A DNA stretch of 64,000 bases from Candidatus Altimarinota bacterium (GTDB lineage Bacteria; Patescibacteriota; Gracilibacteria; UBA4473), in contig JAIPJB010000002.1 of assembly GCA_021734395.1 (NCBI GenBank), positions 124,001 to 188,000 on the forward strand. The letters run 5' to 3'. Shown here in pieces: positions 1 to 64,000 of the stretch. Under the pieces are notes generated by a model. It made no database searches. It had not been told where the DNA came from and saw only the letters and a program-made list of their open reading frames with translations. The position numbers and the translations under genes were made by a program. Position 1 is the first letter of the stretch; each line of letters begins with the position of its first letter.

Positions 1-1112
1 TGAATAATTTTATTTGGATCTTCTATTCTCTGTCCATCAAGAGAAACTCCTCCTTGTTGGATTAATCTTCGAGCTTCAGATTTCGAATTTGCAAATCTAC
101 ACACATCAACAATCAAGTCTAAAACACCTATCTCTTTTTTCTTTATTTCAAACTCCGGCATCTCGTCCGGCACTTCCTTCTTTACAAACTTCGTCACGAA
201 ATCTTTTTCTGCCGCATCAGCATCTTTGGCGCTGTGGAGCCAAGTAACAATAGATTTTGCCAGATGAACTTTAGCATTGCGGGGATCTTTTTTGATAAAT
301 TGCTTCATTTCCTGCATATCCTCATCTGTAAAAATTTCGTAGTACTGTTCCATCACTTCATCAGCAACCGACATCAACTTGCCAAACATTTCTTTGGGTT
401 CGTCCGACAGCGCGATAAAATTATGGTAAGACTGGCTCATTTTTCGTCCGTCTGTGCCCGGAATCAGAGGCGTCGTGAGGACGAATTTTTCATGATTATT
501 GTAAATGCGCTGAAGTGTTCGTCCCATCAGCATATTAAAGGTCTGATCATTTCCCCCAATTTCGAGGTCTACATCCATTGCCACCGAGTCATATCCCTGG
601 AGTAATGGATAAATAATCTCATGACCGAAAATAGGTTTCCCTTCGGAAATCCGTTTTTGAAACATATCCCGTTCCAAAAGCTGTTGAACCGTTACTTTCC
701 CCATGAGACGAACTAAGTCGTCGAATTGAAGTTTGTCCAACCATTTACTGTTGTAGCGCACCTCTATATTTTCAAAATCCAAAATCTTACTGGCCTGCTT
801 CTTCCAGTGTTTAAAGTTTTCTTTAATCTGCTCTTCGGTCAAAACTGGTCTCGTCGTGTCGCGGCCGGTCGGATCGCCGATTTTCACAGTCCCACTCCCT
901 ACCAAAAGAATCACTTGATGTCCAAGCTCTGCAAATTGCTGCAGTTTTTTGAGCGCCACCCCGTGTCCGAGTGTCAGTAATGAACCTGTGGGATCAATGC
1001 CCAAATACAGACGAATTTTTTTCTTCTGCATCAGTTTCTCCAATACGGATTTCTCCGGTAAAATTTGCTCGACTCCTCGAGAGAGGGTTCTCTGAATTTT
1101 ATTTTTACTCAT
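1..1112 (-). CDS. tyrS: Tyrosyl-tRNA synthetase, 3' end cut by window edge
   Basis: Charges tRNA-Tyr with tyrosine in the cytoplasm. 370 residues are visible from an ATG at 1112 and the frame runs off the left edge. The class I signature is LGHGV at residues 48-52, the tyrosine pocket has GGNDQ at 187-191, and the KMSKS loop reads KMSQS at 224-228, so the second lysine is replaced by glutamine. An S4-type RNA-binding domain begins near residue 333 and is incomplete. A possible -10 box, TATATT on the minus strand at 1122-1127, sits only 9 bases before the ATG, suggesting a very short leader. The next gene is divergent. Family assignment is firm. Confidence 0.96.
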   Translation of the reverse strand, partial: MSKNKIQRTLSRGVEQILPEKSVLEKLMQKKKIRLYLGIDPTGSLLTLGHGVALKKLQQFAELGHQVILLVGSGTVKIGDPTGRDTTRPVLTEEQIKENFKHWKKQASKILDFENIEVRYNSKWLDKLQFDDLVRLMGKVTVQQLLERDMFQKRISEGKPIFGHEIIYPLLQGYDSVAMDVDLEIGGNDQTFNMLMGRTLQRIYNNHEKFVLTTPLIPGTDGRKMSQSYHNFIALSDEPKEMFGKLMSVADEVMEQYYEIFTDEDMQEMKQFIKKDPRNAKVHLAKSIVTWLHSAKDADAAEKDFVTKFVKKEVPDEMPEFEIKKKEIGVLDLIVDVCRFANSKSEARRLIQQGGVSLDGQRIEDPNKII

Positions 1113-1132
1113 CTTCGCTCTAATATAGAATC

Positions 1133-2335
1133 GTGAAAATCGTGCCACAAAAGCTTTCCAAAATCAATTTTCGCCCGCTCAAAAGAGAGGTCTGGTTTTG
1201 GATTGGGTTCGGGGTGTTCCTATTTGGGATTGGAAAATATCTCGACCAGGAACTGTTTCTTTTTGTCCAAGAACACATCCGAAACCCTCAACTGGATCGA
1301 TTGGTTGTTTTTCTGACCGAAAAGTTTATCTGGATTATCCTCGCGCTCTTTGTGATGGTAACGGGATACCGTGTCTGGACAGGACCAGGGGCTCACAGCA
1401 AGCTTCTCCCGGCTCTTTTTTCTGTAGTTGTAGCGGGGATTGCCGCTTTTGTGCTGAAATCTTTTTTCGCGGTTCCACGCCCTTTTATGGAAACCGCCTT
1501 TGAACCACTCGTTCAAGCTCCTTCATTGAGTTTTCCTTCCTTTCACGCAGCCGTCTCTTTTGCGCTCTTTATCCCTTTTCTGAGAATCTCTTCTTCCATT
1601 GGTCTTTTTTGGCTGGTATTTTCACTCCTGGTAAGCGTCGCTCGAGTCTACGAAACCGTGCATTACCCTTCTGATATTGCAGGAGGAATATTTCTGGGAG
1701 GAATTATCGGTTCGTATTTCTCTCATCCCACAACAAAGCGAACACTCGAAATCCTCTGGCGCGAAAGAGAGTTCCGCCGGCAGAGTTTTCATTTTGTAGC
1801 CGGATTTCTGTGCGTATTTTTGCACTGGGCTGGATTTTTTCGTCTTCGCTGGATTGCTTTTTTTCTCATTGTCGGACTGATGATTTCCTATGTTTCCCAA
1901 AAAAGAAAAATTCCCTTTCTTCATGAAATACTCCAGCTTTTTGATCGACCTCGTGATGCCCAATTCCCCGGACGAGGTGCTTTTTACTTTTTATTGGGGG
2001 TTTTTCTGACCTTTCTGATTTTTCCGGTCAAAATCGCCTATGCGGCTATTCTTATTTTATCGGTCGGAGATTCCCTCAACCATCTCTTTGGAACCAGTGC
2101 CCCAGGACATCTCTGCTTCCCTTGGAACCCGAGAAAAAATTGCTGGGGGGTGGCGCTAGGTATCGGACTGGGAACTTTCGCGGCTCAGTTTTTTGTGCCC
2201 CTGATTCCCGCCTTTTTGGCCTCTACTATTGCCATCATGAGTGAAACCGTTCCTTTTCGAATATGGCGATTTTATGTCGATGATAATCTTATTGTTCCAC
2301 TCCTCGCGGGAGGAGTTTTATGGATGCTGGCATAA
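1133..2335 (+). CDS. PAP2 lipid phosphatase fused to a CTP-dependent polyprenol/diacylglycerol kinase-like domain
   Basis: Integral membrane protein of 400 residues with a GTG start. The N-terminal half carries all three PAP2 phosphatase motifs: KSFFAVPRP at 109-117, PSFH at 135-138, and an ARVYETVHYPSD block at 170-181 with the catalytic histidine. The C-terminal half (about 213-400) is a separate multi-pass domain. Its RRQSFHFVAGF opening, VGDSLNHLFG at 311-320 and the DDNLIVPL block near the end recall the SEC59/DGK1 family, which phosphorylates dolichol or diacylglycerol with CTP. If both halves are active, one protein could dephosphorylate and rephosphorylate a lipid carrier such as undecaprenol. 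The phosphatase call is firm; the kinase call rests on motif resemblance and needs a profile search. Confidence 0.8.
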   Translation: MKIVPQKLSKINFRPLKREVWFWIGFGVFLFGIGKYLDQELFLFVQEHIRNPQLDRLVVFLTEKFIWIILALFVMVTGYRVWTGPGAHSKLLPALFSVVVAGIAAFVLKSFFAVPRPFMETAFEPLVQAPSLSFPSFHAAVSFALFIPFLRISSSIGLFWLVFSLLVSVARVYETVHYPSDIAGGIFLGGIIGSYFSHPTTKRTLEILWREREFRRQSFHFVAGFLCVFLHWAGFFRLRWIAFFLIVGLMISYVSQKRKIPFLHEILQLFDRPRDAQFPGRGAFYFLLGVFLTFLIFPVKIAYAAILILSVGDSLNHLFGTSAPGHLCFPWNPRKNCWGVALGIGLGTFAAQFFVPLIPAFLASTIAIMSETVPFRIWRFYVDDNLIVPLLAGGVLWMLA

Positions 2336-2380
2336 ATTTTGACGAAAAGTATCCCAGAAGGATAGAATACAAAGAAACAA

Positions 2381-2779
2381 ATGCCGTCTTCTGAAATACG
2401 CTTTGAAGATCCGCTCGAAAAAACACTGGCCTCCGTCTTCCCCCGCGAATGGTCTTCCATTATTACGAATAGCGAACTAGTACAAGCGATCAACGGATTT
2501 GAAAGAAGAATTATCGAATTATTGGGAATTCATTCCAATCCCAAAACCCATGGTGAGAGAGCAGAGTCCGGAGGAATCACAGAAAAAAGTATCCAAGAAT
2601 ATCCAGAATACATAAGAGAACTTATTCTGATTCTGAACAAAGTTCAGCGATTCCACGACCCAGAAGACGTAGCTCATATCATAAAAGACATACAAGATAT
2701 GTCGGCCGATCATTCCGAACAGATTCAGAAAATCCTGACTGATTCTGAAGAAAAAAAGACGCTCGTAACTTCTGTGTAA
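2381..2779 (+). CDS. Hypothetical cytoplasmic protein
   Basis: A 132-residue soluble protein, rich in charged residues and predicted mostly helical, with no signal peptide or membrane segment and no family I recognise. The ATG at 2381 follows the lipid phosphatase/kinase gene by 45 bases on the same strand. Its stop at 2779 directly abuts the uvrA stop at 2780, so the two genes converge with no space between. Composition matches a real protein (balanced codons, no low complexity), and the opposite-strand frames over it are shadows. Confidence 0.6.
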   Translation: MPSSEIRFEDPLEKTLASVFPREWSSIITNSELVQAINGFERRIIELLGIHSNPKTHGERAESGGITEKSIQEYPEYIRELILILNKVQRFHDPEDVAHIIKDIQDMSADHSEQIQKILTDSEEKKTLVTSV

Positions 2780-5650
2780 TTACACAATCTTCTGCAGAAA
2801 TTGACCGGTATAGCTCTTTTTGTTTTTTGCGACTTCCTCCGGAGTTCCTGTAGCGATAATTTCACCGCCTTTGTGTCCTCCTTCAGGCCCTAAATCAATG
2901 AGATGATCACAAGATTTTATGACATCCAGATTGTGCTCGATGATAATGACTGAGTTGCCTTTATCGACTAGTTTTTGAAGCACATTTAAGAGTTTTTTGA
3001 CATCACTGAAATGCAATCCCGTTGTCGGTTCATCCAAAACATAAATGGTATTTCCGGTGGCTTTTTTCATCAGCTCTGTTGCTAATTTTACTCGCTGGGC
3101 TTCTCCCCCTGAGAGCGTTGTCGCACTTTGTCCTAATCGAATATATCCCAATCCTACCTCTTCGATAGCCTGTAGTTTTTCCTGTATTTGAGGGAAGTTT
3201 TCAAAAAAACCAACCGCTTCTTCTACTGTCATATCCAAAACATCGGCAATACTTTTTCCTCGATACGTAATTTCGAGTGTTTCTTCGTTATATCGTTTTC
3301 CCTGACAGACTTCGCACGGCACATATACGTCTGGCAAAAAATGCATTTCAATTTTTTTGATCCCATCTCCCGAACACGCTTCACATCGACCTCCTTTTAC
3401 ATTAAAACTAAACCTTCCTGCCGAATATCCCCGCACTCGGGCTTCCGGAATACTCACAAAAACATCCCGAACATCAGTAAAAACTCCTGTATATGTTGCT
3501 GGATTAGAACGAGGGGTTCGTCCAATAGGTGTCTGATCAATCGAGATAAGCTTGTCCAATTGTTCTATTCCTGAAATCTCATCGTATTTCCCCGATGATT
3601 TTTTGGCGCGATTCAATTCTCTTGCCAAAGTTGGAACGAGAATCCGATTGATCAAAGATGATTTTCCTGAGCCAGATACCCCAGTCACACCTACCAAAAC
3701 TCCTAAAGGCAGAGAAACCGTGAGATTTTTGAGGTTATTTTCTCGAGCACCAGTAATCACTAATTCTCCGATGGATCGGCGGCGAATATGAGGAATTTCT
3801 ATTTTCTGACGACCAAAAAGAAAATCTGCTGTTTCTGATGAAACCGATTCCATTTGCTTCAGTGATCCAGAATAGACAAGCTCTCCTCCATGCAATCCGG
3901 AACGAGGGCCAATCTCAATAATGTGATCTGCCGACCTCATTGTATCTTCATCGTGTTCTACCACAATAACCGTATTGCCCAGATCGCGAAGACGCTTGAG
4001 TGTATGAATCAAGCGATCATTATCACGTTGATGGAGTCCGATAGAAGGTTCATCCAAAACATACAAAACTCCCTGAAGCTGTGATCCAATCTGAGTTGCC
4101 AATCGGATTCGCTGAGCTTCTCCTCCTGACAATGTATTTGCCGCACGAGAAAGACTTAAATATCCCAGCCCCACATCTTCCAAAAAAGTGAGTCGATCCT
4201 GAAGTTCTTTCTGTATCGGTTTTATAATTTTTTCCGTTTCCCGACTAATGGGCAGATTTGTAACCCATTCACGAACTTCCGGAACCGCTAAACGACTGAC
4301 ATCAGAAATATTTTTTTCTCCAATAAAAACATTCCTGCCATAAATGCTGAGACGTGCTCCTTCACAAGCCGTACAGGTCGTCTCTACCATGAATTCATTG
4401 AGCTTTCGACGCACAAAATCCGAATCCGATTCATTGTATCGTTTCTCTGTTTGAGCAATAAGACCTTCAAATCTTGCTTTCGTGGTTCTTCCCTGAAAAG
4501 GTCCCCTCAGAGAAACGGTAAATTCTTCATCTCCAAATCCATGGAAAAGTTTTTCCAAAATATTTGATTGTATTTTTTCAATTGGTTTATCAATAGAAAA
4601 TCCATATTTCTCACCAATAGCTGTCAACAAAGAAAAATACCAATTCTGAGCATTCGTTCCCAAGCTCGACCACGGAAGAATTCCCCCTTCTCGAATAGAA
4701 AGGTTTGGATTGAGAGAGCTTTCTTGGTCTAATTCTAATCGGTATCCAAGACCATGACAATCTCCACAGGCTCCATGGGGAGAATTAAAGGAAAACAATC
4801 GTGGTTCAATTGGAGGAAAAGAAAAACCAGTTTCGGGATCGGAAAGATATTCTGAAAAAAGGAAATCTTGTTCATCACTCATCCGATGAACAATAAGAAT
4901 TCCTTCGCCAAACTTGAGAGCAGTTTCTATTGAATCCAACACTCGAAGGCGATCATCATTCTTTTTTTCTACCTTTTCTTGGGAATCTTTCAATTCCACG
5001 TATTTCTTGTTGTAGTCTGTTTTTACCAAACGATCGATAACAATTTCGATATTGTGCTTTTTGTTGGGATCCAATTCTATATCTTCATTAATCGTCGTAA
5101 TATGACCATCAATACGCATTCTCACAAATCCAGCTTTTTGTATTTTTGCAAAAATATTTTTATGTTCTCCCTTTTTGCCCCGTATCAAGGGAGCAAGAAT
5201 CAGAAACTTTTCCCCTTCTTTCCATTCATTCAGAGTATTTAAAATCTGTCCAGGAGTTTGTTTTTTGAGTGGACGCCCATTTTCAGGGTTAATAGGAGTT
5301 CCTGTTTTGGAATAAAGAAGTCGGAGATAATCATACATTTCGGTAACCGTTCCGACCGTCGATCGAGGGTTTCGAGGAGCAGATTTTTGATCGATTGAAA
5401 TAGCAGGAGAAAGTCCTTCAATGGAATCTACTTCCGCTTTTTCTTGCATCTGTAAAAACTGACGCGCATAGGTTGACAGGCTTTCGACATACCGCCTTTG
5501 ACCTTCCGCATAAATCGTATCAAATGCCAGAGATGATTTTCCCGAACCCGACACTCCAGTAACAACGGTCAATTTATCACGTGGGATCTCCACATTTATA
5601 TTTTTCAGATTGTGCATCCGGGCTCCACGAACGATAATATTTTGAGTCAT
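2780..5650 (-). CDS. uvrA: UvrABC excinuclease subunit A
   Basis: DNA damage sensor of nucleotide excision repair; loads UvrB onto lesions. 956 residues from the ATG at 5650. Two ABC ATPase modules are visible, each with Walker [11 protein letters not shown] and signature LSGGEAQR, plus CxxC pairs for zinc (CGDC, CTAC, CEAC and CEVC). The frame stays open to 5728, but the start is set at 5650 because a promoter on this strand (TTGACA at 5723-5728, 17-base spacer, TACACT at 5700-5705) lies inside that extension, and UvrA homology begins at [15 protein letters not shown]. uvrB is in this window at 27987, not in an operon with it. Confidence 0.98.
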
Positions 5651-5699
5651 ACAAAAAGAGGGAAAAATAAAAAAGCCACGGCCACGCCGCGACCTGCGA

Positions 5700-5728
5700 A
5701 GTGTAGCGATCTCCTTGCTTTTTGTCAA
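5700..5728 (-). promoter_or_regulatory. Promoter of uvrA
   Basis: On the minus strand TTGACA (5723-5728), a 17-base spacer and TACACT (5700-5705). Transcription should begin near 5693, leaving a leader of about 43 bases before the uvrA ATG at 5650. It overlaps the divergent promoter of the next gene. Confidence 0.75.
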
Positions 5729-5743
5729 TTCTTTTGGTATAAT
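5714..5743 (+). promoter_or_regulatory. Extended -10 promoter of the small gene at 5766
   Basis: TATAAT at 5738-5743 is preceded by TGG, giving the extended -10 TGGTATAAT. A weak -35, TTGCTT at 5714-5719, stands 18 bases upstream. The start of transcription near 5750 rules out the upstream in-frame start codons (5715 and 5742) for the gene that follows. Confidence 0.75.
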
Positions 5744-5765
5744 GAAGAGATTCTATCACTTCAAA

Positions 5766-6131
5766 ATGTCTTCTTCTCCCGAAAACACTCCTCACTGGAA
5801 AACATCCAAAGAAAATCTCAATACCTATCTCGAAAACCATGAGCAGAGGGAGAAGGCAGTAGACAATATTCTCAATAGAAATGAAAAACTTCGGGCCCTG
5901 CGCCAAGAAGAAAATTCCGAAAAGAAAGCTTCTCGAGCAGAAGAAATGCTTACTCACAGCCTCGAAAATGCCTTTGAAGGAGAAAAATCTAAACAATACG
6001 ATGTCCAAGATATATCAAATGCCGAGAAACTCCTCGATACTATCAGTAAAAAAATAGGTATGACCCCTGATTCTCTGCAAAATCAAATGGAAAGTTTTGA
6101 AGCTTGGGATGAAAGCATCGGCCCTGCTTAG
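5766..6131 (+). CDS. Hypothetical charged helical protein
   Basis: 121 residues beginning MSSSPENTPHW. Soluble, strongly charged and probably a long helix or coiled coil through the glutamate/lysine/arginine-rich middle (about 20-85). No known domain recognised. The ATG at 5766 is preferred over 5715 and 5742 because the TATAAT box covers 5738-5743; the leader would be about 15 bases without a clear Shine-Dalgarno. The 3' end overlaps the stop of the convergent glycosyltransferase gene by 4 bases. Confidence 0.6.
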   Translation: MSSSPENTPHWKTSKENLNTYLENHEQREKAVDNILNRNEKLRALRQEENSEKKASRAEEMLTHSLENAFEGEKSKQYDVQDISNAEKLLDTISKKIGMTPDSLQNQMESFEAWDESIGPA

Positions 6132-7273
6132 TGAGTCTGAAGAATCGTATCAAAAAGTCGTTTTTTGGTCTCCTCCAGATCAAAATTTTTCTCCACAAAA
6201 GACCGAGCGTGTTGAGTAAAAATGCGAGCTTCTTCGGGATGATCAGCAAAAAACCCAATTTTTTCCGCTAAACTCATAGCATTCTGTTTTTCTACGAGAA
6301 GGGAAATACCAGGCACCGAACGCAGGGTGCTTTCGAAATTCCGAAGGATCTCTCGCGGTCCTGTTTCATTAAAGGAGAGCACTAATTTTCCCAAAGCCAA
6401 TGACTCGATAACAACGCGTCCAAAGGTTTCGGGCTCCGTCGGAAGGAAAAGAACGCAATCTGCTTTCTGGATAACCTCAAAAGGATTTTTCACTTCTCCC
6501 TGTATCTCGATATTCTGTAATTTTCGATCTCGAATAAACTGATGTAATTTCTTTTCATAGTAGACCGTTCGAGCATCCTGGGGAAAACTGCTCCCGACAA
6601 TGTGAAAATGAATTTCTGGATTTCGTTCTTGGAGAAGGTCGGCGGCTTCTGCGGCAAAAAGTTGTCCTTTTCGGGGATCAATTCTTCCCAGAACCAAAAT
6701 ATTTTTTATGTTTCGGGGAGGATTCGCTTCCGGAATCCGAGAAAAATCGATTCCATTTTCGATAATACGAATTTTCTTATGATGTGATGTATGCCGACGC
6801 AAATATTCACGACAAGGCATGCTATTGGCAATAAGAACGTCCGCTTTCCCCGCAATACGACGCAATAAAAATCGTGGCACAGTAAAATCATGAACCATGA
6901 CGATCCATTTTCCGGAAAGAAAGAAAAAATATTTTGCCAACAATAGAACGAAATGTGTTCTGGGGGTATTCGAAAAAAAAGTTGTTGCGTTCTGGGACTG
7001 AGCTAGTTTTTTTAATTTCCAGGCAGAATGGAAAAGACAGAAAATCGCTTTTATTTTTTTCAAAAAACCTCCTCGTACCGAAGGAAAATCAAAATATTCA
7101 ATCTCAACAGCCCCAGGAAGTGATTTTTTATAAGCGTCTGCATGCGCCCCCACAACAACCGGTGACAAACGTCGAATTTCTGTCGGTTGAAGTGTCTGAA
7201 AAAAATCCAGCAAAAATCGTTCTGCCCCTCCTAATGTTTCGGCTTGTTCCAGAAAAAATGTTTTTCCTTTCAT
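6128..7273 (-). CDS. GT4-type glycosyltransferase (GT-B fold)
   Basis: 381 residues. Transfers a sugar from a nucleotide donor, probably to a lipid- or envelope-linked acceptor at the inner face of the membrane. The N-terminal acceptor domain has an EQAETLGGAERFL loop; the C-terminal donor domain contains LVLGRIDPRKGQ and the family's E-x7-E motif in EPETFGRVVIESLALG. Its ATG overlaps the comEC stop by 4 bases (ATGA type), so the two are translated together. It is the last gene of the operon read from 12272. The sugar and acceptor cannot be told from sequence. Confidence 0.9.
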   Translation of the reverse strand: MKGKTFFLEQAETLGGAERFLLDFFQTLQPTEIRRLSPVVVGAHADAYKKSLPGAVEIEYFDFPSVRGGFLKKIKAIFCLFHSAWKLKKLAQSQNATTFFSNTPRTHFVLLLAKYFFFLSGKWIVMVHDFTVPRFLLRRIAGKADVLIANSMPCREYLRRHTSHHKKIRIIENGIDFSRIPEANPPRNIKNILVLGRIDPRKGQLFAAEAADLLQERNPEIHFHIVGSSFPQDARTVYYEKKLHQFIRDRKLQNIEIQGEVKNPFEVIQKADCVLFLPTEPETFGRVVIESLALGKLVLSFNETGPREILRNFESTLRSVPGISLLVEKQNAMSLAEKIGFFADHPEEARIFTQHARSFVEKNFDLEETKKRLFDTILQTH

Positions 7274-8763
7274 GCAGAAAGATTGTTGTTTTTTTCTCCT
7301 GCAAAATCAAGAATTCTCGAGGAACGAAGGAAAAGTTGAAAAAAACGACGCGAAAAAAATCCCCACAGAAAAAAGAGAAGAAGGAGAAAAAGGCTCCCCT
7401 GATAAACCCACACAGGAAATTCCAGAGGAGGGATTTTTCCAAAAAGATGAGCCAGATGAAGCAAAACCTCAAGAAGAACGAAAGCAGGGACACTCAATAT
7501 TTCTGCGGGTATTTGGGGAAGAAAGCCAAATATTCCGCTCAAAAAAGAAAAAAACATTCCCAAAGGAACAAGCGGTTCAGCAAAAATATTGGCTAAAAGC
7601 CCTGCCCCAGGAAAAGATCCAAAAGAAAATCCCAAAATGGGAAATACCGCAATTTGGGCAGCGAGTGTTACTGATAAAAGAGTGCGAAACTCATATCGGT
7701 CAGGAACAAAAAAAAGATATTTTTCAAGAACGGGTGCTCCTAAAACAATTCCAACTGTCGCAAAAGAACTCAAAAAGAAACTGACATCTTTTTGTACAAG
7801 GAGTGGATTTTGCAAGCCCAAAAGGACGAAGGACAGCAGAATGATATTTCGTGCGTCTGAAAATCGTCCCAGAACCGAAGCCCAGGAAACCAAAATTCCC
7901 ATAAAAGCCGCCCGAAGGATTGGTGGTTCTACTCCCGTCATAGCAACAAAAAAAAGAAGCGCCATCGCACTTCCCAAAAAAACCATGCGACGACCGAATC
8001 TCCTGAGAAGAAAAGCCACCAAAATAATAACAATCGTGACATTAAATCCTGAAACAACAAGAAGGTGCTGTAAACCTGATCGACGAAAATCTTCCTGTAC
8101 AGCATCAGGAAGCTCGTGTTTTATCCCCAAAAGTATTCCAACACCGATAGAACGATGAGGGGCGGGCAGTGTTTTTTGAATATTGTGAGAAAACCAAGAT
8201 CGCACTTTTTGTGCGGCTCTCAATAAAAAACTTCCCTCTCCCCGATCAATAACACGAAATGTTTCGGGAAAGCGGATGAGACGGAAAGTTCCGTATCGAG
8301 CCAAATATGCACGATAGTCAAAATCGTTTGTGTTTCGAGGAAGAGAGAAATCTCCTTTCCCTTGTATTATGTCTCCATACCGAAGAGATACTGGCGAATC
8401 ATAAATGAAAAGAACTTTTTCTCCCGTGGATTTTAATTTTAAAAACACCCGGTTGTTTTCTTGTCGTATATCCGGAAAGCTCACCACCATTCCTTGAAAA
8501 AATTGAGATTCTTCACGAATAGGTGTGATGGAAGGCTGTGAGAGAGAAACTCTGTACTGTGCATATCCCAAAGACAGAAAAAAAGCCGCCAAAACTCCAA
8601 AAAGAAATTGTTTCCATATCCCCGTCAAAAACAAGAAAACTGTCCCCGCTAGGAGAAAAGGAATGTCAGAGAAAATAAATTGTGCCCCCCAAAGACCAGC
8701 AAAAAGAGAGACCAGAAGAAATCGCAATTTTTCTGAAGACCTAAGCTGACCAAGAGATATCAT
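7270..8763 (-). CDS. comEC: ComEC/Rec2 family competence channel protein, short form
   Basis: Inner-membrane channel for single-stranded DNA uptake. 497 residues: N-terminal membrane helices, a soluble OB-like domain (about 85-165, with the LRYGDIIQGKGDF and FDYRAYLARYGTF blocks), then the multi-helix competence domain with HLLVVSGFNVTIV, the family's HLLaiSGlHv motif. It ends after the membrane core, so the C-terminal metallo-beta-lactamase nuclease-like domain of the about 770-residue Bacillus protein is absent. It lies between the LysM/M23 peptidase (21 bases upstream) and the glycosyltransferase (4-base overlap). No other competence genes are in the window. The role in DNA uptake is inferred from the family. 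Confidence 0.93.
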   Translation of the reverse strand: MISLGQLRSSEKLRFLLVSLFAGLWGAQFIFSDIPFLLAGTVFLFLTGIWKQFLFGVLAAFFLSLGYAQYRVSLSQPSITPIREESQFFQGMVVSFPDIRQENNRVFLKLKSTGEKVLFIYDSPVSLRYGDIIQGKGDFSLPRNTNDFDYRAYLARYGTFRLIRFPETFRVIDRGEGSFLLRAAQKVRSWFSHNIQKTLPAPHRSIGVGILLGIKHELPDAVQEDFRRSGLQHLLVVSGFNVTIVIILVAFLLRRFGRRMVFLGSAMALLFFVAMTGVEPPILRAAFMGILVSWASVLGRFSDARNIILLSFVLLGLQNPLLVQKDVSFFLSSFATVGIVLGAPVLEKYLFFVPDRYEFRTLLSVTLAAQIAVFPILGFSFGSFPGAGLLANIFAEPLVPLGMFFSFLSGIFGFLPQIPAEILSVPAFVLLEVLLHLAHLFGKIPPLEFPVWVYQGSLFLLLLFFLWGFFSRRFFQLFLRSSRILDFAGEKNNNLSA

Positions 8764-8784
8764 CGGCTAATCTCTATTGTACTC

Positions 8785-9840
8785 CTAAAAATAATTTTGA
8801 GGATTTACTTTCCTGTCTCTCACACGAATCTCGAAATGCAGATGAATTCCTGTCGGACCAAAAACCCGACCACTATTTCCCATGAGGGCAATCAATTGTC
8901 CTGTTTTTATAACATCCCCGACCTCTACTTTTCGATCATTTAGGTGAGCATAGAGTGTTTCTACGTTATTCCCATGATCTACAACAATATGCTTTCCGTA
9001 TCCATAATTCCATCCATCCTGTGATTTGATTACTGTTCCTCCAGCCGCAGCATAGATCGGGGTATTGAGCTTATTCCCAATATCGAGAGCATAGTGTCCT
9101 TTGTGATATCCCTGAGTAAGAATTCCCTTTGTCGGACGATGTAAACGAAATCCAATGGATTCAATCTGTGTTTGAGAAATATCAGGAGCTCCAATAATCG
9201 GTGACAAACGACGTTCTACAAAAAGCTTCTGGGCTTCAGGCAGAAAAATCTCCTGATCTGTACGCAGCGTACTTCCTTCCCCCAAAGGGTTGTACGCATA
9301 AATTTTAGAAAGTTCAATGTTGTGCAATTTTGCAATCTCACTCAGCGTATCACGTTGCTGTACTGTATAGTAAACTCCATCAGTGGGAGGAATCCTGAGT
9401 TTGTGTCCTACCTGAAGGGTTTGTTTTACATTGAGATCATTTGCCCAAAGCAACGTCGAGACTTTAATACCAAATTTATGAGCGATTTTTGAGGCGTTGT
9501 CTCCAGATTTTACAGTATAGGAAATAGTCGTATCTCTTCTCCGGGGCTGTATCTTTACGACAAGGTTCCCGTCTTCGTCTTCAACAATAACCTCTCTTAA
9601 CCCTGCCGTCCGAACTCCCGCAAAATTATCTAAAAATCCTACTTCTGAAATCGGGAATTCGATAGATTTTTCTCCAAAAAACTCTTCTCCAAAAGCTTCT
9701 TTTTCCCAGAAAAAATAGGGAGGACGAAAGCTCATCAAGAAAAAGACCAGAAATCCGAGTGTTATCAGTTGAAATCCAAACGGAGAGTGAAGTGCTCGGC
9801 GAATGAATTCCGTGAAAGACTGCCATAATAATCGAGCCAT
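8785..9840 (-). CDS. LysM-M23 peptidoglycan endopeptidase, membrane anchored
   Basis: 351 residues. One N-terminal membrane helix (about 22-42), two LysM repeats (beginning ISYTVKSGDNASKIAHKF and VYYTVQQRDTLSEIAKLH), then a C-terminal M23/LytM domain. Zinc-site motifs are present: the HYALDIG histidine and aspartate and the HLHFE triad near the end, so the enzyme is probably active rather than an EnvC-like activator. It would cut peptide cross-links outside the membrane. Second gene of the operon starting at the FecR-like gene (34 bases upstream); comEC follows 21 bases later. Confidence 0.95.
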   Translation of the reverse strand: MARLLWQSFTEFIRRALHSPFGFQLITLGFLVFFLMSFRPPYFFWEKEAFGEEFFGEKSIEFPISEVGFLDNFAGVRTAGLREVIVEDEDGNLVVKIQPRRRDTTISYTVKSGDNASKIAHKFGIKVSTLLWANDLNVKQTLQVGHKLRIPPTDGVYYTVQQRDTLSEIAKLHNIELSKIYAYNPLGEGSTLRTDQEIFLPEAQKLFVERRLSPIIGAPDISQTQIESIGFRLHRPTKGILTQGYHKGHYALDIGNKLNTPIYAAAGGTVIKSQDGWNYGYGKHIVVDHGNNVETLYAHLNDRKVEVGDVIKTGQLIALMGNSGRVFGPTGIHLHFEIRVRDRKVNPQNYF

Positions 9841-9874
9841 TTACCGCGAAATTCTAGAAAGATTTCTCTATCCG

Positions 9875-12247
9875 TCAATCCTTCTGTTCTTGAATGTATG
9901 CTTCAATTTTTTCTTGGAATAATTGCGCAGCCCCTTCTACATCAAATAATTGGTTTCCAAAATGAAGCATATTTTCTGAAAAGGAAACCGCTACTTTCGT
10001 AATAGCTTTTTGAGGGCGATCATACTCAAAAGTAAGTCGATATCGATTATTCAGGGTTGCTTTACTGATAGATAGATGCTCCATCTCTGCATCCAGAATC
10101 TGAATATCGGGAAGCGAAACCTGAAACCCCTCCAAAGATAAAATTTCCTGAACTAACTTTCGTTCAAGAATGGCTCGTGGAGTCGTTTGAGAAATGAAGG
10201 GAGTATTTGATTCCTCCTCGACAAAAGAAGACGCTTCTTTTGTTTCGATCTGGCTCAAAAATCCATTCACAAAACGAGTATGAAGTTGTTCTTTCTGATA
10301 CGATCCCACCTGCAATTCTGGAAATAACTGTGTGCCATAGTGAAATACACCAGAAACTTCTTTCCCATTCCAACGACCAGAAGAAAATTCTGTTTTCTTC
10401 TGCTCAGGATTCGTAGAAAATTTCATATTTGAAGTAGAAATGCTTTTTTCCTCCAGAAAATCTTTGAGTGATTTCGCATTGAGAATATTCCCCGTAGCTG
10501 ACCCATAAAAAGGATCTGAAGGATCCTGGGAATCTTTTTCTGGGGGTTTTTGATCTCGAACAGCCTGTATGCGCTGTTCCAATTCATTCTGAAATACTTT
10601 TGCGTCTTTAATGGCATCCAATTCTTCTTTCGTCATACCCGCATTTCCTATAAGTGTAATAAATTCAATCAATTCATTTTCTTCCTCTGTAAAAATCTCA
10701 CGTCCCAGTTGTACGACAACATTCGGAATATTAACCTGTTCATACGATTTAAGGAGGATGCGAGAAATATTAATTTTTGATTTATCCTCGAGAAAATAAC
10801 TGAGGAAATACAATACATCCTGACCAGATTCAAGTCGAATTTCACTCTGAAATTCTGGATCTTCATGGAGTGCTAATTCTTTTTCTATCAGAAACCGATG
10901 GAGATCGAAAAGCTCCTCTGTTTGAAAAAAAGGTTCGCGTTTTAGAATTTCTACCAGCAATCGTCGCATTTTCGTGATTTCAAATCGATGCTCTGGTTCG
11001 ATTTCTTTTTCACTCAAAAGATCATGAAATATTTGAAATTCTTCCGCTGCTCGACGATAAGATTTGTTGGCAAACAATCGTTCAATATTTGAAAAACTTC
11101 GTTCTATCTTTCGGAAAGGTTTTTGAAACCAATGCCGCATCCAAAAATCAACAAATATCTCTTCTGCATCTCCAGGGAAAACCCCTCTCAAAAAAGCTAT
11201 ATGAGCACTCAAGAAATTATTCCATTCATTCGAAAGGCTTTCATTTCTCTGAAGAATCTGCTCCCATTTGTTTTTTTCGAGGGAAAGAGCGAATTCTTGC
11301 AGACTGCGTTCTGCTAGGAGTGTTTTTCTCTCCTTCACTAAAAAATGAGATCTCACAAAAGGCGTAAGGAGTTCTTGAAAAGATCGTTGATCTTTGACTT
11401 TTTGGGGCATTCCTATCGTCCATTTGTTCTGAATATTCCGCAAAAAAGAAAGAATATGGCTTCCCCATGTGTCTTTATATAAAATTCCCCAACTTTCAGG
11501 TGCAACTTGAGCAAAAGAATATACCCTGTTTTCCCAGAGACGAACCCTCTGAAGACCCCATGTTATTTTTTGTTCGATAGATTTTTCATTTGTTTCTTTT
11601 TCTTCAAAAAGAGAAATATCAAAAGGGCGCATGCGAAATTCTTTTTTGAGCTTTGAGTGATAGAGTGATGCTGTTTTTATACTGACAAGACTTTCTCTGA
11701 CCTCTATCATCATCCCCGATGGAATCACAAAAGGATGAATGGCTCCCTCAAAGTAGACTTCTACTGAATGTCCAAAAGCATAAATCTGTGATCGCCCTTG
11801 CTCAGAATCTCTTTTGAGGAAAATATTCGCCCCTGGAGCATTGATCAAAAGTGGGCCGACTTTCATTTGACCCACCAGAAGCTGTCGATGACGCCAAGAG
11901 AAGGGATCCGAATTATTACTGAGTGCTTCAGCTTTTTGGAAATCTTCTTGATTGATCATATAAAAACTCGCAAATAATTCTCCCGAAATGATCTCCCTGT
12001 TTCCGTCGGAAAAATCCAGATTCGTTCCTGGATAAAGGATCATAAGCTCCGCATCAGGAGTAAAAACTTCTCGGGTTTTTTCCTCTTTCTCAGAAACTTG
12101 TATTTTTTTATCGAGCGCTTGTGCCACAGAAAAAGGATTCTGAACACGAGATTCTATTCGAAATTGTGCATTTTCGGAGATCATCATGGCCGCAAAAATC
12201 ATGAATGCCATGCCAAACGCCAGAAGATATTGTTCGATTTGTTTCAT
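9875..12247 (-). CDS. Large membrane-anchored protein with FecR-like region
   Basis: 790 residues from the ATG at 12247. One N-terminal membrane helix, LLAFGMAFMIFAAMMI, then a long soluble, presumably external part. Residues about 60-190 resemble a FecR beta domain (TPDAELMILYPGTNLDF, VGPLLINAPGANIFLK, HPFVIPSGMMIEV). The rest is helical, charged and unrecognised. The frame is open to 12268, but the strong promoter at 12272-12300 puts transcription start near 12265, so the internal methionine is chosen. First gene of a four-gene operon with the LysM/M23 peptidase, comEC and the GT4 enzyme. Function unknown; the context suggests wall or surface work. Confidence 0.75.
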   Translation of the reverse strand: MKQIEQYLLAFGMAFMIFAAMMISENAQFRIESRVQNPFSVAQALDKKIQVSEKEEKTREVFTPDAELMILYPGTNLDFSDGNREIISGELFASFYMINQEDFQKAEALSNNSDPFSWRHRQLLVGQMKVGPLLINAPGANIFLKRDSEQGRSQIYAFGHSVEVYFEGAIHPFVIPSGMMIEVRESLVSIKTASLYHSKLKKEFRMRPFDISLFEEKETNEKSIEQKITWGLQRVRLWENRVYSFAQVAPESWGILYKDTWGSHILSFLRNIQNKWTIGMPQKVKDQRSFQELLTPFVRSHFLVKERKTLLAERSLQEFALSLEKNKWEQILQRNESLSNEWNNFLSAHIAFLRGVFPGDAEEIFVDFWMRHWFQKPFRKIERSFSNIERLFANKSYRRAAEEFQIFHDLLSEKEIEPEHRFEITKMRRLLVEILKREPFFQTEELFDLHRFLIEKELALHEDPEFQSEIRLESGQDVLYFLSYFLEDKSKINISRILLKSYEQVNIPNVVVQLGREIFTEEENELIEFITLIGNAGMTKEELDAIKDAKVFQNELEQRIQAVRDQKPPEKDSQDPSDPFYGSATGNILNAKSLKDFLEEKSISTSNMKFSTNPEQKKTEFSSGRWNGKEVSGVFHYGTQLFPELQVGSYQKEQLHTRFVNGFLSQIETKEASSFVEEESNTPFISQTTPRAILERKLVQEILSLEGFQVSLPDIQILDAEMEHLSISKATLNNRYRLTFEYDRPQKAITKVAVSFSENMLHFGNQLFDVEGAAQLFQEKIEAYIQEQKD

Positions 12248-12271
12248 AAGAGACAGGGATTTATTCAATAT

Positions 12272-12300
12272 ATTATACCACTTTTTTGCCTTTATTCCAA
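12272..12300 (-). promoter_or_regulatory. Promoter of the FecR/M23/comEC/GT4 operon
   Basis: On the minus strand TTGGAA (12295-12300), a 17-base spacer and TATAAT (12272-12277), with the extended element TGG directly before the -10. It is the same TGGTATAAT string as at 5735, 47404 and 61591. Confidence 0.8.
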
Positions 12301-12372
12301 GTCTTTTCCGGCTTTTTTGCCAAAAGTAAAAAAATATTTTGCTTTTTTATAAAAATAGGCACAATACTCACG

Positions 12373-14172
12373 ATGAAAGGCGTTATTTTAGCGGGGGGAA
12401 CGGGATCTCGACTATTCCCTAGCACAAAGGTGACCAATAAACATTTATTGCCGATATTTAATCGGCCTATGATTTACTATCCGATCGAAACACTCAAACG
12501 ATCAGGAATTCGAGATATTCTCATTGTTACAGGAGCCGAACACGCGGGTGATTTTATGGCCCTTTTAGGATCGGGATCAGATTTTGGCGTCAATTTTACC
12601 TATCGCATCCAGGATGGCTCCGGTGGCATTGCTCAGGCTTTAGGGTTAGCAGAAGATTTTTCTGCGGGAGAATCCATCGGTGTGATTCTGTCGGATAATA
12701 TTTTTGAGGAAGATTTCTCTGAAGATGTCTATTATTTTGACCACGGCGCGCAAATTTTTGTCAAAGAAGTCGAGGATGCTGCACGATTCGGCGTAGTAGA
12801 AATAGACGAAGACGGAACCGTGAAATCTATTGAAGAAAAACCGGCCATGCCGAAATCAAATCTGGCTCAAACAGGATTTTATCTCTATGACAACCAAGTC
12901 TTTAATTTTATTCGGACATTGGAGCCTTCCAAACGAGGAGAGCTGGAAATCACCGATGTAAATAAAATTTACCTCGAAAAAAAACTACTTCGGGCCGCAG
13001 AAGTAAACGGCATGTGGATTGATGCCGGAACACACGAATCACTTTTAGAAGCGAGTATCTTGGCACAAGAAGCTTTTGATCCAGATCGATTACGCGCTCG
13101 CAGACCCGATCTAGCAAAAGCAAAGTTTACGCGTCATGTCCCCAAAGTAACAGTAGGCGTGATCACTCATAATTCTGAAAAATATATTGAGCCATGTTTG
13201 AATTCTTTGCTCGCTCAGGACTATGATAATCTAGAAATTATTGTACTGGATAGCGCTTCAAGCGATCACAGTATTGATATCCTGGAAGAAAAATTCCCTG
13301 ACATCAAACTCATCGAATCTCAAGAAAATATCGGATTTGCTCGAAGTCACAACGAAATTCTCCGTCAGACACAAGGAGATTTCTATGCCTGTGTCAATGT
13401 CGACATGATTTTTGAGCCTAATTTTATCTCGCAACTCGTAAAATCTATTGATCAAAAGCCTATCTTTGGATCTTCAGGGGGGAAAGTAAAACGATGGGAT
13501 TTTGAAGCTTTTGAAAAAAGCCTCAAAGGCGCTCGTGAAATGGGAAAAACAAATTTTATTGATTCTGCGGGACTTCGGATTTTGCGTTCACATCGATTTG
13601 AAGATATCGGCCAAGGAGAAGTCGATTATGGACAATACGATCACCCAAGACAAATATTTGGGGCTTCGGGAGCTGCTGTTTTGTATCGAAGAAAGGCGCT
13701 TGAAGATGTTGCTTTTCAGAATGAAGACCACGAAAAAGAATATTTCGATGAGTCGATGTTTATGTACAAAGAAGATGTCGACCTAGCCTATCGTCTCCAG
13801 TGGGCCGGATGGAAAGCGCATTATACTCCGTACGCAACCTGTTATCATGATCGAAGTGCCACAGCTTTTGGGCGTAGTACGCTCAGTATTCTCAAAAATA
13901 GAGCCAAGAAACCGAAGCTCATCAATCGATTGTCGTATCTGAATCATCATATTTTGTTAGAGAAAAATTTCTCGGATGAATACTCTGGAAAAATTCGGAG
14001 TGCCACCTTTTGGTATAACTTCAAAGTTTTTCTCTACATTTTGATTTTTGAAACAGAACTTCTGAGTGAGTGGTGGAAATACTTTAAAATGCGCAGTCAG
14101 ATCAAAGCACGAAAACGCGCCATGCCACGTCGCGTGAGCAAAGCAGAGATCGAGAAATTGATGGAAAGCTGA
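12373..14172 (+). CDS. RmlA-like sugar nucleotidyltransferase fused to a GT2 (rhamnosyltransferase-like) domain
   Basis: 599 residues from ATG 12373. Residues 1 to about 240 form a sugar-1-phosphate nucleotidyltransferase: GGTGSRLFPSTK at 8-19, the SDNIF loop at 107-111, EKP at 155-157, TGFYLYD at 167-173 and GMWIDAGT at 213-220, as in dTDP-glucose synthase RmlA. Residues about 257-520 are a GT-A glycosyltransferase beginning VTVGVITHNSEKYI, with a NVDM metal motif near 342-345 and ASGAAVLYRR at 431-440; this style is typical of rhamnosyltransferases. The C-terminus has a hydrophobic stretch and a basic tail. Joining donor synthesis to transfer in one chain is unusual. No rmlB, rmlC or rmlD is seen in the window. 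Confidence 0.88.
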   Translation: MKGVILAGGTGSRLFPSTKVTNKHLLPIFNRPMIYYPIETLKRSGIRDILIVTGAEHAGDFMALLGSGSDFGVNFTYRIQDGSGGIAQALGLAEDFSAGESIGVILSDNIFEEDFSEDVYYFDHGAQIFVKEVEDAARFGVVEIDEDGTVKSIEEKPAMPKSNLAQTGFYLYDNQVFNFIRTLEPSKRGELEITDVNKIYLEKKLLRAAEVNGMWIDAGTHESLLEASILAQEAFDPDRLRARRPDLAKAKFTRHVPKVTVGVITHNSEKYIEPCLNSLLAQDYDNLEIIVLDSASSDHSIDILEEKFPDIKLIESQENIGFARSHNEILRQTQGDFYACVNVDMIFEPNFISQLVKSIDQKPIFGSSGGKVKRWDFEAFEKSLKGAREMGKTNFIDSAGLRILRSHRFEDIGQGEVDYGQYDHPRQIFGASGAAVLYRRKALEDVAFQNEDHEKEYFDESMFMYKEDVDLAYRLQWAGWKAHYTPYATCYHDRSATAFGRSTLSILKNRAKKPKLINRLSYLNHHILLEKNFSDEYSGKIRSATFWYNFKVFLYILIFETELLSEWWKYFKMRSQIKARKRAMPRRVSKAEIEKLMES

Positions 14173-14174
14173 GG

Positions 14175-14213
14175 AAGTATAGGGAAGTATTAAGTATTGA
14201 GTATTTAGTATTC
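14175..14213. repeat. Short tandem AGTATT array after a stop codon
   Basis: Immediately after the stop of the nucleotidyltransferase fusion the unit AAGTATT or GAGTATT recurs about five times with a 7-8 base period. It belongs to the same kind of AT-rich array found just after three minus-strand stop codons in this window. Confidence 0.6.
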
Positions 14214-14312
14214 AGAATATTTTTTGTTGCTACATAATAAATCTGGAGAAGAGGCCTCTTGGAAAAATACTATTTGGCAGAGGTAAATTGATGAAAAAAA
14301 TTATATTTTGTA

Positions 14313-14394
14313 TTGTCATGCTGAACTTGTTTCAGCATCTGCCTTCTTTTTCATTGGACTTCTCCGAGATCCTGAAATAAATTCAGGATGACAA
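14313..14394. repeat. 82-bp inverted-repeat element, copy 1
   Basis: Two 28-base arms (14313-14340 and 14367-14394) are inverted copies of each other with a few differences; the left begins TTGTCATGCTGAAC, the right ends TTCAGGATGACAA. Each arm is itself a small hairpin. A second copy of nearly the same length is at 18901-18983. The layout resembles a MITE or paired REP element. The rest of 14173-14402 holds only the short array and AT-rich sequence. Confidence 0.85.
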
Positions 14395-14402
14395 AAAAGA
14401 GC

Positions 14403-16052
14403 ATGAAAAAAGTTTGTGCGTTTTCAGGACAGGAATTCGAGATCACTGAAGCAGATCTGAAGTTTTATGAAAAATTAAATGTTCCGCCGCCCACTTTGTG
14501 TCCGGATGAGCGGATGCGACGGAGATTAGCGTTTCGAAATGAAAGAAATTTGTACAAGAGAGAGTGCGCTCTCTGTGAAAAGTCTGTTATTTCTATTTAT
14601 TCCCCAGAAAAATCTTTTTCTCTTTTATGTCCTGACTGCTGGTGGAGTGATAAATGGGATCCTTTTGAATACGGACGTGATTTTGATTTCAATTGTCCCT
14701 TTTTCGAGCAGTTTTCTGAGCTTTCGGAGGCCATTCCTCATATGGCTGTCAACGTCGTGGGAAATGAAAACTGTGAATACGTGAGCCAAACTGGATATTC
14801 GAAAAATTGTTATTTAGTTTTTAATACAGATTTTTCCGAAGACTGTCTGTATACAACAACAGTTTTGTATTCAAAAGACTGCGTCGATAGTCTCAATCTC
14901 GATCACTGCGAATTATGTTTCGAATGCATCGACAGCTCTCACTGCTATAATTCCCAATTCCTGCAAAATTGTCAGAATTGTTCGGATTCTCTTTTTCTCA
15001 AAAATTGCATTGGCTGTCACCATTGCTTCGGTTCGGTAAATCTGAGAAATAAGGAATATTATTTTTTCAATACGTCCCTTTCTCGACCTGAATGGGAAGA
15101 AAAAATAAAAAATATAAATCTAAATTCTCTTTCAGAGCAACAACAATGGAAACAAAAATTCGAAGAACAAAAATTAGAATTTCCTCATAAATTTGCCGAA
15201 ATAAAAAACTGTGAAAATGTAACCGGAGATTATCTCCGCAATTGTAAAAATACATATCATTGTTTTGATTGCTTTGGAAATGAAGACGTAAAACATTGCG
15301 CAACATTTTTTGATTCTAAAGATTGTCAGGATTATTGCGTTGGAGGATATAATGCTTCTTGGTGCTATGAAATGGCTTCTGGAGGATATAACGTTTTTCG
15401 CTGCGTCTTTTCTTCTCATGTTTGGACAAATGACCAAGATATTTTTTATTCCCTGCAAGGAATTACGAGTTCCAAAGATCTTTTTGGATGTGTTTCCCTT
15501 CGAAATGCACAGTACTGCATTCTCAATAAACAATATTCGAAAGAAGAATATTTCCGCCTCCGTGAAAAAATTGTCGAGCATATGAAAAAAACCGGAGAAT
15601 GGGGTGAATTTTTTCCGATTACACTTTCTCCTTTTGCGTATAACGAAACCGTTGCGCAGGAATACTTCCCTCTCACCAAAAAAGAAGCCCTGTCTCGTGG
15701 GTATCAATGGCGTGACCCCGATGGGAAACAATATCAAGCACAAACATATACCATTCCGGAAAATATTGAACAGGTGTTAGATTCGGTATGTGAACAGTTA
15801 CTCGCTTGTCGTGAATGTGGAAAAAATTACAAAATCCAAAAGGCAGAGCTGAAGTTTTACCGGAAAATGAACATTCCTATTCCTCAAGAATGTCCTGATT
15901 GCCGGCATCATAACCGCATGAAACTCCGTAATCCACGAAAACTCTGGCAGAGAGAATGTGATCAGTGCGGAACGGAAATACAAACAACGTTCGCGCCCGA
16001 TCGACCAGAAGAGGTCTCTTGCGAAAAATGCTATTTAAATTCTATAAATTAA
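14403..16052 (+). CDS. Cysteine-rich zinc-ribbon protein of a family common in CPR genomes
   Basis: 549 residues. An N-terminal block (VCAFSGQEFEITEADLKFYE, then CPDERMRRRLAFRNERNLYKRECALCEK) is mirrored by a C-terminal block (CRECGKNYKIQKAELKFYRK, CPDCRHHNRMKLRNPRKLWQRECDQC), so treble-clef-like zinc ribbons flank the protein. Between them run about ten degenerate units of roughly 18-20 residues with paired cysteines (CEYVSQTGYSKNCYLVF, CLYTTTVLYSKDC), which look like a cysteine-studded solenoid. I know of similar uncharacterised proteins from Patescibacteria; no function is established. An in-frame ATG at 14388 lies inside the inverted-repeat element, so ATG 14403 is preferred. Confidence 0.85.
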   Translation: MKKVCAFSGQEFEITEADLKFYEKLNVPPPTLCPDERMRRRLAFRNERNLYKRECALCEKSVISIYSPEKSFSLLCPDCWWSDKWDPFEYGRDFDFNCPFFEQFSELSEAIPHMAVNVVGNENCEYVSQTGYSKNCYLVFNTDFSEDCLYTTTVLYSKDCVDSLNLDHCELCFECIDSSHCYNSQFLQNCQNCSDSLFLKNCIGCHHCFGSVNLRNKEYYFFNTSLSRPEWEEKIKNINLNSLSEQQQWKQKFEEQKLEFPHKFAEIKNCENVTGDYLRNCKNTYHCFDCFGNEDVKHCATFFDSKDCQDYCVGGYNASWCYEMASGGYNVFRCVFSSHVWTNDQDIFYSLQGITSSKDLFGCVSLRNAQYCILNKQYSKEEYFRLREKIVEHMKKTGEWGEFFPITLSPFAYNETVAQEYFPLTKKEALSRGYQWRDPDGKQYQAQTYTIPENIEQVLDSVCEQLLACRECGKNYKIQKAELKFYRKMNIPIPQECPDCRHHNRMKLRNPRKLWQRECDQCGTEIQTTFAPDRPEEVSCEKCYLNSIN

Positions 16053-16061
16053 AATTGTTAA

Positions 16062-16081
16062 GGAACAACGATCGTTGTTCC
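16062..16081. repeat. Perfect 20-bp palindrome between convergent genes
   Basis: GGAACAACGATCGTTGTTCC reads identically on both strands with no loop. It fills the 29-base gap between the convergent stops at 16052 and 16082. There is no T tract on either side, so it is not a classic terminator; it may mark transcript ends or bind a protein dimer. Confidence 0.8.
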
Positions 16082-16873
16082 CTAGAGAACATAATGTTTA
16101 TGGAATAGTTCTCGCAGTTTTTTCGCAGTGTTGAGTGATTGAGCACGCCATGTTCCCCATTGAGAAACAGGGATGATTTCTTTCGTGGTATTGGTAAGAA
16201 ATATCTCATCGGCTTCGTGCAATTCTTCTCGATGAATATCGCGAAGCTCAAAAGGTATTTTTTCTGATTTCATCAATGACAAAGTTTTTTCTCGGGTTAC
16301 TCCCAGGAGAATTTTTTCTTCAGGAGTGACAATCGTTTTTCCAAAGAGAGCAAAAACATTGGAAATATTTCCTTCACGCAAGAAACCATCTGTGTCAAAA
16401 AGAAGCGTTTCAAAAAACTCATGCCCCTCCTGCAAAGCTCGGAATTTCTCATACGCAGGGCTGGAATATTTAGCTCGGGCGAAAGGGCGATCGAAAGTTG
16501 CATCGCATACCTCCACCCCCTTTTTATATGTTGATGCCGGCAAAGGGATAATCTTTCCCGAACGGATCCAAAAGTATTCCTTCTTGAGAAGCACCTTGAG
16601 TCGCAATTCTGATTTTGCAATATTATTGCATTTTGCGCACTCTTGGAGTGCTTCAGTAATAATTTTTTTGGAAGCAGGAAGCGAAATATCCAGCAATTGT
16701 GCCGATTGCCAGAGCCTATCCAGATGCTCCTGCAGAGCAAATATTTTTCCATTATACGTTCTCAAAGTTTCAAAAACAGAACGAGCAAAAAGTTGTTCGT
16801 CTTTTTTATAATCTATTCCTGCTTTTTTTGCAGAAGAAAATGCTTTCCCATTCAGAAAAAATTCCATCCGCAA
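16082..16873 (-). CDS. Class IV PLP aminotransferase (branched-chain aminotransferase / aminodeoxychorismate lyase type)
   Basis: 263 residues (an alternative start two codons in, at 16867). PLP-dependent fold-type IV enzyme. The lysine in RPFARAKYSSPAYEK fits the Schiff-base position, the conserved E-G-N-x-S-N-x-F block is present as REGNISNVFALF, and TNTTKEIIPV matches the usual C-terminal loop. Members include IlvE, D-amino-acid transaminase and PabC, and sequence alone does not separate them here. No branched-chain or folate genes are nearby. It is convergent with the zinc-ribbon gene and separated from rplY by 48 bases on the same strand. Confidence 0.88.
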   Translation of the reverse strand: MRMEFFLNGKAFSSAKKAGIDYKKDEQLFARSVFETLRTYNGKIFALQEHLDRLWQSAQLLDISLPASKKIITEALQECAKCNNIAKSELRLKVLLKKEYFWIRSGKIIPLPASTYKKGVEVCDATFDRPFARAKYSSPAYEKFRALQEGHEFFETLLFDTDGFLREGNISNVFALFGKTIVTPEEKILLGVTREKTLSLMKSEKIPFELRDIHREELHEADEIFLTNTTKEIIPVSQWGTWRAQSLNTAKKLRELFHKHYVL

Positions 16874-16921
16874 AAAGTATAGCAGACTTTAGGATATTTT
16901 CTTGTGATGAGAAACAAAAAA

Positions 16922-17632
16922 CTATTCTTCTTTTTTCCCTTCTCCTTCTTCGGATTCTTCCTTTTTCTCTTCTCCTTCTCCTTCTTCTTTTGCTTCTCCT
17001 TCTTCGGCGGTTTCCCCTTCTACTGGTACTTCTTCCGCCTCAGGAGCTTCTTCTTCGATCTTTTCTTCCTTTGGCATAATGACCGAGCAAAGAACGGATT
17101 CTGGTTCCAAGCTCAGGATCTCATATTTCTCAGTGTCCAGATTCAAATCTGCCAATGTAAGATTATCATTGATTTCTTTTAGGGGAGTAATATCCACTTC
17201 AATTTCATGTGGAATCTCAGTCGGCAAACATCGAATTTCTACTTCATCGTGTTCAGAAATAAAGAGTCCGTCTTGATCTTTGACCGCTGGAGCTTCTCCC
17301 ACAAACTTAAATGGAATCGTCACATTTGTTTTTTCCTTCAGGTTTACCGCATAAAAATCCACATGATAAATCGAATCTCGTACAGGATGCCGATCCAATA
17401 TATGAATAATCACCTTCATTTTTTCTCCGTCCACATCTAAATCTACCAGAGAAGAGTGTCCGGCTTCGCGGTATACTTTGAGCAATTCGGATCCATCCAA
17501 TGAGATAGCTACCGGATCAACGCCTTTCCCATATACAACAGCTGGAACTCGTTTTTGTTTCCGTTCTTCACGGGCAGAATGTTTTTCTGTTCCCCGTTTA
17601 TGAGCTGATAAAGAATAGGTTTTCTTATTCAT
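16922..17632 (-). CDS. rplY: Ribosomal protein bL25, CTC form with acidic tail
   Basis: 236 residues. An N-terminal 5S rRNA-binding bL25 domain (about 1-95, with the RVPAVVYGKGVDPVAISLDG block) and a TL5/CTC beta domain (about 100-190). The last 45 or so residues are almost pure glutamate/lysine with some glycine, a low-complexity acidic tail encoded by a CTT/CTC-rich stretch at about 16925-17060. It has its own promoter of the translation class (17649-17676) and is probably the first gene of its transcript. Confidence 0.96.
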   Translation of the reverse strand: MNKKTYSLSAHKRGTEKHSAREERKQKRVPAVVYGKGVDPVAISLDGSELLKVYREAGHSSLVDLDVDGEKMKVIIHILDRHPVRDSIYHVDFYAVNLKEKTNVTIPFKFVGEAPAVKDQDGLFISEHDEVEIRCLPTEIPHEIEVDITPLKEINDNLTLADLNLDTEKYEILSLEPESVLCSVIMPKEEKIEEEAPEAEEVPVEGETAEEGEAKEEGEGEEKKEESEEGEGKKEE

Positions 17633-17648
17633 CGTTTTTTGCCGCGCG

Positions 17649-17676
17649 ATTGTAAGAAGAAAGAAAAAGTTGTCAA
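17649..17676 (-). promoter_or_regulatory. Promoter of rplY, TTGACA-16-TACAAT class
   Basis: On the minus strand TTGACA (17671-17676), a 16-base spacer and TACAAT (17649-17654). The same spacing and -10 are found upstream of infA and three of the four tRNA genes, with the fourth differing only in the -10. Confidence 0.85.
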
Positions 17677-17714
17677 ATCAAATGAAAACACAAAAGATTG
17701 TTCTTGGTTTCCTA

Positions 17715-18596
17715 TTATTGAGTTATCAGTCGCCAAATATCATTCCAAGTAATGATCACCAACAAAGCCATTAGAAGAATATATCCGGCCACATGAATAG
17801 CATTTTCCCATTTTTCCGGTGGTCGCCGAAAAGTCACTAATTCAATAATCTGGAAGAGAAATCTTCCTCCATCCAAAGCCGGAATGGGAAGCAAATTAAT
17901 AACCGCCAAAGACAAAGAGAGAAGAGCGGTCAGCTTCATCAGTGCGAAAAACCCAGCGGGAACAATTTTATGAGTAATTTCTGCAATCCCTACTGGACCT
18001 GCGACTCCTTCTGGAAACTTCTGATCACGAATGATAGTAACCGGAATCTCCGCTACTTTGCGAACCACCGCTTTGGAAATTCGCCAGGATTCGGTGACAG
18101 CAAATCCGAGAGACTGGGGAAAGGGTTTTTTTATTTTTTGAATATCCAAAACCTCTCTGATTCCCTCTTCATTTGGTTCACTGAGAACCAAAACCCCTTC
18201 TGCTTGTGCTCGCTGAACATCCTGTTCGTCGATAAGAATTGGGTTCGTCCCCACAGTAAAAAGAATCGTCAGAAAAACAATTGTCATAAGAAAATTCATC
18301 ACAACCCCCGCCAAAGTGATAACCATTCTCTTCCAGAGCTTTGCACGAGCAAAACTTCTCGGATCAGAAGATTCTTCTTCCTCTCCCAACATTTTAACGT
18401 ATCCACCAAAAGGAACCGCGTTGAGTGAATATTCTACTTCGCCTTTTTTCGTGCTCCAGAGTCGCTTTCCCATCCCAAGCGCAAATTCTTCAACTTTGAC
18501 GCCTGATCGACGTGCAGCAAAAAAATGCCCCCATTCGTGCACCAAAATGAGAAGCGAAAAAATAATCAGAAACGCAAGTATTGAAAGTAAAATCAT
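17715..18596 (-). CDS. Site-2 intramembrane metalloprotease (RseP/RIP family), no PDZ domain
   Basis: 293 residues, multi-pass membrane protein. Zinc motif HEWGH at 20-24 in the first helix and the second-half motif NLLPIPALDGGRFLF. An FxxGMGKRLWS block follows the active site. The segment between (about 115-200) is short and does not look like a PDZ domain, unlike Escherichia coli RseP. The family cuts anti-sigma factors and remnant signal peptides in the membrane; the substrate is unknown. Its ATG overlaps the yidD stop by 4 bases, so the two are translationally coupled. Confidence 0.95.
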   Translation of the reverse strand: MILLSILAFLIIFSLLILVHEWGHFFAARRSGVKVEEFALGMGKRLWSTKKGEVEYSLNAVPFGGYVKMLGEEEESSDPRSFARAKLWKRMVITLAGVVMNFLMTIVFLTILFTVGTNPILIDEQDVQRAQAEGVLVLSEPNEEGIREVLDIQKIKKPFPQSLGFAVTESWRISKAVVRKVAEIPVTIIRDQKFPEGVAGPVGIAEITHKIVPAGFFALMKLTALLSLSLAVINLLPIPALDGGRFLFQIIELVTFRRPPEKWENAIHVAGYILLMALLVIITWNDIWRLITQ

Positions 18597-18892
18597 TTCT
18601 TGGAAACTGTACGGGTTTTGTCAGGAAAATCAACGCCTCCTTTTCCCCACGGATTACAACGCAGAATCCGCCAGAAAATTTTCCCGATACTGCAAACAAA
18701 TCCTCGTTTTCGCAAAATCTGGATCGCATATTCCGAACAGGTTGGATAAAATTTACAGGTACGAAGATGGTCTCCCTTTCCTACTTCAGAATGATCAGGC
18801 GAAATTGTTTTTTGATAACCACGAACGAGAAAAACCACAACGGCAGCAAATTTTTGATCTAGGTACTGTGGAAACTTGAGTAAAAATTTCAT
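18593..18892 (-). CDS. yidD: YidD membrane protein insertion efficiency factor
   Basis: 99 residues from ATG 18892 (MKFLLKFPQYL). The YidD core is clear: RGYQKTISP, CKFYPTCSEYA and RCNPWGKGGVDFP, with the conserved cysteines. Membrane-associated small protein that helps YidC insert proteins. The frame extends upstream to 18931, but those 13 codons fall in the left arm of the inverted-repeat element at 18901, so the later ATG is preferred. Its stop overlaps the protease start, suggesting a yidD-protease operon. Confidence 0.95.
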   Translation of the reverse strand: MKFLLKFPQYLDQKFAAVVVFLVRGYQKTISPDHSEVGKGDHLRTCKFYPTCSEYAIQILRKRGFVCSIGKIFWRILRCNPWGKGGVDFPDKTRTVSKK

Positions 18893-18900
18893 TTTTCTTT

Positions 18901-18983
18901 TTGTCATTCCGGACTTGATCCGGAATCTCATTGCAATTCCAACATTGGTGCAGAGAGATCCTGAAACAAGTTCAGGATGACAA
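18901..18983. repeat. 83-bp inverted-repeat element, copy 2
   Basis: Left arm 18901-18928 begins TTGTCATTCCGGACTTG; right arm 18956-18983 ends AAGTTCAGGATGACAA. Arms are 28 bases each around a 27-base core, the same geometry as at 14313-14394. It sits between yidD and ruvA. Confidence 0.85.
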
Positions 18984-18994
18984 TGTTAAAAAAC

Positions 18995-19564
18995 TTAAGC
19001 ATTGGAAGAGAGGAATCGTTTCACGAGTTCTTCCGCAGAAGAATCTTCCGGTGCGTCGGATAAAACTTTATGGATCGTTCGCGCATCATAACCGAGATTT
19101 TCCAAAGCTTCTCGAGCTTCAATAAAAGCTTCATTGGAAGGAATGTTCGGCATTCCCTTGGGTTTAAGATCCAATTTCCCGCGCAATTCTACAATCAATC
19201 GCTCGGCCGTCTTTTTTCCTAAACCTGGAATCTGGGTGAGAAAAGAAACATCGCCATTTTCACAAGCCATCATAAATTTGTCAGCCGGGATGGATACCAT
19301 CTGCAATGCTGTCTTGGGACCAATGCCGGAAACAGAAATTAATTTTTCAAAAAGTCTTCGCTCCGATGAATCCCCAAAACCATAGAGTGTGATTTCGTTT
19401 TCACGGACAACTGTCAAAACTTCTGCTGTCAGCGAAGCCCCCTTTTTGCATCGTGCCAATAAACTCCCCGCCGGGCGGATCTGATATCCTACTCCTCCGG
19501 ACGTCAAAAGAAGAATTTCTTTTTCGTTTACGTCTTCTACAATGCCTTTCAAAAGTCCAATCAT
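18995..19564 (-). CDS. ruvA: Holliday junction DNA helicase subunit RuvA
   Basis: 189 residues from ATG 19564 (MIGLLKGIVEDVNEKEI). Binds four-way junctions and targets RuvB. Domain order is normal: OB fold (1 to about 62), tandem helix-hairpin-helix motifs (LISVSGIGPKTALQMV and LTQIPGLGKKTAERLIVEL), and a C-terminal UBA-like domain (about 140-189, NLGYDARTIHKVL). The frame runs five codons upstream to 19579, but family alignment supports 19564. An AT-rich array immediately upstream (19571-19600) contains TTGATA and GATAAT strings that could act as a promoter. ruvB and ruvC are not in the window. Confidence 0.97.
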   Translation of the reverse strand: MIGLLKGIVEDVNEKEILLLTSGGVGYQIRPAGSLLARCKKGASLTAEVLTVVRENEITLYGFGDSSERRLFEKLISVSGIGPKTALQMVSIPADKFMMACENGDVSFLTQIPGLGKKTAERLIVELRGKLDLKPKGMPNIPSNEAFIEAREALENLGYDARTIHKVLSDAPEDSSAEELVKRFLSSNA

Positions 19565-19607
19565 CGAGCCAATTATCAATTATCAATCTGTAATTATCAA
19601 TGAAAAG

Positions 19608-19635
19608 TTGATGAAAAATTTTTTCTTCGTACAAT
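19608..19635 (+). promoter_or_regulatory. Promoter of tRNA-Ala
   Basis: TTGATG (19608-19613), a 16-base spacer and TACAAT (19630-19635). Transcription would start near 19642, about 100 bases before the tRNA. Confidence 0.65.
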
Positions 19636-19743
19636 CGAGTCACTTTTGACGGGCATGAGCTCAACCTTCCCTTTGGCCGCAAAAGCGGGGCTGAGAAATG
19701 CCAACTACTCACTTCCTTTCTTTCACAAAAGATCGTCATTCTC

Positions 19744-19820
19744 GGGGCATTAGCTCAGCTGGCTAGAGCGCATCCATGGCATGGATGAGGCCATCGGTTC
19801 GAATCCGATATGCTCCACCA
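19744..19820 (+). tRNA. tRNA-Ala (anticodon GGC)
   Basis: 77 bases with encoded CCA. The acceptor GGGGCAT pairs with ATGCTCC, the D arm is GCTC/GAGC, the anticodon stem CATCC/GGATG surrounds loop ATGGCAT (anticodon GGC, reads GCC and GCU), and the T stem ATCGG/CCGAT encloses TTCGAAT. Confidence 0.97.
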
Positions 19821-19849
19821 TCCTATTTTCTCTACAATTGAGAAAGACA

Positions 19850-19999
19850 ATGAAAAAACTCAGAGACAATTGGCCGTTGGGATTTTTATCACTCCTTTCA
19901 CTTCAGGCTTTGCAATATTTTCAGACAAATAACTGGCTTGATCTAGTCTGGATCGCCTGGCTTGCTTGGATTGTTTATTTTTTTCCGGTCAAAAAATAA
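19850..19999 (+). CDS. Small membrane protein
   Basis: 49 residues, MKKLRDNWPLG at the start, then two hydrophobic stretches split by QTNNWLD. A second basic end (FFPVKK) suggests a helical hairpin with both ends in the cytoplasm. It follows tRNA-Ala by 29 bases and may be read through from it. The longer open frame starting at 19781 lies in the tRNA and is not used. No family recognised. Confidence 0.5.
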   Translation: MKKLRDNWPLGFLSLLSLQALQYFQTNNWLDLVWIAWLAWIVYFFPVKK

Positions 20000-20000
20000 T

Positions 20001-20603
20001 CTACCGTTTTTCAAAGAGATCCTCTTCTCCGAAGCGAACTTTTTCCCGCTTTGGATCTTCTTTTCGATAGCCAATCGGAAGCATGACAATCGATTTGAAA
20101 TGCTCCGGAAGCTCCAAAAGCTGATCCAGTTTTTCCGGATCAAATCCTTCCATCGGACAAGAGTCAATTTCCAACTCCGCACACGCAGCCAGAGCAAATC
20201 CATGCGCAATGTATGCCTGACGGGATGCCCAATGAAAATCCATTTTCCCGAGACTTCCTCTCATCATTTTTTCATAACCGACTAACTTTTCCCTGATTTC
20301 GGATTTCCCTTCACTGGCGATTTCTAAATACTGATCGATTCTTTGGGCTGAATCCGTCCGTGCACAAAAAACCAAAAGATACGAGCAAGTCGTCACCTGC
20401 GGCTGATCCCAGGAGAGAGTACGAATTTTTTCCTTGAGTTTCTGATCAGTTATCACAATCACATGATAAGGCTGCAGACCAAACGATGTCGGTGTGAGAC
20501 GAATTGCTTCGAGAATTTTCTGTAAGTTTTTTTCCGATACTTTTTTTTTCGGATCAAACTCTTTGGTGGCGTGCCGCCAATACAAATGGTCGAGAAAAGT
20601 CAT
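20001..20603 (-). CDS. Nitroreductase family NAD(P)H-dependent FMN oxidoreductase
   Basis: 200 residues, flavin reductase of the NfsB type. The N-terminal FMN phosphate motif is RHATKEFDP, then LTPTSFGLQPYHVIVI, the ASRQAYIAHGFALAACAELEIDSCPMEGF helix-loop that closes the active site, and the C-terminal MLPIGYRKEDP. Reduces quinones or nitro compounds with NAD(P)H; the natural substrate is not known. It lies 9 bases after the htpX stop on the same strand, so the pair is probably an operon. Confidence 0.94.
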   Translation of the reverse strand: MTFLDHLYWRHATKEFDPKKKVSEKNLQKILEAIRLTPTSFGLQPYHVIVITDQKLKEKIRTLSWDQPQVTTCSYLLVFCARTDSAQRIDQYLEIASEGKSEIREKLVGYEKMMRGSLGKMDFHWASRQAYIAHGFALAACAELEIDSCPMEGFDPEKLDQLLELPEHFKSIVMLPIGYRKEDPKREKVRFGEEDLFEKR

Positions 20604-20612
20604 GAGAGAGAT

Positions 20613-21506
20613 TTAGGAAAGAGATGCTTTTTCTAATGCTTCAATGCGATCGGAAAGCGGAGGATGGGTGGAAAAAAGAAGACCCATTTTGCTGGGCTTA
20701 TCGGAAATTTTCAGCGTCGCAAGTGATTTTTGGCGGGTATCCACCCGGGCGGTTAATTCTTGTAAACGCTGCAGGCCGGCGATCATTTTTGCTTTCCCGA
20801 CAAATTCAGCTCCTCCATGATCCGCACGAAATTCCCTCTTGCGAGAAAACCAAGCAATAACAATTGTCGCCAAAACCGCAAAAACTATTTCGAATAAAAT
20901 CGATGTAATCCAGTATGAAATGCCTCCCACTTCTTCTCGGTCACTGATCAGTCGCTGGAGCAAAAAAGCTGCCACCCGCGCAAAGAAAATCACAAACGTA
21001 TTCAAAACACCTTGCAAAAGCGCCATCGTGACCATGTCTCCATTAGCGATATGTGCCATTTCATGCGCCAAAACGCCTTCGATTTCATCGCGATCCATTT
21101 CCCGAAGCAACCCTTCTGATACCGCCACCATTGAATGATTTTGTGACCAACCTGTGGCAAAAGCATTCACTTCTGCGGAAGGATAAATACCGACTTCAGG
21201 GGTTTTTATTTCTAATTTTTTGGCGATAGAACGAATAACCTCCACCAGAAGCGATTCTTCATTATTACTCGGAGACTTGATGATGCGCACCTTCATCATC
21301 CATCGCGCCATAACCTTGGAGAGAAAGAGGGAAAGAAAACTCCCCGCAAAACCGATAATCGCCGCAAAAATCAACAATGATTTCAGATTGAGTCCATAGG
21401 AAGTCAGGTATGGCTGTACGCCAAAAACACTCATAACAATTCCCAGCACGATCAAAATCGCAAAATTTACCAGTACAAAAAGGACAATTCGTTTTATAAA
21501 TCTCAT
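20613..21506 (-). CDS. htpX: HtpX membrane metalloprotease (M48)
   Basis: 297 residues. Two N-terminal membrane helices, the zinc motif HEMAH at 148-152, two more helices, and the downstream REFRAD element with the third ligand. NAFATGW and LAHEMAHIANGDM are typical of HtpX. It degrades misfolded membrane proteins at the cytoplasmic face. Followed by the nitroreductase gene in a likely operon. A TATAAC string 10-15 bases upstream on the minus strand may be the -10 box. Confidence 0.96.
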   Translation of the reverse strand: MRFIKRIVLFVLVNFAILIVLGIVMSVFGVQPYLTSYGLNLKSLLIFAAIIGFAGSFLSLFLSKVMARWMMKVRIIKSPSNNEESLLVEVIRSIAKKLEIKTPEVGIYPSAEVNAFATGWSQNHSMVAVSEGLLREMDRDEIEGVLAHEMAHIANGDMVTMALLQGVLNTFVIFFARVAAFLLQRLISDREEVGGISYWITSILFEIVFAVLATIVIAWFSRKREFRADHGGAEFVGKAKMIAGLQRLQELTARVDTRQKSLATLKISDKPSKMGLLFSTHPPLSDRIEALEKASLS

Positions 21507-21574
21507 TTTTTAATGTGTTATAAGAGGACAAAAAGCGGAAAAAGAATGCCGATTTTTTTAAAAAAATCAAGACC

Positions 21575-21607
21575 ATAAAAAATAGGCGCTTACTCAGTAA
21601 AGCGCCT
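21575..21607 (-). terminator. Intrinsic terminator overlapping a stop codon
   Basis: On the minus strand an 8-bp stem, AGGCGCTT/AAGCGCCT (21584-21591 with 21600-21607), 8-base loop, followed by ATTTTTTAT. The TAA stop of the upstream 60-residue gene is inside the hairpin. Confidence 0.85.
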
Positions 21608-21772
21608 AAAGAGGGAAGAAAGAGAGGAAAGAAAAATGTGAATATACTCTGCGGCGGCGCAATAAAAAAATATTATAGCGCCTGCAACACAGGCAATCTG
21701 GATAGCAAGAGAAGAAGTAAAAAACACTCCTCCCACGCATATCATTGCCAGCAGAAAATTAAATATTTTCAT
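21590..21772 (-). CDS. Tiny membrane protein B of a two-gene unit
   Basis: 60 residues, MKIFNFLLAMICVGG at the start, almost entirely hydrophobic through residue 45, probably two membrane helices with a basic SLFRRFTE end. Preceded by a near-consensus Shine-Dalgarno (AAAGGAGG), strong compared with most genes here. Its start overlaps the end of the 67-residue gene before it by 14 bases, and its stop lies in the terminator hairpin. No family recognised. Confidence 0.65.
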   Translation of the reverse strand: MKIFNFLLAMICVGGVFFTSSLAIQIACVAGAIIFFYCAAAEYIHIFLSSLSSLFRRFTE

Positions 21773-21962
21773 ACTTCACCTCCTTTCGAGAAGGACAAAA
21801 TATGCAGATAAAAAGCAGCAAAAAGAATGTAAAAATCATTCCGTATGTCGCTATAAGAATGGGCTCCGGAGAAACAAATATTCCCCACAGAGAAACCCCC
21901 ATCCATACGAGAGAAGTAATCCAGCGAACAGCTTCTGTTCGTAGAGTTTGGATGATATTCAT
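21759..21962 (-). CDS. Tiny membrane protein A of a two-gene unit
   Basis: 67 residues, with two hydrophobic helices (about 13-30 and 34-56) and a short cytoplasmic tail, SRKEVKYENI. Like its partner it has a strong Shine-Dalgarno (AAAGGAGG, 21970-21977 on the minus strand). A perfect 13-bp inverted repeat sits just before it. The two genes with shared control elements and terminator look like one transcription unit. No family recognised. Confidence 0.65.
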   Translation of the reverse strand: MNIIQTLRTEAVRWITSLVWMGVSLWGIFVSPEPILIATYGMIFTFFLLLFICIFCPSRKEVKYENI

Positions 21963-21979
21963 AGGAACCTCCTTTCAAA

Positions 21980-22015
21980 GAACTCTTTCTTCTTGATCTG
22001 CGGAAGAAAGAGTTC
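21980..22015 (-). promoter_or_regulatory. Perfect 13-bp inverted repeat in the leader of the tiny-membrane-protein unit
   Basis: GAACTCTTTCTTC (21980-21992) and its exact complement (22003-22015) with a 10-base loop. It falls between the dus stop and the first strong Shine-Dalgarno. No U tract follows, so it looks like an RNA stability or translation-control hairpin rather than a terminator. Confidence 0.7.
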
Positions 22016-22031
22016 AATGAATAATAGTGAA

Positions 22032-23054
22032 TTATTTTTGATTTTTTCTATCGCGCAAATCACCCGTTTCAGTAATCGTTTTTTCTGGCTCTGTCAAAAG
22101 TATTTCTTGAAATATTTCTTCTAATTCGTCCAGACCCGAAACCCGGATCAACCGATCTCGAAAACGGGCAGCTCCCCTGATACCACGAATACAATGGGCA
22201 AAATGCTTTCTCATTTCGATCATCGCCCATTTTTCTCCCTTCATTTGTGCGGCTAATTGAGCGTGACGACGAAAAAAATCTATCTGTTGTTCTAAACTCG
22301 GCTTGGGAGGAATGGTTTTACCCTCAAATGCCGCTCGACACTGAGCAAAAATCCACGGATTTCTGAGTGCCGCTCGACCGATCATAATGCCATCCAAATT
22401 TTTCAGACGCTGAACTGCAATTTTTACGGATGTCACATCTCCGTTTCCCAAAACTGGAATTGAGACATTTTCTTTTACTTCATAAATCTTTTCCCATTGC
22501 GCAGAACCGGAAAATTTCTGCTGGGTCGTCCGTCCGTGAATAGCGAGTGAAGCAATTCCGGCTGATTCGAAACTCTTTGCTGTTTGGACCAGATTTCGAT
22601 CATCATAAAACCCCAGCCGAGTTTTGACCGATACCGGTAAATCCGTGGAACAGGTGATTTTTTCGATCAGACGAGCTGTAGCGTCCGGATCACGCAAAAG
22701 TGCCGATCCATGTCCTGAACCAACAATTTTAGGAGAAGGACATCCCAGATTAAGATCAATTCCGTCTACTCCTAAATCCTCCACAATTTTTACCGCCTCC
22801 AAAAAAGAAGTTTCTTCTTTCCCGAAAAGTTGTACGCAATAAAAATCTTTTTCTTCAGGCGTAAATTCAACCAATTGCATCGTTTTCTCATTTCGATGTC
22901 GCAGAGCTTCGGTAGAAACCAGCTCGGAAATCAATACCACCGATGGTTCGATAGCTTTCACAAGCCGTCGAAAAGGACTTTCTGTATACCCGGCCATAGG
23001 AGCAAGGGTCAAAATAGGACGAGGAATTTCTTTCCAAAAGTTGCGTTTCATCAC
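22032..23054 (-). CDS. dus: tRNA-dihydrouridine synthase
   Basis: 340 residues; FMN enzyme reducing uridines in the tRNA D loop. LAPMAGYTESPFRRL at the N-terminus, catalytic cysteine in NLGCPSPKIVGSGHGSALL (about residue 105), VKTRLGFYD, IHGRTTQQKFSG and LGNGDV are all DusB-like. An extended -10 box ends only 5 bases before the first of two adjacent methionine codons (23054 and 23051), so the mRNA is probably leaderless; either methionine could be used. Confidence 0.97.
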   Translation of the reverse strand: MMKRNFWKEIPRPILTLAPMAGYTESPFRRLVKAIEPSVVLISELVSTEALRHRNEKTMQLVEFTPEEKDFYCVQLFGKEETSFLEAVKIVEDLGVDGIDLNLGCPSPKIVGSGHGSALLRDPDATARLIEKITCSTDLPVSVKTRLGFYDDRNLVQTAKSFESAGIASLAIHGRTTQQKFSGSAQWEKIYEVKENVSIPVLGNGDVTSVKIAVQRLKNLDGIMIGRAALRNPWIFAQCRAAFEGKTIPPKPSLEQQIDFFRRHAQLAAQMKGEKWAMIEMRKHFAHCIRGIRGAARFRDRLIRVSGLDELEEIFQEILLTEPEKTITETGDLRDRKNQK

Positions 23055-23059
23055 GCGAG

Positions 23060-23068
23060 GTTATACCA
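23060..23068 (-). promoter_or_regulatory. Extended -10 box of dus
   Basis: On the minus strand TGGTATAAC, 5 bases from the ATG. The -35 is weak. It has the TGG extension seen at the other TGGTATAAT promoters. Confidence 0.6.
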
Positions 23069-23101
23069 TAAGAGGCGAAATTATTTCTAATTTTTCAGTT
23101 C

Positions 23102-23434
23102 ATGCCAAACACACCTCAAAAACCAGTTTCAAAAAAAGAAGCTCCTTCCACACAAGAAAAAGGAGAAGAAATGAAAGAGATGGGGAAAAAAGCTTTTGAT
23201 TCTGTCGGATCGAGTGTCAAAGAATTGGAAGAAAAAATTATGCACCTTCCGATAGATCGACGGATGATTTTCTTTGTGGGGATTGTAATCCTGATCGCCG
23301 CATTTCTGGGAAGTTTCGGGACAGTTGTCCTGGCACTTATTGGTGTTGGTATGATGTATATTGGATTTTCCGGAAATAATTTTCTGTCTTCTGCTTTCGG
23401 AGAAGGGAAAAAATCAAAATCACAAAAAAAATGA
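23102..23434 (+). CDS. Small membrane protein with charged N-terminal stalk
   Basis: 110 residues. A lysine/glutamate-rich helix (about 10-50), then two adjacent membrane helices (FFVGIVILIAAFLGSFG and VVLALIGVGMMYIGF), then a short basic tail. Family not recognised. The stop overlaps the start of the HD hydrolase by 4 bases (ATGA), so both are translated together. It runs divergently from dus. Confidence 0.65.
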   Translation: MPNTPQKPVSKKEAPSTQEKGEEMKEMGKKAFDSVGSSVKELEEKIMHLPIDRRMIFFVGIVILIAAFLGSFGTVVLALIGVGMMYIGFSGNNFLSSAFGEGKKSKSQKK

Positions 23435-24012
23435 GTTCTCTTCCAATGACCAGAGACGAAGCCTGGGAATTGGTACGACAATATAATTCTGATCCTACCG
23501 ATCTCAATCACTACCTAGAAAGCGAAGCGGTCATGCGAGGTCTGGCAAATTATTTGGGTGAGGACGAAGAATATTGGGGCATGCTGGGACTCCTGCACGA
23601 TATTGACTGGGGACTCACGAAAGATGATGTCTCGAGCCATCTCACCAAAGCTCCTGAACTCCTCCAGAAAGCTGGTTTTGATCAGAAATTTATTGATATT
23701 GTTCTTTCTCATGGCTATGGGTGTGACTGTGCGGGACTGGAAAATGAAGTCCGCACCGAAAAAATACAGCACGCACTCGCAGCTGCTGAAACAATTACTG
23801 GGCTTATTTTTGCCTACGCTTTAATGCGAGGAGGCATTACCGGAATGAACCCCAAAGGACTCAAAAAGAAATTCAAAGACAAAAGTTTTGCGGCCAAGGT
23901 AAATCGCGATTTCATTCGAGAATCTGAAAAGCTCGGATTAGAACTGGGAGAATTTTTTGCGATTGCTATTGCCGCCATAGAAGAAATCAAAGACCAAGTC
24001 GGGCTGAAATAA
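23431..24012 (+). CDS. HD-superfamily phosphohydrolase
   Basis: 193 residues. Metal site: the histidine of NHYLESEAVMRGLANYL followed by LLHDIDWG and the later LSHGYG, the arrangement of the COG2316-type HD proteins. Cytoplasmic; substrates of this subfamily are unknown, although HD enzymes usually cleave phosphomono- or diesters of nucleotides. Coupled by 4-base overlap to the small membrane protein upstream, which might tether it. The tRNA-Met promoter begins 2 bases after its stop. Confidence 0.85.
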   Translation: MSSLPMTRDEAWELVRQYNSDPTDLNHYLESEAVMRGLANYLGEDEEYWGMLGLLHDIDWGLTKDDVSSHLTKAPELLQKAGFDQKFIDIVLSHGYGCDCAGLENEVRTEKIQHALAAAETITGLIFAYALMRGGITGMNPKGLKKKFKDKSFAAKVNRDFIRESEKLGLELGEFFAIAIAAIEEIKDQVGLK

Positions 24013-24013
24013 G

Positions 24014-24041
24014 TTGACGAAACCCGCTTCAATCATACAAT
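24014..24041 (+). promoter_or_regulatory. Promoter of tRNA-Met
   Basis: TTGACG (24014-24019), a 16-base spacer and TACAAT (24036-24041). The tRNA starts 38 bases after the -10. Confidence 0.8.
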
Positions 24042-24079
24042 TCGTGCGTTCTTTGTGCAGAAACAAGCAATTTTATTCC

Positions 24080-24156
24080 GCCAGGGTAGCTCAGCTGGTC
24101 AGAGCGTCGGACTCATAACCCGGAGGTCGGCAGTTCAAGTCTGCCCCCTGGCACCA
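24080..24156 (+). tRNA. tRNA-Met (anticodon CAT), elongator type likely
   Basis: 77 bases with encoded CCA. The acceptor GCCAGGG/CCCTGGC is fully paired including 1-72, unlike the initiator. Loop CTCATAA; the anticodon stem TCGGA/CCCGG has an A-C mismatch next to the loop. T arm GGCAG/CTGCC. A tRNA-Ile with a modified CAU anticodon cannot be excluded from sequence alone. Confidence 0.9.
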
Positions 24157-24170
24157 TTAAAACCCAAATC

Positions 24171-24629
24171 ATGAGTTTTTGGCAGAAAATTTTCGGCCCT
24201 TCCCCTACGTCTATACGACCAAATATTCTCTCTCTTCTGAATCTCCAAGAAGAAGACGAACAAAAAATACGAAAACTAGATCCACGACTGGTCGTGGGAA
24301 AAGTTTTGGAAGTAGCTTCCCATCCAGACCCAGAAATCACAAAAGTCAAAGTGACAAAAACGAAAATCGCACCGGATAAATCCGTGCAGATTTTGTGCGG
24401 CGGAACAAATGTTCAGGAGGGAATAATCGTGGCTGTTGCGACCGAAGGCACCATTCTCCCCGGAAATTTTGAAATCGGCGTGCGAGCCATCCGAGGAGTG
24501 GAAAGTCATGGCATGATTTGCGCTCGTTCGGAACTCGAAATCTCACCCAGCGAAGAAGAAAAAGGCGAGATATGGATTTTGCCTTCTGCACTCGAAGAAA
24601 AAATCGGAACCCCGCTGAGAAATTTATGA
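24171..24629 (+). CDS. Stand-alone tRNA-binding OB-fold protein (PheT B2/EMAPII-like)
   Basis: 152 residues. About 38 N-terminal residues lead into an OB-fold tRNA-binding domain: LVVGKVLEVASHPDPEITKV, then the signature ILCGGTNVQEG, LPGNFEIGVRAIRGVESHGMICARSELEI. This is the domain normally found at the N-terminus of bacterial PheT, MetG C-termini or Trbp111. It precedes pheT by about 360 bases on the same strand, and that PheT has its own, more diverged copy. Possible roles are tRNA delivery to PheRS or a general tRNA chaperone. It follows tRNA-Met by 14 bases. Confidence 0.88.
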   Translation: MSFWQKIFGPSPTSIRPNILSLLNLQEEDEQKIRKLDPRLVVGKVLEVASHPDPEITKVKVTKTKIAPDKSVQILCGGTNVQEGIIVAVATEGTILPGNFEIGVRAIRGVESHGMICARSELEISPSEEEKGEIWILPSALEEKIGTPLRNL

Positions 24630-24887
24630 TGCTTTTCTCTCGGGAAGACCCAAAAGGGCATCTATTTTCATCCAAAAAAAAGCTTTCTGATTTTCCAAAA
24701 TCTCTTTATTCCCGAATTTTTTATGTATTCCCTTTTCTGCTGAGGCAATCTGTTGTGCTATTTTTTTTATTTCTTTGAATTGCTCTTCTGTAATACTTCC
24801 TTGTTGCTTTAAAAACTGTGCCAGATTAAAAAGCCCTACTGATTCAGGATACTGACCTTTTTCGATCTGCGGTTTTCGAAAGCTCAT
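24624..24887 (-). CDS. Small hypothetical protein
   Basis: 87 residues, soluble, helical, basic, no recognised domain (FNLAQFLKQQGSITEEQFKEIKKIAQQ is a typical helix-turn-helix-like pattern of amphipathic helices, not a proven DNA-binding motif). It overlaps the end of the convergent tRNA-binding gene by 6 bases. Balanced composition and the snug fit between plus-strand genes support it being real. Confidence 0.5.
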   Translation of the reverse strand: MSFRKPQIEKGQYPESVGLFNLAQFLKQQGSITEEQFKEIKKIAQQIASAEKGIHKKFGNKEILENQKAFFWMKIDALLGLPERKAS

Positions 24888-24986
24888 CTGTATTCCTTAT
24901 TCTGCATTAAATTATGTATACGTCAAATTCTTCCCCAGAAAACAGTAGAAAAAATCGAAAAAATCGGTATTCTCCTTCTGAAAAAC

Positions 24987-27368
24987 ATGAAACTCTCTCT
25001 TCACTGGCTCAAGGAATTTGTAAACTTGGAAAAAGTTTCGCCAAAAAAAATCAGCGAATCCATAACGCTCTATACTGCTGAATTGGAGGAAATGATCGAA
25101 GTAAAAAAATATTTCGAGAGAGTCGTTACAGGAAAACTTCTGTCTCGAAAACCTCATCCTGAAGCAGAAAAATTGTCTATTGCACAATTTGATTGTGGTT
25201 CATACGGAAAAAAACAGATTATTTTTGGCCAGGTGCACGAAGTTTCTGAAGGGGAAATCTTGCCAGTAGCACTGGAAGGAGCCTGTTTGAAATCCGGAAT
25301 TCAAATTAAAAATACGGATATCCGCGGCGAAAAATCAGAAGGAATGATTGCTGACAATCGAGAATTAGGCATGAAAAACGAGGGACTCATGAGATTCCCC
25401 CAAAAAACAAAACTTGGCATCGAACTTCCCAAGCTCATTCCTGAATGTGCAGATGTTTTATTTGATATCGATAATAAGTCTCTGACCCATCGCCCCGATC
25501 TCTGGGGGCAGGAAGGATTTGCCCGAGAATTGGCGGCTATTTTTGATAAAAAATTAATTCTGAAAAATCCCCAAGGAACACTCCCTCAGAAAGGCGATAC
25601 CGTCGATATTCAAATAAAAAGCGATGTTTGTCGTCGATTTTGCAGTATAAAAATGTCCGGCGTAAAAACTACTGCATCAGATTTAGGAACCCAGATACGG
25701 CTCGAAAATCTCGGTATTCGAGCGATTTCTAATCTCGTCGATATCACCAACTTGATACTCCTCGAACTAGGGCAGCCGATGCATATTTTTGATGCCGCCA
25801 AAGTGAAAGGTTCACTCATTGTCCGTCAGGCCAAGCAAGGAGAGAGGTTACTGGCTTTGGATGGCGAAGAATATGAACTCTGTCCAGAAGATACTGTCAT
25901 TGCTGACGAAGAAAAAGTTTTGTCTATCGCGGGAATTATGGGCGGGGAATATTCAGGGGTAAGCGAAGAAACTTCTGACGTGATTCTGGAATGTGCCAAT
26001 TGGGATCCAGTCTCCATCCGGCGAACATCCACTCGGCTAGGATTGCGATCTGACAGTTCATTGCGCTACGAAAAATCTCTCGATCCAGAGATTTGCGAAC
26101 GAGCACTTCTCTCTGCTGTAGAATATATCCAGCAATGCTGCCCCGATGCTCGCATCAAGAGCCTCTTGACCGATCAGTATCCTGCTCCATATCATCAGAC
26201 AAATATTCTCCTCAATCCCCAACACGTTCGAAATCATTCAGGCTTAGACATTTCTGATCAGGAAATCATCGAAAAATTAGAATCTATTGCCTTTCAGGTC
26301 TCAAAAAAGAAAGATATGCTGCAAGTAGATATCCCTTCTTTTCGAGCCACAAAGGATATTGCTATTGCCGAGGATCTCATCGAAGAAGTCGTTCGATTGT
26401 ATGGCTTTGAACATATTCCTTCTCAGCTCCCCTCTCTCCCCGTAGAGCCGGCACACAAAAATCATCTCCGAAAACTTGAATGGGAAATCCGTGATTTTTT
26501 TGCTGATCAGGGGTTTTTGGAAATCTATAATTATTCATTTGTCGATCAAAATGATGCCGAGTGGAGCGAAGAAAAAGAGTATGTCACGGTGGAAAATCCA
26601 CTTTCTTCCGAACACTCTCAGCTGAGAAAAAATCTCATTTCCAACAGTATTACAAATATTGAATCCGAGCTCCGAACTCATACGTCTCTCAAGCTTTTCG
26701 AAATAGGAAAAATATATATCCCTCCCCAAGATCCGCTTCCGGAAGAAAAAACTCGTTTTTGCGTGATTCAAGCGGATATGCACACAGACGAAAACGAACT
26801 CTTTTTTGCTCTGAAAGAAAAAATCAGCCTCTTTTTGGCGCAAAAGAAACTCTCTTTCGAGTTTCAACCCCTCGAGCAATCCCCTTCTTACACGCATCCT
26901 TCCAAAAGTGCGAACGTACTCGTAAACGGAGAAAAAGTTGGAATTTTGGCCTGCCTGCATCCCGAAGCAAAACCTATTGCTTCAAGCATTGTCTTTGCCG
27001 AAATAGACGCTGAAAAATTACTCATTCTGCTCCGAAAAAATAAAACTTCTTATACCCCTCTTTCCCCTTTTCCTCCTGTGCGCCGAGACGTATCGCTTAT
27101 TTTTGATAAAAAAATACTGATGAAATCCGTCGAAAAAGTGTTTCAAAGTGCTTCCCCTCTCATAAGAAAGGTGGAACTATTCGACGAATTTGAAGATATA
27201 AAAAAAATCGGAAAAAACAGAAAAAACATGTCGTTTCATCTGACATTTCAATCGCCAGAAAAAACCCTTTCCGAAAAAGAAATTGAGGCTGAATTTCAGA
27301 AAATTATTCGTCAAGCAGAGCAAAAATGTGGGGCAAAACTCCGTCTTGAATTTGACAAAGCACAATAA
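24987..27368 (+). CDS. pheT: Phenylalanyl-tRNA synthetase beta chain
   Basis: 793 residues. Forms the alpha2-beta2 PheRS; the beta chain holds the editing site and tRNA contacts. Visible: N-terminal MKLSLHWLKEFV, tRNA-binding OB (about 40-150), B3/B4 editing core (ISNLVDITNLILLELGQPMHIFD and IAGIMGGEYSGVSEETSDV), B5, the catalytic-like domain, and the C-terminal anticodon-binding domain (SPFPPVRRDVSLIFDK). In the OB domain the usual cysteine-glycine-x-x-asparagine-valine motif is replaced by FGQVHEVSEG. pheS is not in the window, so the two chains are unlinked here. Confidence 0.97.
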   Translation: MKLSLHWLKEFVNLEKVSPKKISESITLYTAELEEMIEVKKYFERVVTGKLLSRKPHPEAEKLSIAQFDCGSYGKKQIIFGQVHEVSEGEILPVALEGACLKSGIQIKNTDIRGEKSEGMIADNRELGMKNEGLMRFPQKTKLGIELPKLIPECADVLFDIDNKSLTHRPDLWGQEGFARELAAIFDKKLILKNPQGTLPQKGDTVDIQIKSDVCRRFCSIKMSGVKTTASDLGTQIRLENLGIRAISNLVDITNLILLELGQPMHIFDAAKVKGSLIVRQAKQGERLLALDGEEYELCPEDTVIADEEKVLSIAGIMGGEYSGVSEETSDVILECANWDPVSIRRTSTRLGLRSDSSLRYEKSLDPEICERALLSAVEYIQQCCPDARIKSLLTDQYPAPYHQTNILLNPQHVRNHSGLDISDQEIIEKLESIAFQVSKKKDMLQVDIPSFRATKDIAIAEDLIEEVVRLYGFEHIPSQLPSLPVEPAHKNHLRKLEWEIRDFFADQGFLEIYNYSFVDQNDAEWSEEKEYVTVENPLSSEHSQLRKNLISNSITNIESELRTHTSLKLFEIGKIYIPPQDPLPEEKTRFCVIQADMHTDENELFFALKEKISLFLAQKKLSFEFQPLEQSPSYTHPSKSANVLVNGEKVGILACLHPEAKPIASSIVFAEIDAEKLLILLRKNKTSYTPLSPFPPVRRDVSLIFDKKILMKSVEKVFQSASPLIRKVELFDEFEDIKKIGKNRKNMSFHLTFQSPEKTLSEKEIEAEFQKIIRQAEQKCGAKLRLEFDKAQ

Positions 27369-27381
27369 AAAATGATATAAT
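27352..27381 (+). promoter_or_regulatory. Promoter inside the end of pheT
   Basis: TTGACA (27352-27357), an 18-base spacer and TATAAT (27376-27381). The -10 ends 6 bases before the ATG of the next gene, which predicts a leaderless transcript. Confidence 0.75.
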
Positions 27382-27387
27382 AATAAG

Positions 27388-27579
27388 ATGGAAGAACCCA
27401 AAAAACAGAAATCAAGTGGTCTTTTCACCGGCATTATTGTCGGGGGAGCGGTAGGCTCCGTTTTGTCCTTTCTTTTCGCAACAGAGGAACGACGAGATAA
27501 AACCAAAAAAATGTCTCATGAAATTCTGAAAAAAGGAAAATCTGTTGCGGAAAAGTTTTTGGAAAAATACAAAAAGTAA
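27388..27579 (+). CDS. YtxH-like small membrane protein
   Basis: 63 residues. A glycine-rich membrane helix, LFTGIIVGGAVGSVLSFLF, then a TEERRDKTKK lysine/arginine-rich tail, the pattern of YtxH-domain proteins linked to stress responses in Firmicutes. The tail should be cytoplasmic. Starts directly at the predicted transcription start. Function not established. Confidence 0.75.
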   Translation: MEEPKKQKSSGLFTGIIVGGAVGSVLSFLFATEERRDKTKKMSHEILKKGKSVAEKFLEKYKK

Positions 27580-27597
27580 AAATTTTCCGGGAGAAAT

Positions 27598-27626
27598 TTG
27601 GAAAAAAAGGAGTTGTCCCCTATAAT
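27598..27626 (+). promoter_or_regulatory. Promoter of the DUF378 gene
   Basis: TTGGAA (27598-27603), a 17-base spacer and TATAAT (27621-27626). The -10 lies inside an inverted repeat, CCCCTATAATTCGGGG (27617-27632), whose arms could bind a regulator or form the first hairpin of the leader. Confidence 0.7.
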
Positions 27627-27659
27627 TCGGGGAGCTTTATTTTCTTACCCTTTTTTCCT

Positions 27660-27860
27660 ATGAAAAATTTTAGCAGCCTCGACTCGGTGGCATATGTCCT
27701 GGTCATTATCGGCGCTATTAATTGGGGATTGACCGGTTTAGGATTCAACCTGGTCGAATTCCTTTTGGGCTCTATGCCCACACTCGAGATGATTGTCTAC
27801 CTGTTGGTAGGACTTTCAGGACTCTATGTTGCTTTCGGACTCAAGGTCGAAAAGAAATAG
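27660..27860 (+). CDS. DUF378 family membrane protein
   Basis: 66 residues with two membrane helices: VAYVLVIIGAINWGLTGLG and MIVYLLVGLSGLYVAFGL. The IIGAINWGLTGLGFNLVEFLLG and YLLVGLSGLY blocks are the hallmark of DUF378. Function unknown in the family. Own promoter upstream and a terminator 22 bases after the stop, so it is probably a single-gene unit. Confidence 0.85.
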   Translation: MKNFSSLDSVAYVLVIIGAINWGLTGLGFNLVEFLLGSMPTLEMIVYLLVGLSGLYVAFGLKVEKK

Positions 27861-27882
27861 TTCGATTCTTGCCCAAAAAAAA

Positions 27883-27920
27883 CTAAAAAATCACTCTTTT
27901 TTGGAAGTGTGGTTTTTTAG
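27883..27920. terminator. Hairpin terminator after the DUF378 gene
   Basis: CTAAAAAATCACTCTT pairs with AAGTGTGGTTTTTTAG (one mismatch, one wobble) around a 6-base loop. The T-rich distal arm serves as the U tract. Confidence 0.7.
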
Positions 27921-27986
27921 AAAAAACGGAAAAGTTTCCTTGCATAAAATAGAAATTTGAGGCAGTATAGCGCGCACCTTTCGAAC

Positions 27987-29960
27987 ATGAAAGACCAGAA
28001 ATTTTCACTTGTTTCCGAATACAAACCCACAGGAGATCAGCCAAAAGCGATCGAAAAACTCCTGAAGGGAATGAAAAACGGACTCCGGCATCAAACACTC
28101 CTGGGTGCCACGGGAACGGGGAAAACATTCACCATGGCCAATATTATTCAGGAGTTACAACGTCCCACTCTCGTGCTGGCACATAATAAAACACTCGCTG
28201 CGCAACTTTGCTCTGAGTTTCAGCAATTTTTTCCAGAAAACGCGGTCAGTTATTTTGTGAGTTATTATGATTATTACCAACCAGAAGCCTACTTGCCAAA
28301 AACTGATACTTTTATTGAAAAAGAAGCCACCATCAATGAAGAAATCGAAAAATTTCGACATGCAGCCACGATTAATCTTTTGACTCGTCGAGATGTTGTG
28401 ATCGTTTCCTCGGTGTCGTGTATTTACGGGCTGGGTGATGTCAAGACATACGAAGCTATGGCACTGCCTTTCGAGGTAGGCAAGGATTATCCCCGACAGG
28501 AATTTTTACGAAAATTAGTAGATATCCAGTATCAGAGAACAAAAACCGATCTCCTGCGTGGAACATTCGAAGTCTTGGGAGATGTCATCACTATTTTTCC
28601 ACCGAATTCTGATACCGCTTACCAGATGGAATTCTGGGGCGATAATCTGGATAAAATCACGGAAGTCGATGCTTTTACAGGGGAATTCATTCAGGAATGC
28701 AAAGATATTATTGTTTTCCCAGCAAAACATCAGATCGCCACATCAGATCAGATTGAGCAAGCCATTGCCCAGATTGAAGCAGATTTGGAACAACGCCTGG
28801 GAGAACTTCAAAAAATGGGAAAACCACTCGAAGCCCACCGCCTCAAACAACGAACAACGTACGATATCGAGATGCTCCGCGAAACTGGATACGTAAATGG
28901 AATTGAGAATTATACGCGGTATCTTTCGGATCAAAAACCGGGAGATCCTCCAACAACACTCATGGACTATTTCCCAAAAGATTTTCTGTGTTTCGTGGAC
29001 GAATCTCATATCTCACTTCCTCAAGTAGGGGGGATGTTCAACGGAAATCTGAGTCGAAAACAAACGCTTGTAGAACATGGTTTTCGACTCCCGAGTGCTA
29101 TGGATAACCGTCCTTTGAAATTCAATGAATTTGAACAGCGTATTCGTCAGGCAATTTATGTCTCAGCCACGCCCGGAAAATATGAATACGCTCATTGCGA
29201 TAAAAAAGATATTGTCGAGCAGATTATCCGTCCAACCGGTCTTTTGGATCCGCCAATAGAGGTCCGTTCTACGAAACATCAGATTGATAATCTTTTGGAA
29301 GAAGTGAAAAAAACAACCGAAAAAGGGTTTCGTGCACTCATCACGACCGTGACCAAAAAATCGGCCGAAGATCTGGCTGAATACTTGATAGAAGTTGGAG
29401 TCAAAGCCAAGTATCTCCATTCAGAAATCGATACCCTCGAACGAGTAGAAATCCTGCGACAGCTTCGAGAAGGAAAGATAGAAGTCGTCGTCGGAATAAA
29501 TTTGCTCCGAGAAGGACTGGATCTCCCCGAAGTAGCGCTCATTTGTATTTTGGATGCCGATAAAGAAGGTTTCCTGCGAAGTCGAGACTCATTGCTTCAG
29601 GTTATTGGACGAGCAGCCAGAAATGTCGAAGGACATGTCGTCATGTATGCGAATAAGGAAACCAAGGCCATGCGGGCAGCCATTGAGGAAACCAATCGCC
29701 GACGAAAAATTCAGCGAGCTCATAACGAAAAACACAACATTACGCCAACGACTATTATCAAAAAAATCACGGATATTTCACGTGATCTAACGGGGGGCAC
29801 ACCACGAAATTTTGAAAAATTACAAAAATCAGAACAGATCGACCGCATGATTAAAGAACTTGAAAATGAGATGGATGTTGCGATAAAAAATCTCGACTTT
29901 GAAAGAGCGGCTATCCTGCGAGACGAGATCGTAGAACTCGAAGAAAGAAGGAAAAAATAA
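27987..29960 (+). CDS. uvrB: UvrABC excinuclease subunit B
   Basis: 657 residues from ATG 27987. DNA helicase-like damage verifier of nucleotide excision repair. Walker A in GATGTGKTFTM near residue 40, the beta-hairpin tyrosines in YFVSYYDYYQPEAY, DESHISLPQVGGMFNGN, the helicase motif VVGINLLREGLDLPEV and VIGRAARN, and a C-terminal UVR motif (LDFERAAILRDEI). The frame opens at 27957, but UvrB homology begins at KDQKFSLVSEYKPTGDQPKA. Confidence 0.98.
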   Translation: MKDQKFSLVSEYKPTGDQPKAIEKLLKGMKNGLRHQTLLGATGTGKTFTMANIIQELQRPTLVLAHNKTLAAQLCSEFQQFFPENAVSYFVSYYDYYQPEAYLPKTDTFIEKEATINEEIEKFRHAATINLLTRRDVVIVSSVSCIYGLGDVKTYEAMALPFEVGKDYPRQEFLRKLVDIQYQRTKTDLLRGTFEVLGDVITIFPPNSDTAYQMEFWGDNLDKITEVDAFTGEFIQECKDIIVFPAKHQIATSDQIEQAIAQIEADLEQRLGELQKMGKPLEAHRLKQRTTYDIEMLRETGYVNGIENYTRYLSDQKPGDPPTTLMDYFPKDFLCFVDESHISLPQVGGMFNGNLSRKQTLVEHGFRLPSAMDNRPLKFNEFEQRIRQAIYVSATPGKYEYAHCDKKDIVEQIIRPTGLLDPPIEVRSTKHQIDNLLEEVKKTTEKGFRALITTVTKKSAEDLAEYLIEVGVKAKYLHSEIDTLERVEILRQLREGKIEVVVGINLLREGLDLPEVALICILDADKEGFLRSRDSLLQVIGRAARNVEGHVVMYANKETKAMRAAIEETNRRRKIQRAHNEKHNITPTTIIKKITDISRDLTGGTPRNFEKLQKSEQIDRMIKELENEMDVAIKNLDFERAAILRDEIVELEERRKK

Positions 29961-30004
29961 ATTAAAATTAGACAGTTTTCTTGAAAGCAAATAAGATACG
30001 AAAA

Positions 30005-30559
30005 ATGATGAGAAAAGCAGTATTGTTTTTAGGGTTAATAATTTCTCCCCTCATAACATTTGCTCAAAACACAACAGATTGTGGCACCACAGATGGAACT
30101 GATAGTGCTCAGTTATGTTTTGCTGAAAAATTATTTCCTAATTGTAAACCAGCCAAAATCCAATTTGTAGGTCAAGGGGATCCCTATTCAATGATAATCA
30201 AAGGGATTCAAAATGATCAATGTTTTATTGCTATGGAAATAAAAAATCCTAATACGAATAAATTTAGCACACTCACCTGCCCCCATGAATTAAAATCTTT
30301 AGCTATTTCCGAAGAAACAGAAAGGCAAATGGATAAAGTAAGTAGGGTAGAGCTTAGTGTTCTTCCTTATGCTCTAGCATTAGAAAACCCTCAAAAAGCA
30401 AAAGAAATGGGATGTTTTGGGGATTTTCTCGATATATCAGATAAACAATTCAATCCTGAAAAATTAAATCCCCTTCCTAAAACTCAAAAGCTGCCAAAAA
30501 CAGGAAATACTAGTCTTTTTTTAAAGTTTTTTGGGTGGGTAAAAAATTTGTTTTTTTAA
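30005..30559 (+). CDS. Secreted protein with LPKTG-like C-terminal motif
   Basis: 184 residues. Signal peptide MMRKAVLFLGLIISPLITFAQ with likely cleavage after FAQ. The mature part holds six cysteines. Near the C-terminus LPKTGNTSLFLKFFGWVKNLFF combines an LPxTG string with a hydrophobic end, as in sortase substrates, although the hydrophobic part is short and there is no clear charged tail. No sortase is seen in the window. A TTG at 29981 is in frame but adds no signal-like sequence. Follows uvrB on the same strand. Confidence 0.6.
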   Translation: MMRKAVLFLGLIISPLITFAQNTTDCGTTDGTDSAQLCFAEKLFPNCKPAKIQFVGQGDPYSMIIKGIQNDQCFIAMEIKNPNTNKFSTLTCPHELKSLAISEETERQMDKVSRVELSVLPYALALENPQKAKEMGCFGDFLDISDKQFNPEKLNPLPKTQKLPKTGNTSLFLKFFGWVKNLFF

Positions 30560-30568
30560 AATAAGCTT

Positions 30569-31429
30569 TTATCTTAGTTCTTCCAGCATTAATTGACAGG
30601 ATTGTGATCCAGCTGAATACGGAGCAACATGATAGGGATCAAAGATAAACTCAATTGCCCTCTCTCCTAAAAAATAAAAGGCTTCAAAGTTTTCTTTTTC
30701 GCTCGCTAAACCTTCGGCAATAAGTTCTTCTTCGGCCATGTCCCCCAGGGCTTCTGTAACCTGCTCTTGGCATTCTTGCGAAGCTGTTTGGAGAATGTTT
30801 GGGTACCGAGATATCAAATCATCAATGCTGAAGAGCTCCTTTTTCGCAGGATTATAATTTAGGGTTTGCGTATAACTCATCCCGTGAGCACCACCCGTAT
30901 AAGTTCCAAAATCAAAACGGATACTGATCATTTCTGGAGAATTTGTTGCCAGAGCATAGGAGTTTTGAAGTATATATTTCTCTCTCGCAGCAGAATCTTC
31001 CTCGGTATAAAAATCCGTTTCGGTAAAGGCTTTCTTTTCTTCTGCCATGAGAGCGGCTATCGCTTCATTGAGTTTTGTATAACTCTCATGAATCCAAAAA
31101 GGATAGTTCAGATCTATAGAATAGACATCTGTTTCTTCCTCCTGAGATTTGTTTTCGATATCCGAAGGCAGGAACGCATACGGATCAGATTCGGTATCCG
31201 GTAGCTCTCCAGAATAATCATCATCTATTTCTTCTTCTGATTCAGGAAGTGGTTGTTCGATCAAAGTAGGAGATTCTTCTTGTGGATCATCGGTTATCAC
31301 CATGGCATCTTCTTCAACTTGAACAGGAGGCTTTTCTTGCTCTGAATTCTCTGAGAGAGAATTCTCTTGCTGCTGTCCACAACCAACCAAAAAGAAAACG
31401 CTGAAGCCAAGGAGAAATTTTTTCATCAC
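30569..31429 (-). CDS. Lipoprotein with DUF3298/RsiV-like domain
   Basis: 286 residues. A lipobox signal, MMKKFLLGFSVFFLVGC, with the lipidated cysteine at 17, then a long glutamate/serine/proline-rich linker (about 20-95) to a folded domain at about 100-286. The RFDFGTYTGGAHGMSYTQT and FDPYHVAPYSAGSQ blocks match the DUF3298 domain of PdaC and of the anti-sigma factor RsiV. Anchored outside the membrane; could sense wall ligands, but there is no sigma factor beside it. Confidence 0.82.
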   Translation of the reverse strand: MMKKFLLGFSVFFLVGCGQQQENSLSENSEQEKPPVQVEEDAMVITDDPQEESPTLIEQPLPESEEEIDDDYSGELPDTESDPYAFLPSDIENKSQEEETDVYSIDLNYPFWIHESYTKLNEAIAALMAEEKKAFTETDFYTEEDSAAREKYILQNSYALATNSPEMISIRFDFGTYTGGAHGMSYTQTLNYNPAKKELFSIDDLISRYPNILQTASQECQEQVTEALGDMAEEELIAEGLASEKENFEAFYFLGERAIEFIFDPYHVAPYSAGSQSCQLMLEELR

Positions 31430-31481
31430 TTCTTATTGAAACGATTTGAGAAAGAAAATCAATTTTTCCTTTGCTGAAAAT

Positions 31482-33245
31482 TTAATCTGATTCCTCCAGA
31501 ACTTGAATATTTTGCTCGCGCAATTCTTTTTCGGGCATAGGAGCAGGCGCTCCCAACATCAAGTCTTGAGCTGATTGATTTTTGGGGAAAGCGATCACTT
31601 CACGGATATTAGGCTCGTCAGCAAACATCATAACGACTCGATCCAGTCCCATTGCACATCCTCCATGTGGCGGACAACCATATTGAAAAGCCTTTAGCAA
31701 GTGCCCAAATCGACGTTGTGTTTCTTCTTCCGATAATCCCAGGACTTCGAACATCGTGTGCTGGAGTTCTGGATCGTGAATTCGTACTGAACCTCCCCCC
31801 AGCTCTACACCATTAAGCACGACATCATACGCATACGATCGAACACGCAATGGATCCGATTTGAGATATTCTAAATCTTCCAGATGAGGACTCGTGAAGG
31901 GGTGGTGTGCTGCCTGCATGGTTCCATCTTCTTTTTGTTCGAAAAGAGGAAAGTCATATACCCACGCATACGCAAAATCATCTTTCTCCGCCAATTGAAA
32001 TTTTTTGCCCAGTGCGTTTCGTACCGCCCCCAAAGGTTCCACAGCTCGAATGAACGATCCCGCACCAAAAAAAATCAGATCTCCTGGTTTTGCTTTTGTC
32101 TTCGTAATAACCGTATCAAGAAAATCTTTTGTTGCATTCTTAGCGACCGGTCCCGACTCCTCTCCAACCCTGAACCAAGCCAGTCCTCCAGCACCATTTT
32201 GTCGAGCGATATCGGTCAAATCATCGATATCTTTGCGTGACAATTCGCCACACTCTTGGGACACAGGAAGGGCAGAAATGTATTCCGCCTTTTCGAAAAT
32301 ACCAAACCCACATTCTTTGGATTCATCAGTTATATTGACAAATTCTAGTCCAAAACGAATATCAGGTTTATCGGTGCCATATCGCTCCATAGCCTCATGC
32401 CAAGTGAAACGAACAAATCGACCATCTTTCAGATACTTCTTCCAGTTTTTTTGCGGCGCACATTGAGCCGTCAGATCATGAAAACAATCTTCGACTGTAT
32501 CCATAACATCTTCTTGATCTACAAAACTCATTTCTAATTCGAACTGAGTAAATTCCGGTTGTCGATCGCCGCGCAAATCCTCATCCCGAAAACACCGAGC
32601 AATCTGGAAATATCGATCAATCCCTCCCACCATCAATAACTGTTTGAGTTGTTGGGGAGACTGGGGCAAAACGTAAAATTTCCCTGGATGCAGGCGCGAT
32701 GGCACCAAATATTCTCTGGAGCCTTCGGGGGTTCCTTTGACCATGATGGGCGTTTCCACATCCCAAAATCCTTTTTTATCAAAATATTCTCGAATTACCA
32801 GGCACATTTTATGACGCAATTCCAAATTGCGTTGCATCTGCTGTCGCCGAAGATCAAGATATCGATACTGTAGTCGCAGATCTTCATTTTTGACTTCTTT
32901 TTCTAATTCGAAGGGGGGCGTTTGGGCTTTGTTGAGAATTTTTAATTCGTGAATTTCTACCTCGATATCGCCGGTTTCTAAGTTGGGATTGTGCAATTCT
33001 TCTCCTCGGTCACGCACTTTTCCTTTGCACTGAAGAACCCATTCCGAACGAATAGATTCGGCCAGCTTGTGAGCCTCTTTGTTAATTCTGGGGTCAAAAA
33101 CTACCTGTGTCAGACCGTATCGATCACGCAGATCTACAAAGATAATCCCGCCGTGATCACGGCGGCTGTGTACCCAACCACACAAATTTACTTCTGTACC
33201 AATACTTTCGGCACGGAGCTCGCCACAGGTATGAGTTCGAAACAT
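31482..33245 (-). CDS. aspS: Aspartyl-tRNA synthetase, bacterial type
   Basis: 587 residues. N-terminal OB anticodon-binding domain (LCGWVHSRRDHGGIIFVDLRD), class II core with motif 2 (RCFRDEDLRGDRQPEFTQFE), a GAD insert in the middle, and motif 3 (GCAMGLDRVVMM). The bacterial GAD form. asnS lies immediately upstream on the same strand, so this AspRS may be the discriminating type that charges only tRNA-Asp, but this is not provable by eye. Confidence 0.97.
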   Translation of the reverse strand: MFRTHTCGELRAESIGTEVNLCGWVHSRRDHGGIIFVDLRDRYGLTQVVFDPRINKEAHKLAESIRSEWVLQCKGKVRDRGEELHNPNLETGDIEVEIHELKILNKAQTPPFELEKEVKNEDLRLQYRYLDLRRQQMQRNLELRHKMCLVIREYFDKKGFWDVETPIMVKGTPEGSREYLVPSRLHPGKFYVLPQSPQQLKQLLMVGGIDRYFQIARCFRDEDLRGDRQPEFTQFELEMSFVDQEDVMDTVEDCFHDLTAQCAPQKNWKKYLKDGRFVRFTWHEAMERYGTDKPDIRFGLEFVNITDESKECGFGIFEKAEYISALPVSQECGELSRKDIDDLTDIARQNGAGGLAWFRVGEESGPVAKNATKDFLDTVITKTKAKPGDLIFFGAGSFIRAVEPLGAVRNALGKKFQLAEKDDFAYAWVYDFPLFEQKEDGTMQAAHHPFTSPHLEDLEYLKSDPLRVRSYAYDVVLNGVELGGGSVRIHDPELQHTMFEVLGLSEEETQRRFGHLLKAFQYGCPPHGGCAMGLDRVVMMFADEPNIREVIAFPKNQSAQDLMLGAPAPMPEKELREQNIQVLEESD

Positions 33246-33323
33246 GAGAAAAGAATAAGATTTCGCTTTAGGAATTCTGGGGAAAAAGGAGCGAAAGTCA
33301 ATTTTATCCTCAAAAAGAAAGGT

Positions 33324-34712
33324 TTAAAACTCTGCATTTCGTGGTGTCCGTGGAAATGGAATCACATCACGAATATTTCCCATTCCAGAAACGTATTGAA
33401 TCAGTCGCTCAAATCCCAAACCAAATCCTGCATGCGGAACTCCTCCATATTTTCGCAATTCCCGATACCACCAGTAATCCTCTTTCTTTAGCCCCATCTC
33501 ATCGATACGCTTGTCCAAAACATCCAATCTTTCTTCGCGTTGCGCTCCTCCCATGATTTCCCCCACACCAGGAACAAGTAAGTCCATCGCAGCAACTGTT
33601 TTTCCGTCATCATTGAGCCGCATATAAAAAGCTTTGATATCTTTTGGATAACCCGTTACAAACACTGGTTTTCCAAAATGCTTGCATACATATTGTTCGT
33701 GTTCGCTTTGCAAATCGATACCCCATGTAACGGGAAACTCGAACTTTTCTCCTGATTTTTCCAATATCTCAATCGCCTCTGTGTAGGTGATCCGTTCAAA
33801 TTTTGAATCGACGATATTTTTGAGTCGATCAAGCACTCCTTTGTCGATAAATGTATTGAAAAATTCCATCTCTTCTGGAAGTTTTTCAAGTACGTAATGA
33901 ATTACGTATTTCATCATGTCTTCGGCTAAATCCATATTGTCATACACATCCGCAAAAGCAATTTCTGGTTCCATCATCCAAAACTCTGCTACATGGCGAG
34001 ACGTATTGGAATTTTCTGCCCGAAAAGTTGGGCCAAACGTATAGATTTTCTGAAATGCCAGAGCAAAAGCTTCTCCCTGCAACTGCCCACTCACAGTTAA
34101 CCCTGTCTTTTTTGCGAAAAAATCCTGATCGAAATCCACTGCTTTTTCTTTTGTTTTCGGAAGATTCTGGAGATCCAAGGTCGTTACCTGAAACATCTCT
34201 CCCGCTCCTTCGCAATCACTCGAGGAAATAATAGGAGTATGAACATGGACAAACCCCTGATCATGAAAAAATTTATGAATTGCAAATGCCAGTTCTGATC
34301 GCAGTCGAAAAACAGCTTGAAATGTATTACTGCGTGGGCGCACATGCGCAATTGTGCGGAGATATTCGAAGCTATGACGTTTTTTCTGCAATGGGAAAGA
34401 GGGATCCGAGTCAGCAATCAATTCAATACTCGTCGCCTGAATTTCAAAATCCTGTCCTGCTCCTTGAGATTCGACAAATTTTCCCGTAAGGGAAACCGCT
34501 GATCCAATCGGAAAATGACAGATTTTTTCAAAATTTTTGATATCTGATTCGAAAACAACCTGAAGTGACTTAAAAAAAGTTCCGTCGTGGAGTTGCAAAA
34601 ACCCCAAATTTTTTGACGACCGAACCGTCCGAATCCAACCTTGTAATTGAATTGTTTGATCAAGATGTTCTTGGGGATTTCGAAAAAGAGTGTGAATATT
34701 TACCATGCGCAT
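33324..34712 (-). CDS. asnS: Asparaginyl-tRNA synthetase
   Basis: 462 residues (a second start two codons in, at 34706, is as good). Class IIb enzyme: OB domain ([22 protein letters not shown]), motif 2 region ([25 protein letters not shown]), motif 3 ([17 protein letters not shown]). The [11 protein letters not shown] string is specific for AsnRS over AspRS. Its presence means Asn-tRNA can be made directly, without an amidotransferase. It precedes aspS by 78 bases. Confidence 0.97.
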
Positions 34713-34898
34713 ATTCGAGGGAGTAAATTAACCTGATTTTCTTTTTTTAGAGAGGAAAGTCAAAGAATTGACATTTTTCTGTTTTTAATTTAAAGAAAAG
34801 GTATAGAGAAAGAAAAATCGCCTCCTCAGCAGAGAGATATCCCCCCTTTTTTTGATCAGATACAAGAACTCGAAGAAAAGGAAATTTTTTGGGGCAAA

Positions 34899-35771
34899 TT
34901 GCCAAAAAATTCAAATCACACAGAAGAAGATGGGGAATATGAATTTCAATATCAAAAATCAATGCTCTCCATTGTTTTGAGATTAGCTGACTTCTCTTTT
35001 GAAGAGTCAGAACAAATTGAGAAAACAGTCGATTTCTTGGAGCAGAAAGAAAGAGAAAATGGAAATGGAAAACTCCCTATACGAAAAACAGCAAAGAATT
35101 TTGTATCTCAACGAAGCGAACCTCGTATAAATCACTCTTTGGGCGTATGTATTTTTGTGTTGGGGATTCTAGATAAGGCACTCAAAACAAATCTTCCTCC
35201 AGAAAAGAAAGATTCCTATTTAATGCTGAAAAAAAAACAATTTATTATTGCCGTCAGCTCCTTGCTCCATGATGTCATTGAAGATTCGCCGAAACAACGC
35301 GAAGAAATACAAGAAGAAGTGCATTCTTTTCTCAGACAAAATATTCATCTCTCAGGGGAAGAAATGACAATTGTTTTGTCTGTTTTAGATCTCCTCAGCA
35401 AGGATCGAGAAAAAACACCCCAGGGAAATCTCAAGAGTATCCAAGAGGCAAAAAAAGAAGAGAATCCACAAAAACGAGAAGCCGCTCTTTTAGCAAATTT
35501 TATAAAATCTAATGGAGACATCCCTCATAACATGCTCTCTCCTCTGCACAGTGACAGTCAAAAGAAAAAATATCGTCTCCGAGACGAAGGGGGCGATGGA
35601 TACACGGAGTATTTCATGGAAGAAACCGATGCTGAAAAACTTTTTCCTGGATGGTTTTTCGAACAAGTCGAAAAAGAAAACCCCTCTGTCTCTGAAGACA
35701 TGCAGAAAATAATACAAGAGACCAAAAACAAGGTAGAAAAAATCATTCGCCCACCAGCAAAATTTGACTAG
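34899..35771 (+). CDS. HD-domain protein resembling (p)ppGpp hydrolases
   Basis: 290 residues from a TTG at 34899. The HD core is RINHSLGVCIFVLGIL, SSLLHDVIEDSPKQREEI and KSNGDIPHNML, paralleling the H, HD and final D-xx-xN blocks of RelA/SpoT hydrolase domains (HDVIED is their hallmark). No synthetase, TGS or ACT part. The frame is open and protein-like back to 34794 with no ATG, GTG or TTG before 34899, so the start is uncertain and the true N-terminus may use a rare codon or be damaged. A TTGACA box is at 34768. Cytoplasmic. Confidence 0.65.
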   Translation: MPKNSNHTEEDGEYEFQYQKSMLSIVLRLADFSFEESEQIEKTVDFLEQKERENGNGKLPIRKTAKNFVSQRSEPRINHSLGVCIFVLGILDKALKTNLPPEKKDSYLMLKKKQFIIAVSSLLHDVIEDSPKQREEIQEEVHSFLRQNIHLSGEEMTIVLSVLDLLSKDREKTPQGNLKSIQEAKKEENPQKREAALLANFIKSNGDIPHNMLSPLHSDSQKKKYRLRDEGGDGYTEYFMEETDAEKLFPGWFFEQVEKENPSVSEDMQKIIQETKNKVEKIIRPPAKFD

Positions 35772-35877
35772 AACTCAATGTCATTCTAAAAGTATTTTTG
35801 TATCCAAGGCGGATACTGAATTCTCAATTCTCGCCTTGGATTGGGTGAGAAGTTCTTTGAAAATAAAAGGAGTAAAT

Positions 35878-36261
35878 ATGCCTACAAATGAAATACTTAC
35901 AGGGACTGTGGGGATAATATCAGTCTTGAATCTTTTTTATTATTTTCGACAGGAATTTGATTTCCGTCGAGAAACAATTGGAAGTTCGATAATGAGTTTT
36001 TTTCTGTTCGGATTTCCAGCGGTAATGATCGATATAAACATGATCCTTCTTTCTGAGGTTAAAGGTCCTCTCGCGGGTGTAGTAATGGCTATCACTCTCA
36101 TTTTTCTTATTTTGGGGATTCCTTTTTATTCGTCCAGGATAAAAAATCTTCAACAATCCTGGAGAGAAACCGGAAAAAGTGAAAAAATATTTGTTTTTTC
36201 CGGCGTTTTTGTTTGCACTATTCTTTTCCTGCAAACCTTCCAATGGATTCTTCTTCTGTGA
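35878..36261 (+). CDS. Four-helix membrane protein
   Basis: 127 residues from ATG 35878, which follows a clear AAGGAG Shine-Dalgarno 7 bases upstream; the open frame back to 35764 has no such signal. Four hydrophobic segments with a YFRQEFDFRRE cytoplasmic loop after the first. Family not recognised. Followed 18 bases later by a strong terminator. The 106 bases before it hold nothing I recognise. Confidence 0.65.
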   Translation: MPTNEILTGTVGIISVLNLFYYFRQEFDFRRETIGSSIMSFFLFGFPAVMIDINMILLSEVKGPLAGVVMAITLIFLILGIPFYSSRIKNLQQSWRETGKSEKIFVFSGVFVCTILFLQTFQWILLL

Positions 36262-36279
36262 TATGAACTTTTCACTATA

Positions 36280-36308
36280 AGTCCCGCCCGACAGCGGGAC
36301 TTTTTTTA
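36280..36308 (+). terminator. Intrinsic terminator
   Basis: 8-bp GC-rich stem AGTCCCGC/GCGGGACT (36280-36287 with 36294-36301), 6-base loop, then a run of T. It ends the membrane-protein gene and touches the murC stop on the other strand. Confidence 0.92.
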
Positions 36309-37556
36309 TTGAGCCAAAAAAGTACGAGCAAATTCACTGATTTTCCCCGCCCCCATAAAAAGACAGACGTCTCCTTTCTGCAAAGACGATAGAAAAGAAT
36401 TTGCATCTGAAAAACCTTGTACAACCTCTGCTTCGGGAATCGCAGCGGCGAGTTTTTCAGCTGAAACTGCATTTTTGTCATCTTCCGAGTCGCGCGCTTC
36501 ATAAATCGGAAAAATGCCTATCTGATCAGCCTGCCGAAGAGTTTTTACAAACCCAGAAAAAAATTCTCTGGTTCGAGAAAACTGGTGTGGCTCATAGATT
36601 AGTCCGATTCGCGAATGAGGAAATTTTTCTCGGAAGGAACTCAGTACCGCTTGGATTTCCGTCGGATGATGACCGTAGTCATCATAAACTCTTATTCCAT
36701 TCCATTCCCCAATAAATTCCTGTCTACGGCCAGCTCCTGAGAAGTTTTGCAAACCTATTGCAAAACTTTTTTTATCCAGATCTAAATTTTCTGCAACAGA
36801 CAGGGCCAGTCTTGCATTTCGCTGATTGTGTTTCCCGAAAACTGTCAGATTCAAATGAGAATCTTCCGAAACGGCATGTTTGGATCCAGTATAATTCTGG
36901 AGAACTCTTTTGGCACCCACGTCATCCTCATGAAAAAGAACTGTTCCCGCTGAACTACAAAACTTTTCGAATGCTTGAAAATAACTTTCCTCTGTCGGAT
37001 AGCTATCAGGATGATCCCACTCCACTTCAGTAAGGACAACTATATCAGGATACAAAAAACGAAAATTTTGACGGTATTCACACGCCTCTAAAACCAACCA
37101 ATCATTCGTGCCAGCATGATAATTGGAGCCATTGAATTCTCGCAGAGTAGAACCGATAAAAATTGTTGGATCGAAATCCACACTGTCAAATCCAGCAGCT
37201 AACATTCCCGTAATGGTAGTTTTCCCATGAGAACCGGCCACCGCGATAGTTTTATAACTTCGCGAAATATCCCCTAAAAATTCAAAATAAGATTTTTCTG
37301 GAATTCCTTTTTCTCGAGCTGCTTTTCTCTCAGGATTCTGAAAAGAAATCGCTTCCGAGTAAACCAAAAGATCCAGATCTAATGGAATGTTTTCTGCTTG
37401 CTGTTCCAGAAAGAGGAGCATTTTTCTTTTTCGTAATATCGGAAAAATCTCACTTTCAGATATATCTGACCCCGAAACTTCATCTCCTCTGTCCTGACAA
37501 AATTGGGCCACTCCTGAAATACCAATGCCCCCGATCCCTACAAAATGAATTTTCAT
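36306..37556 (-). CDS. murC: UDP-N-acetylmuramate--L-alanine ligase
   Basis: 416 residues. Adds the first amino acid of the peptidoglycan stem peptide. N-terminal IHFVGIGGIGISGVA, ATP loop AGSHGKTTITGM, central EACEYRQNF and WDHPDSYPTE, C-terminal YDDYGHHPTEI and EPHQFSRTR, all MurC-specific rather than Mpl-specific in pattern. Final gene of the minus-strand envelope operon; it starts 8 bases after the glycosyltransferase stop. Shows that the organism makes a peptidoglycan wall. Confidence 0.93.
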   Translation of the reverse strand: MKIHFVGIGGIGISGVAQFCQDRGDEVSGSDISESEIFPILRKRKMLLFLEQQAENIPLDLDLLVYSEAISFQNPERKAAREKGIPEKSYFEFLGDISRSYKTIAVAGSHGKTTITGMLAAGFDSVDFDPTIFIGSTLREFNGSNYHAGTNDWLVLEACEYRQNFRFLYPDIVVLTEVEWDHPDSYPTEESYFQAFEKFCSSAGTVLFHEDDVGAKRVLQNYTGSKHAVSEDSHLNLTVFGKHNQRNARLALSVAENLDLDKKSFAIGLQNFSGAGRRQEFIGEWNGIRVYDDYGHHPTEIQAVLSSFREKFPHSRIGLIYEPHQFSRTREFFSGFVKTLRQADQIGIFPIYEARDSEDDKNAVSAEKLAAAIPEAEVVQGFSDANSFLSSLQKGDVCLFMGAGKISEFARTFLAQ

Positions 37557-37564
37557 CGCACAAT

Positions 37565-39742
37565 TTAGTTTCTCGGAATTTCAAACAAAATCAACCGATC
37601 TCCCCAGAAAAGAGGCCGAAGGAATTGATCAGCAAATATTTGAAAATTGGAAAATTTCTGGTGAAGAGTCCCTGATTCTTCTCTTTCTATAGAAGCTGTT
37701 GCTCTATCGACCAAAATATACTGAAAATTTTGATCTTGAAGTTGTTTTTTTAGAGATGAAAAATCATTGTCCTCCTCCGCCAGCATCGCAAATCTATCAA
37801 GCTGTGGATCATCAAAAATCCTTCTGTCTGCATTCTGAATCCAGAAATTGGTCATTGTTCCGATGCGATATATTTTTGCTTTCGGATCCTGGTGCAGCAA
37901 ACGAGCAACCTCTTTTTCTTCTCGAAAAAATTCATCGGATAAACGATTTGCATTCTCCTGATTTGGAAAAGCAGCCCAAGAAAGCGAAGCCATCAAAGGA
38001 GCGCGAAAAGTATGCTCCAAACGAGAAAAAAGCCCAAGACCCAAAGAAATCATAAATAAGAAAATGAGTGTTCTTTTCCAAGAAACATCACGCGTTAAGA
38101 TCCTGCCAGCCAGGAAAAGAAGCAAGATCATCCACGGCCAACCATACCACGCAATAACATGCCCCCACCACACCCAACAGAGAAAAAAGCATCCCCCAAG
38201 AATCACCAACCAAAAATCATCTGAATCTTTCTTTTTCCAGAAATACAGCAAGAATCCAAACACCACTGGCAAAAGAACAAACCACCAGAATCCATTATCC
38301 ACATACTGTCGATAATGGGGCGGAACATTCTGATCGGTAAAAGCAGACCATAAACGAACAAGTGGATTTGCTGAATAACCGCTATATCGAGTGACTTCCT
38401 CCTGAAAGCCCGTCGAAGAAAATTCTGTGTGTTCTGTTTTTAGTTGAGGAGAATAATCTGGTCCTCGGAAAAAAATTTCTTTCTGGGCAGAAATATTTTG
38501 TGGGATATCTGATGTACGCATGAAATTCATTCCTCCCCAGAGAAGAAGAGGGAGAAATAAAAGACCTATAATACGCAGAAGAAGTCTATATTTTTTAAAA
38601 GATACATCACGAATAAAAAGAAATAAAAAGAAAGGAAAAAACCAAAGCGAAGTAAGCTTTAAAAGACTACTTATTCCCAAAAGCAATGCTGCCCAATCCC
38701 AACGTTTTTCGCGAAAAAAGGAAAAACTTCCGAACAAAAAAATCAAAAATACAATGTCCATTTTGGGGTCTCGGGAGAGCTGAAACTGCACTGCTGGCAA
38801 GAGAAAAAATGTTGTTGCCAAGAGTCCGTTTACCTCTTGGGGTATCTGTAGTTTTTTTCCTGCTCCCAGCATTAATCCCCAAAGAATTCCTCCGGTCAAG
38901 ACCAGAAAAAAAGGAACTGCCGAGAGTCCCAAAATTTGAGTCGGAAAAGCCAAAACTATTTCCGTGAAGGGAGGAAAAATCCCCGATCTCAAAACCCCAT
39001 TTTCAGCCAGTTCTCGAATAGTCACAAAATAATGATTCAGAGAATCCCACCCCACAGAAAAAGGAAAAAATGTCTGAAAAATATTCAATGATGTTATAGT
39101 CAAAACAATAGATAGAAAAACTTTTTCACTCCGAGAAAAAGCACAGGAGGTCTGGCAGAATTGAGAAAATTTTTTCTGAAAAAAAGACCAGTCCCAGAGG
39201 AGAAAGAAAAGCAAAGCTGGGCCCCAAAGAAGAGGGTGGAATAATCCAAATTCAGCCAGAAAAAAGCCTATAAATCCAAGAGAAGCAAACCCCACCACTC
39301 CTTCCTGAAAAAGAGATGATTTTTCATTTTTTAAGACTTTCGATCCTATGCCTATCAACAGAAATAAAAAAATAAATATTGCCAAAAGGAAAAGTCCATA
39401 TGTTCCTGCAAAACGGAAAAAGTATTCAAACAGTGAAATGTCGGTAAGGATGTCTGCCCACCATCCCAAAAAAAGAGCTCCAAATGTCAGCTCTCCCCAA
39501 AAAAAGAAAAAAATCTTGATGGGAGAAAATCGAGAAAGAAAAAAGGAAAAACTTCCTGCCCCCAAAAGCAGGAAAAGAACCATCCAGAGGGTAGAAAAAA
39601 TATTCTCTTCAAGACCTTGCAAAACAATAAAATCCCATTGATATAAAGGATGGAAATGAAGAAATAAAAAGAAAACAATCACAACAAGAATCCCCCACAG
39701 TACCGGAAGAATTTTGGAGAAAGGGACGCAGGGTATATTCAT
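37565..39742 (-). CDS. Large multi-pass membrane glycosyltransferase-like protein (GT-C type)
   Basis: 725 residues from ATG 39742, whose first base is the last base of the vanW stop (TAATG). Ten or more membrane helices, then a soluble C-terminal domain of about 130 residues. The VGWDSLNHYFVTIRELAENG loop after a helix carries acidic residues as in GT-C lipid-sugar-dependent transferases, and the SRDPKMDIVFLIFLFGSF helix fits that group. Probably moves a sugar from a polyprenyl-phosphate donor to an external acceptor. The exact family is uncertain. It sits between vanW and murC. Confidence 0.7.
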   Translation of the reverse strand: MNIPCVPFSKILPVLWGILVVIVFFLFLHFHPLYQWDFIVLQGLEENIFSTLWMVLFLLLGAGSFSFFLSRFSPIKIFFFFWGELTFGALFLGWWADILTDISLFEYFFRFAGTYGLFLLAIFIFLFLLIGIGSKVLKNEKSSLFQEGVVGFASLGFIGFFLAEFGLFHPLLWGPALLFFLLWDWSFFQKKFSQFCQTSCAFSRSEKVFLSIVLTITSLNIFQTFFPFSVGWDSLNHYFVTIRELAENGVLRSGIFPPFTEIVLAFPTQILGLSAVPFFLVLTGGILWGLMLGAGKKLQIPQEVNGLLATTFFLLPAVQFQLSRDPKMDIVFLIFLFGSFSFFREKRWDWAALLLGISSLLKLTSLWFFPFFLFLFIRDVSFKKYRLLLRIIGLLFLPLLLWGGMNFMRTSDIPQNISAQKEIFFRGPDYSPQLKTEHTEFSSTGFQEEVTRYSGYSANPLVRLWSAFTDQNVPPHYRQYVDNGFWWFVLLPVVFGFLLYFWKKKDSDDFWLVILGGCFFLCWVWWGHVIAWYGWPWMILLLFLAGRILTRDVSWKRTLIFLFMISLGLGLFSRLEHTFRAPLMASLSWAAFPNQENANRLSDEFFREEKEVARLLHQDPKAKIYRIGTMTNFWIQNADRRIFDDPQLDRFAMLAEEDNDFSSLKKQLQDQNFQYILVDRATASIEREESGTLHQKFSNFQIFADQFLRPLFWGDRLILFEIPRN

Positions 39743-40980
39743 TATTCTTGATCCCTGAGTGAAACCCGAGTTCCGATCCGATGACGAGCAGGCCATGGTC
39801 GATAATCGGAAATAAATGTTTCACTGTGTGTTTCTTCCCCGGTAGTAATTTTCCGAACCCATTCCGCTCGAAAGCCATCGTGAGCATGAGAAATTTCTTC
39901 TTTTTCTCCTATCGGTAAATCTTCTGATTCATACACAATTGCTTCGGGTGCTTCTTGGTAATTGGAAATAAAAGGTCCTTCAAGTGTTATTTTCCGCTCA
40001 TCATCAGTTCCATAAAAAACAAAAAACAAATTATCACCTTCCGTAAAAGTCTGAATAAGGATATCCCCAGGAGTATCATTTCTAAATCGCAGATCCAAAG
40101 CTCCCAAGTAAATAGCCGCATCTAATCCAAAAGGTTTATAATAGGGAACAGCATATGAATGATTTCTTCGCTGAGTAATAGGGAAACCACCGGAAAAAGC
40201 AGCCCGAAAAGCAGTTGTGGAAACCTGACACAGCCCCCCTCCTAATTCTTTCTCGGTTTTGTCACCTTTAATAACGAGCTCTCGCACAAATCCATTTTCT
40301 TCATCAACCGATCCCAAAACCTGATTAAAAGAAAATCTCCGATCTTGAGGGACGATAACTCCATTAAATCTTTGTGCTCCGGCATGTATATTCTGTCGAC
40401 GAGCCTCGGAAGACCCAGAAAAATTTGATTCTCCCACAGCGATAATTTCTCGAATACCGCGTTTTTGAAGATCTGGATGGACGACAACATCCGAGAATAT
40501 TTTTTTGGCCGGTACTCGAACATACTGATCTCCTTCTCGAATAGCTCGATTAATGAGATGAACTAATTTTTCTTGATGAATTTCAAATCCGTCATGTGGT
40601 TGTCCTTCAAAAACGATATTTCCTTCCTCATCAAAACGAATTTCTACTGTTTTTCGGGTATCTTTATCTCGAATAATAGATGCTCCTCGAAAAAATTCTT
40701 CGAGTTTTTCGGGAGAAATTTCTGTTCGGAACTCTGTTTTTACTTCTAGCATTTTGTTTTCCGAAGCTAACTCACCCCGTAAATCTAAAGGAAAAACATT
40801 TTTTCCAATCTTTAAAAAATGATGTGGTGTCTGCTGAAGCAATTCTGGTTGAGCAACGAAATTGAGTGTCAGGGATCGATCTTCAAAAAGAAGATTGATT
40901 TCTTCGGGGACATTCTCAGAAAATCCCGCAAAAACTGTGGGAGAAAGAAAGAACGCGGCCATACAAATCCATTTCCGCAT
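39742..40980 (-). CDS. VanW family secreted protein
   Basis: 412 residues with a signal peptide (MRKWICMAAFFLSPTVFAG). Central domain about 60-190 is a YoaR-like/PG-binding type region, followed by the VanW core: FSFNQVLGSVDEENGFV, GGGLCQVSTTAFRAAF, RRNHSYAVPYYKPFGLDAAIY, DLRFRNDTPGDILIQT. The end, about 360-405, resembles a G5-type tail. VanW proteins occur beside cell-wall genes; their function is not known. Fourth gene of the envelope operon; overlaps the next gene by one base. Confidence 0.92.
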   Translation of the reverse strand: MRKWICMAAFFLSPTVFAGFSENVPEEINLLFEDRSLTLNFVAQPELLQQTPHHFLKIGKNVFPLDLRGELASENKMLEVKTEFRTEISPEKLEEFFRGASIIRDKDTRKTVEIRFDEEGNIVFEGQPHDGFEIHQEKLVHLINRAIREGDQYVRVPAKKIFSDVVVHPDLQKRGIREIIAVGESNFSGSSEARRQNIHAGAQRFNGVIVPQDRRFSFNQVLGSVDEENGFVRELVIKGDKTEKELGGGLCQVSTTAFRAAFSGGFPITQRRNHSYAVPYYKPFGLDAAIYLGALDLRFRNDTPGDILIQTFTEGDNLFFVFYGTDDERKITLEGPFISNYQEAPEAIVYESEDLPIGEKEEISHAHDGFRAEWVRKITTGEETHSETFISDYRPWPARHRIGTRVSLRDQE

Positions 40981-41015
40981 CGCTTTTAATCTACAAAAAG
41001 AAACGAAACAATCAA

Positions 41016-42413
41016 CTATTTTTCTGTTTCCTCAGAGGCCTCCTCTTCAGATTGAATCTCCTTCTCTTCATTATCATTATTCGAGTCCGTAATTTCTTCT
41101 TCTTCTGAAGGAGACACTTCTTCTGATTCTTTTTGAAGAAGTGTCTGCATTTCTTCTGTTCCAATAATTTCGAGTGCTTTTTCCAAAGCTGGATCTGTCT
41201 CTTCTTCGGTTGCTTCCACTGTTATTGTAGGTTCAATACCTTTCTCGTGAATCGAATGTCCTTCGGGAGTGAGCCATTCAGCAATCGTTACTTTGAGACT
41301 CGAACCATCAGAGAGAGGAACCACATTTTGAACTGATCCTTTCCCAAATGTTTTTTCTCCAATCACTAATCCCCTCCGATGATCTTGCATGGCTCCAGCA
41401 AAAATTTCAGAAGCGGATGCCGATCCGCGATTTACTAAAACAACCAGAGGCGTCTCAAGAAATGCTCCATCCCGTCCGCTCATGATTTCTCCACTATTCC
41501 CAAATTTTCTGCCATTCGTTTTGACAATGATTTTCTGATCCAAAAACTCAGAAGCCGTTTGCACGCAAGCATCGAGTAATCCTCCTCCATTATTACGAAG
41601 ATCAATAATAATGCCTTCCGGTTGCTGTAATAAAATTTCTGATACAGCATCCTGAAATTCTTTCACCAATTCGGTGCCAAACTGAGAAATAGTGACTATA
41701 GCAACTCCATCTCTCATTTCCCATTCTACACTATTGAGAACGATGTTATCGCGAACAATGGTGATTTCCAAAGGATTTTTTTCGGTTTCCCGAAGAATTG
41801 TTAAAACTACCTTTTCTCCTTTTGGTCCTCGAATTCGAGTTACTGCTTCTTCAATAGAAATTCCATGTGTGGACTCCCCATCTATTTTAAAAATAACATC
41901 TCCGGGCTTGAGCCCTGCCAATTCCGCCGGAGATCCTTTGAGTGGAGCAATGATCGTCAATTGTCCATTTTGAATTCCTATTTCAGCTCCTATTCCTTCA
42001 AATTCTCCAGAAATAGACTCTTCAAATTTTTTCGTTTCTTCTGGAGTCATAAAAACCGTATACGGATCATCCAACGACTGAGTTAGCCCTTTTGCGGCTC
42101 CATATACCTGATCTTGGATAGCAAATTCTTCTTTGTGCAAAAAGTTTGCCTCCAGTACATTCCATGTTTCCCAAAAAATTGAAAGGTCAATATCTTTGGG
42201 TTTATCATTGCGACGAATGATTTGGATTGTTGGCTTATTATGGTCTATCAAACCCTTTTCAATCTCAGACGGAGTTTGAACTGTCACCTCCACTGCTTTT
42301 GGAGTATGGCTTTCTTCTGTGTTTTTCTGACTCAGACTCCACCCTAATAAAAATCCCAAAATAGGCAGAACCAAAAACAGTACAAATCGTATATTTCGTT
42401 CGTAATGAGGCAT
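41016..42413 (-). CDS. C-terminal processing serine protease (S41, CtpA)
   Basis: 465 residues from ATG 42413. One N-terminal membrane helix (VLFLVLPILGFLLGW), a PDZ domain (FEGIGAEIGIQNGQLTIIAP to about GPKGEKVVLTILRE), and the S41 core with catalytic serine in NRGSASASEIFAGAM and lysine in GEKTFGKGSVQ. A glutamate/aspartate-rich C-terminal tail of about 60 residues follows. Acts outside the membrane on protein C-termini. Third gene of the envelope operon; 35 bases before vanW. Confidence 0.96.
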   Translation of the reverse strand: MPHYERNIRFVLFLVLPILGFLLGWSLSQKNTEESHTPKAVEVTVQTPSEIEKGLIDHNKPTIQIIRRNDKPKDIDLSIFWETWNVLEANFLHKEEFAIQDQVYGAAKGLTQSLDDPYTVFMTPEETKKFEESISGEFEGIGAEIGIQNGQLTIIAPLKGSPAELAGLKPGDVIFKIDGESTHGISIEEAVTRIRGPKGEKVVLTILRETEKNPLEITIVRDNIVLNSVEWEMRDGVAIVTISQFGTELVKEFQDAVSEILLQQPEGIIIDLRNNGGGLLDACVQTASEFLDQKIIVKTNGRKFGNSGEIMSGRDGAFLETPLVVLVNRGSASASEIFAGAMQDHRRGLVIGEKTFGKGSVQNVVPLSDGSSLKVTIAEWLTPEGHSIHEKGIEPTITVEATEEETDPALEKALEIIGTEEMQTLLQKESEEVSPSEEEEITDSNNDNEEKEIQSEEEASEETEK

Positions 42414-42484
42414 GTTTGTTTTTGTAAAAATCAAAAACTCTGCCAGAGTCTAAAGAGTTTTTTAGAATTTGCAATACTTGTATT

Positions 42485-43399
42485 TTAGCCCTTCGTAAAG
42501 GGCAATAAGTCAAAAAAATAATCCCTATATTCCTCGAAAGAACGATCATATTGTGACTGCAAGTCCGAATATCTTTTTTGAAAAAATATATCTTTCTCTA
42601 GTTCACGCACTATTCGAAGTACATTTCCCGAACGCTGAGAACGAAGAAAATTCACTACTTTTTGATGGTATTCGGGAGAAAAAAGGGTTGCGCTTGTTCG
42701 AAGAATATTATAATCGACTTCATTCCAAGAAATAGGAAATGTCCGTTTTCGAGCCCAAGAATGAGCGACCCCCACCGTCGGATCAAGGAGTAAATCATAG
42801 CCCAGTCTCCAGAGGCGCAAAGAATATTCGAAATCTTCTCGTCCCCATTTGCGAAGTCCTTCATCAAATCCTCCTGTTTGATCAAAAATTTCTTTTCGGA
42901 TCCCAAAACATGCGCCAGAAAGAGCCGGAACCTTTTGAGAAATATTTTTCTTTTCTGGAATAATCCAAGTCGGTTCTAACGCTAAGTCTTTAATCGTGTA
43001 TATAAAACCGACTTTTTCCGGATCTTCAAGGTGAGCAATAGCTAAACTCGCTCCACCAACTGATGGATCCCGAAGAAGCATGGCCAAATGTTTGAGCCAA
43101 CTTGAATCTATCACTTTCATATGCGCGTCCAGAAAAACGAGAAGATCCCCTCTTGCTTTTTCTCCTCCCGCGTTACGGGCTTGGGCTGCGCCCATAGGAC
43201 GAGATAATTCCAGAAGCTTTGTATTAGGAACTTTTTTTTGTTTTAAAAAATCAGTGGAACTATCCGTACTTCCATCCGATACCACGATAATCTCGAAATC
43301 CGAATAATCGGTTTCTTCCAGAACACTGCGAACAGTTTTCTCCAGCCACTCTCCTTCATTGTGGGAAGGGAGAATAACCGAAAATGAAGGATGATTCAT
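42485..43399 (-). CDS. GT-A glycosyltransferase resembling polypeptide GalNAc-transferases (GT27-like)
   Basis: 304 residues, no signal peptide. N-terminal FSVILPSHNEGEWLEKTVRSVL; metal motif D-x-H at 91-93 (FLDAHMKV); SGACFGIRKEIFDQTGGFDEGL; WGREDFEYSLRLWRLG at 185-200; and VAHSWARKRTFP. These three positions mirror the DxH, WGGEN and HVFRK motifs of polypeptide N-acetylgalactosaminyltransferases, a mostly eukaryotic family. It starts 3 bases after the giant-protein gene. It may glycosylate a protein or a lipid carrier. Confidence 0.85.
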   Translation of the reverse strand: MNHPSFSVILPSHNEGEWLEKTVRSVLEETDYSDFEIIVVSDGSTDSSTDFLKQKKVPNTKLLELSRPMGAAQARNAGGEKARGDLLVFLDAHMKVIDSSWLKHLAMLLRDPSVGGASLAIAHLEDPEKVGFIYTIKDLALEPTWIIPEKKNISQKVPALSGACFGIRKEIFDQTGGFDEGLRKWGREDFEYSLRLWRLGYDLLLDPTVGVAHSWARKRTFPISWNEVDYNILRTSATLFSPEYHQKVVNFLRSQRSGNVLRIVRELEKDIFFQKRYSDLQSQYDRSFEEYRDYFFDLLPFTKG

Positions 43400-43402
43400 G
43401 GA

Positions 43403-46400
43403 TTACGGGAGGTATGGTTCGATCTCTGCACGAGAATACTCAAAATGGGAAATACGAGTATCACGTTTATATTCAACAGCAAGACTGCCATCTGACTGAA
43501 CCGTGTACTGGACTGTGGCATCCTCTTGGGGAACAGAAAAAGAATCTTCTATTTTTTCCTTTCCTTCCTCAGTATGATAGAGGTGCGGGAAGTCAAGTAA
43601 GTGCATCCGAGTTGTTTCTCGATCAACTATTTCTTTTTCCGCTTCAGTTTTTGCGACTTCGCGCAATTGGCTGAGGTGTTCTAACCATACAGCGCGACCT
43701 GCCTTTTCTTTTAGATCGTATTGCTTGCTACTCAGTTCAATATCTTCTGCTGAGATAGATTTTTCTGCTTCTTTTTTGGCTTCCTTCTTCCCCTTTTCTC
43801 CTTCTATCTCAAAGACAATATGCGCTCGATACACATCTCCTTTCTTTTCAAAAAATCTATATTTTTCTCTTCCCTCGACTTTATATCCTGCTTTTGATAC
43901 TGCTAATTGCATATCTTTTGATGTGGCACTTCGAACGGTGTAAATCTTCCCCTCTTGCTCCCACGTCTTTCCCTCCATTTTCTTGGCCCATTCCAGATCG
44001 CGATTTTCATTATAAAAATCTACTGTTTCTGTTTCTCCTGTTTCATCTTTCTGTACTTCTTTCTTTTCTTCTGTTCGAATCTCTTTTTCTTCCGAAACAT
44101 CTTTTTTCTGTTCCTTTTTCTCTTGTTGAGCAACTTCGAAGCCAGATTCTTTTTCCCCTCCAGAGAAAATTTCATTCTGCAAAATTGCCCCTGACTGAGC
44201 AGCGGCCTGCTCCAAAGCATCCAGTGTTTTTATTCCCAACCTTTCGACCGTCTGTGTCGTGCCAGGGATACGAATGGTTTTTTCGATTGTTTTGGTCAGG
44301 ACATTGAAGAAAGTATCCACATTCGCAACATTCAGAGCATCCAAGAATGCCTTTTGTTGTTCCACGGAAAGTGAACTGAAATATTCTTGAAGCTGTCCGT
44401 TGAGGTATTTATCCACTAATCCCATTTCCTGAGCTTTCTGGTAGGTAAAGTTTTCCATGACTTCTCCCCAGCGTTTATTCTGAAATTCTTCACCCGTGAC
44501 GACTTCTTTCACTTCTGTTCTGGTTTTATCGGGTGTTTGGATTTGTTCTTTCCGAGCAACTTCAAAAGCCCACCCAATCGGCATACCACTCGACTCATCA
44601 GTCGATGGAATGACGCGATAGTCTTCCGGAGCTAGCTCACAGATTTTCAAGTCATTGGGACTTTCTTCTTTGTATTCTGGCTTTCTATTTTGCTGAACCC
44701 ATTCGGGAATCTGAACGACTTCTGGTTTTCGACGATTTTTAAGTTCCTGTAATACCACGTTTTCCAAATAATCTACCGATTCGTACGCCGTTGCTTCACC
44801 TCCATAATTGTAATCAGCCGCTCTATTAATCCGGCCTACAATTTCCGCCAACGCAGAAGTGTCTTTTTCGGCAAGAGCTCTATTGAGAGCTTCTACGTTT
44901 TCACGAATTTTTCCCAGAACATTCGAAAGTTGTGCATCTCCGGATAATTCCATCTCTTCCAGAGAAAAACCCGAGCCTTCATACATTACCGAGTCCAAAG
45001 CCGCATAAATCTGAGATGTCACCTGTAAATACTTATCGACAGAAGGTTTTATTTTTTCCATAACTTTTTTTCCTTTTTCATCCTCAATTCCTTTCTGAAC
45101 TCGATCCATTATGTCTACTGCCTGTGAGAAAATCACACTCCCTTCTTGGGGCAAGGATAGTTTTGCTTGGTTGAAGAGCTGTGCTCGAAGCTGAAGTGCT
45201 GTCAGATATTTTCTATTGCGCTGATCCAATTCCTTCATTTCTTCGTCAAAATCTTCTGGGTCGTTTTCCTTGAGACCTTTCATCTTAGCGAGTAATTCTG
45301 TGCTAAATTGCAGTTGTCCATCGCGAATTTCAAAGTCATTACTGTCCTGCTCGTATTCCAGAATCCAATCATTAATCGATTGATATGCCTCTTCCGGGGT
45401 ATCAATCCCATCACGCCCGAGTAAACTTCCGATACTGCGAATCAGTCCAGAGAAAATATTCTGCGCTTCTACTCGAGATTTTACCGCGTCAAAAGCTTGT
45501 TTCCCGACTTCTTGTCGGTATTTTTCATAGGTTTCTCGACGAGCTTCAATCGTCTGACGAAGTGATTCGTTTACTTCAATTTCTTCATCATTTTCAAGGC
45601 TTCCATCGGTGTTTTTTTCAATGGTTTTTTTGCTGGTATGAGCTGTTTGATAGAGTGTTTCCGCATAGACCTCATCTTTTACAACACGATCCAAATACTG
45701 ATTGATAATTTCTTCATCTCCCGATTTGAGAGCTTCTCCTGTAATCTTTCGATCCAATGCCATGTACAAACGAAAATCTGCGGCATGTTCTTTTCTTCCT
45801 TTTCCGCTTTTGAGAATTTCTTGGATAAAATCTTTTTTATGAAGTTGTGCGTGAGCCGTGACAATGTCCAACTTCCGGAGAGAAGCCATTTCTAGGTCTG
45901 TACGAGCTCCGATTGTCGATCGAAACGCTTCGATAAAAACAACCCCCACCGGAGTAAAAGCTCCCGCTGCAATACTCGCGACAGCAGTCGTTGTCAGACT
46001 CGCTGCCACAGATTGCTTGAATGTTTCCCATGTAAATCCCGCTAATTTTTCTCCAAAATTTCGGAATTCTTCTTCACTCAGATTTCGACCCAGCTGTTCT
46101 TCCAGTAATGCTTTGTATTCCTGAGAAAGGACTCCATTATTTTCAACGGCTTCCTGATGCATAGCCTGAAGTGTGTTGAATTGTTTTTCGAGATTTTCTT
46201 CGGTAAAGATCTCCACCAGCTTCTCCTTATCTGCCTTATCAAGTTTGAGAAACGATTTGTACTGTCCTAAATATTCATCGGGAATGAGGTCACTGCCTTT
46301 TTTTTCCGGCAAGACGAGTCCCAAAATTCCGTGTCGACGGGAAATTTTCCCTAACGGCGTATCCATAAGAAAGTAATTGTAAATTTCTTGAGCGATTTTA

Positions 46401-47377
46401 CTGCGATCGATACCTCTTTTTTCCCAGTCCGTAATAACATCGAGCCATTGCTCATAGGTTTCAACTCCCACATCTCCGATACTGACATCCTGAATTTCAC
46501 AATCAATACACGGCACCTCGGGTTTAGGAGGTTCTACCGTTTCCTTTCCGTATTCAATGATAACCAGATTCCCCTGACATCCATTAGAAACCTGGGCATA
46601 AATTTTGCCTTCGTATTCTCCCCAATTCTTGAGCTCCAACGTGTTATCCAAAAGATGGTCTTCCGGACCAATATCAATCATATCGCCCCCCACAACAGTC
46701 GAAAACTTTTTCATTTTTTTCCCGTGCAACGACAGAAATTCTGAAGCTGGGCGAGAAGCTCCGGTCATTCTTTTTTCGATTTCACCACGTTTTGAGGGAC
46801 TCTTGAGTCCGACGTCTTCTCCCAGCCATTTCGCCGAAACGAGTGCGTTTCGAGGGCCATAAGTGTCAGGGTTTTTGACGGGATTAGTCGCGAGTAATTT
46901 TTCAAATGTTTTGGCTTCGTCTTCTCTGTTTGCGGCACGCAAGTATCGAAGAACATATTCAAACATAGCGGTCCGATACATCTGTCCGGCAAACCGATAA
47001 AGCATTTCGTTCCCTTTCGCCTCTGGTCCAGCTTCGGAAAAATTGAGATTTTTCGGATTTGCGAGTTCCGCTAACTTTTCAGCCGAAAGAGATTCTAGTT
47101 TTTGTTCAACTTTTTGTTGATCTTTTTTGATATCTTCGGATGTCAATCGAACAATCTTGCTGAGTTCTTCGTATTTTCCTTTGAATGCTTCTGGTTTATC
47201 CGTATTCCGTCCTTCAGCCCTTTCTAAAAGAAGGTCGAGCATTTCATCCAACTGAGATTCTGCCGGATCTAATTCGAGGGTTTGTTTGGCTTTTTCTACG
47301 GAGGAATGCAATTGCTCCTGAGAGAAGAAAGGAAATCGGCAAGCAGGTATGGAATCGAAATGGAAGAGTTTTTTCAT
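43403..47377 (-). CDS. Giant lineage-specific protein of unknown function
   Basis: 1324 residues, the largest gene in the window. No signal peptide. Mostly charged helices; one hydrophobic stretch, SVAASLTTTAVASIAAGAFTPVGVVFIEAF (about 456-484), could insert in a membrane. A CIDC motif at about 290-293. Near the C-terminus a lysine/glutamate-rich linker precedes a beta-looking segment. I recognise no domain. Promoter at 47404-47432; first gene of the operon leading to the GT27-like enzyme, S41 protease, VanW, GT-C-like protein and murC. That context suggests a role at the cell surface or division, but this is inference. Confidence 0.8.
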   Translation of the reverse strand: MKKLFHFDSIPACRFPFFSQEQLHSSVEKAKQTLELDPAESQLDEMLDLLLERAEGRNTDKPEAFKGKYEELSKIVRLTSEDIKKDQQKVEQKLESLSAEKLAELANPKNLNFSEAGPEAKGNEMLYRFAGQMYRTAMFEYVLRYLRAANREDEAKTFEKLLATNPVKNPDTYGPRNALVSAKWLGEDVGLKSPSKRGEIEKRMTGASRPASEFLSLHGKKMKKFSTVVGGDMIDIGPEDHLLDNTLELKNWGEYEGKIYAQVSNGCQGNLVIIEYGKETVEPPKPEVPCIDCEIQDVSIGDVGVETYEQWLDVITDWEKRGIDRSKIAQEIYNYFLMDTPLGKISRRHGILGLVLPEKKGSDLIPDEYLGQYKSFLKLDKADKEKLVEIFTEENLEKQFNTLQAMHQEAVENNGVLSQEYKALLEEQLGRNLSEEEFRNFGEKLAGFTWETFKQSVAASLTTTAVASIAAGAFTPVGVVFIEAFRSTIGARTDLEMASLRKLDIVTAHAQLHKKDFIQEILKSGKGRKEHAADFRLYMALDRKITGEALKSGDEEIINQYLDRVVKDEVYAETLYQTAHTSKKTIEKNTDGSLENDEEIEVNESLRQTIEARRETYEKYRQEVGKQAFDAVKSRVEAQNIFSGLIRSIGSLLGRDGIDTPEEAYQSINDWILEYEQDSNDFEIRDGQLQFSTELLAKMKGLKENDPEDFDEEMKELDQRNRKYLTALQLRAQLFNQAKLSLPQEGSVIFSQAVDIMDRVQKGIEDEKGKKVMEKIKPSVDKYLQVTSQIYAALDSVMYEGSGFSLEEMELSGDAQLSNVLGKIRENVEALNRALAEKDTSALAEIVGRINRAADYNYGGEATAYESVDYLENVVLQELKNRRKPEVVQIPEWVQQNRKPEYKEESPNDLKICELAPEDYRVIPSTDESSGMPIGWAFEVARKEQIQTPDKTRTEVKEVVTGEEFQNKRWGEVMENFTYQKAQEMGLVDKYLNGQLQEYFSSLSVEQQKAFLDALNVANVDTFFNVLTKTIEKTIRIPGTTQTVERLGIKTLDALEQAAAQSGAILQNEIFSGGEKESGFEVAQQEKKEQKKDVSEEKEIRTEEKKEVQKDETGETETVDFYNENRDLEWAKKMEGKTWEQEGKIYTVRSATSKDMQLAVSKAGYKVEGREKYRFFEKKGDVYRAHIVFEIEGEKGKKEAKKEAEKSISAEDIELSSKQYDLKEKAGRAVWLEHLSQLREVAKTEAEKEIVDRETTRMHLLDFPHLYHTEEGKEKIEDSFSVPQEDATVQYTVQSDGSLAVEYKRDTRISHFEYSRAEIEPYLP

Positions 47378-47403
47378 TGTGCGTACATGAAATATATCTT
47401 TTC

Positions 47404-47432
47404 ATTATACCACAAAAAACACAGAAAAACAA
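47404..47432 (-). promoter_or_regulatory. Promoter of the envelope operon
   Basis: On the minus strand TTGTTT (47427-47432), a 17-base spacer and TATAAT (47404-47409) with TGG before it, giving TGGTATAAT. Leader about 20 bases. Confidence 0.78.
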
Positions 47433-47499
47433 GCACCTTATAGAGCGAGCAGTTTATTTTGGATTCGAGCTCTGAAATTCTTTGAGTTTGAATCCTATT

Positions 47500-47553
47500 T
47501 TTAAAAATTGATAATTAAAAATTGAAGATTGAAGATTAATAATAATTAATTCC
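47500..47553. repeat. AT-rich tandem array after the coupling-ATPase stop
   Basis: Degenerate units like AAAAATTGATAATT and GAAGATTGAAGATTAAT recur over about 50 bases, ending at the stop codon of the minus-strand gene at 47554. Same style as arrays at 50186 and 57760. Confidence 0.55.
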
Positions 47554-49785
47554 TTATACAATCGGTTCCTGAAAGTCTGATTCTTCTTCAAAAGCTGAAT
47601 TGCCTTTTTTATTCGGATCGGTTTTTGGATCAAATTTCCCTTCTTCCCATTGCTGAAGAATAGATTCAACATCTGAAACGGGTCGGGCGTAATGAGAGCG
47701 AGAATGTTCAACAACTTTTTGAGCATTATTTTCTCGGGGGAGAACCATGTCCAGACTGCGCGCAGAAAAGGCTTCGCACAGCTCTCCTTCGATCGACATT
47801 TTGATATAAAAATCACGAACTCCCAAGTTAATAATATCTCGTTCTGAAAAACGAGGATTAAATTCTTCGGATAAAATCCGAGCGTCTTCTCCTCCGACGC
47901 GGAAAGAAACGATCGACCCCACATTACCAAAGACCGTGGTGCGAATTTTATTGCTGAGCTGTCCGAGAAATTGATGCGCTAGGGTGAGATTCAAGCGATA
48001 TTTTCTGGCTTCGGATAAAATCTCATCGAAGGTATCAGTCGCAAAATTATGAAACTCGTCCACATACAAATACCAGTCTCGACGCTCTTCTTCTGGGGTA
48101 TCAGCTCGACTCATCGCTGCCTGGTAGATTTTGGTGACGACAATCGCTCCCAAAAGCGACGCGTTTTCTTCTCCCAACATTCCTTTGGAAACTTTCATGA
48201 GAAATATCTTTTTATTGTCCATGATATCTCGAAAATCAATTTTATTTTTTGGTTGCCCGACAATGTTGCGAATCATATTGGTAGAGACGAATTGTCCGAC
48301 TTTATTTAATAATGGGGTAATGGCTTCGTTATCAAATTTCTCAGACCAGCCGGCAAATTCATTCACCCAGAAGTTTTTGACCACGTTGTCCTGAATATTT
48401 CGAACAATCGTCTGCCGATAATTTTTATCGGAAAGCATTTTGAGAATTGAAAGAATCGTTGTCCCGGGCGTATCCAATAATGCCAAAGTGGTGTAACGCA
48501 AAACGTGCTCCAACCGAGGGGTCCAGTTGGCTCCAAATAGTTTTTTGAAGATTTCAATAAATCCAATCGTCACTCGAATCTTCAATTCTTGGGGGACTTC
48601 TTCGATAGGATTGAATGCAACCGGATATGATAAATCTGACGGATCCAAAAGCACAACATCTTCAATGAGATCTTCGGGAATCATCTTGAGAATATTGTCG
48701 ACCAAGTCTCCGTGTGGATCCAAAACTCCTACCCCTTTCCCCGCTTTGATATCGTTTTGAATCAGAAGTTCGAGTAATTTTGATTTTCCGGAACCCGATT
48801 TCCCAACCGAATACAAGTGACGACGTCGATCCGATCGACGAATTCCAAAAGGAATATGCTGACCATGAAAATTGGTCATACCAAAAAAAGAAATCTCCGG
48901 ATCATCTCGTTGGGTGGGGAGATTGGACGGCGGCTCAGCTTTGCGCGCAAGAACATGAATAATATTGGGAACTTCGCTCTCGTTGGGTAAGTGGAAAATA
49001 CTCGCTAATTCACTGGTCGAAAGATAAAAACTTTTCTTTATTTTCCTCTGTTGAAATGACTGGACATGCTGAGATCCGTGATGTATCCGTCCGATTTTAA
49101 TCTGATTGAGATCCAGGGTATTAAAATTGGAAATCGCTCCTAAAAGTGCTTTCATGCGTGCTTCGGGAGAACTTTGGGCAGCATTAGAAAATGTCGCTAA
49201 TCGCATAGAAACTTCGAATAATCGTCCTGAATTTTTTTCATCAATTTTCCCCGCAAAATTTTTGGCCGCTCCTTTTTTGAACCAGTATTTCACGCGGAAT
49301 AAATGACGAATTTTTTCGAACCTTCGTCGCCATCCAAGCAGAAAATGATGAAATCCAGTATCTTCACGAGGCTTCGCCACAACCTGAATCCATACACCTT
49401 CGCCAGGCATGATCTTGCTCATCACACTCAAAATTCCCGAGAGTGAATCACCGTCAAATTCTTTATAACTGCGAAGAGGAAAGAGATCATTTCGTACTAA
49501 TCCCAGATCAGACGAAAGAAAATGAGTTGAATCTTGGACACTCTGTGTAAAATCCGGTATTTCCACAATATCTGCATCAGGACTTGAAGCATAAATCTGC
49601 CCAGCCACAACCTGCGCAGTCGCCACATCGGCCGAAAAACAAAACCCGATATTTTGCCCCATGGCCACCAGCTCAAAACTTACTTGAGAGCCACGAAGGG
49701 TTTCGTGCAGATGTGCCAAAACTTCTTCAAAGGCCGCGGCGGTACGCTTATTGTCCTGCGGAACTTTAACAAGGAAGGTTTTCAT
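47554..49785 (-). CDS. VirD4/TraD-like type IV secretion coupling ATPase (DUF87/TraG C-terminal)
   Basis: 743 residues from ATG 49785. About 280 residues without clear membrane helices, then a P-loop ATPase: GKSGSGKSK at 328-336, LDPHGDLVDNIL at 355-366, Walker B in WYLYVDEFHNF, and DEILSEARKYRLNLTLAHQFLGQL, the TraD/TraG-type signature. An acidic C-terminal tail follows. Such ATPases pump DNA in conjugation or pilus-like systems and are common in Patescibacteria without a complete secretion locus. No other secretion gene is in the window. It lies 121 bases upstream of the giant-operon promoter. Confidence 0.88.
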   Translation of the reverse strand: MKTFLVKVPQDNKRTAAAFEEVLAHLHETLRGSQVSFELVAMGQNIGFCFSADVATAQVVAGQIYASSPDADIVEIPDFTQSVQDSTHFLSSDLGLVRNDLFPLRSYKEFDGDSLSGILSVMSKIMPGEGVWIQVVAKPREDTGFHHFLLGWRRRFEKIRHLFRVKYWFKKGAAKNFAGKIDEKNSGRLFEVSMRLATFSNAAQSSPEARMKALLGAISNFNTLDLNQIKIGRIHHGSQHVQSFQQRKIKKSFYLSTSELASIFHLPNESEVPNIIHVLARKAEPPSNLPTQRDDPEISFFGMTNFHGQHIPFGIRRSDRRRHLYSVGKSGSGKSKLLELLIQNDIKAGKGVGVLDPHGDLVDNILKMIPEDLIEDVVLLDPSDLSYPVAFNPIEEVPQELKIRVTIGFIEIFKKLFGANWTPRLEHVLRYTTLALLDTPGTTILSILKMLSDKNYRQTIVRNIQDNVVKNFWVNEFAGWSEKFDNEAITPLLNKVGQFVSTNMIRNIVGQPKNKIDFRDIMDNKKIFLMKVSKGMLGEENASLLGAIVVTKIYQAAMSRADTPEEERRDWYLYVDEFHNFATDTFDEILSEARKYRLNLTLAHQFLGQLSNKIRTTVFGNVGSIVSFRVGGEDARILSEEFNPRFSERDIINLGVRDFYIKMSIEGELCEAFSARSLDMVLPRENNAQKVVEHSRSHYARPVSDVESILQQWEEGKFDPKTDPNKKGNSAFEEESDFQEPIV

Positions 49786-49879
49786 GAAGAGAAATCTGCA
49801 ACTCTCGGTTTGTAGCACTATTTAGAGATTTTGACAAGATTTTAGAAAGATTCCAAAACTATATATTCCTGCATTTTCA

Positions 49880-49907
49880 TTGACAGGGGAGATTTTTTTT
49901 ATAGGAT
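49880..49907 (+). promoter_or_regulatory. Promoter of tRNA-Ile
   Basis: TTGACA (49880-49885), a 16-base spacer and TAGGAT (49902-49907). Same spacing as the other tRNA promoters, but a weaker -10. The leader of about 115 bases includes a CCCAAAAAATT/AATTTTTAGGG hairpin. Confidence 0.65.
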
Positions 49908-50027
49908 TTTGCCGTTCTTTGCTGAGGGCTCCCAAAAAATTGAAAATTTTTAGGGAAGAGGAGGAGATGATGAAGTATATGGAATCTCGACTTTTGGAGA
50001 TGAAATATACGAAATCATCGACAACGA

Positions 50028-50104
50028 GGGCGTGTAGCTCAGCTGGTTAGAGCGCGTCTCTGATAAGGACGAGGTCCGTGGTTCAAGTCCACGCACGCCC
50101 ACCA
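50028..50104 (+). tRNA. tRNA-Ile (anticodon GAT)
   Basis: 77 bases with encoded CCA. Acceptor GGGCGTG/CACGCCC, D arm GCTC/GAGC, anticodon stem CGTCT/GGACG with loop CTGATAA, T arm CGTGG/CCACG enclosing TTCAAGT. Confidence 0.97.
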
Positions 50105-50185
50105 TTCATTTTTTAATCATTCTTGGTCTCCGATCACGAGAATGCTTCTCTGTGGTGTTGTATTATCTCAGCAGAATAGAAATAA

Positions 50186-50235
50186 ATTGGAAATTAATAA
50201 TTCGTAATTCGTAATTGATAATTCGTAATTGATAA
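50186..50235. repeat. AT-rich tandem array after the uvrD stop
   Basis: Alternating AATTCGTAATT and AATTGATAATT units fill about 50 bases and end at the uvrD stop (minus strand). Confidence 0.65.
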
Positions 50236-52470
50236 CTATGAATTTATTACTTCAATCGGTGCGACTGACGCCACTATTTTTTTGACACCCATTCCCGCAA
50301 AGGCCACCGATAAAACGTCTCCCGAAATCTGAATAATTGTTCCTTCTCCAAAATCCGCATGGCGCAGACGTGTGCCGACAGTAAATTCTGTTTCATTGTC
50401 TGAAACACCGAAAATGGCTTCTTGGCGATTTCGGGGCGGATGAGAAAGAATATTTTGTTTTTCTTTTTCGAGTCCAGAATCATATTTTCGCCGTCCCATA
50501 TATGATCCCGCCGAAACCGGTGAGTCCTGCTGGACAGAATCTTCATGGAGTTCAGAAAGAAACTTCGAAGGCGAAGAATAATCCGTTCGGCCAAAAAGCA
50601 TCCGTGATCGAGCATAAGTGATGAAACATTTTTTTTGTGCTCGTGTAATCCCCACATATCCCAACCGACGCTCTTCTTCAACCTGTTCGTGCGAAAACTG
50701 CGCATTTGCGGAAGGGAAAATACCGTCTTCCCAGCCGGGAAGAAACACAATCGGAAATTCCAGTCCTTTGGAGGTATGCATCGTCATCATCGTCACCTGA
50801 TCCGCCGACTCTTTGTATTGATCCACATCTGCGATCAAAGCCACTCCCTCCAAAAATGAGGCCAAACTATCATCGGCGCTATCGTATTTTGTCGCCACCG
50901 AAAAAAGTTCCCGCACATTTTCCTGTCGCATTTCTCCTTCTGAAGTCCCGTCATCCAGATATTTCAGATACTCAATTTTATCTAATAAGTGATCCAAAAT
51001 AATCGACACCGGTTCTGTACGATTCAGCTTGCGAAGATGGAGAATCATATCGCGAAAATCAGCCAATACTTTTTGTTTGTTTTCAGCCAATTCATCCATA
51101 TCCTTCACATTCTCCAAGACTTCAAACAAACTCATCGTGTAGTGCTCGCTGTATTTTTTAACGGTTTCAATTGTCGCCGGACCAATCTTCCGAGTCGGCG
51201 TATTAATCACCCGCAAAAACGCCACATCATCCCGCGGATTAAAAATGAGACGCAAATACGCAATAACATCTTTGATTTCCCGACGGTCAAAAAACTTCGT
51301 TCCTCCGACAATCTGATAGGGAATCTGCTGTCGCATAAATGCTTCCTCTAAAGCCCGAGATTGCGCATTCATTCGATAGAGAATCACGCAGTCTGACAGT
51401 CGAATATTTTCTTTTTCCTGGAGTTCGCGAATATGATCAACGATAGCACTTCCCTCTTCTCTTTCATTTGCAACTTCGAAAATACGAAGTGGATCCCCTG
51501 ATTCATTTTGGGTCCAGAGTTCTTTTTTCTGACCGGTCTGATTAAAACTGATCAGGCAATTCGCGTTATTGAGAATATTTTGAGTAGAACGATAGTTTTG
51601 TTCGAGTTTGATGACACGAGCATTCGGAAAATCTTTTTCGAAATTTAAAATATTGGTGTAGTCCGCCCCCCGAAAAGAATAAATCGACTGATGATCATCT
51701 CCGATCACGCATAGATTTTGGTGTTTATCCGCCAAAAGTCGTACCAATCGATACTGTGCGAAATTTGTATCTTGATACTCATCCACCAGTAAATGATCCC
51801 AACGATGACGATATTTTTCCAAAACTTTTTCATTGCTTTCAAAAAGCTGCACCACCTTCTGGAGCAGGTCATCGAAATCTAGAGCGTTGTGTTCGGCGAG
51901 TCGCTTTTGGTACTCCGGAAAAAGCTCGCTAACCGCTCGGGTAAATTTATTGGGGTCAATAGTAGAAGAATATTCTTCCGGCGTGAGAAGCTGATTTTTG
52001 GCGGCAGAAATATGCGCCAGTACAGCTTTGTGTTTGATTTCTTTTTCGTCATATCCTCGCTCTTTCATGAGAATTTTCATGAGCGATCGGGAATCATCGG
52101 TGTTAAAAATAACAAACGAAGACGTAATTCCATAGTCTAATTTTTCAATATCCTTGCGCAAAATACGCACACACACTGAATGGAAAGTTCCGACAGTGGG
52201 TAATTTGTTTCCTGGATTCGTATCCCTTGAGGATACGAATCCTAATAACTTTTCCACCCGCGTCTTCATCTCATTCGCGGCTTTATTGGTAAACGTCACC
52301 GCCAGTATTCGATCTCCCTTCACCCCATGCGCAATAAGATTTGCAATACGATGTGTCAGGCATTTGGTTTTTCCCGAACCCGCACCAGCAAGAATCAGAA
52401 GTGGACCTTCCAAAATTTCCACCGCTTTGCGCTGGCACTCGTTTAATCCGTCAAAAATGGGGTCACTCAT
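50236..52470 (-). CDS. UvrD/PcrA-type superfamily I DNA helicase
   Basis: 744 residues. Motif I AGAGSGKT, Ia TFTNKAANEM, motif II (VDEYQDTN), III GDDHQSIYSFRGAD, IV QNYRST, V MTMHTSKGLEF, VI VGITRAQ. A C-terminal Tudor-like end (GTRLRHADFGEGTIIQISGDVLSVAFAGMGVKKI) is typical of PcrA. Unwinds DNA in repair and replication. A perfect 12-bp palindrome is inserted near the N-terminus (see separate entry). The stop is followed on its strand by an AT-rich array. Confidence 0.97.
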   Translation of the reverse strand: MSDPIFDGLNECQRKAVEILEGPLLILAGAGSGKTKCLTHRIANLIAHGVKGDRILAVTFTNKAANEMKTRVEKLLGFVSSRDTNPGNKLPTVGTFHSVCVRILRKDIEKLDYGITSSFVIFNTDDSRSLMKILMKERGYDEKEIKHKAVLAHISAAKNQLLTPEEYSSTIDPNKFTRAVSELFPEYQKRLAEHNALDFDDLLQKVVQLFESNEKVLEKYRHRWDHLLVDEYQDTNFAQYRLVRLLADKHQNLCVIGDDHQSIYSFRGADYTNILNFEKDFPNARVIKLEQNYRSTQNILNNANCLISFNQTGQKKELWTQNESGDPLRIFEVANEREEGSAIVDHIRELQEKENIRLSDCVILYRMNAQSRALEEAFMRQQIPYQIVGGTKFFDRREIKDVIAYLRLIFNPRDDVAFLRVINTPTRKIGPATIETVKKYSEHYTMSLFEVLENVKDMDELAENKQKVLADFRDMILHLRKLNRTEPVSIILDHLLDKIEYLKYLDDGTSEGEMRQENVRELFSVATKYDSADDSLASFLEGVALIADVDQYKESADQVTMMTMHTSKGLEFPIVFLPGWEDGIFPSANAQFSHEQVEEERRLGYVGITRAQKKCFITYARSRMLFGRTDYSSPSKFLSELHEDSVQQDSPVSAGSYMGRRKYDSGLEKEKQNILSHPPRNRQEAIFGVSDNETEFTVGTRLRHADFGEGTIIQISGDVLSVAFAGMGVKKIVASVAPIEVINS
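52214..52242. repeat. 12-bp perfect palindrome inside the uvrD coding region
   Basis: GGATTCGTATCC (52214-52225) and GGATACGAATCC (52231-52242) are exact reverse complements with a 5-base loop. It adds the residues FVSSRDTNPG between the RVEKLLG and LPTVGTFHS parts of the helicase, where PcrA has a short variable loop, and keeps the reading frame. Confidence 0.8.
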
Positions 52471-52626
52471 GCGGGAGGGATAGTAATGAATTTTGAGAAT
52501 GGGGGAAGTGTTGACAAAAAGAAAAATAAAATTAAAAATCTATTTCGTTGTTCTTGGGATGCTCCTGCATACCCCCGAACAGAAAGTTTTTTGACACCAT
52601 TTCAAAACAAAAGAACGGAGGACTGT

Positions 52627-52797
52627 ATGTCTAAAAAAAACAGAAAGAGTAGCGGACAACACTGCTGCTCAAATAAGCAAAAAAAAGAAAAACTCCGAAA
52701 AGGAAGAAAAAACAAAGCGACGGAGAAGGAAGAGAAAAACCGTATCAAAAAATTAATAAACGGAAAAAAAGGATCTCCTGCTTATAATCTGCAATAA
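52627..52797 (+). CDS. Small basic lysine-rich protein with CC pair
   Basis: 56 residues (MSKKNRKSSGQHCCSNKQ at the start), over a third lysine and arginine. ATG 52627 follows a CGGAGG Shine-Dalgarno 7 bases upstream; the open frame to 52486 has no such signal. A strong terminator follows. Such a protein could bind nucleic acid; no family recognised. A TTGACA box at 52511 may belong to its promoter, but the -10 is poor. Confidence 0.55.
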   Translation: MSKKNRKSSGQHCCSNKQKKEKLRKGRKNKATEKEEKNRIKKLINGKKGSPAYNLQ

Positions 52798-52811
52798 ATT
52801 GAAATGGTTTC

Positions 52812-52840
52812 TGGCCCGGAATATTTCGGGCCATTTTATT
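52812..52840 (+). terminator. Intrinsic terminator
   Basis: Stem TGGCCCG/CGGGCCA (52812-52818 with 52827-52833), 8-base loop, then TTTTATTTAT. Confidence 0.9.
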
Positions 52841-52918
52841 TATCAAGACGGGTTTGACAAAATTAGAAAATAAAATTAAAAGTTATAGGCTTTTTGAAAA
52901 ATTAGTTGCTGCAATAAA

Positions 52919-52949
52919 ATCACAAATGTGATCTTTTTGTGCACAAAAA
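52919..52949. promoter_or_regulatory. Two adjacent palindromes upstream of the coiled-coil gene
   Basis: ATCACAAATGTGAT (6-bp arms, 2-base spacer, 52919-52932), then, after one base, the perfect 16-bp palindrome TTTTTGTGCACAAAAA (52934-52949). They lie 70-100 bases before the ATG at 53020, as operators would. No repressor is nearby. Confidence 0.5.
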
Positions 52950-53019
52950 AGCTATTTCTTGGGAAAAAATTTTACGAACAAATCTATTTAAAATCATAAT
53001 AACTAATCAAGGAGGTAGT

Positions 53020-53568
53020 ATGTCAAACCTACTCGGAGCAAAAATAAAAGGTGATTTTTCTTGGCTCACAAATCTTTTACTAGAGCAAGCAACCATATTG
53101 ATAGAAAATATTCCTGCAAGTAGTGATATTGAGTTCTTGCCTGATTTTGATGAGACTATAGAAAGGTTAACAAAAATGTCTCTTTCCCCTTTAGAAATTA
53201 TAAAGGGAGCAAGTGAAACTTTGGAAAAAATGAAAGATACTATTAAAGAAGCATTTGAAAGTGCTTCTAAAATAGAAAATTCAAAAAACCGAGAAAAACT
53301 CGCAAAAGAAAAAGAATTACTGGAAAGTTCTTTCGATATACTCATTGAGAAATTTGAATCTATGGAGAAATCTATAGAAAAAGAAATCAAACGGGCAATA
53401 GAAAGAATGGATGAAATAAGAGAGTCCGCCGAAGAAGCAATCAAGGAAAAATTGGATGATATGGATGAAGAATTAGATGATCAAATGAAGAGTTTAATAA
53501 AAATGACAGACTTCGATCCAGAAAAAGAAGAAGAAATTGTTAATAACAATGATTCTCCCAAGGAATAA
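53020..53568 (+). CDS. Coiled-coil protein of unknown function
   Basis: 182 residues from ATG 53020, chosen for its AAGGAGGT Shine-Dalgarno 7 bases upstream. N-terminal third (MSNLLGAKIKGDFSWLTNLLLEQATILIENIP) is amphipathic; residues about 65-165 form one long charged coiled coil (KESxxI-type heptads rich in E, K, I, L). Acidic end. Lysine codons almost all AAA. The base composition is more AT-rich than the neighbours, a possible sign of transfer. Terminator follows directly. Family not recognised. Confidence 0.65.
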   Translation: MSNLLGAKIKGDFSWLTNLLLEQATILIENIPASSDIEFLPDFDETIERLTKMSLSPLEIIKGASETLEKMKDTIKEAFESASKIENSKNREKLAKEKELLESSFDILIEKFESMEKSIEKEIKRAIERMDEIRESAEEAIKEKLDDMDEELDDQMKSLIKMTDFDPEKEEEIVNNNDSPKE

Positions 53569-53580
53569 TCTCTCTTTCAG

Positions 53581-53614
53581 AAAGGCTCATTTTAAAAATG
53601 AGCCTTTTTTTCTT
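53581..53614 (+). terminator. Intrinsic terminator
   Basis: AAAGGCTCATT pairs with AATGAGCCTTT, followed by seven T. It ends the coiled-coil gene just before the infA promoter. Confidence 0.9.
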
Positions 53615-53632
53615 ATTTCTTCAAAAAATTTC

Positions 53633-53660
53633 TTGACAGAACGGCTTTGGAGGTTACAAT
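53633..53660 (+). promoter_or_regulatory. Promoter of the infA/ribosomal/rpoA operon
   Basis: TTGACA (53633-53638), a 16-base spacer and TACAAT (53655-53660). Transcription should start near 53667, so the infA start must be at 53686 and not at the upstream in-frame codon at 53647. Confidence 0.88.
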
Positions 53661-53685
53661 CCGCCAGCTTTTTGACTTGGTCCCC

Positions 53686-53916
53686 ATGAGCAACAGCGAT
53701 CTCATAGAGGTTGAAGGTGTCATCAAAGTAGCCCATCCGGGCTCGGAATTTCAGGTCGAATTAACGACCGAGGGATTCGAAGGCCACTCAGTGAGAGCGC
53801 GACTGTCGGGAAAAATGAGAATGCACTACATCCGAATTGTTCCAGGAGACAAGGTAAAACTTGAACTCTCTCCTTACAATCTCGAAGAGGGCCGAATCAC
53901 CTTTCGTTACAAATAA
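53686..53916 (+). CDS. infA: Translation initiation factor IF-1
   Basis: 76 residues, one S1-like OB domain ([53 protein letters not shown]). Binds the 30S A site during initiation. A few residues longer than the 72 of Escherichia coli, due to an insertion (EGFEGHSV) in the second loop. First gene of the operon with rpmJ 5 bases after. Confidence 0.96.
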
Positions 53917-53921
53917 CCACT

Positions 53922-54047
53922 ATGAAGGTTCGTTCATCTGTGAAGAAGATCTGTAAATTCTGTCGTACTATTCGACGGAAAGGAGTCGTTCGCGTGATCT
54001 GTTCGAATCCAGCAACGAGGGGAAAGCATAAACAACGACAAGGATAA
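53922..54047 (+). CDS. rpmJ: Ribosomal protein bL36 with an inserted loop
   Basis: 41 residues. Zinc-type: C11, C14, C27 and H36. The usual protein is 37 residues with CxNPKHKQRQG; here [15 protein letters not shown] carries four extra residues (ATRG), so the last zinc ligand spacing is C-x8-H instead of C-x4-H. The stop TAA shares its last base with the rpsM ATG. Confidence 0.93.
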
Positions 54048-54424
54048 TGCGTATTGCAAATGTAACGATTCCGAGCGAAAAAAGACTGGTCATTTCCTTG
54101 ACCTACATTCATGGAATCGGAAAAACACGAGCAGAACTGATCTGCAAAAAAGCAAAAATCAGCGAAGACAAACGCGTCAAGGATCTCAGCAGTGAAGAAG
54201 AACAAAAAATCCGAGACACGCTTACTAGTTTAAATCTCACACTCGAAGCGGATCTGCGACGAGGGACTTCACAAAATATTAAACGTCTTCAGGATATTGG
54301 TTCTTACCGTGGATATCGTCATCGTCGACGTCTCCCTGTACGAGGACAGCGCACCAAAACCAATTCTAAAACCAGAAAGGGACGAGGTCGTGCCATCGCC
54401 AATAAAAAAATAGCTACTAAATAA
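54047..54424 (+). CDS. rpsM: Ribosomal protein uS13
   Basis: 125 residues. Head protein of the 30S subunit contacting the P-site tRNA and 50S bridge. N-terminal [14 protein letters not shown]-like helix-two-turn-helix (seen as [19 protein letters not shown]), [37 protein letters not shown] and basic C-terminal tail. Overlaps rpmJ by one base; rpsK starts one base after. Confidence 0.98.
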
Positions 54425-54425
54425 T

Positions 54426-54836
54426 ATGGTAAAAGAAAAAGGGAAACCGAAAACGACAAAAGGAAAAGCAAAAAAGAAAGTGCGAAAGAGTTTTGAGCAC
54501 GGACATGTCTATATTCGTGCAAATTATAACAATACTCTCGTAACACTCGCTGATCCTGATGGAAATGTCCTCGGTTGGAGCAGCCCAGGAGCAAATGGCT
54601 ACAAAGGAGCTCGTCAATCCACTCCGTATGCCGGACAAGTATCAGCGGAAGTCATTGCCGAAAAAGCAGCTTCTTTCGGTATGAAAACGGTAGACGTGTA
54701 TGTCAAAGGAATGGGGCCAGGTCGTGATCAAACAATTCGCGGACTGATGAACGGAGGATTGGAAATAATTTCTATTGCCGACAGGACTCGCCTCCCTCAT
54801 GGCGGATGTCGTCCCGCAAGAACGCGAAAAGTCTAA
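54426..54836 (+). CDS. rpsK: Ribosomal protein uS11
   Basis: 136 residues. 30S platform protein near the Shine-Dalgarno helix. Basic N-terminal extension (about 1-22), then HVYIRANYNNTLVTLADPDG, SSPGANGYKGARQSTPYA, VYVKGMGPGRDQTIRGL and DRTRLPHGGCRPARTRKV. All are diagnostic. rpsD follows 10 bases later. Confidence 0.98.
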   Translation: MVKEKGKPKTTKGKAKKKVRKSFEHGHVYIRANYNNTLVTLADPDGNVLGWSSPGANGYKGARQSTPYAGQVSAEVIAEKAASFGMKTVDVYVKGMGPGRDQTIRGLMNGGLEIISIADRTRLPHGGCRPARTRKV

Positions 54837-54846
54837 ATTTTTATTC

Positions 54847-55461
54847 ATGAGATATACTGGACCAAAAGCCCGATTATGCCGACGAGAAGGAGTAAATCTC
54901 TTCGGGTCACCCAAGTACCAAAAAATTCTCCAGAGAAATCCGAATATTCCTGGTATGCACGGTTCCAAACGAGCCGGAAAGCTGACCGAATACGGGAAAC
55001 AATTGCGTGAAAAGCAAAAAGCGAAACGCATGTTTGGTCTATCAGAAAGACAGTTCCATAATTATTACGTTCGTGCCGACAAATCGAATGAAGTGACCGG
55101 TGATAAATTGTTCGAACTCCTAGAACGACGACTGGATAACGTTTTATACCGAGCAGGATTTGCGCTGACACGAATGCAAGGACGACAATTTGCTTCTCAT
55201 GGTCTGTTTCTGGTCAATGGGCGAAAAATCGATATTCCTTCATATGAAGTTCGCATCGGAGACAAAATTGAAATAAAAGATTCCAAAAAAAATTCTCCTG
55301 TTTTTGTTAAAAACAAGGAAGAAACCGGAGACTATAATGCTCCTTCGTGGGTTAAAGTTGACCCCAAAAAACAAACGATTGAAATCGTAGAGCTTCCTTC
55401 GACACAACACTTTGAATCACTGGTAGAGCCACAGCTTATTGTGGAATTCTACTCTCGATAA
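54847..55461 (+). CDS. rpsD: Ribosomal protein uS4
   Basis: 204 residues from ATG 54847 (MRYTGPKARLCRREG). Nucleates 30S body assembly. The LLERRLDNVLYRAGFALTRMQGRQFASHGLFLVNG stretch is the S4 RNA-binding domain. Only one cysteine near the N-terminus, so the zinc-free form. The frame opens upstream at 54775 within rpsK, but homology and spacing fix 54847. Confidence 0.98.
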   Translation: MRYTGPKARLCRREGVNLFGSPKYQKILQRNPNIPGMHGSKRAGKLTEYGKQLREKQKAKRMFGLSERQFHNYYVRADKSNEVTGDKLFELLERRLDNVLYRAGFALTRMQGRQFASHGLFLVNGRKIDIPSYEVRIGDKIEIKDSKKNSPVFVKNKEETGDYNAPSWVKVDPKKQTIEIVELPSTQHFESLVEPQLIVEFYSR

Positions 55462-55480
55462 ACTTTTTAATTTCCCTTTC

Positions 55481-56494
55481 ATGCACATTCTTCACGAACA
55501 GATCGGCGCTCCCCAGTTCAAGATCAAAGCAGAATCTAAAAATTCTGCCAGTCTTGTGGTCGCTCCTCTGCCAGCCGGATACGGACTCACCCTCGGAAAT
55601 GCCCTCCGAAGAGTACTTTTGTCGAGTCTTCCGGGCACAGCTGTCACAGCTCTCAAAATAGACGGGGTATCTCATGAATATGATACTATCCCCGGCGTGA
55701 AAGATTCCGTGTTCGATATCATTCTGAATATTCGACAACTCAAACTCAAAAAACATTCCAAAGGCATCGAAGAAGTAGAAATTCCTTTGGTGAAATCTGG
55801 AAAAATTACTGCAAAAAATCTGAAGGTTTCCAGCGATATCGAAATTCTTGATCCTTCTCAGGTTATCACAACGTGTGATAAAGCTGATAGCAAAAAGAAA
55901 ATGGTACTGCGTGTAGAAAAAGGAGTCGGGTATCGACTCGTCAGCAATGAAGACAATGCGAAAGAAGAAAATCCTGAATATATGTTGGTAGACGCAAATT
56001 TTTCTCCTGTGGCTCGCGTTCATTATGAAGTCAATCCGGCTCGTGTGGGAGAATTAACAAATCTGGATCAACTGAAAGTTGAAGTCGAAACCGATGGATC
56101 ACTCGAAGCGGAAAACGCACTCAAGCTTTCCGCTAGTATTTTGGAAAGCTATTTCCAGCTCTTCAATAAAGAAGAAGCCTATACCGATGAAGAATTCACA
56201 ACGAGTTTTGAAGCGATTAAAAAGAAAAAAGAATCTGAACAGATTGCTGCCGCTGCCGCAGCAGAAGCGGCATTTACACCAATTGATATCCTGGGGCTTT
56301 CTCAGCGAACCCTGAACGCTCTCGTAAACGGAAATATCACTTCCGTAGAACAGCTTGTTTCAACACCAATGAGCCAGCTTTCTCAGCTTCGTGGATTTGG
56401 TCAAAAAGCAAAGAGTGAACTCGAGCAAGTTCTTTCTGAACGTGGTTATTCACTCCAGTCTAATAATAAAAATAACGACGAAGAAAAAGAATGA
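55481..56494 (+). CDS. rpoA: RNA polymerase alpha subunit
   Basis: 337 residues from ATG 55481. N-terminal dimerisation domain (GYGLTLGNALRRVLLSSLPGTAVTALKIDGV; YTVNYRVEATRVGE-equivalent HYEVNPARVGELTNLDQLKVEVETDGS), an alanine-rich linker (IAAAAAAEAAF) and a C-terminal domain with helix-hairpin-helix (LSQRTLNALVNGNITSVEQL, LSQLRGFGQKAKSEL). The complete C-terminal domain allows UP-element and regulator contacts. Overlaps rplQ by 4 bases. Confidence 0.98.
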   Translation: MHILHEQIGAPQFKIKAESKNSASLVVAPLPAGYGLTLGNALRRVLLSSLPGTAVTALKIDGVSHEYDTIPGVKDSVFDIILNIRQLKLKKHSKGIEEVEIPLVKSGKITAKNLKVSSDIEILDPSQVITTCDKADSKKKMVLRVEKGVGYRLVSNEDNAKEENPEYMLVDANFSPVARVHYEVNPARVGELTNLDQLKVEVETDGSLEAENALKLSASILESYFQLFNKEEAYTDEEFTTSFEAIKKKKESEQIAAAAAAEAAFTPIDILGLSQRTLNALVNGNITSVEQLVSTPMSQLSQLRGFGQKAKSELEQVLSERGYSLQSNNKNNDEEKE

Positions 56495-56853
56495 GACACC
56501 GAAATAAAAAGGCAATTCTCAATCGACCCGCTGATCAGCGTCACGCACTGATCAGGAATTTATTGACATCGCTTTTTGAATCCGGAGCAATACAAACTAC
56601 GGATAGAAAAGCAAAAGCATTGGTCAATGAAGCCGGAAATCTGATTGGTCTTATCAAGCGTCAAAAAGAAAATTTTAATAAAATCCGAGAACTAAAGAAA
56701 ATTCTCTATACGGAATCTGCTTGCAAAAAAGCCTTGGAATATATTGAAAAGACTCCTCATACTTCTGGAGCCGTCCGAGCCGTAAAAATACGAATGCGTC
56801 CTGGTGATGGCGCCGTTATCACTCAAGTAGAACTTATCGAAGGTAAAAAATGA
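56491..56853 (+). CDS. rplQ: Ribosomal protein bL17
   Basis: 120 residues, MRHRNKKAILNRPADQRHALIRNLLTSLFESGAIQTT is the bL17 signature at the tunnel exit region. Both ends overlap neighbours by 4 bases (rpoA before, rplM after), so the block is translated as one. Confidence 0.97.
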   Translation: MRHRNKKAILNRPADQRHALIRNLLTSLFESGAIQTTDRKAKALVNEAGNLIGLIKRQKENFNKIRELKKILYTESACKKALEYIEKTPHTSGAVRAVKIRMRPGDGAVITQVELIEGKK

Positions 56854-57290
56854 AAAAAACAACGATCCGACAGAACGTACAGAAAAGTGATCGAACTTGG
56901 TTCGTCGCTGATGCCAAAGACAAGCGACTTGGGAAAGTGGCAGCGAAGATCGCCACAATACTAAACGGGAAATATCGTCCTGATTATACACCACACGTAG
57001 ACGGTGGTGATTATGTCGTAGTTCTCAATGCAGATAAAATCCAGCTCTCGGGAAACAAAGAAGAACAAAAAGAATATTTCTCTCATTCTCGATATTTGGG
57101 ACATCTCAAAGTAAAAACTGCCAGTGAAATGCGCAAAAAATCACCGCTAAAAATATTAGAAGCCGCTGTATACGGCATGCTTCCCAAAACAAAACATCGC
57201 AAAGCACAAATGCAGCGCTTGTTTCTTGTGATTGGAGAAGAGAATCCTCATGAAGCGCAAAAACCAAAATCTTTATCCCTTGAATCATAA
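56850..57290 (+). CDS. rplM: Ribosomal protein uL13
   Basis: 146 residues. Early-assembling 50S protein: WFVADAKDKRLGKVAAKIATIL, DGGDYVVVLNADKIQLSGNKEEQK, SHSRYLGHLK and AVYGMLPKTKHRKAQMQRLFLV. The TAATG overlap with rpsI is one base, the usual rplM-rpsI pairing. Confidence 0.98.
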   Translation: MKKTTIRQNVQKSDRTWFVADAKDKRLGKVAAKIATILNGKYRPDYTPHVDGGDYVVVLNADKIQLSGNKEEQKEYFSHSRYLGHLKVKTASEMRKKSPLKILEAAVYGMLPKTKHRKAQMQRLFLVIGEENPHEAQKPKSLSLES

Positions 57291-57688
57291 TGGCTACTCG
57301 TGCTTATTTTTACGCTGTCGGACGAAGAAAGAGCTCACGCGCAACCGTGAAATTATTCCCTAGTGGAAAAGGAGAAATGATGATAAACGGGAAAAAATTG
57401 AGCGATTGGGCTGATACACTAGAAATCAAATATATCATTCTGGAACCCCTGGATCTTTTGGGAATGAAAAAAGATTTCGATTGCGAAATCCGTACTTCTG
57501 GTGGAGGCAAAAAAGCACAATCTGAATCTGTTCGCTTGGGAATATCTCGAGCACTGGTAAAAAAAGATCCCGAGCTTCGACAGCAACTCAAAGAAGCTGG
57601 TTATCTCACTCGTGATCCACGCGTAAAAGAACGAAAAAAACCAGGTCTCAAGCGTGCTCGCCGAGCTCCACAGTTCTCCAAACGATAG
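57290..57688 (+). CDS. rpsI: Ribosomal protein uS9
   Basis: 132 residues: YAVGRRKSSRATVKLFPSGKGEMMINGK at the N-terminus, SGGGKKAQSESVRLGISRAL, and the C-terminal GYLTRDPRVKERKKPGLKRARRAPQFSKR whose final arginine reaches the P-site tRNA. Last gene of the operon; no clear hairpin terminator follows, only a TTGTCATTGCGAG fragment similar to the inverted-repeat arms and an AT array. Confidence 0.98.
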   Translation: MATRAYFYAVGRRKSSRATVKLFPSGKGEMMINGKKLSDWADTLEIKYIILEPLDLLGMKKDFDCEIRTSGGGKKAQSESVRLGISRALVKKDPELRQQLKEAGYLTRDPRVKERKKPGLKRARRAPQFSKR

Positions 57689-57759
57689 TATTTGTCATTG
57701 CGAGAAACTCTCTCTTCTCTCTTCGTGTTCTTAACACGTTCATTTTTTAAAGTGAATAT

Positions 57760-57811
57760 TACAGATTGAGGATTAATAATTAATAATTGAAGATTAAAAA
57801 TTGATTATTGG
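57760..57811. repeat. AT-rich tandem array after the ftsB-like stop
   Basis: Units GGATTAATAATTAATAATTGAAGATTAAA recur in degenerate form up to the stop of the minus-strand gene at 57812. Confidence 0.55.
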
Positions 57812-58210
57812 TTATTTCTGTCCAAAAAACACCCATTTCCATTTGTCGATGATCGGCACATCCTCTCTGACAATCTGTTCTTTTTGGCGTTGCTCTGTTT
57901 TTGTGGGCAAAATGTCTAGTTTTTCTTCGATAAAAATAAGAACATTTTCGTTGGGCTGTTTTTTTCCCATCTGCATTTTTGCTTCTTTGTCTATACGCTG
58001 CGGAGTTTGAAGATACTGAAGACGACGTTTTTTGAGTTCTATTTCCTGAAGGGCTTTTTCGTTTTGCGCGCGAATCGCATCGATCTCCTGCTCAATCTTG
58101 CGGCTTTCATGTAAAAACGATGCCAAGCTATATAACAACCAAAAAATAATCACAAAAACCCCCACCAATGAAAGAATGTTTTTGGATGTATAGACGTTTT
58201 CTTTTTTCAT
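57812..58210 (-). CDS. Septum formation initiator family protein (FtsB/DivIC-like)
   Basis: 132 residues. Short cytoplasmic N-terminus, one membrane helix (about 13-32, SLVGVFVIIFWLLYSLASFL), then a leucine-type coiled coil (about 33-70) and a conserved-looking ERIAR-type end here as PQRIDKEAKMQMGKKQPNENVL. This is the FtsB/DivIC plan; these bitopic proteins sit in the division complex with FtsL and FtsQ. A TAAAAT box lies 9-14 bases upstream on the minus strand. Function by similarity. Confidence 0.82.
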   Translation of the reverse strand: MKKENVYTSKNILSLVGVFVIIFWLLYSLASFLHESRKIEQEIDAIRAQNEKALQEIELKKRRLQYLQTPQRIDKEAKMQMGKKQPNENVLIFIEEKLDILPTKTEQRQKEQIVREDVPIIDKWKWVFFGQK

Positions 58211-58357
58211 ATTTTATGTGTATGGTTCTGTTGAATTCGGTTCAGAATCTAACGAAAACCGATAAAAAATACTACTTCTTTTCGCAAATATCATTTGTCT
58301 TCATAGGGAACAGCTCTCTCTGTTTCCCGGAAAGAAAAATAACATTACAATACCAAC

Positions 58358-58906
58358 ATGAAACTTTTGGTCGGACTGGGAAATATCGGTGCGAAATACG
58401 AAAAAACCCGACATAATATCGGATTTGAAGTCATCGATGCTCTCGCCGAAAAATACGGATTAGATCCATGGAAATCTGAAAAAAAATTTTTTGGAAGTAT
58501 TCGCCGAGGACAGATCGGAAGAGAAAAAATCCTATTTCTAAAACCCGAAACCTATATGAATCTCAGCGGAAAAGCGGTCTCTGCCGTCACGTCTTTTTAT
58601 AAGTTGAGACCGTCGGATATGTGGGTTTTTTTTGATGACGTAGATTTGGAATTCGGAACCATTCGATTCCGAGAAAAGGGAAGTTCGGGAGGACATAACG
58701 GAATAAAATCACTCATTCAGGGAATAGGAAGTGACCAATTTCCGCGAATAAAAATAGGGATCGCAAATTCTGACCGAGAAAAAATACCGACAGATCGATT
58801 TGTTCTGCAAAAATTTTCTTCCGAAGAAAAAAAACAACTCCCCGTTATAATCGACGAGACCATTCAAAAATTTCTTATTCACTCCCATGTTGACGAGCTT
58901 TCTTGA
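58358..58906 (+). CDS. pth: Peptidyl-tRNA hydrolase
   Basis: 182 residues. Frees tRNA from stalled peptidyl-tRNA. N-terminal LLVGLGNIGAKYEKTRHNIGF with the catalytic histidine, KPETYMNLSGKAV, VFFDDVDLEFGTIRFREKGSSGGHNGIKS. A TACAAT box ends 6 bases before the ATG, predicting a leaderless transcript. The 3' end overlaps the PRC-barrel gene by 20 bases. Confidence 0.97.
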   Translation: MKLLVGLGNIGAKYEKTRHNIGFEVIDALAEKYGLDPWKSEKKFFGSIRRGQIGREKILFLKPETYMNLSGKAVSAVTSFYKLRPSDMWVFFDDVDLEFGTIRFREKGSSGGHNGIKSLIQGIGSDQFPRIKIGIANSDREKIPTDRFVLQKFSSEEKKQLPVIIDETIQKFLIHSHVDELS

Positions 58907-59423
58907 AAGTCAAAAAACATTCATTTTTGCCAAAAATTCCGACAGCTCTTTTCCGGTAGGAATCATTGTCGACTTTGTCATTAATCCTGACAGCGGAATT
59001 TTCGAGGCCGTTTGGGCAAAAACTCCCGATGGGCTCCGTCTCATTGCCCCCAAGGACGTTCTCCAGTGGGGGAAAAAAATGCTCATCAGCGATGAAAATG
59101 ATCTGTCCACCACTGAAAGTTTTCCCCGTATCCAAAAAGTTATTGAGCGAGAAGTCCCTATTTTAAAAAACAGGGTTTTTGTTCGAAACAAATACGTCGG
59201 AAAAGTGTACGACTTTTCATTCGATACGATTTCTCCCCGTATTATCACACTCATTGTCCGATCTGGTTTTTGGCTCTGGTCTCAGGAACGAATCATTCCC
59301 CGCCACAAAATCCGCCGCATCACAGAAAAAGGAATTTTTGTTTCAGAAAATATTATTCGTTCCAGCGAAAAAAATAATACCTCCAACTCCAAAGAAGAAG
59401 TTCCCGTTCCCGAATTTGAATGA
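58887..59423 (+). CDS. PRC-barrel domain protein
   Basis: 178 residues. Two PRC-barrel-like halves: about 8-75 (FPVGIIVDFVINPDSGIFEAVWAKTPDG) and about 90-155 (VFVRNKYVGKVYDFSFDTISPRIITLIV). Charged tail with EENNTSNSKEE-like composition. PRC barrels occur in RimM, photosynthetic H subunits and small regulators that bind RNA or proteins. The 20-base overlap with pth suggests coupled translation and perhaps a ribosome-linked job, which is inference. Confidence 0.8.
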   Translation: MLTSFLESQKTFIFAKNSDSSFPVGIIVDFVINPDSGIFEAVWAKTPDGLRLIAPKDVLQWGKKMLISDENDLSTTESFPRIQKVIEREVPILKNRVFVRNKYVGKVYDFSFDTISPRIITLIVRSGFWLWSQERIIPRHKIRRITEKGIFVSENIIRSSEKNNTSNSKEEVPVPEFE

Positions 59424-59610
59424 AAGAAAGAAAATAAGAATGGCGAATTTTGAATCAAACTCGAAATAAGAAACTTCAAATATTTTGAATTTTCATTTTG
59501 ATTCGATTTTTGGATTTCGACATTCGAATTTTTCAAAATCAGCAATCCAAAACTTTCTCATTTCTCGAAAAAATACTATATTGACATTGTGTAAACTCAT
59601 CTTTCCTCTC

Positions 59611-60528
59611 ATGCAATTTTTCAATCACTTTCTTCGGGAAAAAGGCGTCAAAAATGATCTTCGCTCGCTTTTGTATCACATTGCTCGCTCAATTAAATAT
59701 ATTAACTTTTCGCTTCGTGCTGGAAATACCGCCAAACTAGATTCCTCCAATGCTTCTGGAGAAGAACAAATGAAACTGGATGTCCTGTCGGATAAAATCA
59801 TCTCCAACGAATTAGAAAAATCAGAACTCGCAGCCGTCATTGCGAGCGAAGAACAAGAAACACCATTGAAATTTTCCGCCCCTCGTGGTCAATACGCAGT
59901 TACCTACGATCCGCTCGACGGAAGCTCTCTGGTAGATGCAAATTTGGCCATTGGTTCTATTTTTGGCATCTGGGATACAACGGACTTGATCGGTACAACG
60001 GGAAGAAAAAACCTTATTGCTGCCTGCTATGGAGTCTATGGACCACGAGTTATTTTTGTTATCGCGGTCAAAGGAAAAGGCGTACATGAGTTTGAACTCA
60101 ACGACGTGGGGGAGTTTTGTCTCACACATGAAAATCGAACCGTTGCTCTCGAATCAAAATATTTTGCTCCCGGCAATCTGCGTTGCACACGATCAGATGA
60201 TAAATACCTCGCACTTGTACAGGACTGGATTCGCCAGGGACGAACCCTGCGATATTCGGGAGGCATGGTGCCGGATCTTCACCACATTCTTTCCAAAGGG
60301 CAGGGAATTTTCAGTTATCCTCGGGATGAGAAATATCCCGACGGAAAACTCCGTCTTTTGTTTGAATGTGATCCTTTTTCACTCATTTTCGAAGAAGCCG
60401 GCGGTGCTTCACTCAATCAGGAAGGAACTCCTATTCTGGATATGAAAGTAGAAGAAATTCATCAACGCGTTCCGATTTTTGTGGGATCAAAAACAGAAGT
60501 AGAACGAGCGATAGAAAAAATAAAATGA
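59611..60528 (+). CDS. fbp: Fructose-1,6-bisphosphatase, class I
   Basis: 305 residues from ATG 59611. Removes the 1-phosphate of fructose 1,6-bisphosphate in gluconeogenesis. Metal-binding EEQETP and YDPLDGSSLVDANLAIGSIFGIW, then YSGGMVPDLHHILSKGQGIFSYP, and LLFECDPFSLIFEEAGGASL. Class I members are usually about 330 residues; the shorter N-terminus probably lacks the AMP site. The 187 bases upstream hold only AT-rich sequence with GAATTTT and TTCGA repeats. The open frame back to 59485 reads repeat sequence and is not used. Confidence 0.95.
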   Translation: MQFFNHFLREKGVKNDLRSLLYHIARSIKYINFSLRAGNTAKLDSSNASGEEQMKLDVLSDKIISNELEKSELAAVIASEEQETPLKFSAPRGQYAVTYDPLDGSSLVDANLAIGSIFGIWDTTDLIGTTGRKNLIAACYGVYGPRVIFVIAVKGKGVHEFELNDVGEFCLTHENRTVALESKYFAPGNLRCTRSDDKYLALVQDWIRQGRTLRYSGGMVPDLHHILSKGQGIFSYPRDEKYPDGKLRLLFECDPFSLIFEEAGGASLNQEGTPILDMKVEEIHQRVPIFVGSKTEVERAIEKIK

Positions 60529-60646
60529 TTGTGGCAGGAGGCAAAAGAGCTGAATCTTATTTTTGGTGCTATTATTCAGTCCACAAAAAAATAATTTCCT
60601 TCTTCGAATTTGATTCATCATTCGAATTTTGTCATTCTGATTTTCC

Positions 60647-61567
60647 ATGCTTCTTACCGATGCGATCGATCGCTACATACGGCATCTAAAAAACATAAAA
60701 AATGCCTCGCCTTATACTCTGCGCAATTACAGTAGAAGTCTGGACCTACTGGTAGAAACTTTAGGCGAAAATGCTAATCTGAGCGATATTTCCATGGAAC
60801 GCATTGATGCGTTTCGAGATCATATTTTCGAACTCCGCAACCAAAAAGGCGAAACCCTTTCTCGTTCCACGCAAAATATTTATCTCACCCCCGTGCGATC
60901 ATTTTTAAAGTTTTGTGTCGTGCGAGAACTCGAACCGAATATTCTCTCTCCAGAAAAAATAGAACTGCTCAAACTTGAGCAAAGAGATGTTTCTGGACTC
61001 AGTGCCGAGGAATTGGATCGATTGCGAGAAGTGAATGATCATAAAAATCCACTCATCAATGCTCGTGATCGAGCAATCGTGGAAATCCTTTTCTCGACTG
61101 GACTTCGAGTCTCTGAACTTTGCGGATTAAATAGAGAGAACGTGAATCTGAAAACCCGAGATTTTACCGTGCGGGGAAAAGGACGAAAACTGCGAACCGT
61201 TTTTTTGACGCCCCGCTCTGTGGAACTGCTGGGATTGTATCTTCAGGAACGGACCGATAACTTTGCTCCACTTTTTATTAATGCCCGAGAGCGAGCTGAT
61301 GAAATGGAGACCAATGGTGAATCCCGAAGGCTCAGTCGAACAAGCGTCGAAATTCTGATTCGTGACCGAGGAAGAAAGGCTGGTATTACCAAACCCGTCA
61401 CTCCACACATGCTGCGACACACTTTTGCGACCCACCTTCTGCGCCGAGGGGCGGATCTGCGATCGGTTCAGGAAATGTTGGGACACGCAAATATCTCAAC
61501 GACCCAAATCTATACACATGTCGCCAAAAGTGATCTCAAAAAAATCCATGAGAAATTCTTAGAATGA
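60647..61567 (+). CDS. Tyrosine recombinase of the XerC/XerD family
   Basis: 306 residues. N-terminal SAM-like core-binding domain (1 to about 105) and a catalytic domain with the full RKHRH-Y set: arginine in [10 protein letters not shown], lysine in [35 protein letters not shown] with the nucleophilic tyrosine. Resolves chromosome dimers with FtsK at dif. Length and spacing fit Xer rather than a phage integrase. No second Xer in the window. Confidence 0.95.
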
Positions 61568-61570
61568 TGT

Positions 61571-61599
61571 TTGACTTTTAGAAAAAAATGTGGTATAAT
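61571..61599 (+). promoter_or_regulatory. Consensus promoter of the 100-residue gene
   Basis: TTGACT (61571-61576), 17-base spacer, TATAAT (61594-61599), with TGG before the -10: TGGTATAAT. A GAGGAG follows directly. Confidence 0.88.
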
Positions 61600-61623
61600 G
61601 AGGAGAAGTAATCGATACAAAAT

Positions 61624-61926
61624 ATGCCTCAGCCTCAGTTTTCTCTCTTCCGATCCAACGGCACTCCTATTGACGCCAAGTTGCTCCACTTCAATCAAAA
61701 ACAAAAATCTATTTCGGCTGATGTGGATCATTTTGAAATTGAGACTCCCGACGAAGAACCTTTTTTGTTGCAGGCGACAGTCTATGCACTGGAAGACCTC
61801 AAGCAGGAAATAGAAGCCAGCCCTTCTCAAGAAGCCGTGCTGAAAATTAAAAAAAGAGTCGATGAAATCCTCCCCGATCAAAAACCATCCGCACGGGTAA
61901 AAGTTCAGTATCGTCCTGCCGCTTAA
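61624..61926 (+). CDS. Hypothetical protein
   Basis: 100 residues, soluble. Starts MPQPQFSLFRSNGTPI, then a DVDHFEIETPDEEPFLLQATVYALEDLKQEIE segment that looks mixed beta/alpha, and a helical end. No family recognised. It has the best-looking promoter in the window, so it is probably well expressed. Its stop overlaps that of the convergent amidohydrolase by 4 bases. Confidence 0.65.
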   Translation: MPQPQFSLFRSNGTPIDAKLLHFNQKQKSISADVDHFEIETPDEEPFLLQATVYALEDLKQEIEASPSQEAVLKIKKRVDEILPDQKPSARVKVQYRPAA

Positions 61927-62657
61927 ATCAGTTCGCGAGTAATGGCTTCCACTAATTCCTCGATTTCTTGGTTGAGTTTTTGAATTTTTTCTTCGTAGGC
62001 TTCAAGGTTTTTTTCATTGAGAAAAAGAGCCCGGTTGAGCTCCAGCTGAATGCCCGGTACTGTATCCTGATGACAATGATAACTGACATTGTATTTCCCG
62101 CTGTAGGGGTTATTGATGGCTACTGAATATCCTTTGGACGCAAAAAATTCTTCGATATAACTCGTTTGCTCGGGAGTACATGTCGTAAAATCTCTGTTTC
62201 CGATGCAAATATCAGCTCGAGGCTCGGCATTGCCGTACATATTTTGAGGACGGCTAGATGCCATCGAATGCCCATCAATAAAAAATGAAATATTTTGAGC
62301 TTTGATCGTTTCCTCGATTTCTTCGTGAAATGGGTTGTGGTATTTTTCGATCAGATGACGAACCAGATGCAATGGCATCATGGTCTTAAAAATTCTTTTT
62401 CCATCGGGAGCAATCATTGTCGCCACTCCATGAGAAAACTGGTCTTCTAGTCCTGTAGGAGCGCGATTGAGATTGAGAACCAGACGATTTACACCTCCGA
62501 TAATCACATAGGCATTGGATACGTCAAAAATCCGATCTGTGTACAGATCCGACCAATTGCGCAGATCATATTCGTTGAGAATAAGATTATCCCGAACTTT
62601 CTCTGGTACAAAAAGAGAACTGTGGGGGATAGAAACGAGAACCGGATTCTTTTCCAT
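61923..62657 (-). CDS. N-formylglutamate amidohydrolase family protein
   Basis: 244 residues from ATG 62657 (the frame extends to 62666). SIPHSSLFVPEKVRD, the zinc-binding DGHSM in SFFIDGHSMAS, NPYSGKYN and GIQLELNRALFL match the FGase/HutG-type family, which also includes uncharacterised wall-associated members. Histidine degradation genes are absent here, so the true substrate may be another N-acyl amino acid. Cytoplasmic. It faces the tRNA-Thr unit divergently. Confidence 0.85.
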   Translation of the reverse strand: MEKNPVLVSIPHSSLFVPEKVRDNLILNEYDLRNWSDLYTDRIFDVSNAYVIIGGVNRLVLNLNRAPTGLEDQFSHGVATMIAPDGKRIFKTMMPLHLVRHLIEKYHNPFHEEIEETIKAQNISFFIDGHSMASSRPQNMYGNAEPRADICIGNRDFTTCTPEQTSYIEEFFASKGYSVAINNPYSGKYNVSYHCHQDTVPGIQLELNRALFLNEKNLEAYEEKIQKLNQEIEELVEAITRELI

Positions 62658-62681
62658 CGGGGACAAAGTTTACTCAAAAAG

Positions 62682-62709
62682 TTGCCTTCTTCCAAAAAAT
62701 TTTTACAAT
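62682..62709 (+). promoter_or_regulatory. Promoter of tRNA-Thr
   Basis: TTGCCT (62682-62687), a 16-base spacer and TACAAT (62704-62709); tRNA 38 bases after the -10, as for tRNA-Met. Confidence 0.75.
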
Positions 62710-62747
62710 CGCACCGTTCTTCCGAGGAAAATCATCAACAACGACAC

Positions 62748-62824
62748 GCCACCTTAGCTCAGCTGGTCAGAGCAGCTGTCTTGTAAACAGCAGGTCTCCG
62801 GTTCGAATCCGGAAGGTGGCTCCA
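62748..62824 (+). tRNA. tRNA-Thr (anticodon TGT)
   Basis: 77 bases with encoded CCA. Acceptor GCCACCT/AGGTGGC, D arm GCTC/GAGC, anticodon stem GCTGT/ACAGC with loop CTTGTAA, T arm TCCGG/CCGGA enclosing TTCGAAT. Confidence 0.97.
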
Positions 62825-63190
62825 GCGAAAAATCAGTGCCCCCAAAGGGGATAGTGGTTTTTCGCCTTGAACGCAGTTCATGGATTTGAACCGGTCGGTT
62901 CGATCATTTGCACCGACCCTGAGCTTAGCGAAGGGGAGGATGCAAATGCCTCGATTTCCCGCCTTAGCAGGATGAGAGTATCCGGAAGGTGGCTCCATTA
63001 AAAACCAAATGCATCCCTTGTGGATGCCTTTTGTTTTAAGGGTTATCTTTTTGGATTTGAACCGGAAAAGGTTCGACGCGAAAAATGACCGCCGTACGGC
63101 GGGGGAGAATATTTGAGCGCTCGACCTCGGAACGAACGAAGTGAGTGAGAATGGAAGAGTACCCAGAAGGTAACTCAAAATCACCCTTTC
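62825..63190. repeat. tRNA-Thr 3'-end repeat region
   Basis: The last 18 bases of tRNA-Thr, ATCCGGAAGGTGGCTCCA (62807-62824), recur exactly at 62980-62997 and in diverged form at 63160-63177. A second string, GGATTTGAACCGG, which is complementary to the tRNA T arm, occurs at 62882-62894 and 63053-63065, each followed by GGTTCGA. Hairpins fill the units: 62825-62865, 62906-62947 (with CCCTGAGCTTAGCGAAGGG inside) and 63011-63027. No protein gene is credible in the 423 bases between the tRNA and the gene at 63248. Confidence 0.85.
63011..63036 (+). terminator. Terminator-like hairpin after the exact tRNA-end copy
   Basis: GCATCC (63011-63016) and GGATGC (63022-63027) with loop CTTGT, then CTTTTGTTTT. 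It stands 13 bases after the copied tRNA end, where the original tRNA terminator would be expected. Confidence 0.7.
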
Positions 63191-63247
63191 TTTTTGAGCC
63201 CAAATGAATATAATTTTTTCAAATATTTTTTCATTTTTTACTCTCTC

Positions 63248-63586
63248 ATGCCTGAAAATATGGCTTCCGCTGACGACCCCGACCCGTTGGGGAAAAATTT
63301 AGAAGATAGTTTGCAGTCTGTCTTTACGGGAAATATCGAGTCCTTTTCTCGGCTCACAAAAGAAGAAATCGAGCAAAAGATTCAAAAACTGCGCTCCGGC
63401 GAATTCGCTGCCATGCCGACCGAAGCTTTCATAAAAAAGATCCAGTCCATTGTGACCTCCGGATCTCATTTTTTGAATCGAGAAGAATGGCTCTTCGGTA
63501 TACAAGAGTACGAGCAAAAAGAGTCGTCTCTTCATTCGGCCCAGGTCAACAAAAGAGTCGAAAAAACACTCGAAATAGCAGCGTGA
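63248..63586 (+). CDS. Hypothetical soluble protein
   Basis: 112 residues from ATG 63248 (MPENMASADDPDPLGKN). Charged, mainly helical. No membrane segment and no recognised domain. The residues LEDSLQSVFTGNIESFSRLTKEEIEQKIQ resemble the start of the 132-residue protein at 2381 (a PLEKTLASVF stretch), so they may be distant paralogues. The open frame upstream to 63194 reads AT-rich sequence. A hairpin terminator follows. Confidence 0.6.
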   Translation: MPENMASADDPDPLGKNLEDSLQSVFTGNIESFSRLTKEEIEQKIQKLRSGEFAAMPTEAFIKKIQSIVTSGSHFLNREEWLFGIQEYEQKESSLHSAQVNKRVEKTLEIAA

Positions 63587-63613
63587 TATAGCCTTTTAAA
63601 AAAGCAATAATCA

Positions 63614-63653
63614 AAAGAAGAAAGCCAAAATTCACTTTCTTCTTTCGCTTTTT
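63614..63653 (+). terminator. Intrinsic terminator
   Basis: Perfect 11-bp stem AAAGAAGAAAG (63614-63624)/CTTTCTTCTTT (63635-63645), 10-base loop, then CGCTTTTT. Confidence 0.75.
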
Positions 63654-63670
63654 CGGGTATAAACGAAACG

Positions 63671-64000
63671 ATGAAAAAAATTTTGACAGGACTGGTTTTG
63701 GCGGTGGGAATTCTTAGCTTGGGAAGTGTTCGCAACGTTCGGGCACAGGAAATCCCCACGATGGAATTTTACTACGGATACTCTTGTCCGCACTGTCACG
63801 AGGAGATGAAATGGTTTCCAGAGCTCTTGGAAATGTATCCGGATCTAGAAATTCAAAAATTCGAAGTCTGGAAAGACCCCCTCAACCGACAAAAATGGTA
63901 CACCCGAATGAAAAATTTGGGGATGGAGCCACGGGGTGTGCCGACCAATATTATCGAAGACGAAGTCGTCATAGGATTTTCCCCGGACAAAATCGTCGCG
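63671..64000 (+). CDS. Secreted DsbA-like thioredoxin-fold protein, 3' end cut by window edge
   Basis: 110 residues visible. Signal peptide MKKILTGLVLAVGILSLGSVRNVRAQ, then a thioredoxin fold: MEFYYGYSCPHCHEEM has the CPHC redox site of DsbA and the cis-proline loop is GVPTNII. Works outside the membrane, oxidising or isomerising disulfides. A TATAAA box ends 7 bases before the ATG (63658-63663), predicting a leaderless mRNA. The gene continues past the window. Confidence 0.9.
   Translation, partial: MKKILTGLVLAVGILSLGSVRNVRAQEIPTMEFYYGYSCPHCHEEMKWFPELLEMYPDLEIQKFEVWKDPLNRQKWYTRMKNLGMEPRGVPTNIIEDEVVIGFSPDKIVA

Follow-up and report, generated by a model that had tools for sequence, protein, structure and literature searches.

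What sugar does a glycosyltransferase use when it is made as one protein with an enzyme that activates glucose? The question is raised by a gene in a 64,000-nucleotide stretch of DNA from a Candidatus Altimarinota bacterium of the Gracilibacteria (hereafter the window), which encodes an RmlA-type nucleotidyltransferase followed by a family-2 glycosyltransferase (GT2). The initial annotation took the product to be a nucleotide-sugar synthase fused to the very transferase that would use what it makes. As described below, the fusion is genuine and conserved, but use by the GT2 half of the RmlA half's own product fits poorly with the rmlD genes that neighbour its relatives and with its co-occurrence with RmlB. 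Comparison of sequences and gene order leads us to favour, with reasonable though not high confidence, a protein that would unite the dTDP-glucose entry enzyme with a dTDP-6-deoxyhexose transferase, the middle enzymes of the route being separate, and that would derive from an rmlD–rmlA–GT2 operon.

An RmlA-type domain and a GT2 domain in one reading frame

Translation of the gene gave a single frame of 599 codons, in which TGA, at the end, was the sole stop. Pfam profiles placed PF00483 (NTP_transferase) on residues 2–228 (E 6.5e-57; 193.3 bits against a curated cut-off of 21.2) and PF00535 (Glycos_transf_2) on residues 260–363 (E 5.1e-25; 88.8 bits against a cut-off of 23.3), with PF13641 spanning residues 257–497 (E 2.2e-17), which confirmed the annotated order of RmlA then GT2 within one open reading frame. 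Both residue sets were intact: the residue table returned the full catalytic-type set for the RmlA half and every GT-A type position for the GT2 half (Table 1). We take the aligned residues of the RmlA half to have the catalytic roles seen in RmlA structures, and D293, N342-x-D344 and E467–D468 of the GT2 half presumably have GT-A type roles.

Table 1 Position of the fused gene and its parts in the window, and of dTDP-sugar pathway genes elsewhere in the source genome.
Feature	Position	Strand	Basis
Fused RmlA–GT2 gene	12373..14172	+	599 aa + TGA stop; full-length homologues in 15/19 family relatives
N-terminal RmlA-type glucose-1-phosphate thymidylyltransferase, short form, residues 1–235	12373..13077	+	PF00483; best solved relative 3hl3/4ecm; G8, G9, G11, R13, K23, D108, E155, K156, D217
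Linker, residues 236–255, without separate domain	13078..13137	+	Domain borders; model low-confidence at 246–254
C-terminal family-2 (GT-A type) glycosyltransferase, residues 256–599	13138..14169	+	PF00535/PF13641; invariant columns; D293, N342-x-D344, E467–D468
C-terminal helices, residues 539–582	13987..14118	+	Predicted helices 539–559 and 561–582; rich in aromatic/basic residues
RmlB	C6:212081-213037		467.7 bits, above cut-off
RmlD-like protein	C6:174798-175607		202.1 bits against curated RmlD cut-off 224.05; PF04321 229.6 bits
FdtA-like cupin	C1:213429-213812 (L107:5424-5822)	− (L107)	PF05523 117.8 bits against 23; matches FdtA at E 1.7e-24; QdtA also matched
Wzm/Wzt-like export cluster on C1	L107:5856-10519	− (L107)	GT4, ABC-2 permease, ABC ATPase, GT2/GT4 double protein; FdtA-like cupin ends the run

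The residues of the RmlA half aligned to solved RmlA chains, with 3hl3 the best match (E 2e-78, phmmer); searching structures with the protein's predicted model returned 4ecm at 55% identity over 236 columns. All 50 of the 50 rows listed in the fold search with this model were RmlA-type chains, a result uninformative on the GT2 half. The curated NCBIfam model TIGR01207 gave the RmlA half 252.2 bits against a cut-off of 360.65, with profile positions 1–235 of 286 matched, so the first half is named RmlA-type by homology and not as a TIGR01207 equivalog. The source genome has no close RmlA besides the fused copy, its next best matches having 31% and 28% identity. Solved GT2 enzymes matched about 100 residues of the second half at most (E 5.7e-11 or weaker), so that donor and acceptor are unreadable from them. 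The predicted model was moderate in quality (mean pLDDT 69, pTM 0.43, 17 sequences) and we therefore made no use of the mutual placement of the RmlA and GT2 domains; the predicted helices near the C-terminus could possibly form a membrane-docking tail.

The fusion is conserved in its own family and rare elsewhere

We searched 99 genomes, comprising the source genome (G000) and 98 relatives, with 20 in the source's own family. A full-length fused frame without internal stops was present in 16 of these 20 (the source and 15 of its 19 relatives), and the 15 relatives shared 49–84% identity with the window protein over residues 1 to 598–599. Of the four exceptions, G014 carries its GT2 as an unfused gene; the others, G005, G008 and G018 (70–74% complete), gave no match at 1e-20. 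A search of named genomes returned 31 loci, of which 16 were fused, one was adjacent but split (L057) and 14 were one-domain or two-gene matches. Among the fused loci were those of the own-family type (L037 to L044 and L046) and seven from outside the class, here called Falkow-type, in Falkowbacteria (L045 and L049), Magasanikbacteria (L051) and genomes labelled bacterium or Patescibacteria (L047, L048, L050 and L055).

A hidden frameshift, the first objection that the initial annotation had raised, and an assembly artefact are both excluded, since the frame is open in 16 of the family's 20 genomes as well as in the seven Falkow-type loci. The second objection, that homologues might always be split, is contradicted within the family, where an unfused GT2 occurs in 1 of 20 (G014). 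The fusion is real and is conserved in its own family. Outside that family the RmlA and GT2 halves are mostly separate and the fusion is rare across the phylum, where a match at E <= 1e-95 was found in 3 of 379 genomes, all from the own family and the source genome included. Both enzymes are already known, and the novelty is in their combination; keyword searches of an open literature library turned up no description of an RmlA–GT2 fusion.

In the 13 family relatives with intact fused RmlA residues, the RmlA half was closer to the window protein (71–89% identity) than the GT half (57–80%), which indicates that the RmlA half is under constraint. A further fused RmlA–GT2-like frame, in G042 (L025:1456-3102), has a GT2 half without the E-D and N-x-D motifs and was set apart; the same genome has an additional separate GT2 (L132). 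In three genomes from other families of the class (G030, G039 and G077; families f10 and f12), rmlA- and rmlB-type matches carried 3 to 22 in-frame TGA codons per gene, compared with zero in the fused genes of family f1, to which the window belongs, so TGA recoding varies within the class.

Operon neighbours and a probable origin of the fusion

In G020, from another family of the same class, rmlD, rmlA and GT2 genes are consecutive on one strand, and the rmlA and GT2 genes overlap. The order is repeated at L057, where rmlD (5124-5990) is followed by rmlA (6001-6726) and, after a gap of 4 bases, by GT2 (6731-7660); unfused adjacent rmlA and GT2 genes were also seen in G059, G066, G079, G033 and G084. 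Directly upstream of the fused gene, rmlD is found in five of the seven Falkow-type loci (L045, L047, L049, L050 and L055), the remaining two being L048, with a different upstream gene, and L051, which starts at a contig end. L055 also encodes an RmlC–RmlB fusion (L055:2877-4574). The fused gene most likely arose by loss of the stop between the rmlA and GT2 genes of an rmlD–rmlA–GT2 operon.

Trees were built on 66 and 55 rows, after removal of 27 loci (same-place copies, truncated or split frames, the own paralogues L002, L003 and L104, plus L066), with which the rmlA of G051 was dropped entirely, and of separate GT2 rows below 28% identity. With L022 and L025 left out, all 22 fused rows grouped together in the RmlA tree (support 38/17), and a single grouping of the fused rows was not rejected for the GT2 tree (p-AU 0.396). 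The own-family and Falkow-type fusions may go back to one shared event or to separate ones.

Such a stop loss between two co-translated genes might have been neutral, bringing no functional gain while both halves went on working. We think this unlikely: although unfused neighbours in the same order exist, as listed above, and other enzymes of the pathway have also become joined (RmlC–RmlB in L055, and RmlD–RmlA in L054:740-2494 and L061:5155-6744, one of the two labelled archaeon), 16 of 20 family genomes have stayed fused while the GT half diverged to 57% identity, with G014 the one clear unfused case, and in G006 and G013 the chain is still fused and open despite the loss of RmlA catalytic-type residues.

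An FdtA-like cupin occupies the slot of RmlC

The initial annotation was right that RmlB, RmlC and RmlD are not in the window. The wider search for rmlBCD that it proposed recovered two of the three, RmlB and an RmlD-like reductase, both on another contig (Table 1); RmlC was not found anywhere in the genome, which is 81% complete, and there is an FdtA-like cupin instead. The fused gene adjoins none of the rmlB, rmlD-like and FdtA-like genes in the source genome. RmlC was found in 0 of 20 family genomes by TIGR01221 at 1e-10 and in 0 of 20 above the PF00908 cut-off; weak PF00908 matches below that cut-off were present in G005, G007 and G012, in the first two where the FdtA-like gene lies. By contrast, a PF05523 FdtA-like cupin was present in 18 of the 20. 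The source-genome cupin keeps the motifs HAH and WHE, equivalents of FdtA His49, His51 and His95, which are described as active-site histidines (PMC2943079). Three other FdtA-like cupins (L070, L074 and L079), which come from families f4 and f18 and are encoded in the same gene runs as rmlB, are without the His51 and His95 equivalents, a sequence difference suggesting that they may catalyse a changed reaction.

Ignoring kinship, the 48 RmlD-positive genomes among the 99 divided into 13 with RmlC only, 31 with the FdtA-like cupin only, one with both and three with neither; and among 58 RmlB-positive, RmlC-negative genomes, again with kinship ignored, RmlD was present in 30 of 32 with the FdtA-like cupin compared with 2 of 26 without it. 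These counts indicate that the FdtA-like cupin occupies the slot of RmlC. It is possibly a class-wide replacement for RmlC, or the sign of a different 6-deoxy sugar.

FdtA usually supplies an aminotransferase. No DegT-type sugar aminotransferase was found in the source genome at 1e-10, and 8 of the 13 family genomes searched have weak DegT-type matches alone (41–53 bits). Given an FdtA-like cupin and no DegT-type aminotransferase found, the product of the pathway would be either L-rhamnose, if the cupin has taken on the epimerising step, or a different 6-deoxyhexose that has been reduced at C3. FdtA itself belongs to Fuc3NAc synthesis (PMC2943079). RmlD of the classical pathway is described as reducing the double-epimerised substrate only (PMC9095892), so a product other than rhamnose would call for a reductase with another specificity.

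The donor of the GT2 half

Homologues of the GT2 half were present in 50 of 71 RmlB-positive genomes compared with 4 of 28 RmlB-negative ones (Fisher p 4e-7, kinship ignored), and the difference held outside the own family (34 of 53 compared with 3 of 26; p 9e-6, kinship ignored). They were likewise found in 38 of 48 RmlD-positive and 16 of 51 RmlD-negative genomes, a count that also ignores kinship. The co-occurrence with RmlB, the rmlD neighbourhoods and the RmlC–RmlB fusion of L055 point to a 6-deoxyhexose donor from later steps, and what the GT2 half uses is probably a sugar made further along the route and not the RmlA half's own product. A role as a dTDP-rhamnosyltransferase is suggested by gene neighbourhood and co-occurrence. 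The main weakness of a 6-deoxyhexose donor is that 16 of the 54 genomes with this GT2 type, the family members G006 and G013 among them, were without RmlD at E 1e-30, so that the transferase persists there without a detected reductase, which speaks against a strict need for an RmlD product. Also counting against the favoured reading are the 4 of the 54 that were without RmlB at the threshold used, the separation of the fused gene from rmlB, the rmlD-like gene and the FdtA-like gene in the source genome, and the scores of the RmlD-like protein and the RmlA half below their curated cut-offs.

The same 16 genomes lend something to direct channelling, in which the GT2 half would take dTDP-glucose straight from the RmlA half, as do the short linker that joins both halves in one chain and the intact GT2 halves that G006 and G013 keep without detected FdtA-like or RmlD genes. 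We nevertheless judge channelling quite unlikely, because this GT2 type co-occurs with RmlB, itself a consumer of dTDP-glucose, and because unfused relatives and Falkow-type fusions alike adjoin rmlD, L055 having the RmlC–RmlB fusion as well. To our knowledge, few bacterial transferases use dTDP-glucose, which we also counted against it.

Two relatives with decayed RmlA halves

The RmlA residues were intact in 14 of the 16 fused family members. The fused RmlA half of G006 (L021) no longer has R13, and that of G013 (L022/L046) has lost the glycine-loop residues, K23, D108 and D217; the GT2 residues are intact in both. G013 shares 39% identity with the window protein in the first half and 58% in the second, the opposite order to that of other family members. 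Each of the two genomes also encodes, next to rmlB, a separate rmlA that is intact, and in both FdtA-like and RmlD genes were absent at the thresholds used. Because the chain remains fused, the decayed half may act as a platform, or may merely not yet have been removed. That the RmlA half of the family serves the transferase chiefly as a platform, structural or regulatory, with catalysis secondary, would suit these two genomes, where catalytic-type losses sit beside a separate intact rmlA while the GT half and the chain are kept, but is highly improbable given the intact RmlA residues of the other 14 and a source genome whose fused copy is its only close RmlA.

Genomic setting and a proposed division of labour

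The run of genes on C1 that the FdtA-like cupin ends (Table 1) resembles a glycan export locus of the Wzm/Wzt type, which makes a lipid-linked surface glycan the probable acceptor. Directly downstream of the fused gene, the window encodes a cysteine-rich protein of 554 aa (14388-16052, + strand) with no Pfam match at 1e-5; a second cysteine-rich protein, of 551 aa and also with no Pfam match at 1e-5 (L103:2546-4201, − strand), resembles it in layout by eye.

In the mechanism that we favour, entry to and exit from the pathway would be held in one protein. The first half would convert dTTP and glucose-1-phosphate to dTDP-glucose and so begin dTDP-6-deoxyhexose synthesis; separate proteins encoded elsewhere, RmlB, then the FdtA-type cupin, then the RmlD-like reductase, would carry out the middle steps; and the second half would add the finished dTDP-6-deoxyhexose to a cell-surface glycan as it grows, probably on the inner side of the membrane. 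If RmlB, cupin and reductase do act between them, the two halves are unlikely to pass a sugar straight from one to the other. Fusion would instead couple entry with exit in equal amounts and a shared location, and the end product would be consumed beside the enzyme that such products often inhibit. We infer the activities of both halves, the donor, the acceptor and any kinetic benefit; the gain from fusion might lie in the shared location, in the fixed ratio or in less inhibition by the end product.

A more specific version is possible, and we offer it tentatively. With the entry and exit enzymes in one chain and the middle ones acting in trans, the FdtA-type cupin and RmlD-like reductase would replace the RmlC/RmlD chemistry; the donor sugar would then not be L-rhamnose but a different 6-deoxyhexose, such as that of dTDP-D-fucose or of the corresponding C3 epimer; and in two relatives the entry half, without its catalytic residues, would have become a platform for the transferase.

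If the first and last enzymes of the pathway are indeed fused, the protein would be a simple test case for the linking of non-adjacent steps, whether through location, ratio or relief of inhibition. These very small bacteria may not follow the textbook L-rhamnose route, though dTDP-L-rhamnose synthesis has been reported as conserved in Gracilibacteria (PMC9166423).

Comparison with known systems

Over residues 1–233 the window protein has the fold and catalytic-type residues of short-form RmlA (RfbA; PDB 3hl3/4ecm), with 55% identity in structural alignment, and differs from it by the C-terminal GT2 domain and by a score below the TIGR01207 cut-off. It has the common GT-A residues of family-2 glycosyltransferases (PF00535/PF13641), but with a complete RmlA domain in front. 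With the RmlABCD pathway to dTDP-L-rhamnose the source genome shares RmlA, RmlB and an RmlD-like protein that scores below the curated RmlD cut-off, whereas in its family RmlC was not found (0/20) and an FdtA-like cupin is present in 18/20. The FdtA pathway to dTDP-Fuc3N(Ac) (PMC2943079) has in common RmlA, RmlB and a cupin with the three histidine equivalents; the source genome differs in having no DegT-type aminotransferase at E 1e-10 and an RmlD-like reductase instead. A natural fusion of a cytidylyltransferase with the enzyme that uses its CDP-inositol is described for IPCT/DIPPS (PMC8397731). There too a nucleotidyltransferase is joined to a downstream transferase, and the NCBIfam model of IPCT/DIPPS matches residues 1–228 of the window protein; but its second domain uses the product of the first directly, whereas in the RmlA–GT2 protein several steps probably lie between the two.

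Follow-up and report, generated by a model that had tools for sequence, protein, structure and literature searches.

A widespread gene-less palindromic repeat family at bacterial tRNA 3′ ends, with E. coli rtT as the one named relative

Introduction

The 3′ ends of bacterial tRNA genes carry a real, widespread and largely unannotated repeat family, of which Escherichia coli rtT is the one named relative. The modules of the family are roughly 100–240 bases long, contain no gene, and end in the last 15–18 bases of the tRNA at which they lie. The tyrT repeats are a decades-old curiosity of one E. coli locus; they now appear as one case of a class that stands beside tRNA genes in at least eight phyla and is mostly unannotated. 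As far as we have found, earlier labels for the family are limited to a few sites in E. coli and related bacteria. No open-access description came to light in a search of the literature on the rtT/tyrT repeats and on repeats that follow tRNA genes, and an earlier description elsewhere is possible.

The window (the whole analysed stretch of 64,000 nucleotides) belongs to a Patescibacteria-like genome of 1.02 Mb (80.9% complete, six contigs). One of the four tRNAs in the window, tRNA-Thr, carries such units.

Results

Two units trail the tRNA-Thr gene

The host gene of the array, tRNA-Thr(TGT), lies at 62748–62824 on the plus strand, as do all of the features of the array (ARAGORN; Rfam RF00005, 70.7 bits). 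Its positions 59–76, from the T loop to the CCA (62807–62824, ATCCGGAAGGTGGCTCCA), are the source of the direct repeats. The gene is trailed by two units, unit 1 at 62825–62997 and unit 2 at 62998–63178, with copy-start spacings of 173 and 181 nt. Unit 1 starts with a hairpin that abuts the tRNA and has the A- and T-rich flanks of a terminator (62825–62865); this hairpin was recognized from the sequence, and the hairpin scan reported it on the minus strand only. It is followed by an antisense T-arm strand, termed (1), with the sequence GGATTTGAACCGG (62882–62894), which is complementary to (2) and to the start of (3) in the test on 77 units described below. Segment (2), GGTTCGA (62897–62903), is a copy of tRNA positions 52–58 and recurs in all unit types. 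A 76-nt palindromic insert, P3, assigned to type A by BLAST in its own genome (62904–62979), separates (2) from (3), an exact 18-nt copy of the tRNA 3′ end (62980–62997), which closes the unit.

Unit 2 has the same order, with a second terminator hairpin (62998–63039, stem 63011–63027), a second antisense strand (1′) of sequence GGATTTGAACCGG (63053–63065), (2′) GGTTCGA (63070–63076), a palindromic insert P3′ of type D that resembles the second tRNA-Met unit (63077–63160), and a diverged copy of the tRNA 3′ end, (3′), with 13 of 18 positions matching (63161–63178). The elements named in a preliminary description of this locus are all present: the exact 18-base copy 173 nt downstream, the diverged third copy further on, the two GGATTTGAACCGG strings 171 nt apart, the terminator-like hairpin after the exact copy, and units without a gene, there being no ORF of note inside them. 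The claim that GGATTTGAACCGG can pair with the tRNA T arm stands as to pairing but not as to perfect pairing, one central position being a G-U or a mismatch. The split T arm of the unit itself (GGTTCGA at 62897–62903 plus ATCC at 62980) gives GGATTTGAACCGG a pairing of equal reach. In shuffled sequence, the window is expected to contain 0.05 matches to ATCCGGAAGGTGGCTCCA at up to three mismatches; GGATTTGAACCGG has four matches at up to one mismatch versus 0.15 expected. The 155 nt between the Thr repeats hold no integrase or cargo, only short ORFs of no note.

Units occur at many tRNAs of this genome and its relatives

tRNA genes were located by covariance search, and the surrounding stretches were read for downstream copies of each gene's own 3′ end. 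Such copies lie downstream of 16 of the 42 tRNAs of the genome, mostly 100–283 nt away. Exact 18/18 copies are present at 11 tRNAs, i.e. Asn, Gln(ctg), Gln(ttg), Glu(ttc), Glu(ctc), Gly(gcc), Gly(tcc), Lys(ttt), a Met, Thr(tgt), and Tyr; the chance expectation for the 42 tRNAs combined is about 2e-7 exact copies. The Met case among these belongs to another class, linked to a GIY-YIG gene (see below). In related genomes, where the preliminary description had proposed to look for the layout, copies are present as well, at 14 of 42 tRNAs in a congener and at 17 of 35 in a family member, and the occupied tRNAs differ. A tRNA-associated repeat family, one of the readings then put forward, is strongly supported by the layout at 16 of 42 tRNAs here and in at least eight phyla overall. 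The same description had held that a lack of similar units elsewhere and of a transcript would leave a one-off remnant of an integrated element; the units found elsewhere refute that reading on its own terms.

The order within a unit is tRNA end, usually a terminator, GGATnnGAACC, GGTTCG, palindromes (P3), and a copy of tRNA positions 59–76. There are several P3 types, with unlike types in tandem at one tRNA and one type at several tRNAs. BLAST of the Thr unit against its own genome returned units at Arg, Gln, Glu, Met, and Tyr loci and an orphan Ser array, and type B gave six matches, all behind tRNAs (Lys twice, Lys-ctt, Gly twice, and Trp). The type B P3 is 100% identical over 52 nt at the Lys and Gly(tcc) loci, where the tRNA-matching ends differ. 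Save for the one orphan array with Ser ends, P3 of types A and B occurs in the genome only downstream of tRNAs. Comparison of paralogues shows clean addition: Gln(ctg) has the tRNA followed first by unit B, and Gln(ttg) has the tRNA, unit C, then unit B; Gly(gcc) and Gly(tcc) likewise form an empty/filled paralogous pair.

The orphan array occupies the start of a contig (C1:1–550) and consists of type A units with tRNA-Ser 3′ ends and no adjoining tRNA-Ser gene. Beside it lies AAAGGGTAGGAGTTCT, which also trails the Ser(gga) and Ser(gct) genes, a placement that suggests an island junction. Decay of the distal copy is apparent in the Thr, Lys, and Gly(tcc) arrays; as a rule, a new proximal and an old distal copy is not general and is seen in some arrays only.

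The antisense strand is matched to the split T arm of its own unit

Strand (1) can pair with the split T arm of its own unit in two parts, P2 (GAACC with GGTTC) and P1 (GGAN with the start of the copied 3′ end). Pairing was tested on 77 units, against shuffled units, using only positions that are absent from the search pattern. tRNA positions 63–68 are paired in 71, 69, 56, 61, 40, and 45% of the units, respectively, versus 43, 27, 37, 34, 30, and 25% after shuffling, and pairing is at background from position 69 on. P1 therefore comprises positions 59–68, and P3 is located at the point 58|59 in the T loop. In the phylum-wide matches, for which the search left the centre of (1) free, its two central bases differ from the TC needed for full pairing with the tRNA T arm, with one exception, which is simply a tRNA gene on the opposite strand; pairing with the tRNA itself is thus not likely to be the purpose of (1).

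The copy ends at A76 in genes that encode CCA and at position 73 in genes that do not, so its length (18 or 15) follows the tRNA's own end and not a fixed stagger. Among the non-tandem copies in CCA-less cases, 5 of 18 carry a CCA (p ~0.004 at 1/16; 7e-6 at 1/64), and L118 adds one more. Loci with CCA in a copy though the adjacent gene has none are L118, L142, L148, L178, L239, and L253. In this small sample, the extra CCA may reflect either the mature tRNA as the source of the copy or a favoured tRNA-like end. A number of units keep only the first 8–11 nt of the copy, i.e. its P1 part.

The family extends across at least eight bacterial phyla

A phylum search pattern consisting of a T arm, 55–85 nt, GGAnnnGAACC, 1–30 nt, and GGTTCG matched in 16 of 380 sampled phylum genomes, and the reversed control gave none. 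A stricter pattern with 28 fixed bases, run on GTDB species genomes, identified at least 114 stretches in at least eight bacterial phyla, the listed matches including Bacteroidota, Pseudomonadota, Bacillota, Verrucomicrobiota, Gastranaerophilales (Melainabacteria), Saccharibacteria, Neomarinimicrobiota, Auribacterota, and others. Reversed-pattern controls were zero in those of these genome searches that report them. At 46 of the 80 loci that were read, at least 17 of 18 bases of the tRNA's own 3′ end, which lie outside the search pattern, recur 100–240 nt downstream. Phage records contained a single RtT-type match, in a 515-kb record labelled Salmonella.

The tyrT repeats (rttR) of E. coli K-12 share their plan with the units of the window type. 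Exact units are also present in K-12 at proK and after lysT, lysW, lysY, lysZ, and lysQ, i.e. all five tRNA-Lys genes of the lysT operon, and none was found at proM, proL, serW, serT, or argX. In the lysT operon an exact 18-nt copy of the tRNA-Lys end stands behind each of the five genes; at proK the unit is duplicated, and a REP-like palindrome interrupts the second copy. The K-12 record annotates no feature at the proK or lysT-operon units. RtT-type units are present in 4711 of 5426 E. coli genomes, at 1–14 matching places each, and direct reading showed arrays of one, two, and more units; about 700 of the 5426 have no RtT match. In E. coli N96, a ketoacyl-synthase/epimerase cluster downstream of narI replaces the tyrT region of other strains.

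Discussion

A proposed palindromic DNA element at tRNA 3′ ends

We consider the chances about even that the units are a very widespread, ORF-less, palindromic DNA repeat element at tRNA 3′ ends, in a superfamily that includes E. coli tyrT/rtT. Every unit is bounded on both sides by tRNA positions 59–76, so the tRNA stays intact. P3 modules are common to different tRNA loci, whereas the ends of a unit correspond to the tRNA at which it lies, and E. coli genomes differ in the size of their arrays. A single strand or cruciform could fold as P1, P2, and P3. Such an element would enter at the T-loop position via a DNA break, copying, or recombination, duplicating the tRNA end; arrays might then expand and contract through slippage or unequal exchange between the 15–18-bp direct repeats, and P3 modules could be swapped between loci by short-tract recombination. 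Candidate enzymes would be a homing endonuclease (GIY-YIG) and a recombinase that works on folded DNA. Comparison of near-identical strains revealed no fresh insertion, and no enzyme was linked to the ORF-less units. Further observations count against an element: the copied stretch runs exactly to the end of the tRNA (76 with CCA, 73 without), unlike the product of a fixed-stagger integrase; the CCA in CCA-less cases hints at an RNA step or selection for a tRNA-like end; the decay of distal copies is not general; and a jump between tRNAs that re-matches (1) and (2) to the new tRNA is without a worked-out mechanism.

A structured non-coding RNA, which the preliminary description had also suggested, is an unlikely alternative. 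Transcripts reading through from the tRNA promoter would be cut at the copied 3′ end as a tRNA is, leaving an rtT-like RNA with a CCA end, which might act as a decoy for proteins that process or bind tRNAs. Transcription of some units is evident from E. coli rtT: the annotation of rttR is a 171-nt RNA, and its 3′ end falls on the CCA of the first copied end. The lysT-operon units lie between tRNAs and hence within the precursor, and some copies have a CCA that their gene lacks. The units also fold better than shuffled sequences (mean z −3.3 on the top strand), but the score is almost as strong on the opposite strand (−2.9). In RNA helices, G-U in place of Watson-Crick pairs is far commoner than A-C. 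The internal mismatches of the P3 stems comprise 4 G-U to 9 A-C, or 42 to 47 when looser flanks are allowed, whereas the terminator regions preceding (1) at the same loci give 41 to 1. The P3 stems thus show no excess of G-U over A-C, which makes palindromes at the DNA level likelier than a selected RNA. Moreover, a terminator stands between tRNA and unit in most cases, the exceptions being E. coli tyrT and the lysT operon, where units lie inside or directly behind the tRNA transcript, and the CCA end is not kept in several units where the copy is intact over its first 8–11 nt only. Across most of the unit the RNA reading is thus not supported; P1 alone, with 16 G-U to 8 A-C, may have an RNA role.

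GIY-YIG genes at tRNAs and possible origins of the units

Of the 13 GIY-YIG genes in this genome, 6 are no more than 250 bp from a tRNA, versus 0.44 expected (p 2e-6). The tRNA-linked sites are C6:84018–84508 (L012, L350), C2:163344 (L341), C6:190305 (L343), C4:17176 (L346), and C1:13401 (L344), and small GIY-YIG genes are directly beside tRNAs in this genome and in two relatives. Their junctions often have a partial tRNA copy and a GC-rich hairpin. The genes are on the 3′ side of Met (two tandem elements with 34-nt copies) and Phe, and of Ile and Phe in relatives; on the 5′ side of Leu, Pro, and Gln, the order is a partial 5′ tRNA copy, the gene, and then the intact tRNA. At the Gln locus (L344, ~1390–1880), partial 5′ copies of tRNA-Gln in which a palindrome (GGCGTAG-TCCCGCCAAGGCGGGAT-AAGGCACCAG) replaces the D-loop region occur twice, upstream of the real tRNA-Gln gene.

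The tRNA-linked GIY-YIG genes appear to be homing-endonuclease elements, and these too leave the tRNA whole; the ORF-less units may therefore plausibly have a homing-type origin. Homing endonucleases have been described within insertions in the rRNA genes of CPR bacteria (PMC11270868) and, in a phage, at tRNA genes (PMC13096335). A more far-reaching proposal, which we regard as doubtful, is that the units are bacteria-wide, tRNA-parasitic, ORF-less "homing" DNA elements that enter at the T loop and duplicate the tRNA 3′ end, so that the tRNA is restored every time. One shared enzyme would move them in trans, either a homing endonuclease of the small GIY-YIG type or a recombinase that works on folded (1)-(2)-(3). 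The tyrT, proK, and lysT spacers of E. coli would then be unrecognised examples.

It is improbable that the units are by-products of DNA break repair, immobile in themselves. In that case GIY-YIG enzymes would cleave tRNA genes, and repair of the break would produce partial tandem duplications of the tRNA into which palindromic filler had been captured. The partial tRNA copies that flank GIY-YIG genes (3′ at Met, Ile, and Phe; 5′ at Leu, Pro, and Gln), with their GC-rich junction hairpin, are in keeping with such a process. Against it, the ORF-less units have a precise architecture across at least eight phyla, too regular for random filler, and the 3′ copies linked to GIY-YIG genes are longer (34 nt at Met) and do not start at position 59.

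Remnant att sites of tRNA-integrating phages or islands (tyrosine recombinases) with their cargo deleted are a very unlikely source. Direct repeats of tRNA 3′ ends are the usual mark of such integration, but the window units have no integrase or cargo between the repeats, and the same layout recurs in all phyla seen. The conserved internal architecture, the heterotypic tandem arrays, and the identical P3 stretches at the Lys and Gly loci also argue against remnants. Retroviral-type priming has a primer site of 18 nt and a stop at m1A58; by analogy it would be attractive, as a lead only, since the copy begins at 59, but 13 of the 18 non-tandem copies in CCA-less cases are without CCA. We rejected a casposon- or Cas1-type target duplication, as copy length tracks the tRNA end, and a decayed second tRNA gene, as the ORF-less units have no 5′ tRNA remnants between terminator and (1).

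Comparison with known systems

Whichever process applies, the family raises the question of what repeatedly copies an exact tRNA gene end together with a matched antisense T arm. If the palindromic DNA elements that we favour are mobile, tRNA 3′ ends host a gene-less parasite besides phages and islands, with E. coli as a tractable system. The family is also a warning that small-RNA catalogues may list DNA-level palindromes as "RNA families".

The closest named system is rtT (Rfam RF00391), the units of which lie directly downstream of a tRNA, end in the tRNA 3′ end, and are tandem. They are ~178 bp long, with an antisense-type strand GGGGAAGGATGAGAA complementary to the copied ATCCTTCCCC, as well as AAGGTTCGA and palindromes. 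The window units share this plan, being immediately 3′ of a tRNA, containing its 3′ end, and recurring in tandem at a similar length (173 and 181 nt at Thr). Unlike rtT, they stand behind terminators and belong to a family at many tRNAs. The RF00391 model at E ≤ 1 gave no match at the Thr, Gln, Glu, Lys, Asn, Tyr, and Gly loci (E. coli control, 134–138 bits), and Rfam at E ≤ 1 assigned no family to the tested units of this genome. Since position, length, and plan are shared without a model match, we file the window units as a variant and not as members.

Integron attC arrays have inverse-core and core ends and variable palindromic middles, with folding conserved rather than sequence. The units resemble them in their ends and palindromic middles, a likeness that we take as analogy only. 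Unlike integrons, the repeat is the tRNA end itself and no IntI is known at these loci; by inspection, the units contain neither a RYYYAAC ... GTTRRRY core pair nor a cassette gene, their ends being tRNA sequence. REP/BIME and other small palindromic repeats are likewise short, ORF-less, palindromic, and dispersed, with spread between loci, but the present units are confined to tRNA 3′ ends and have host-matched ends. Homing-endonuclease and tRNA-restoring integrative elements, like the units, insert at a tRNA gene, leave the tRNA intact, and leave a partial copy behind, and this genome itself contains GIY-YIG elements of such an appearance. In contrast to homing-endonuclease elements, the ORF-less units copy the tRNA from position 59 and carry the antisense layout of (1) and (2).
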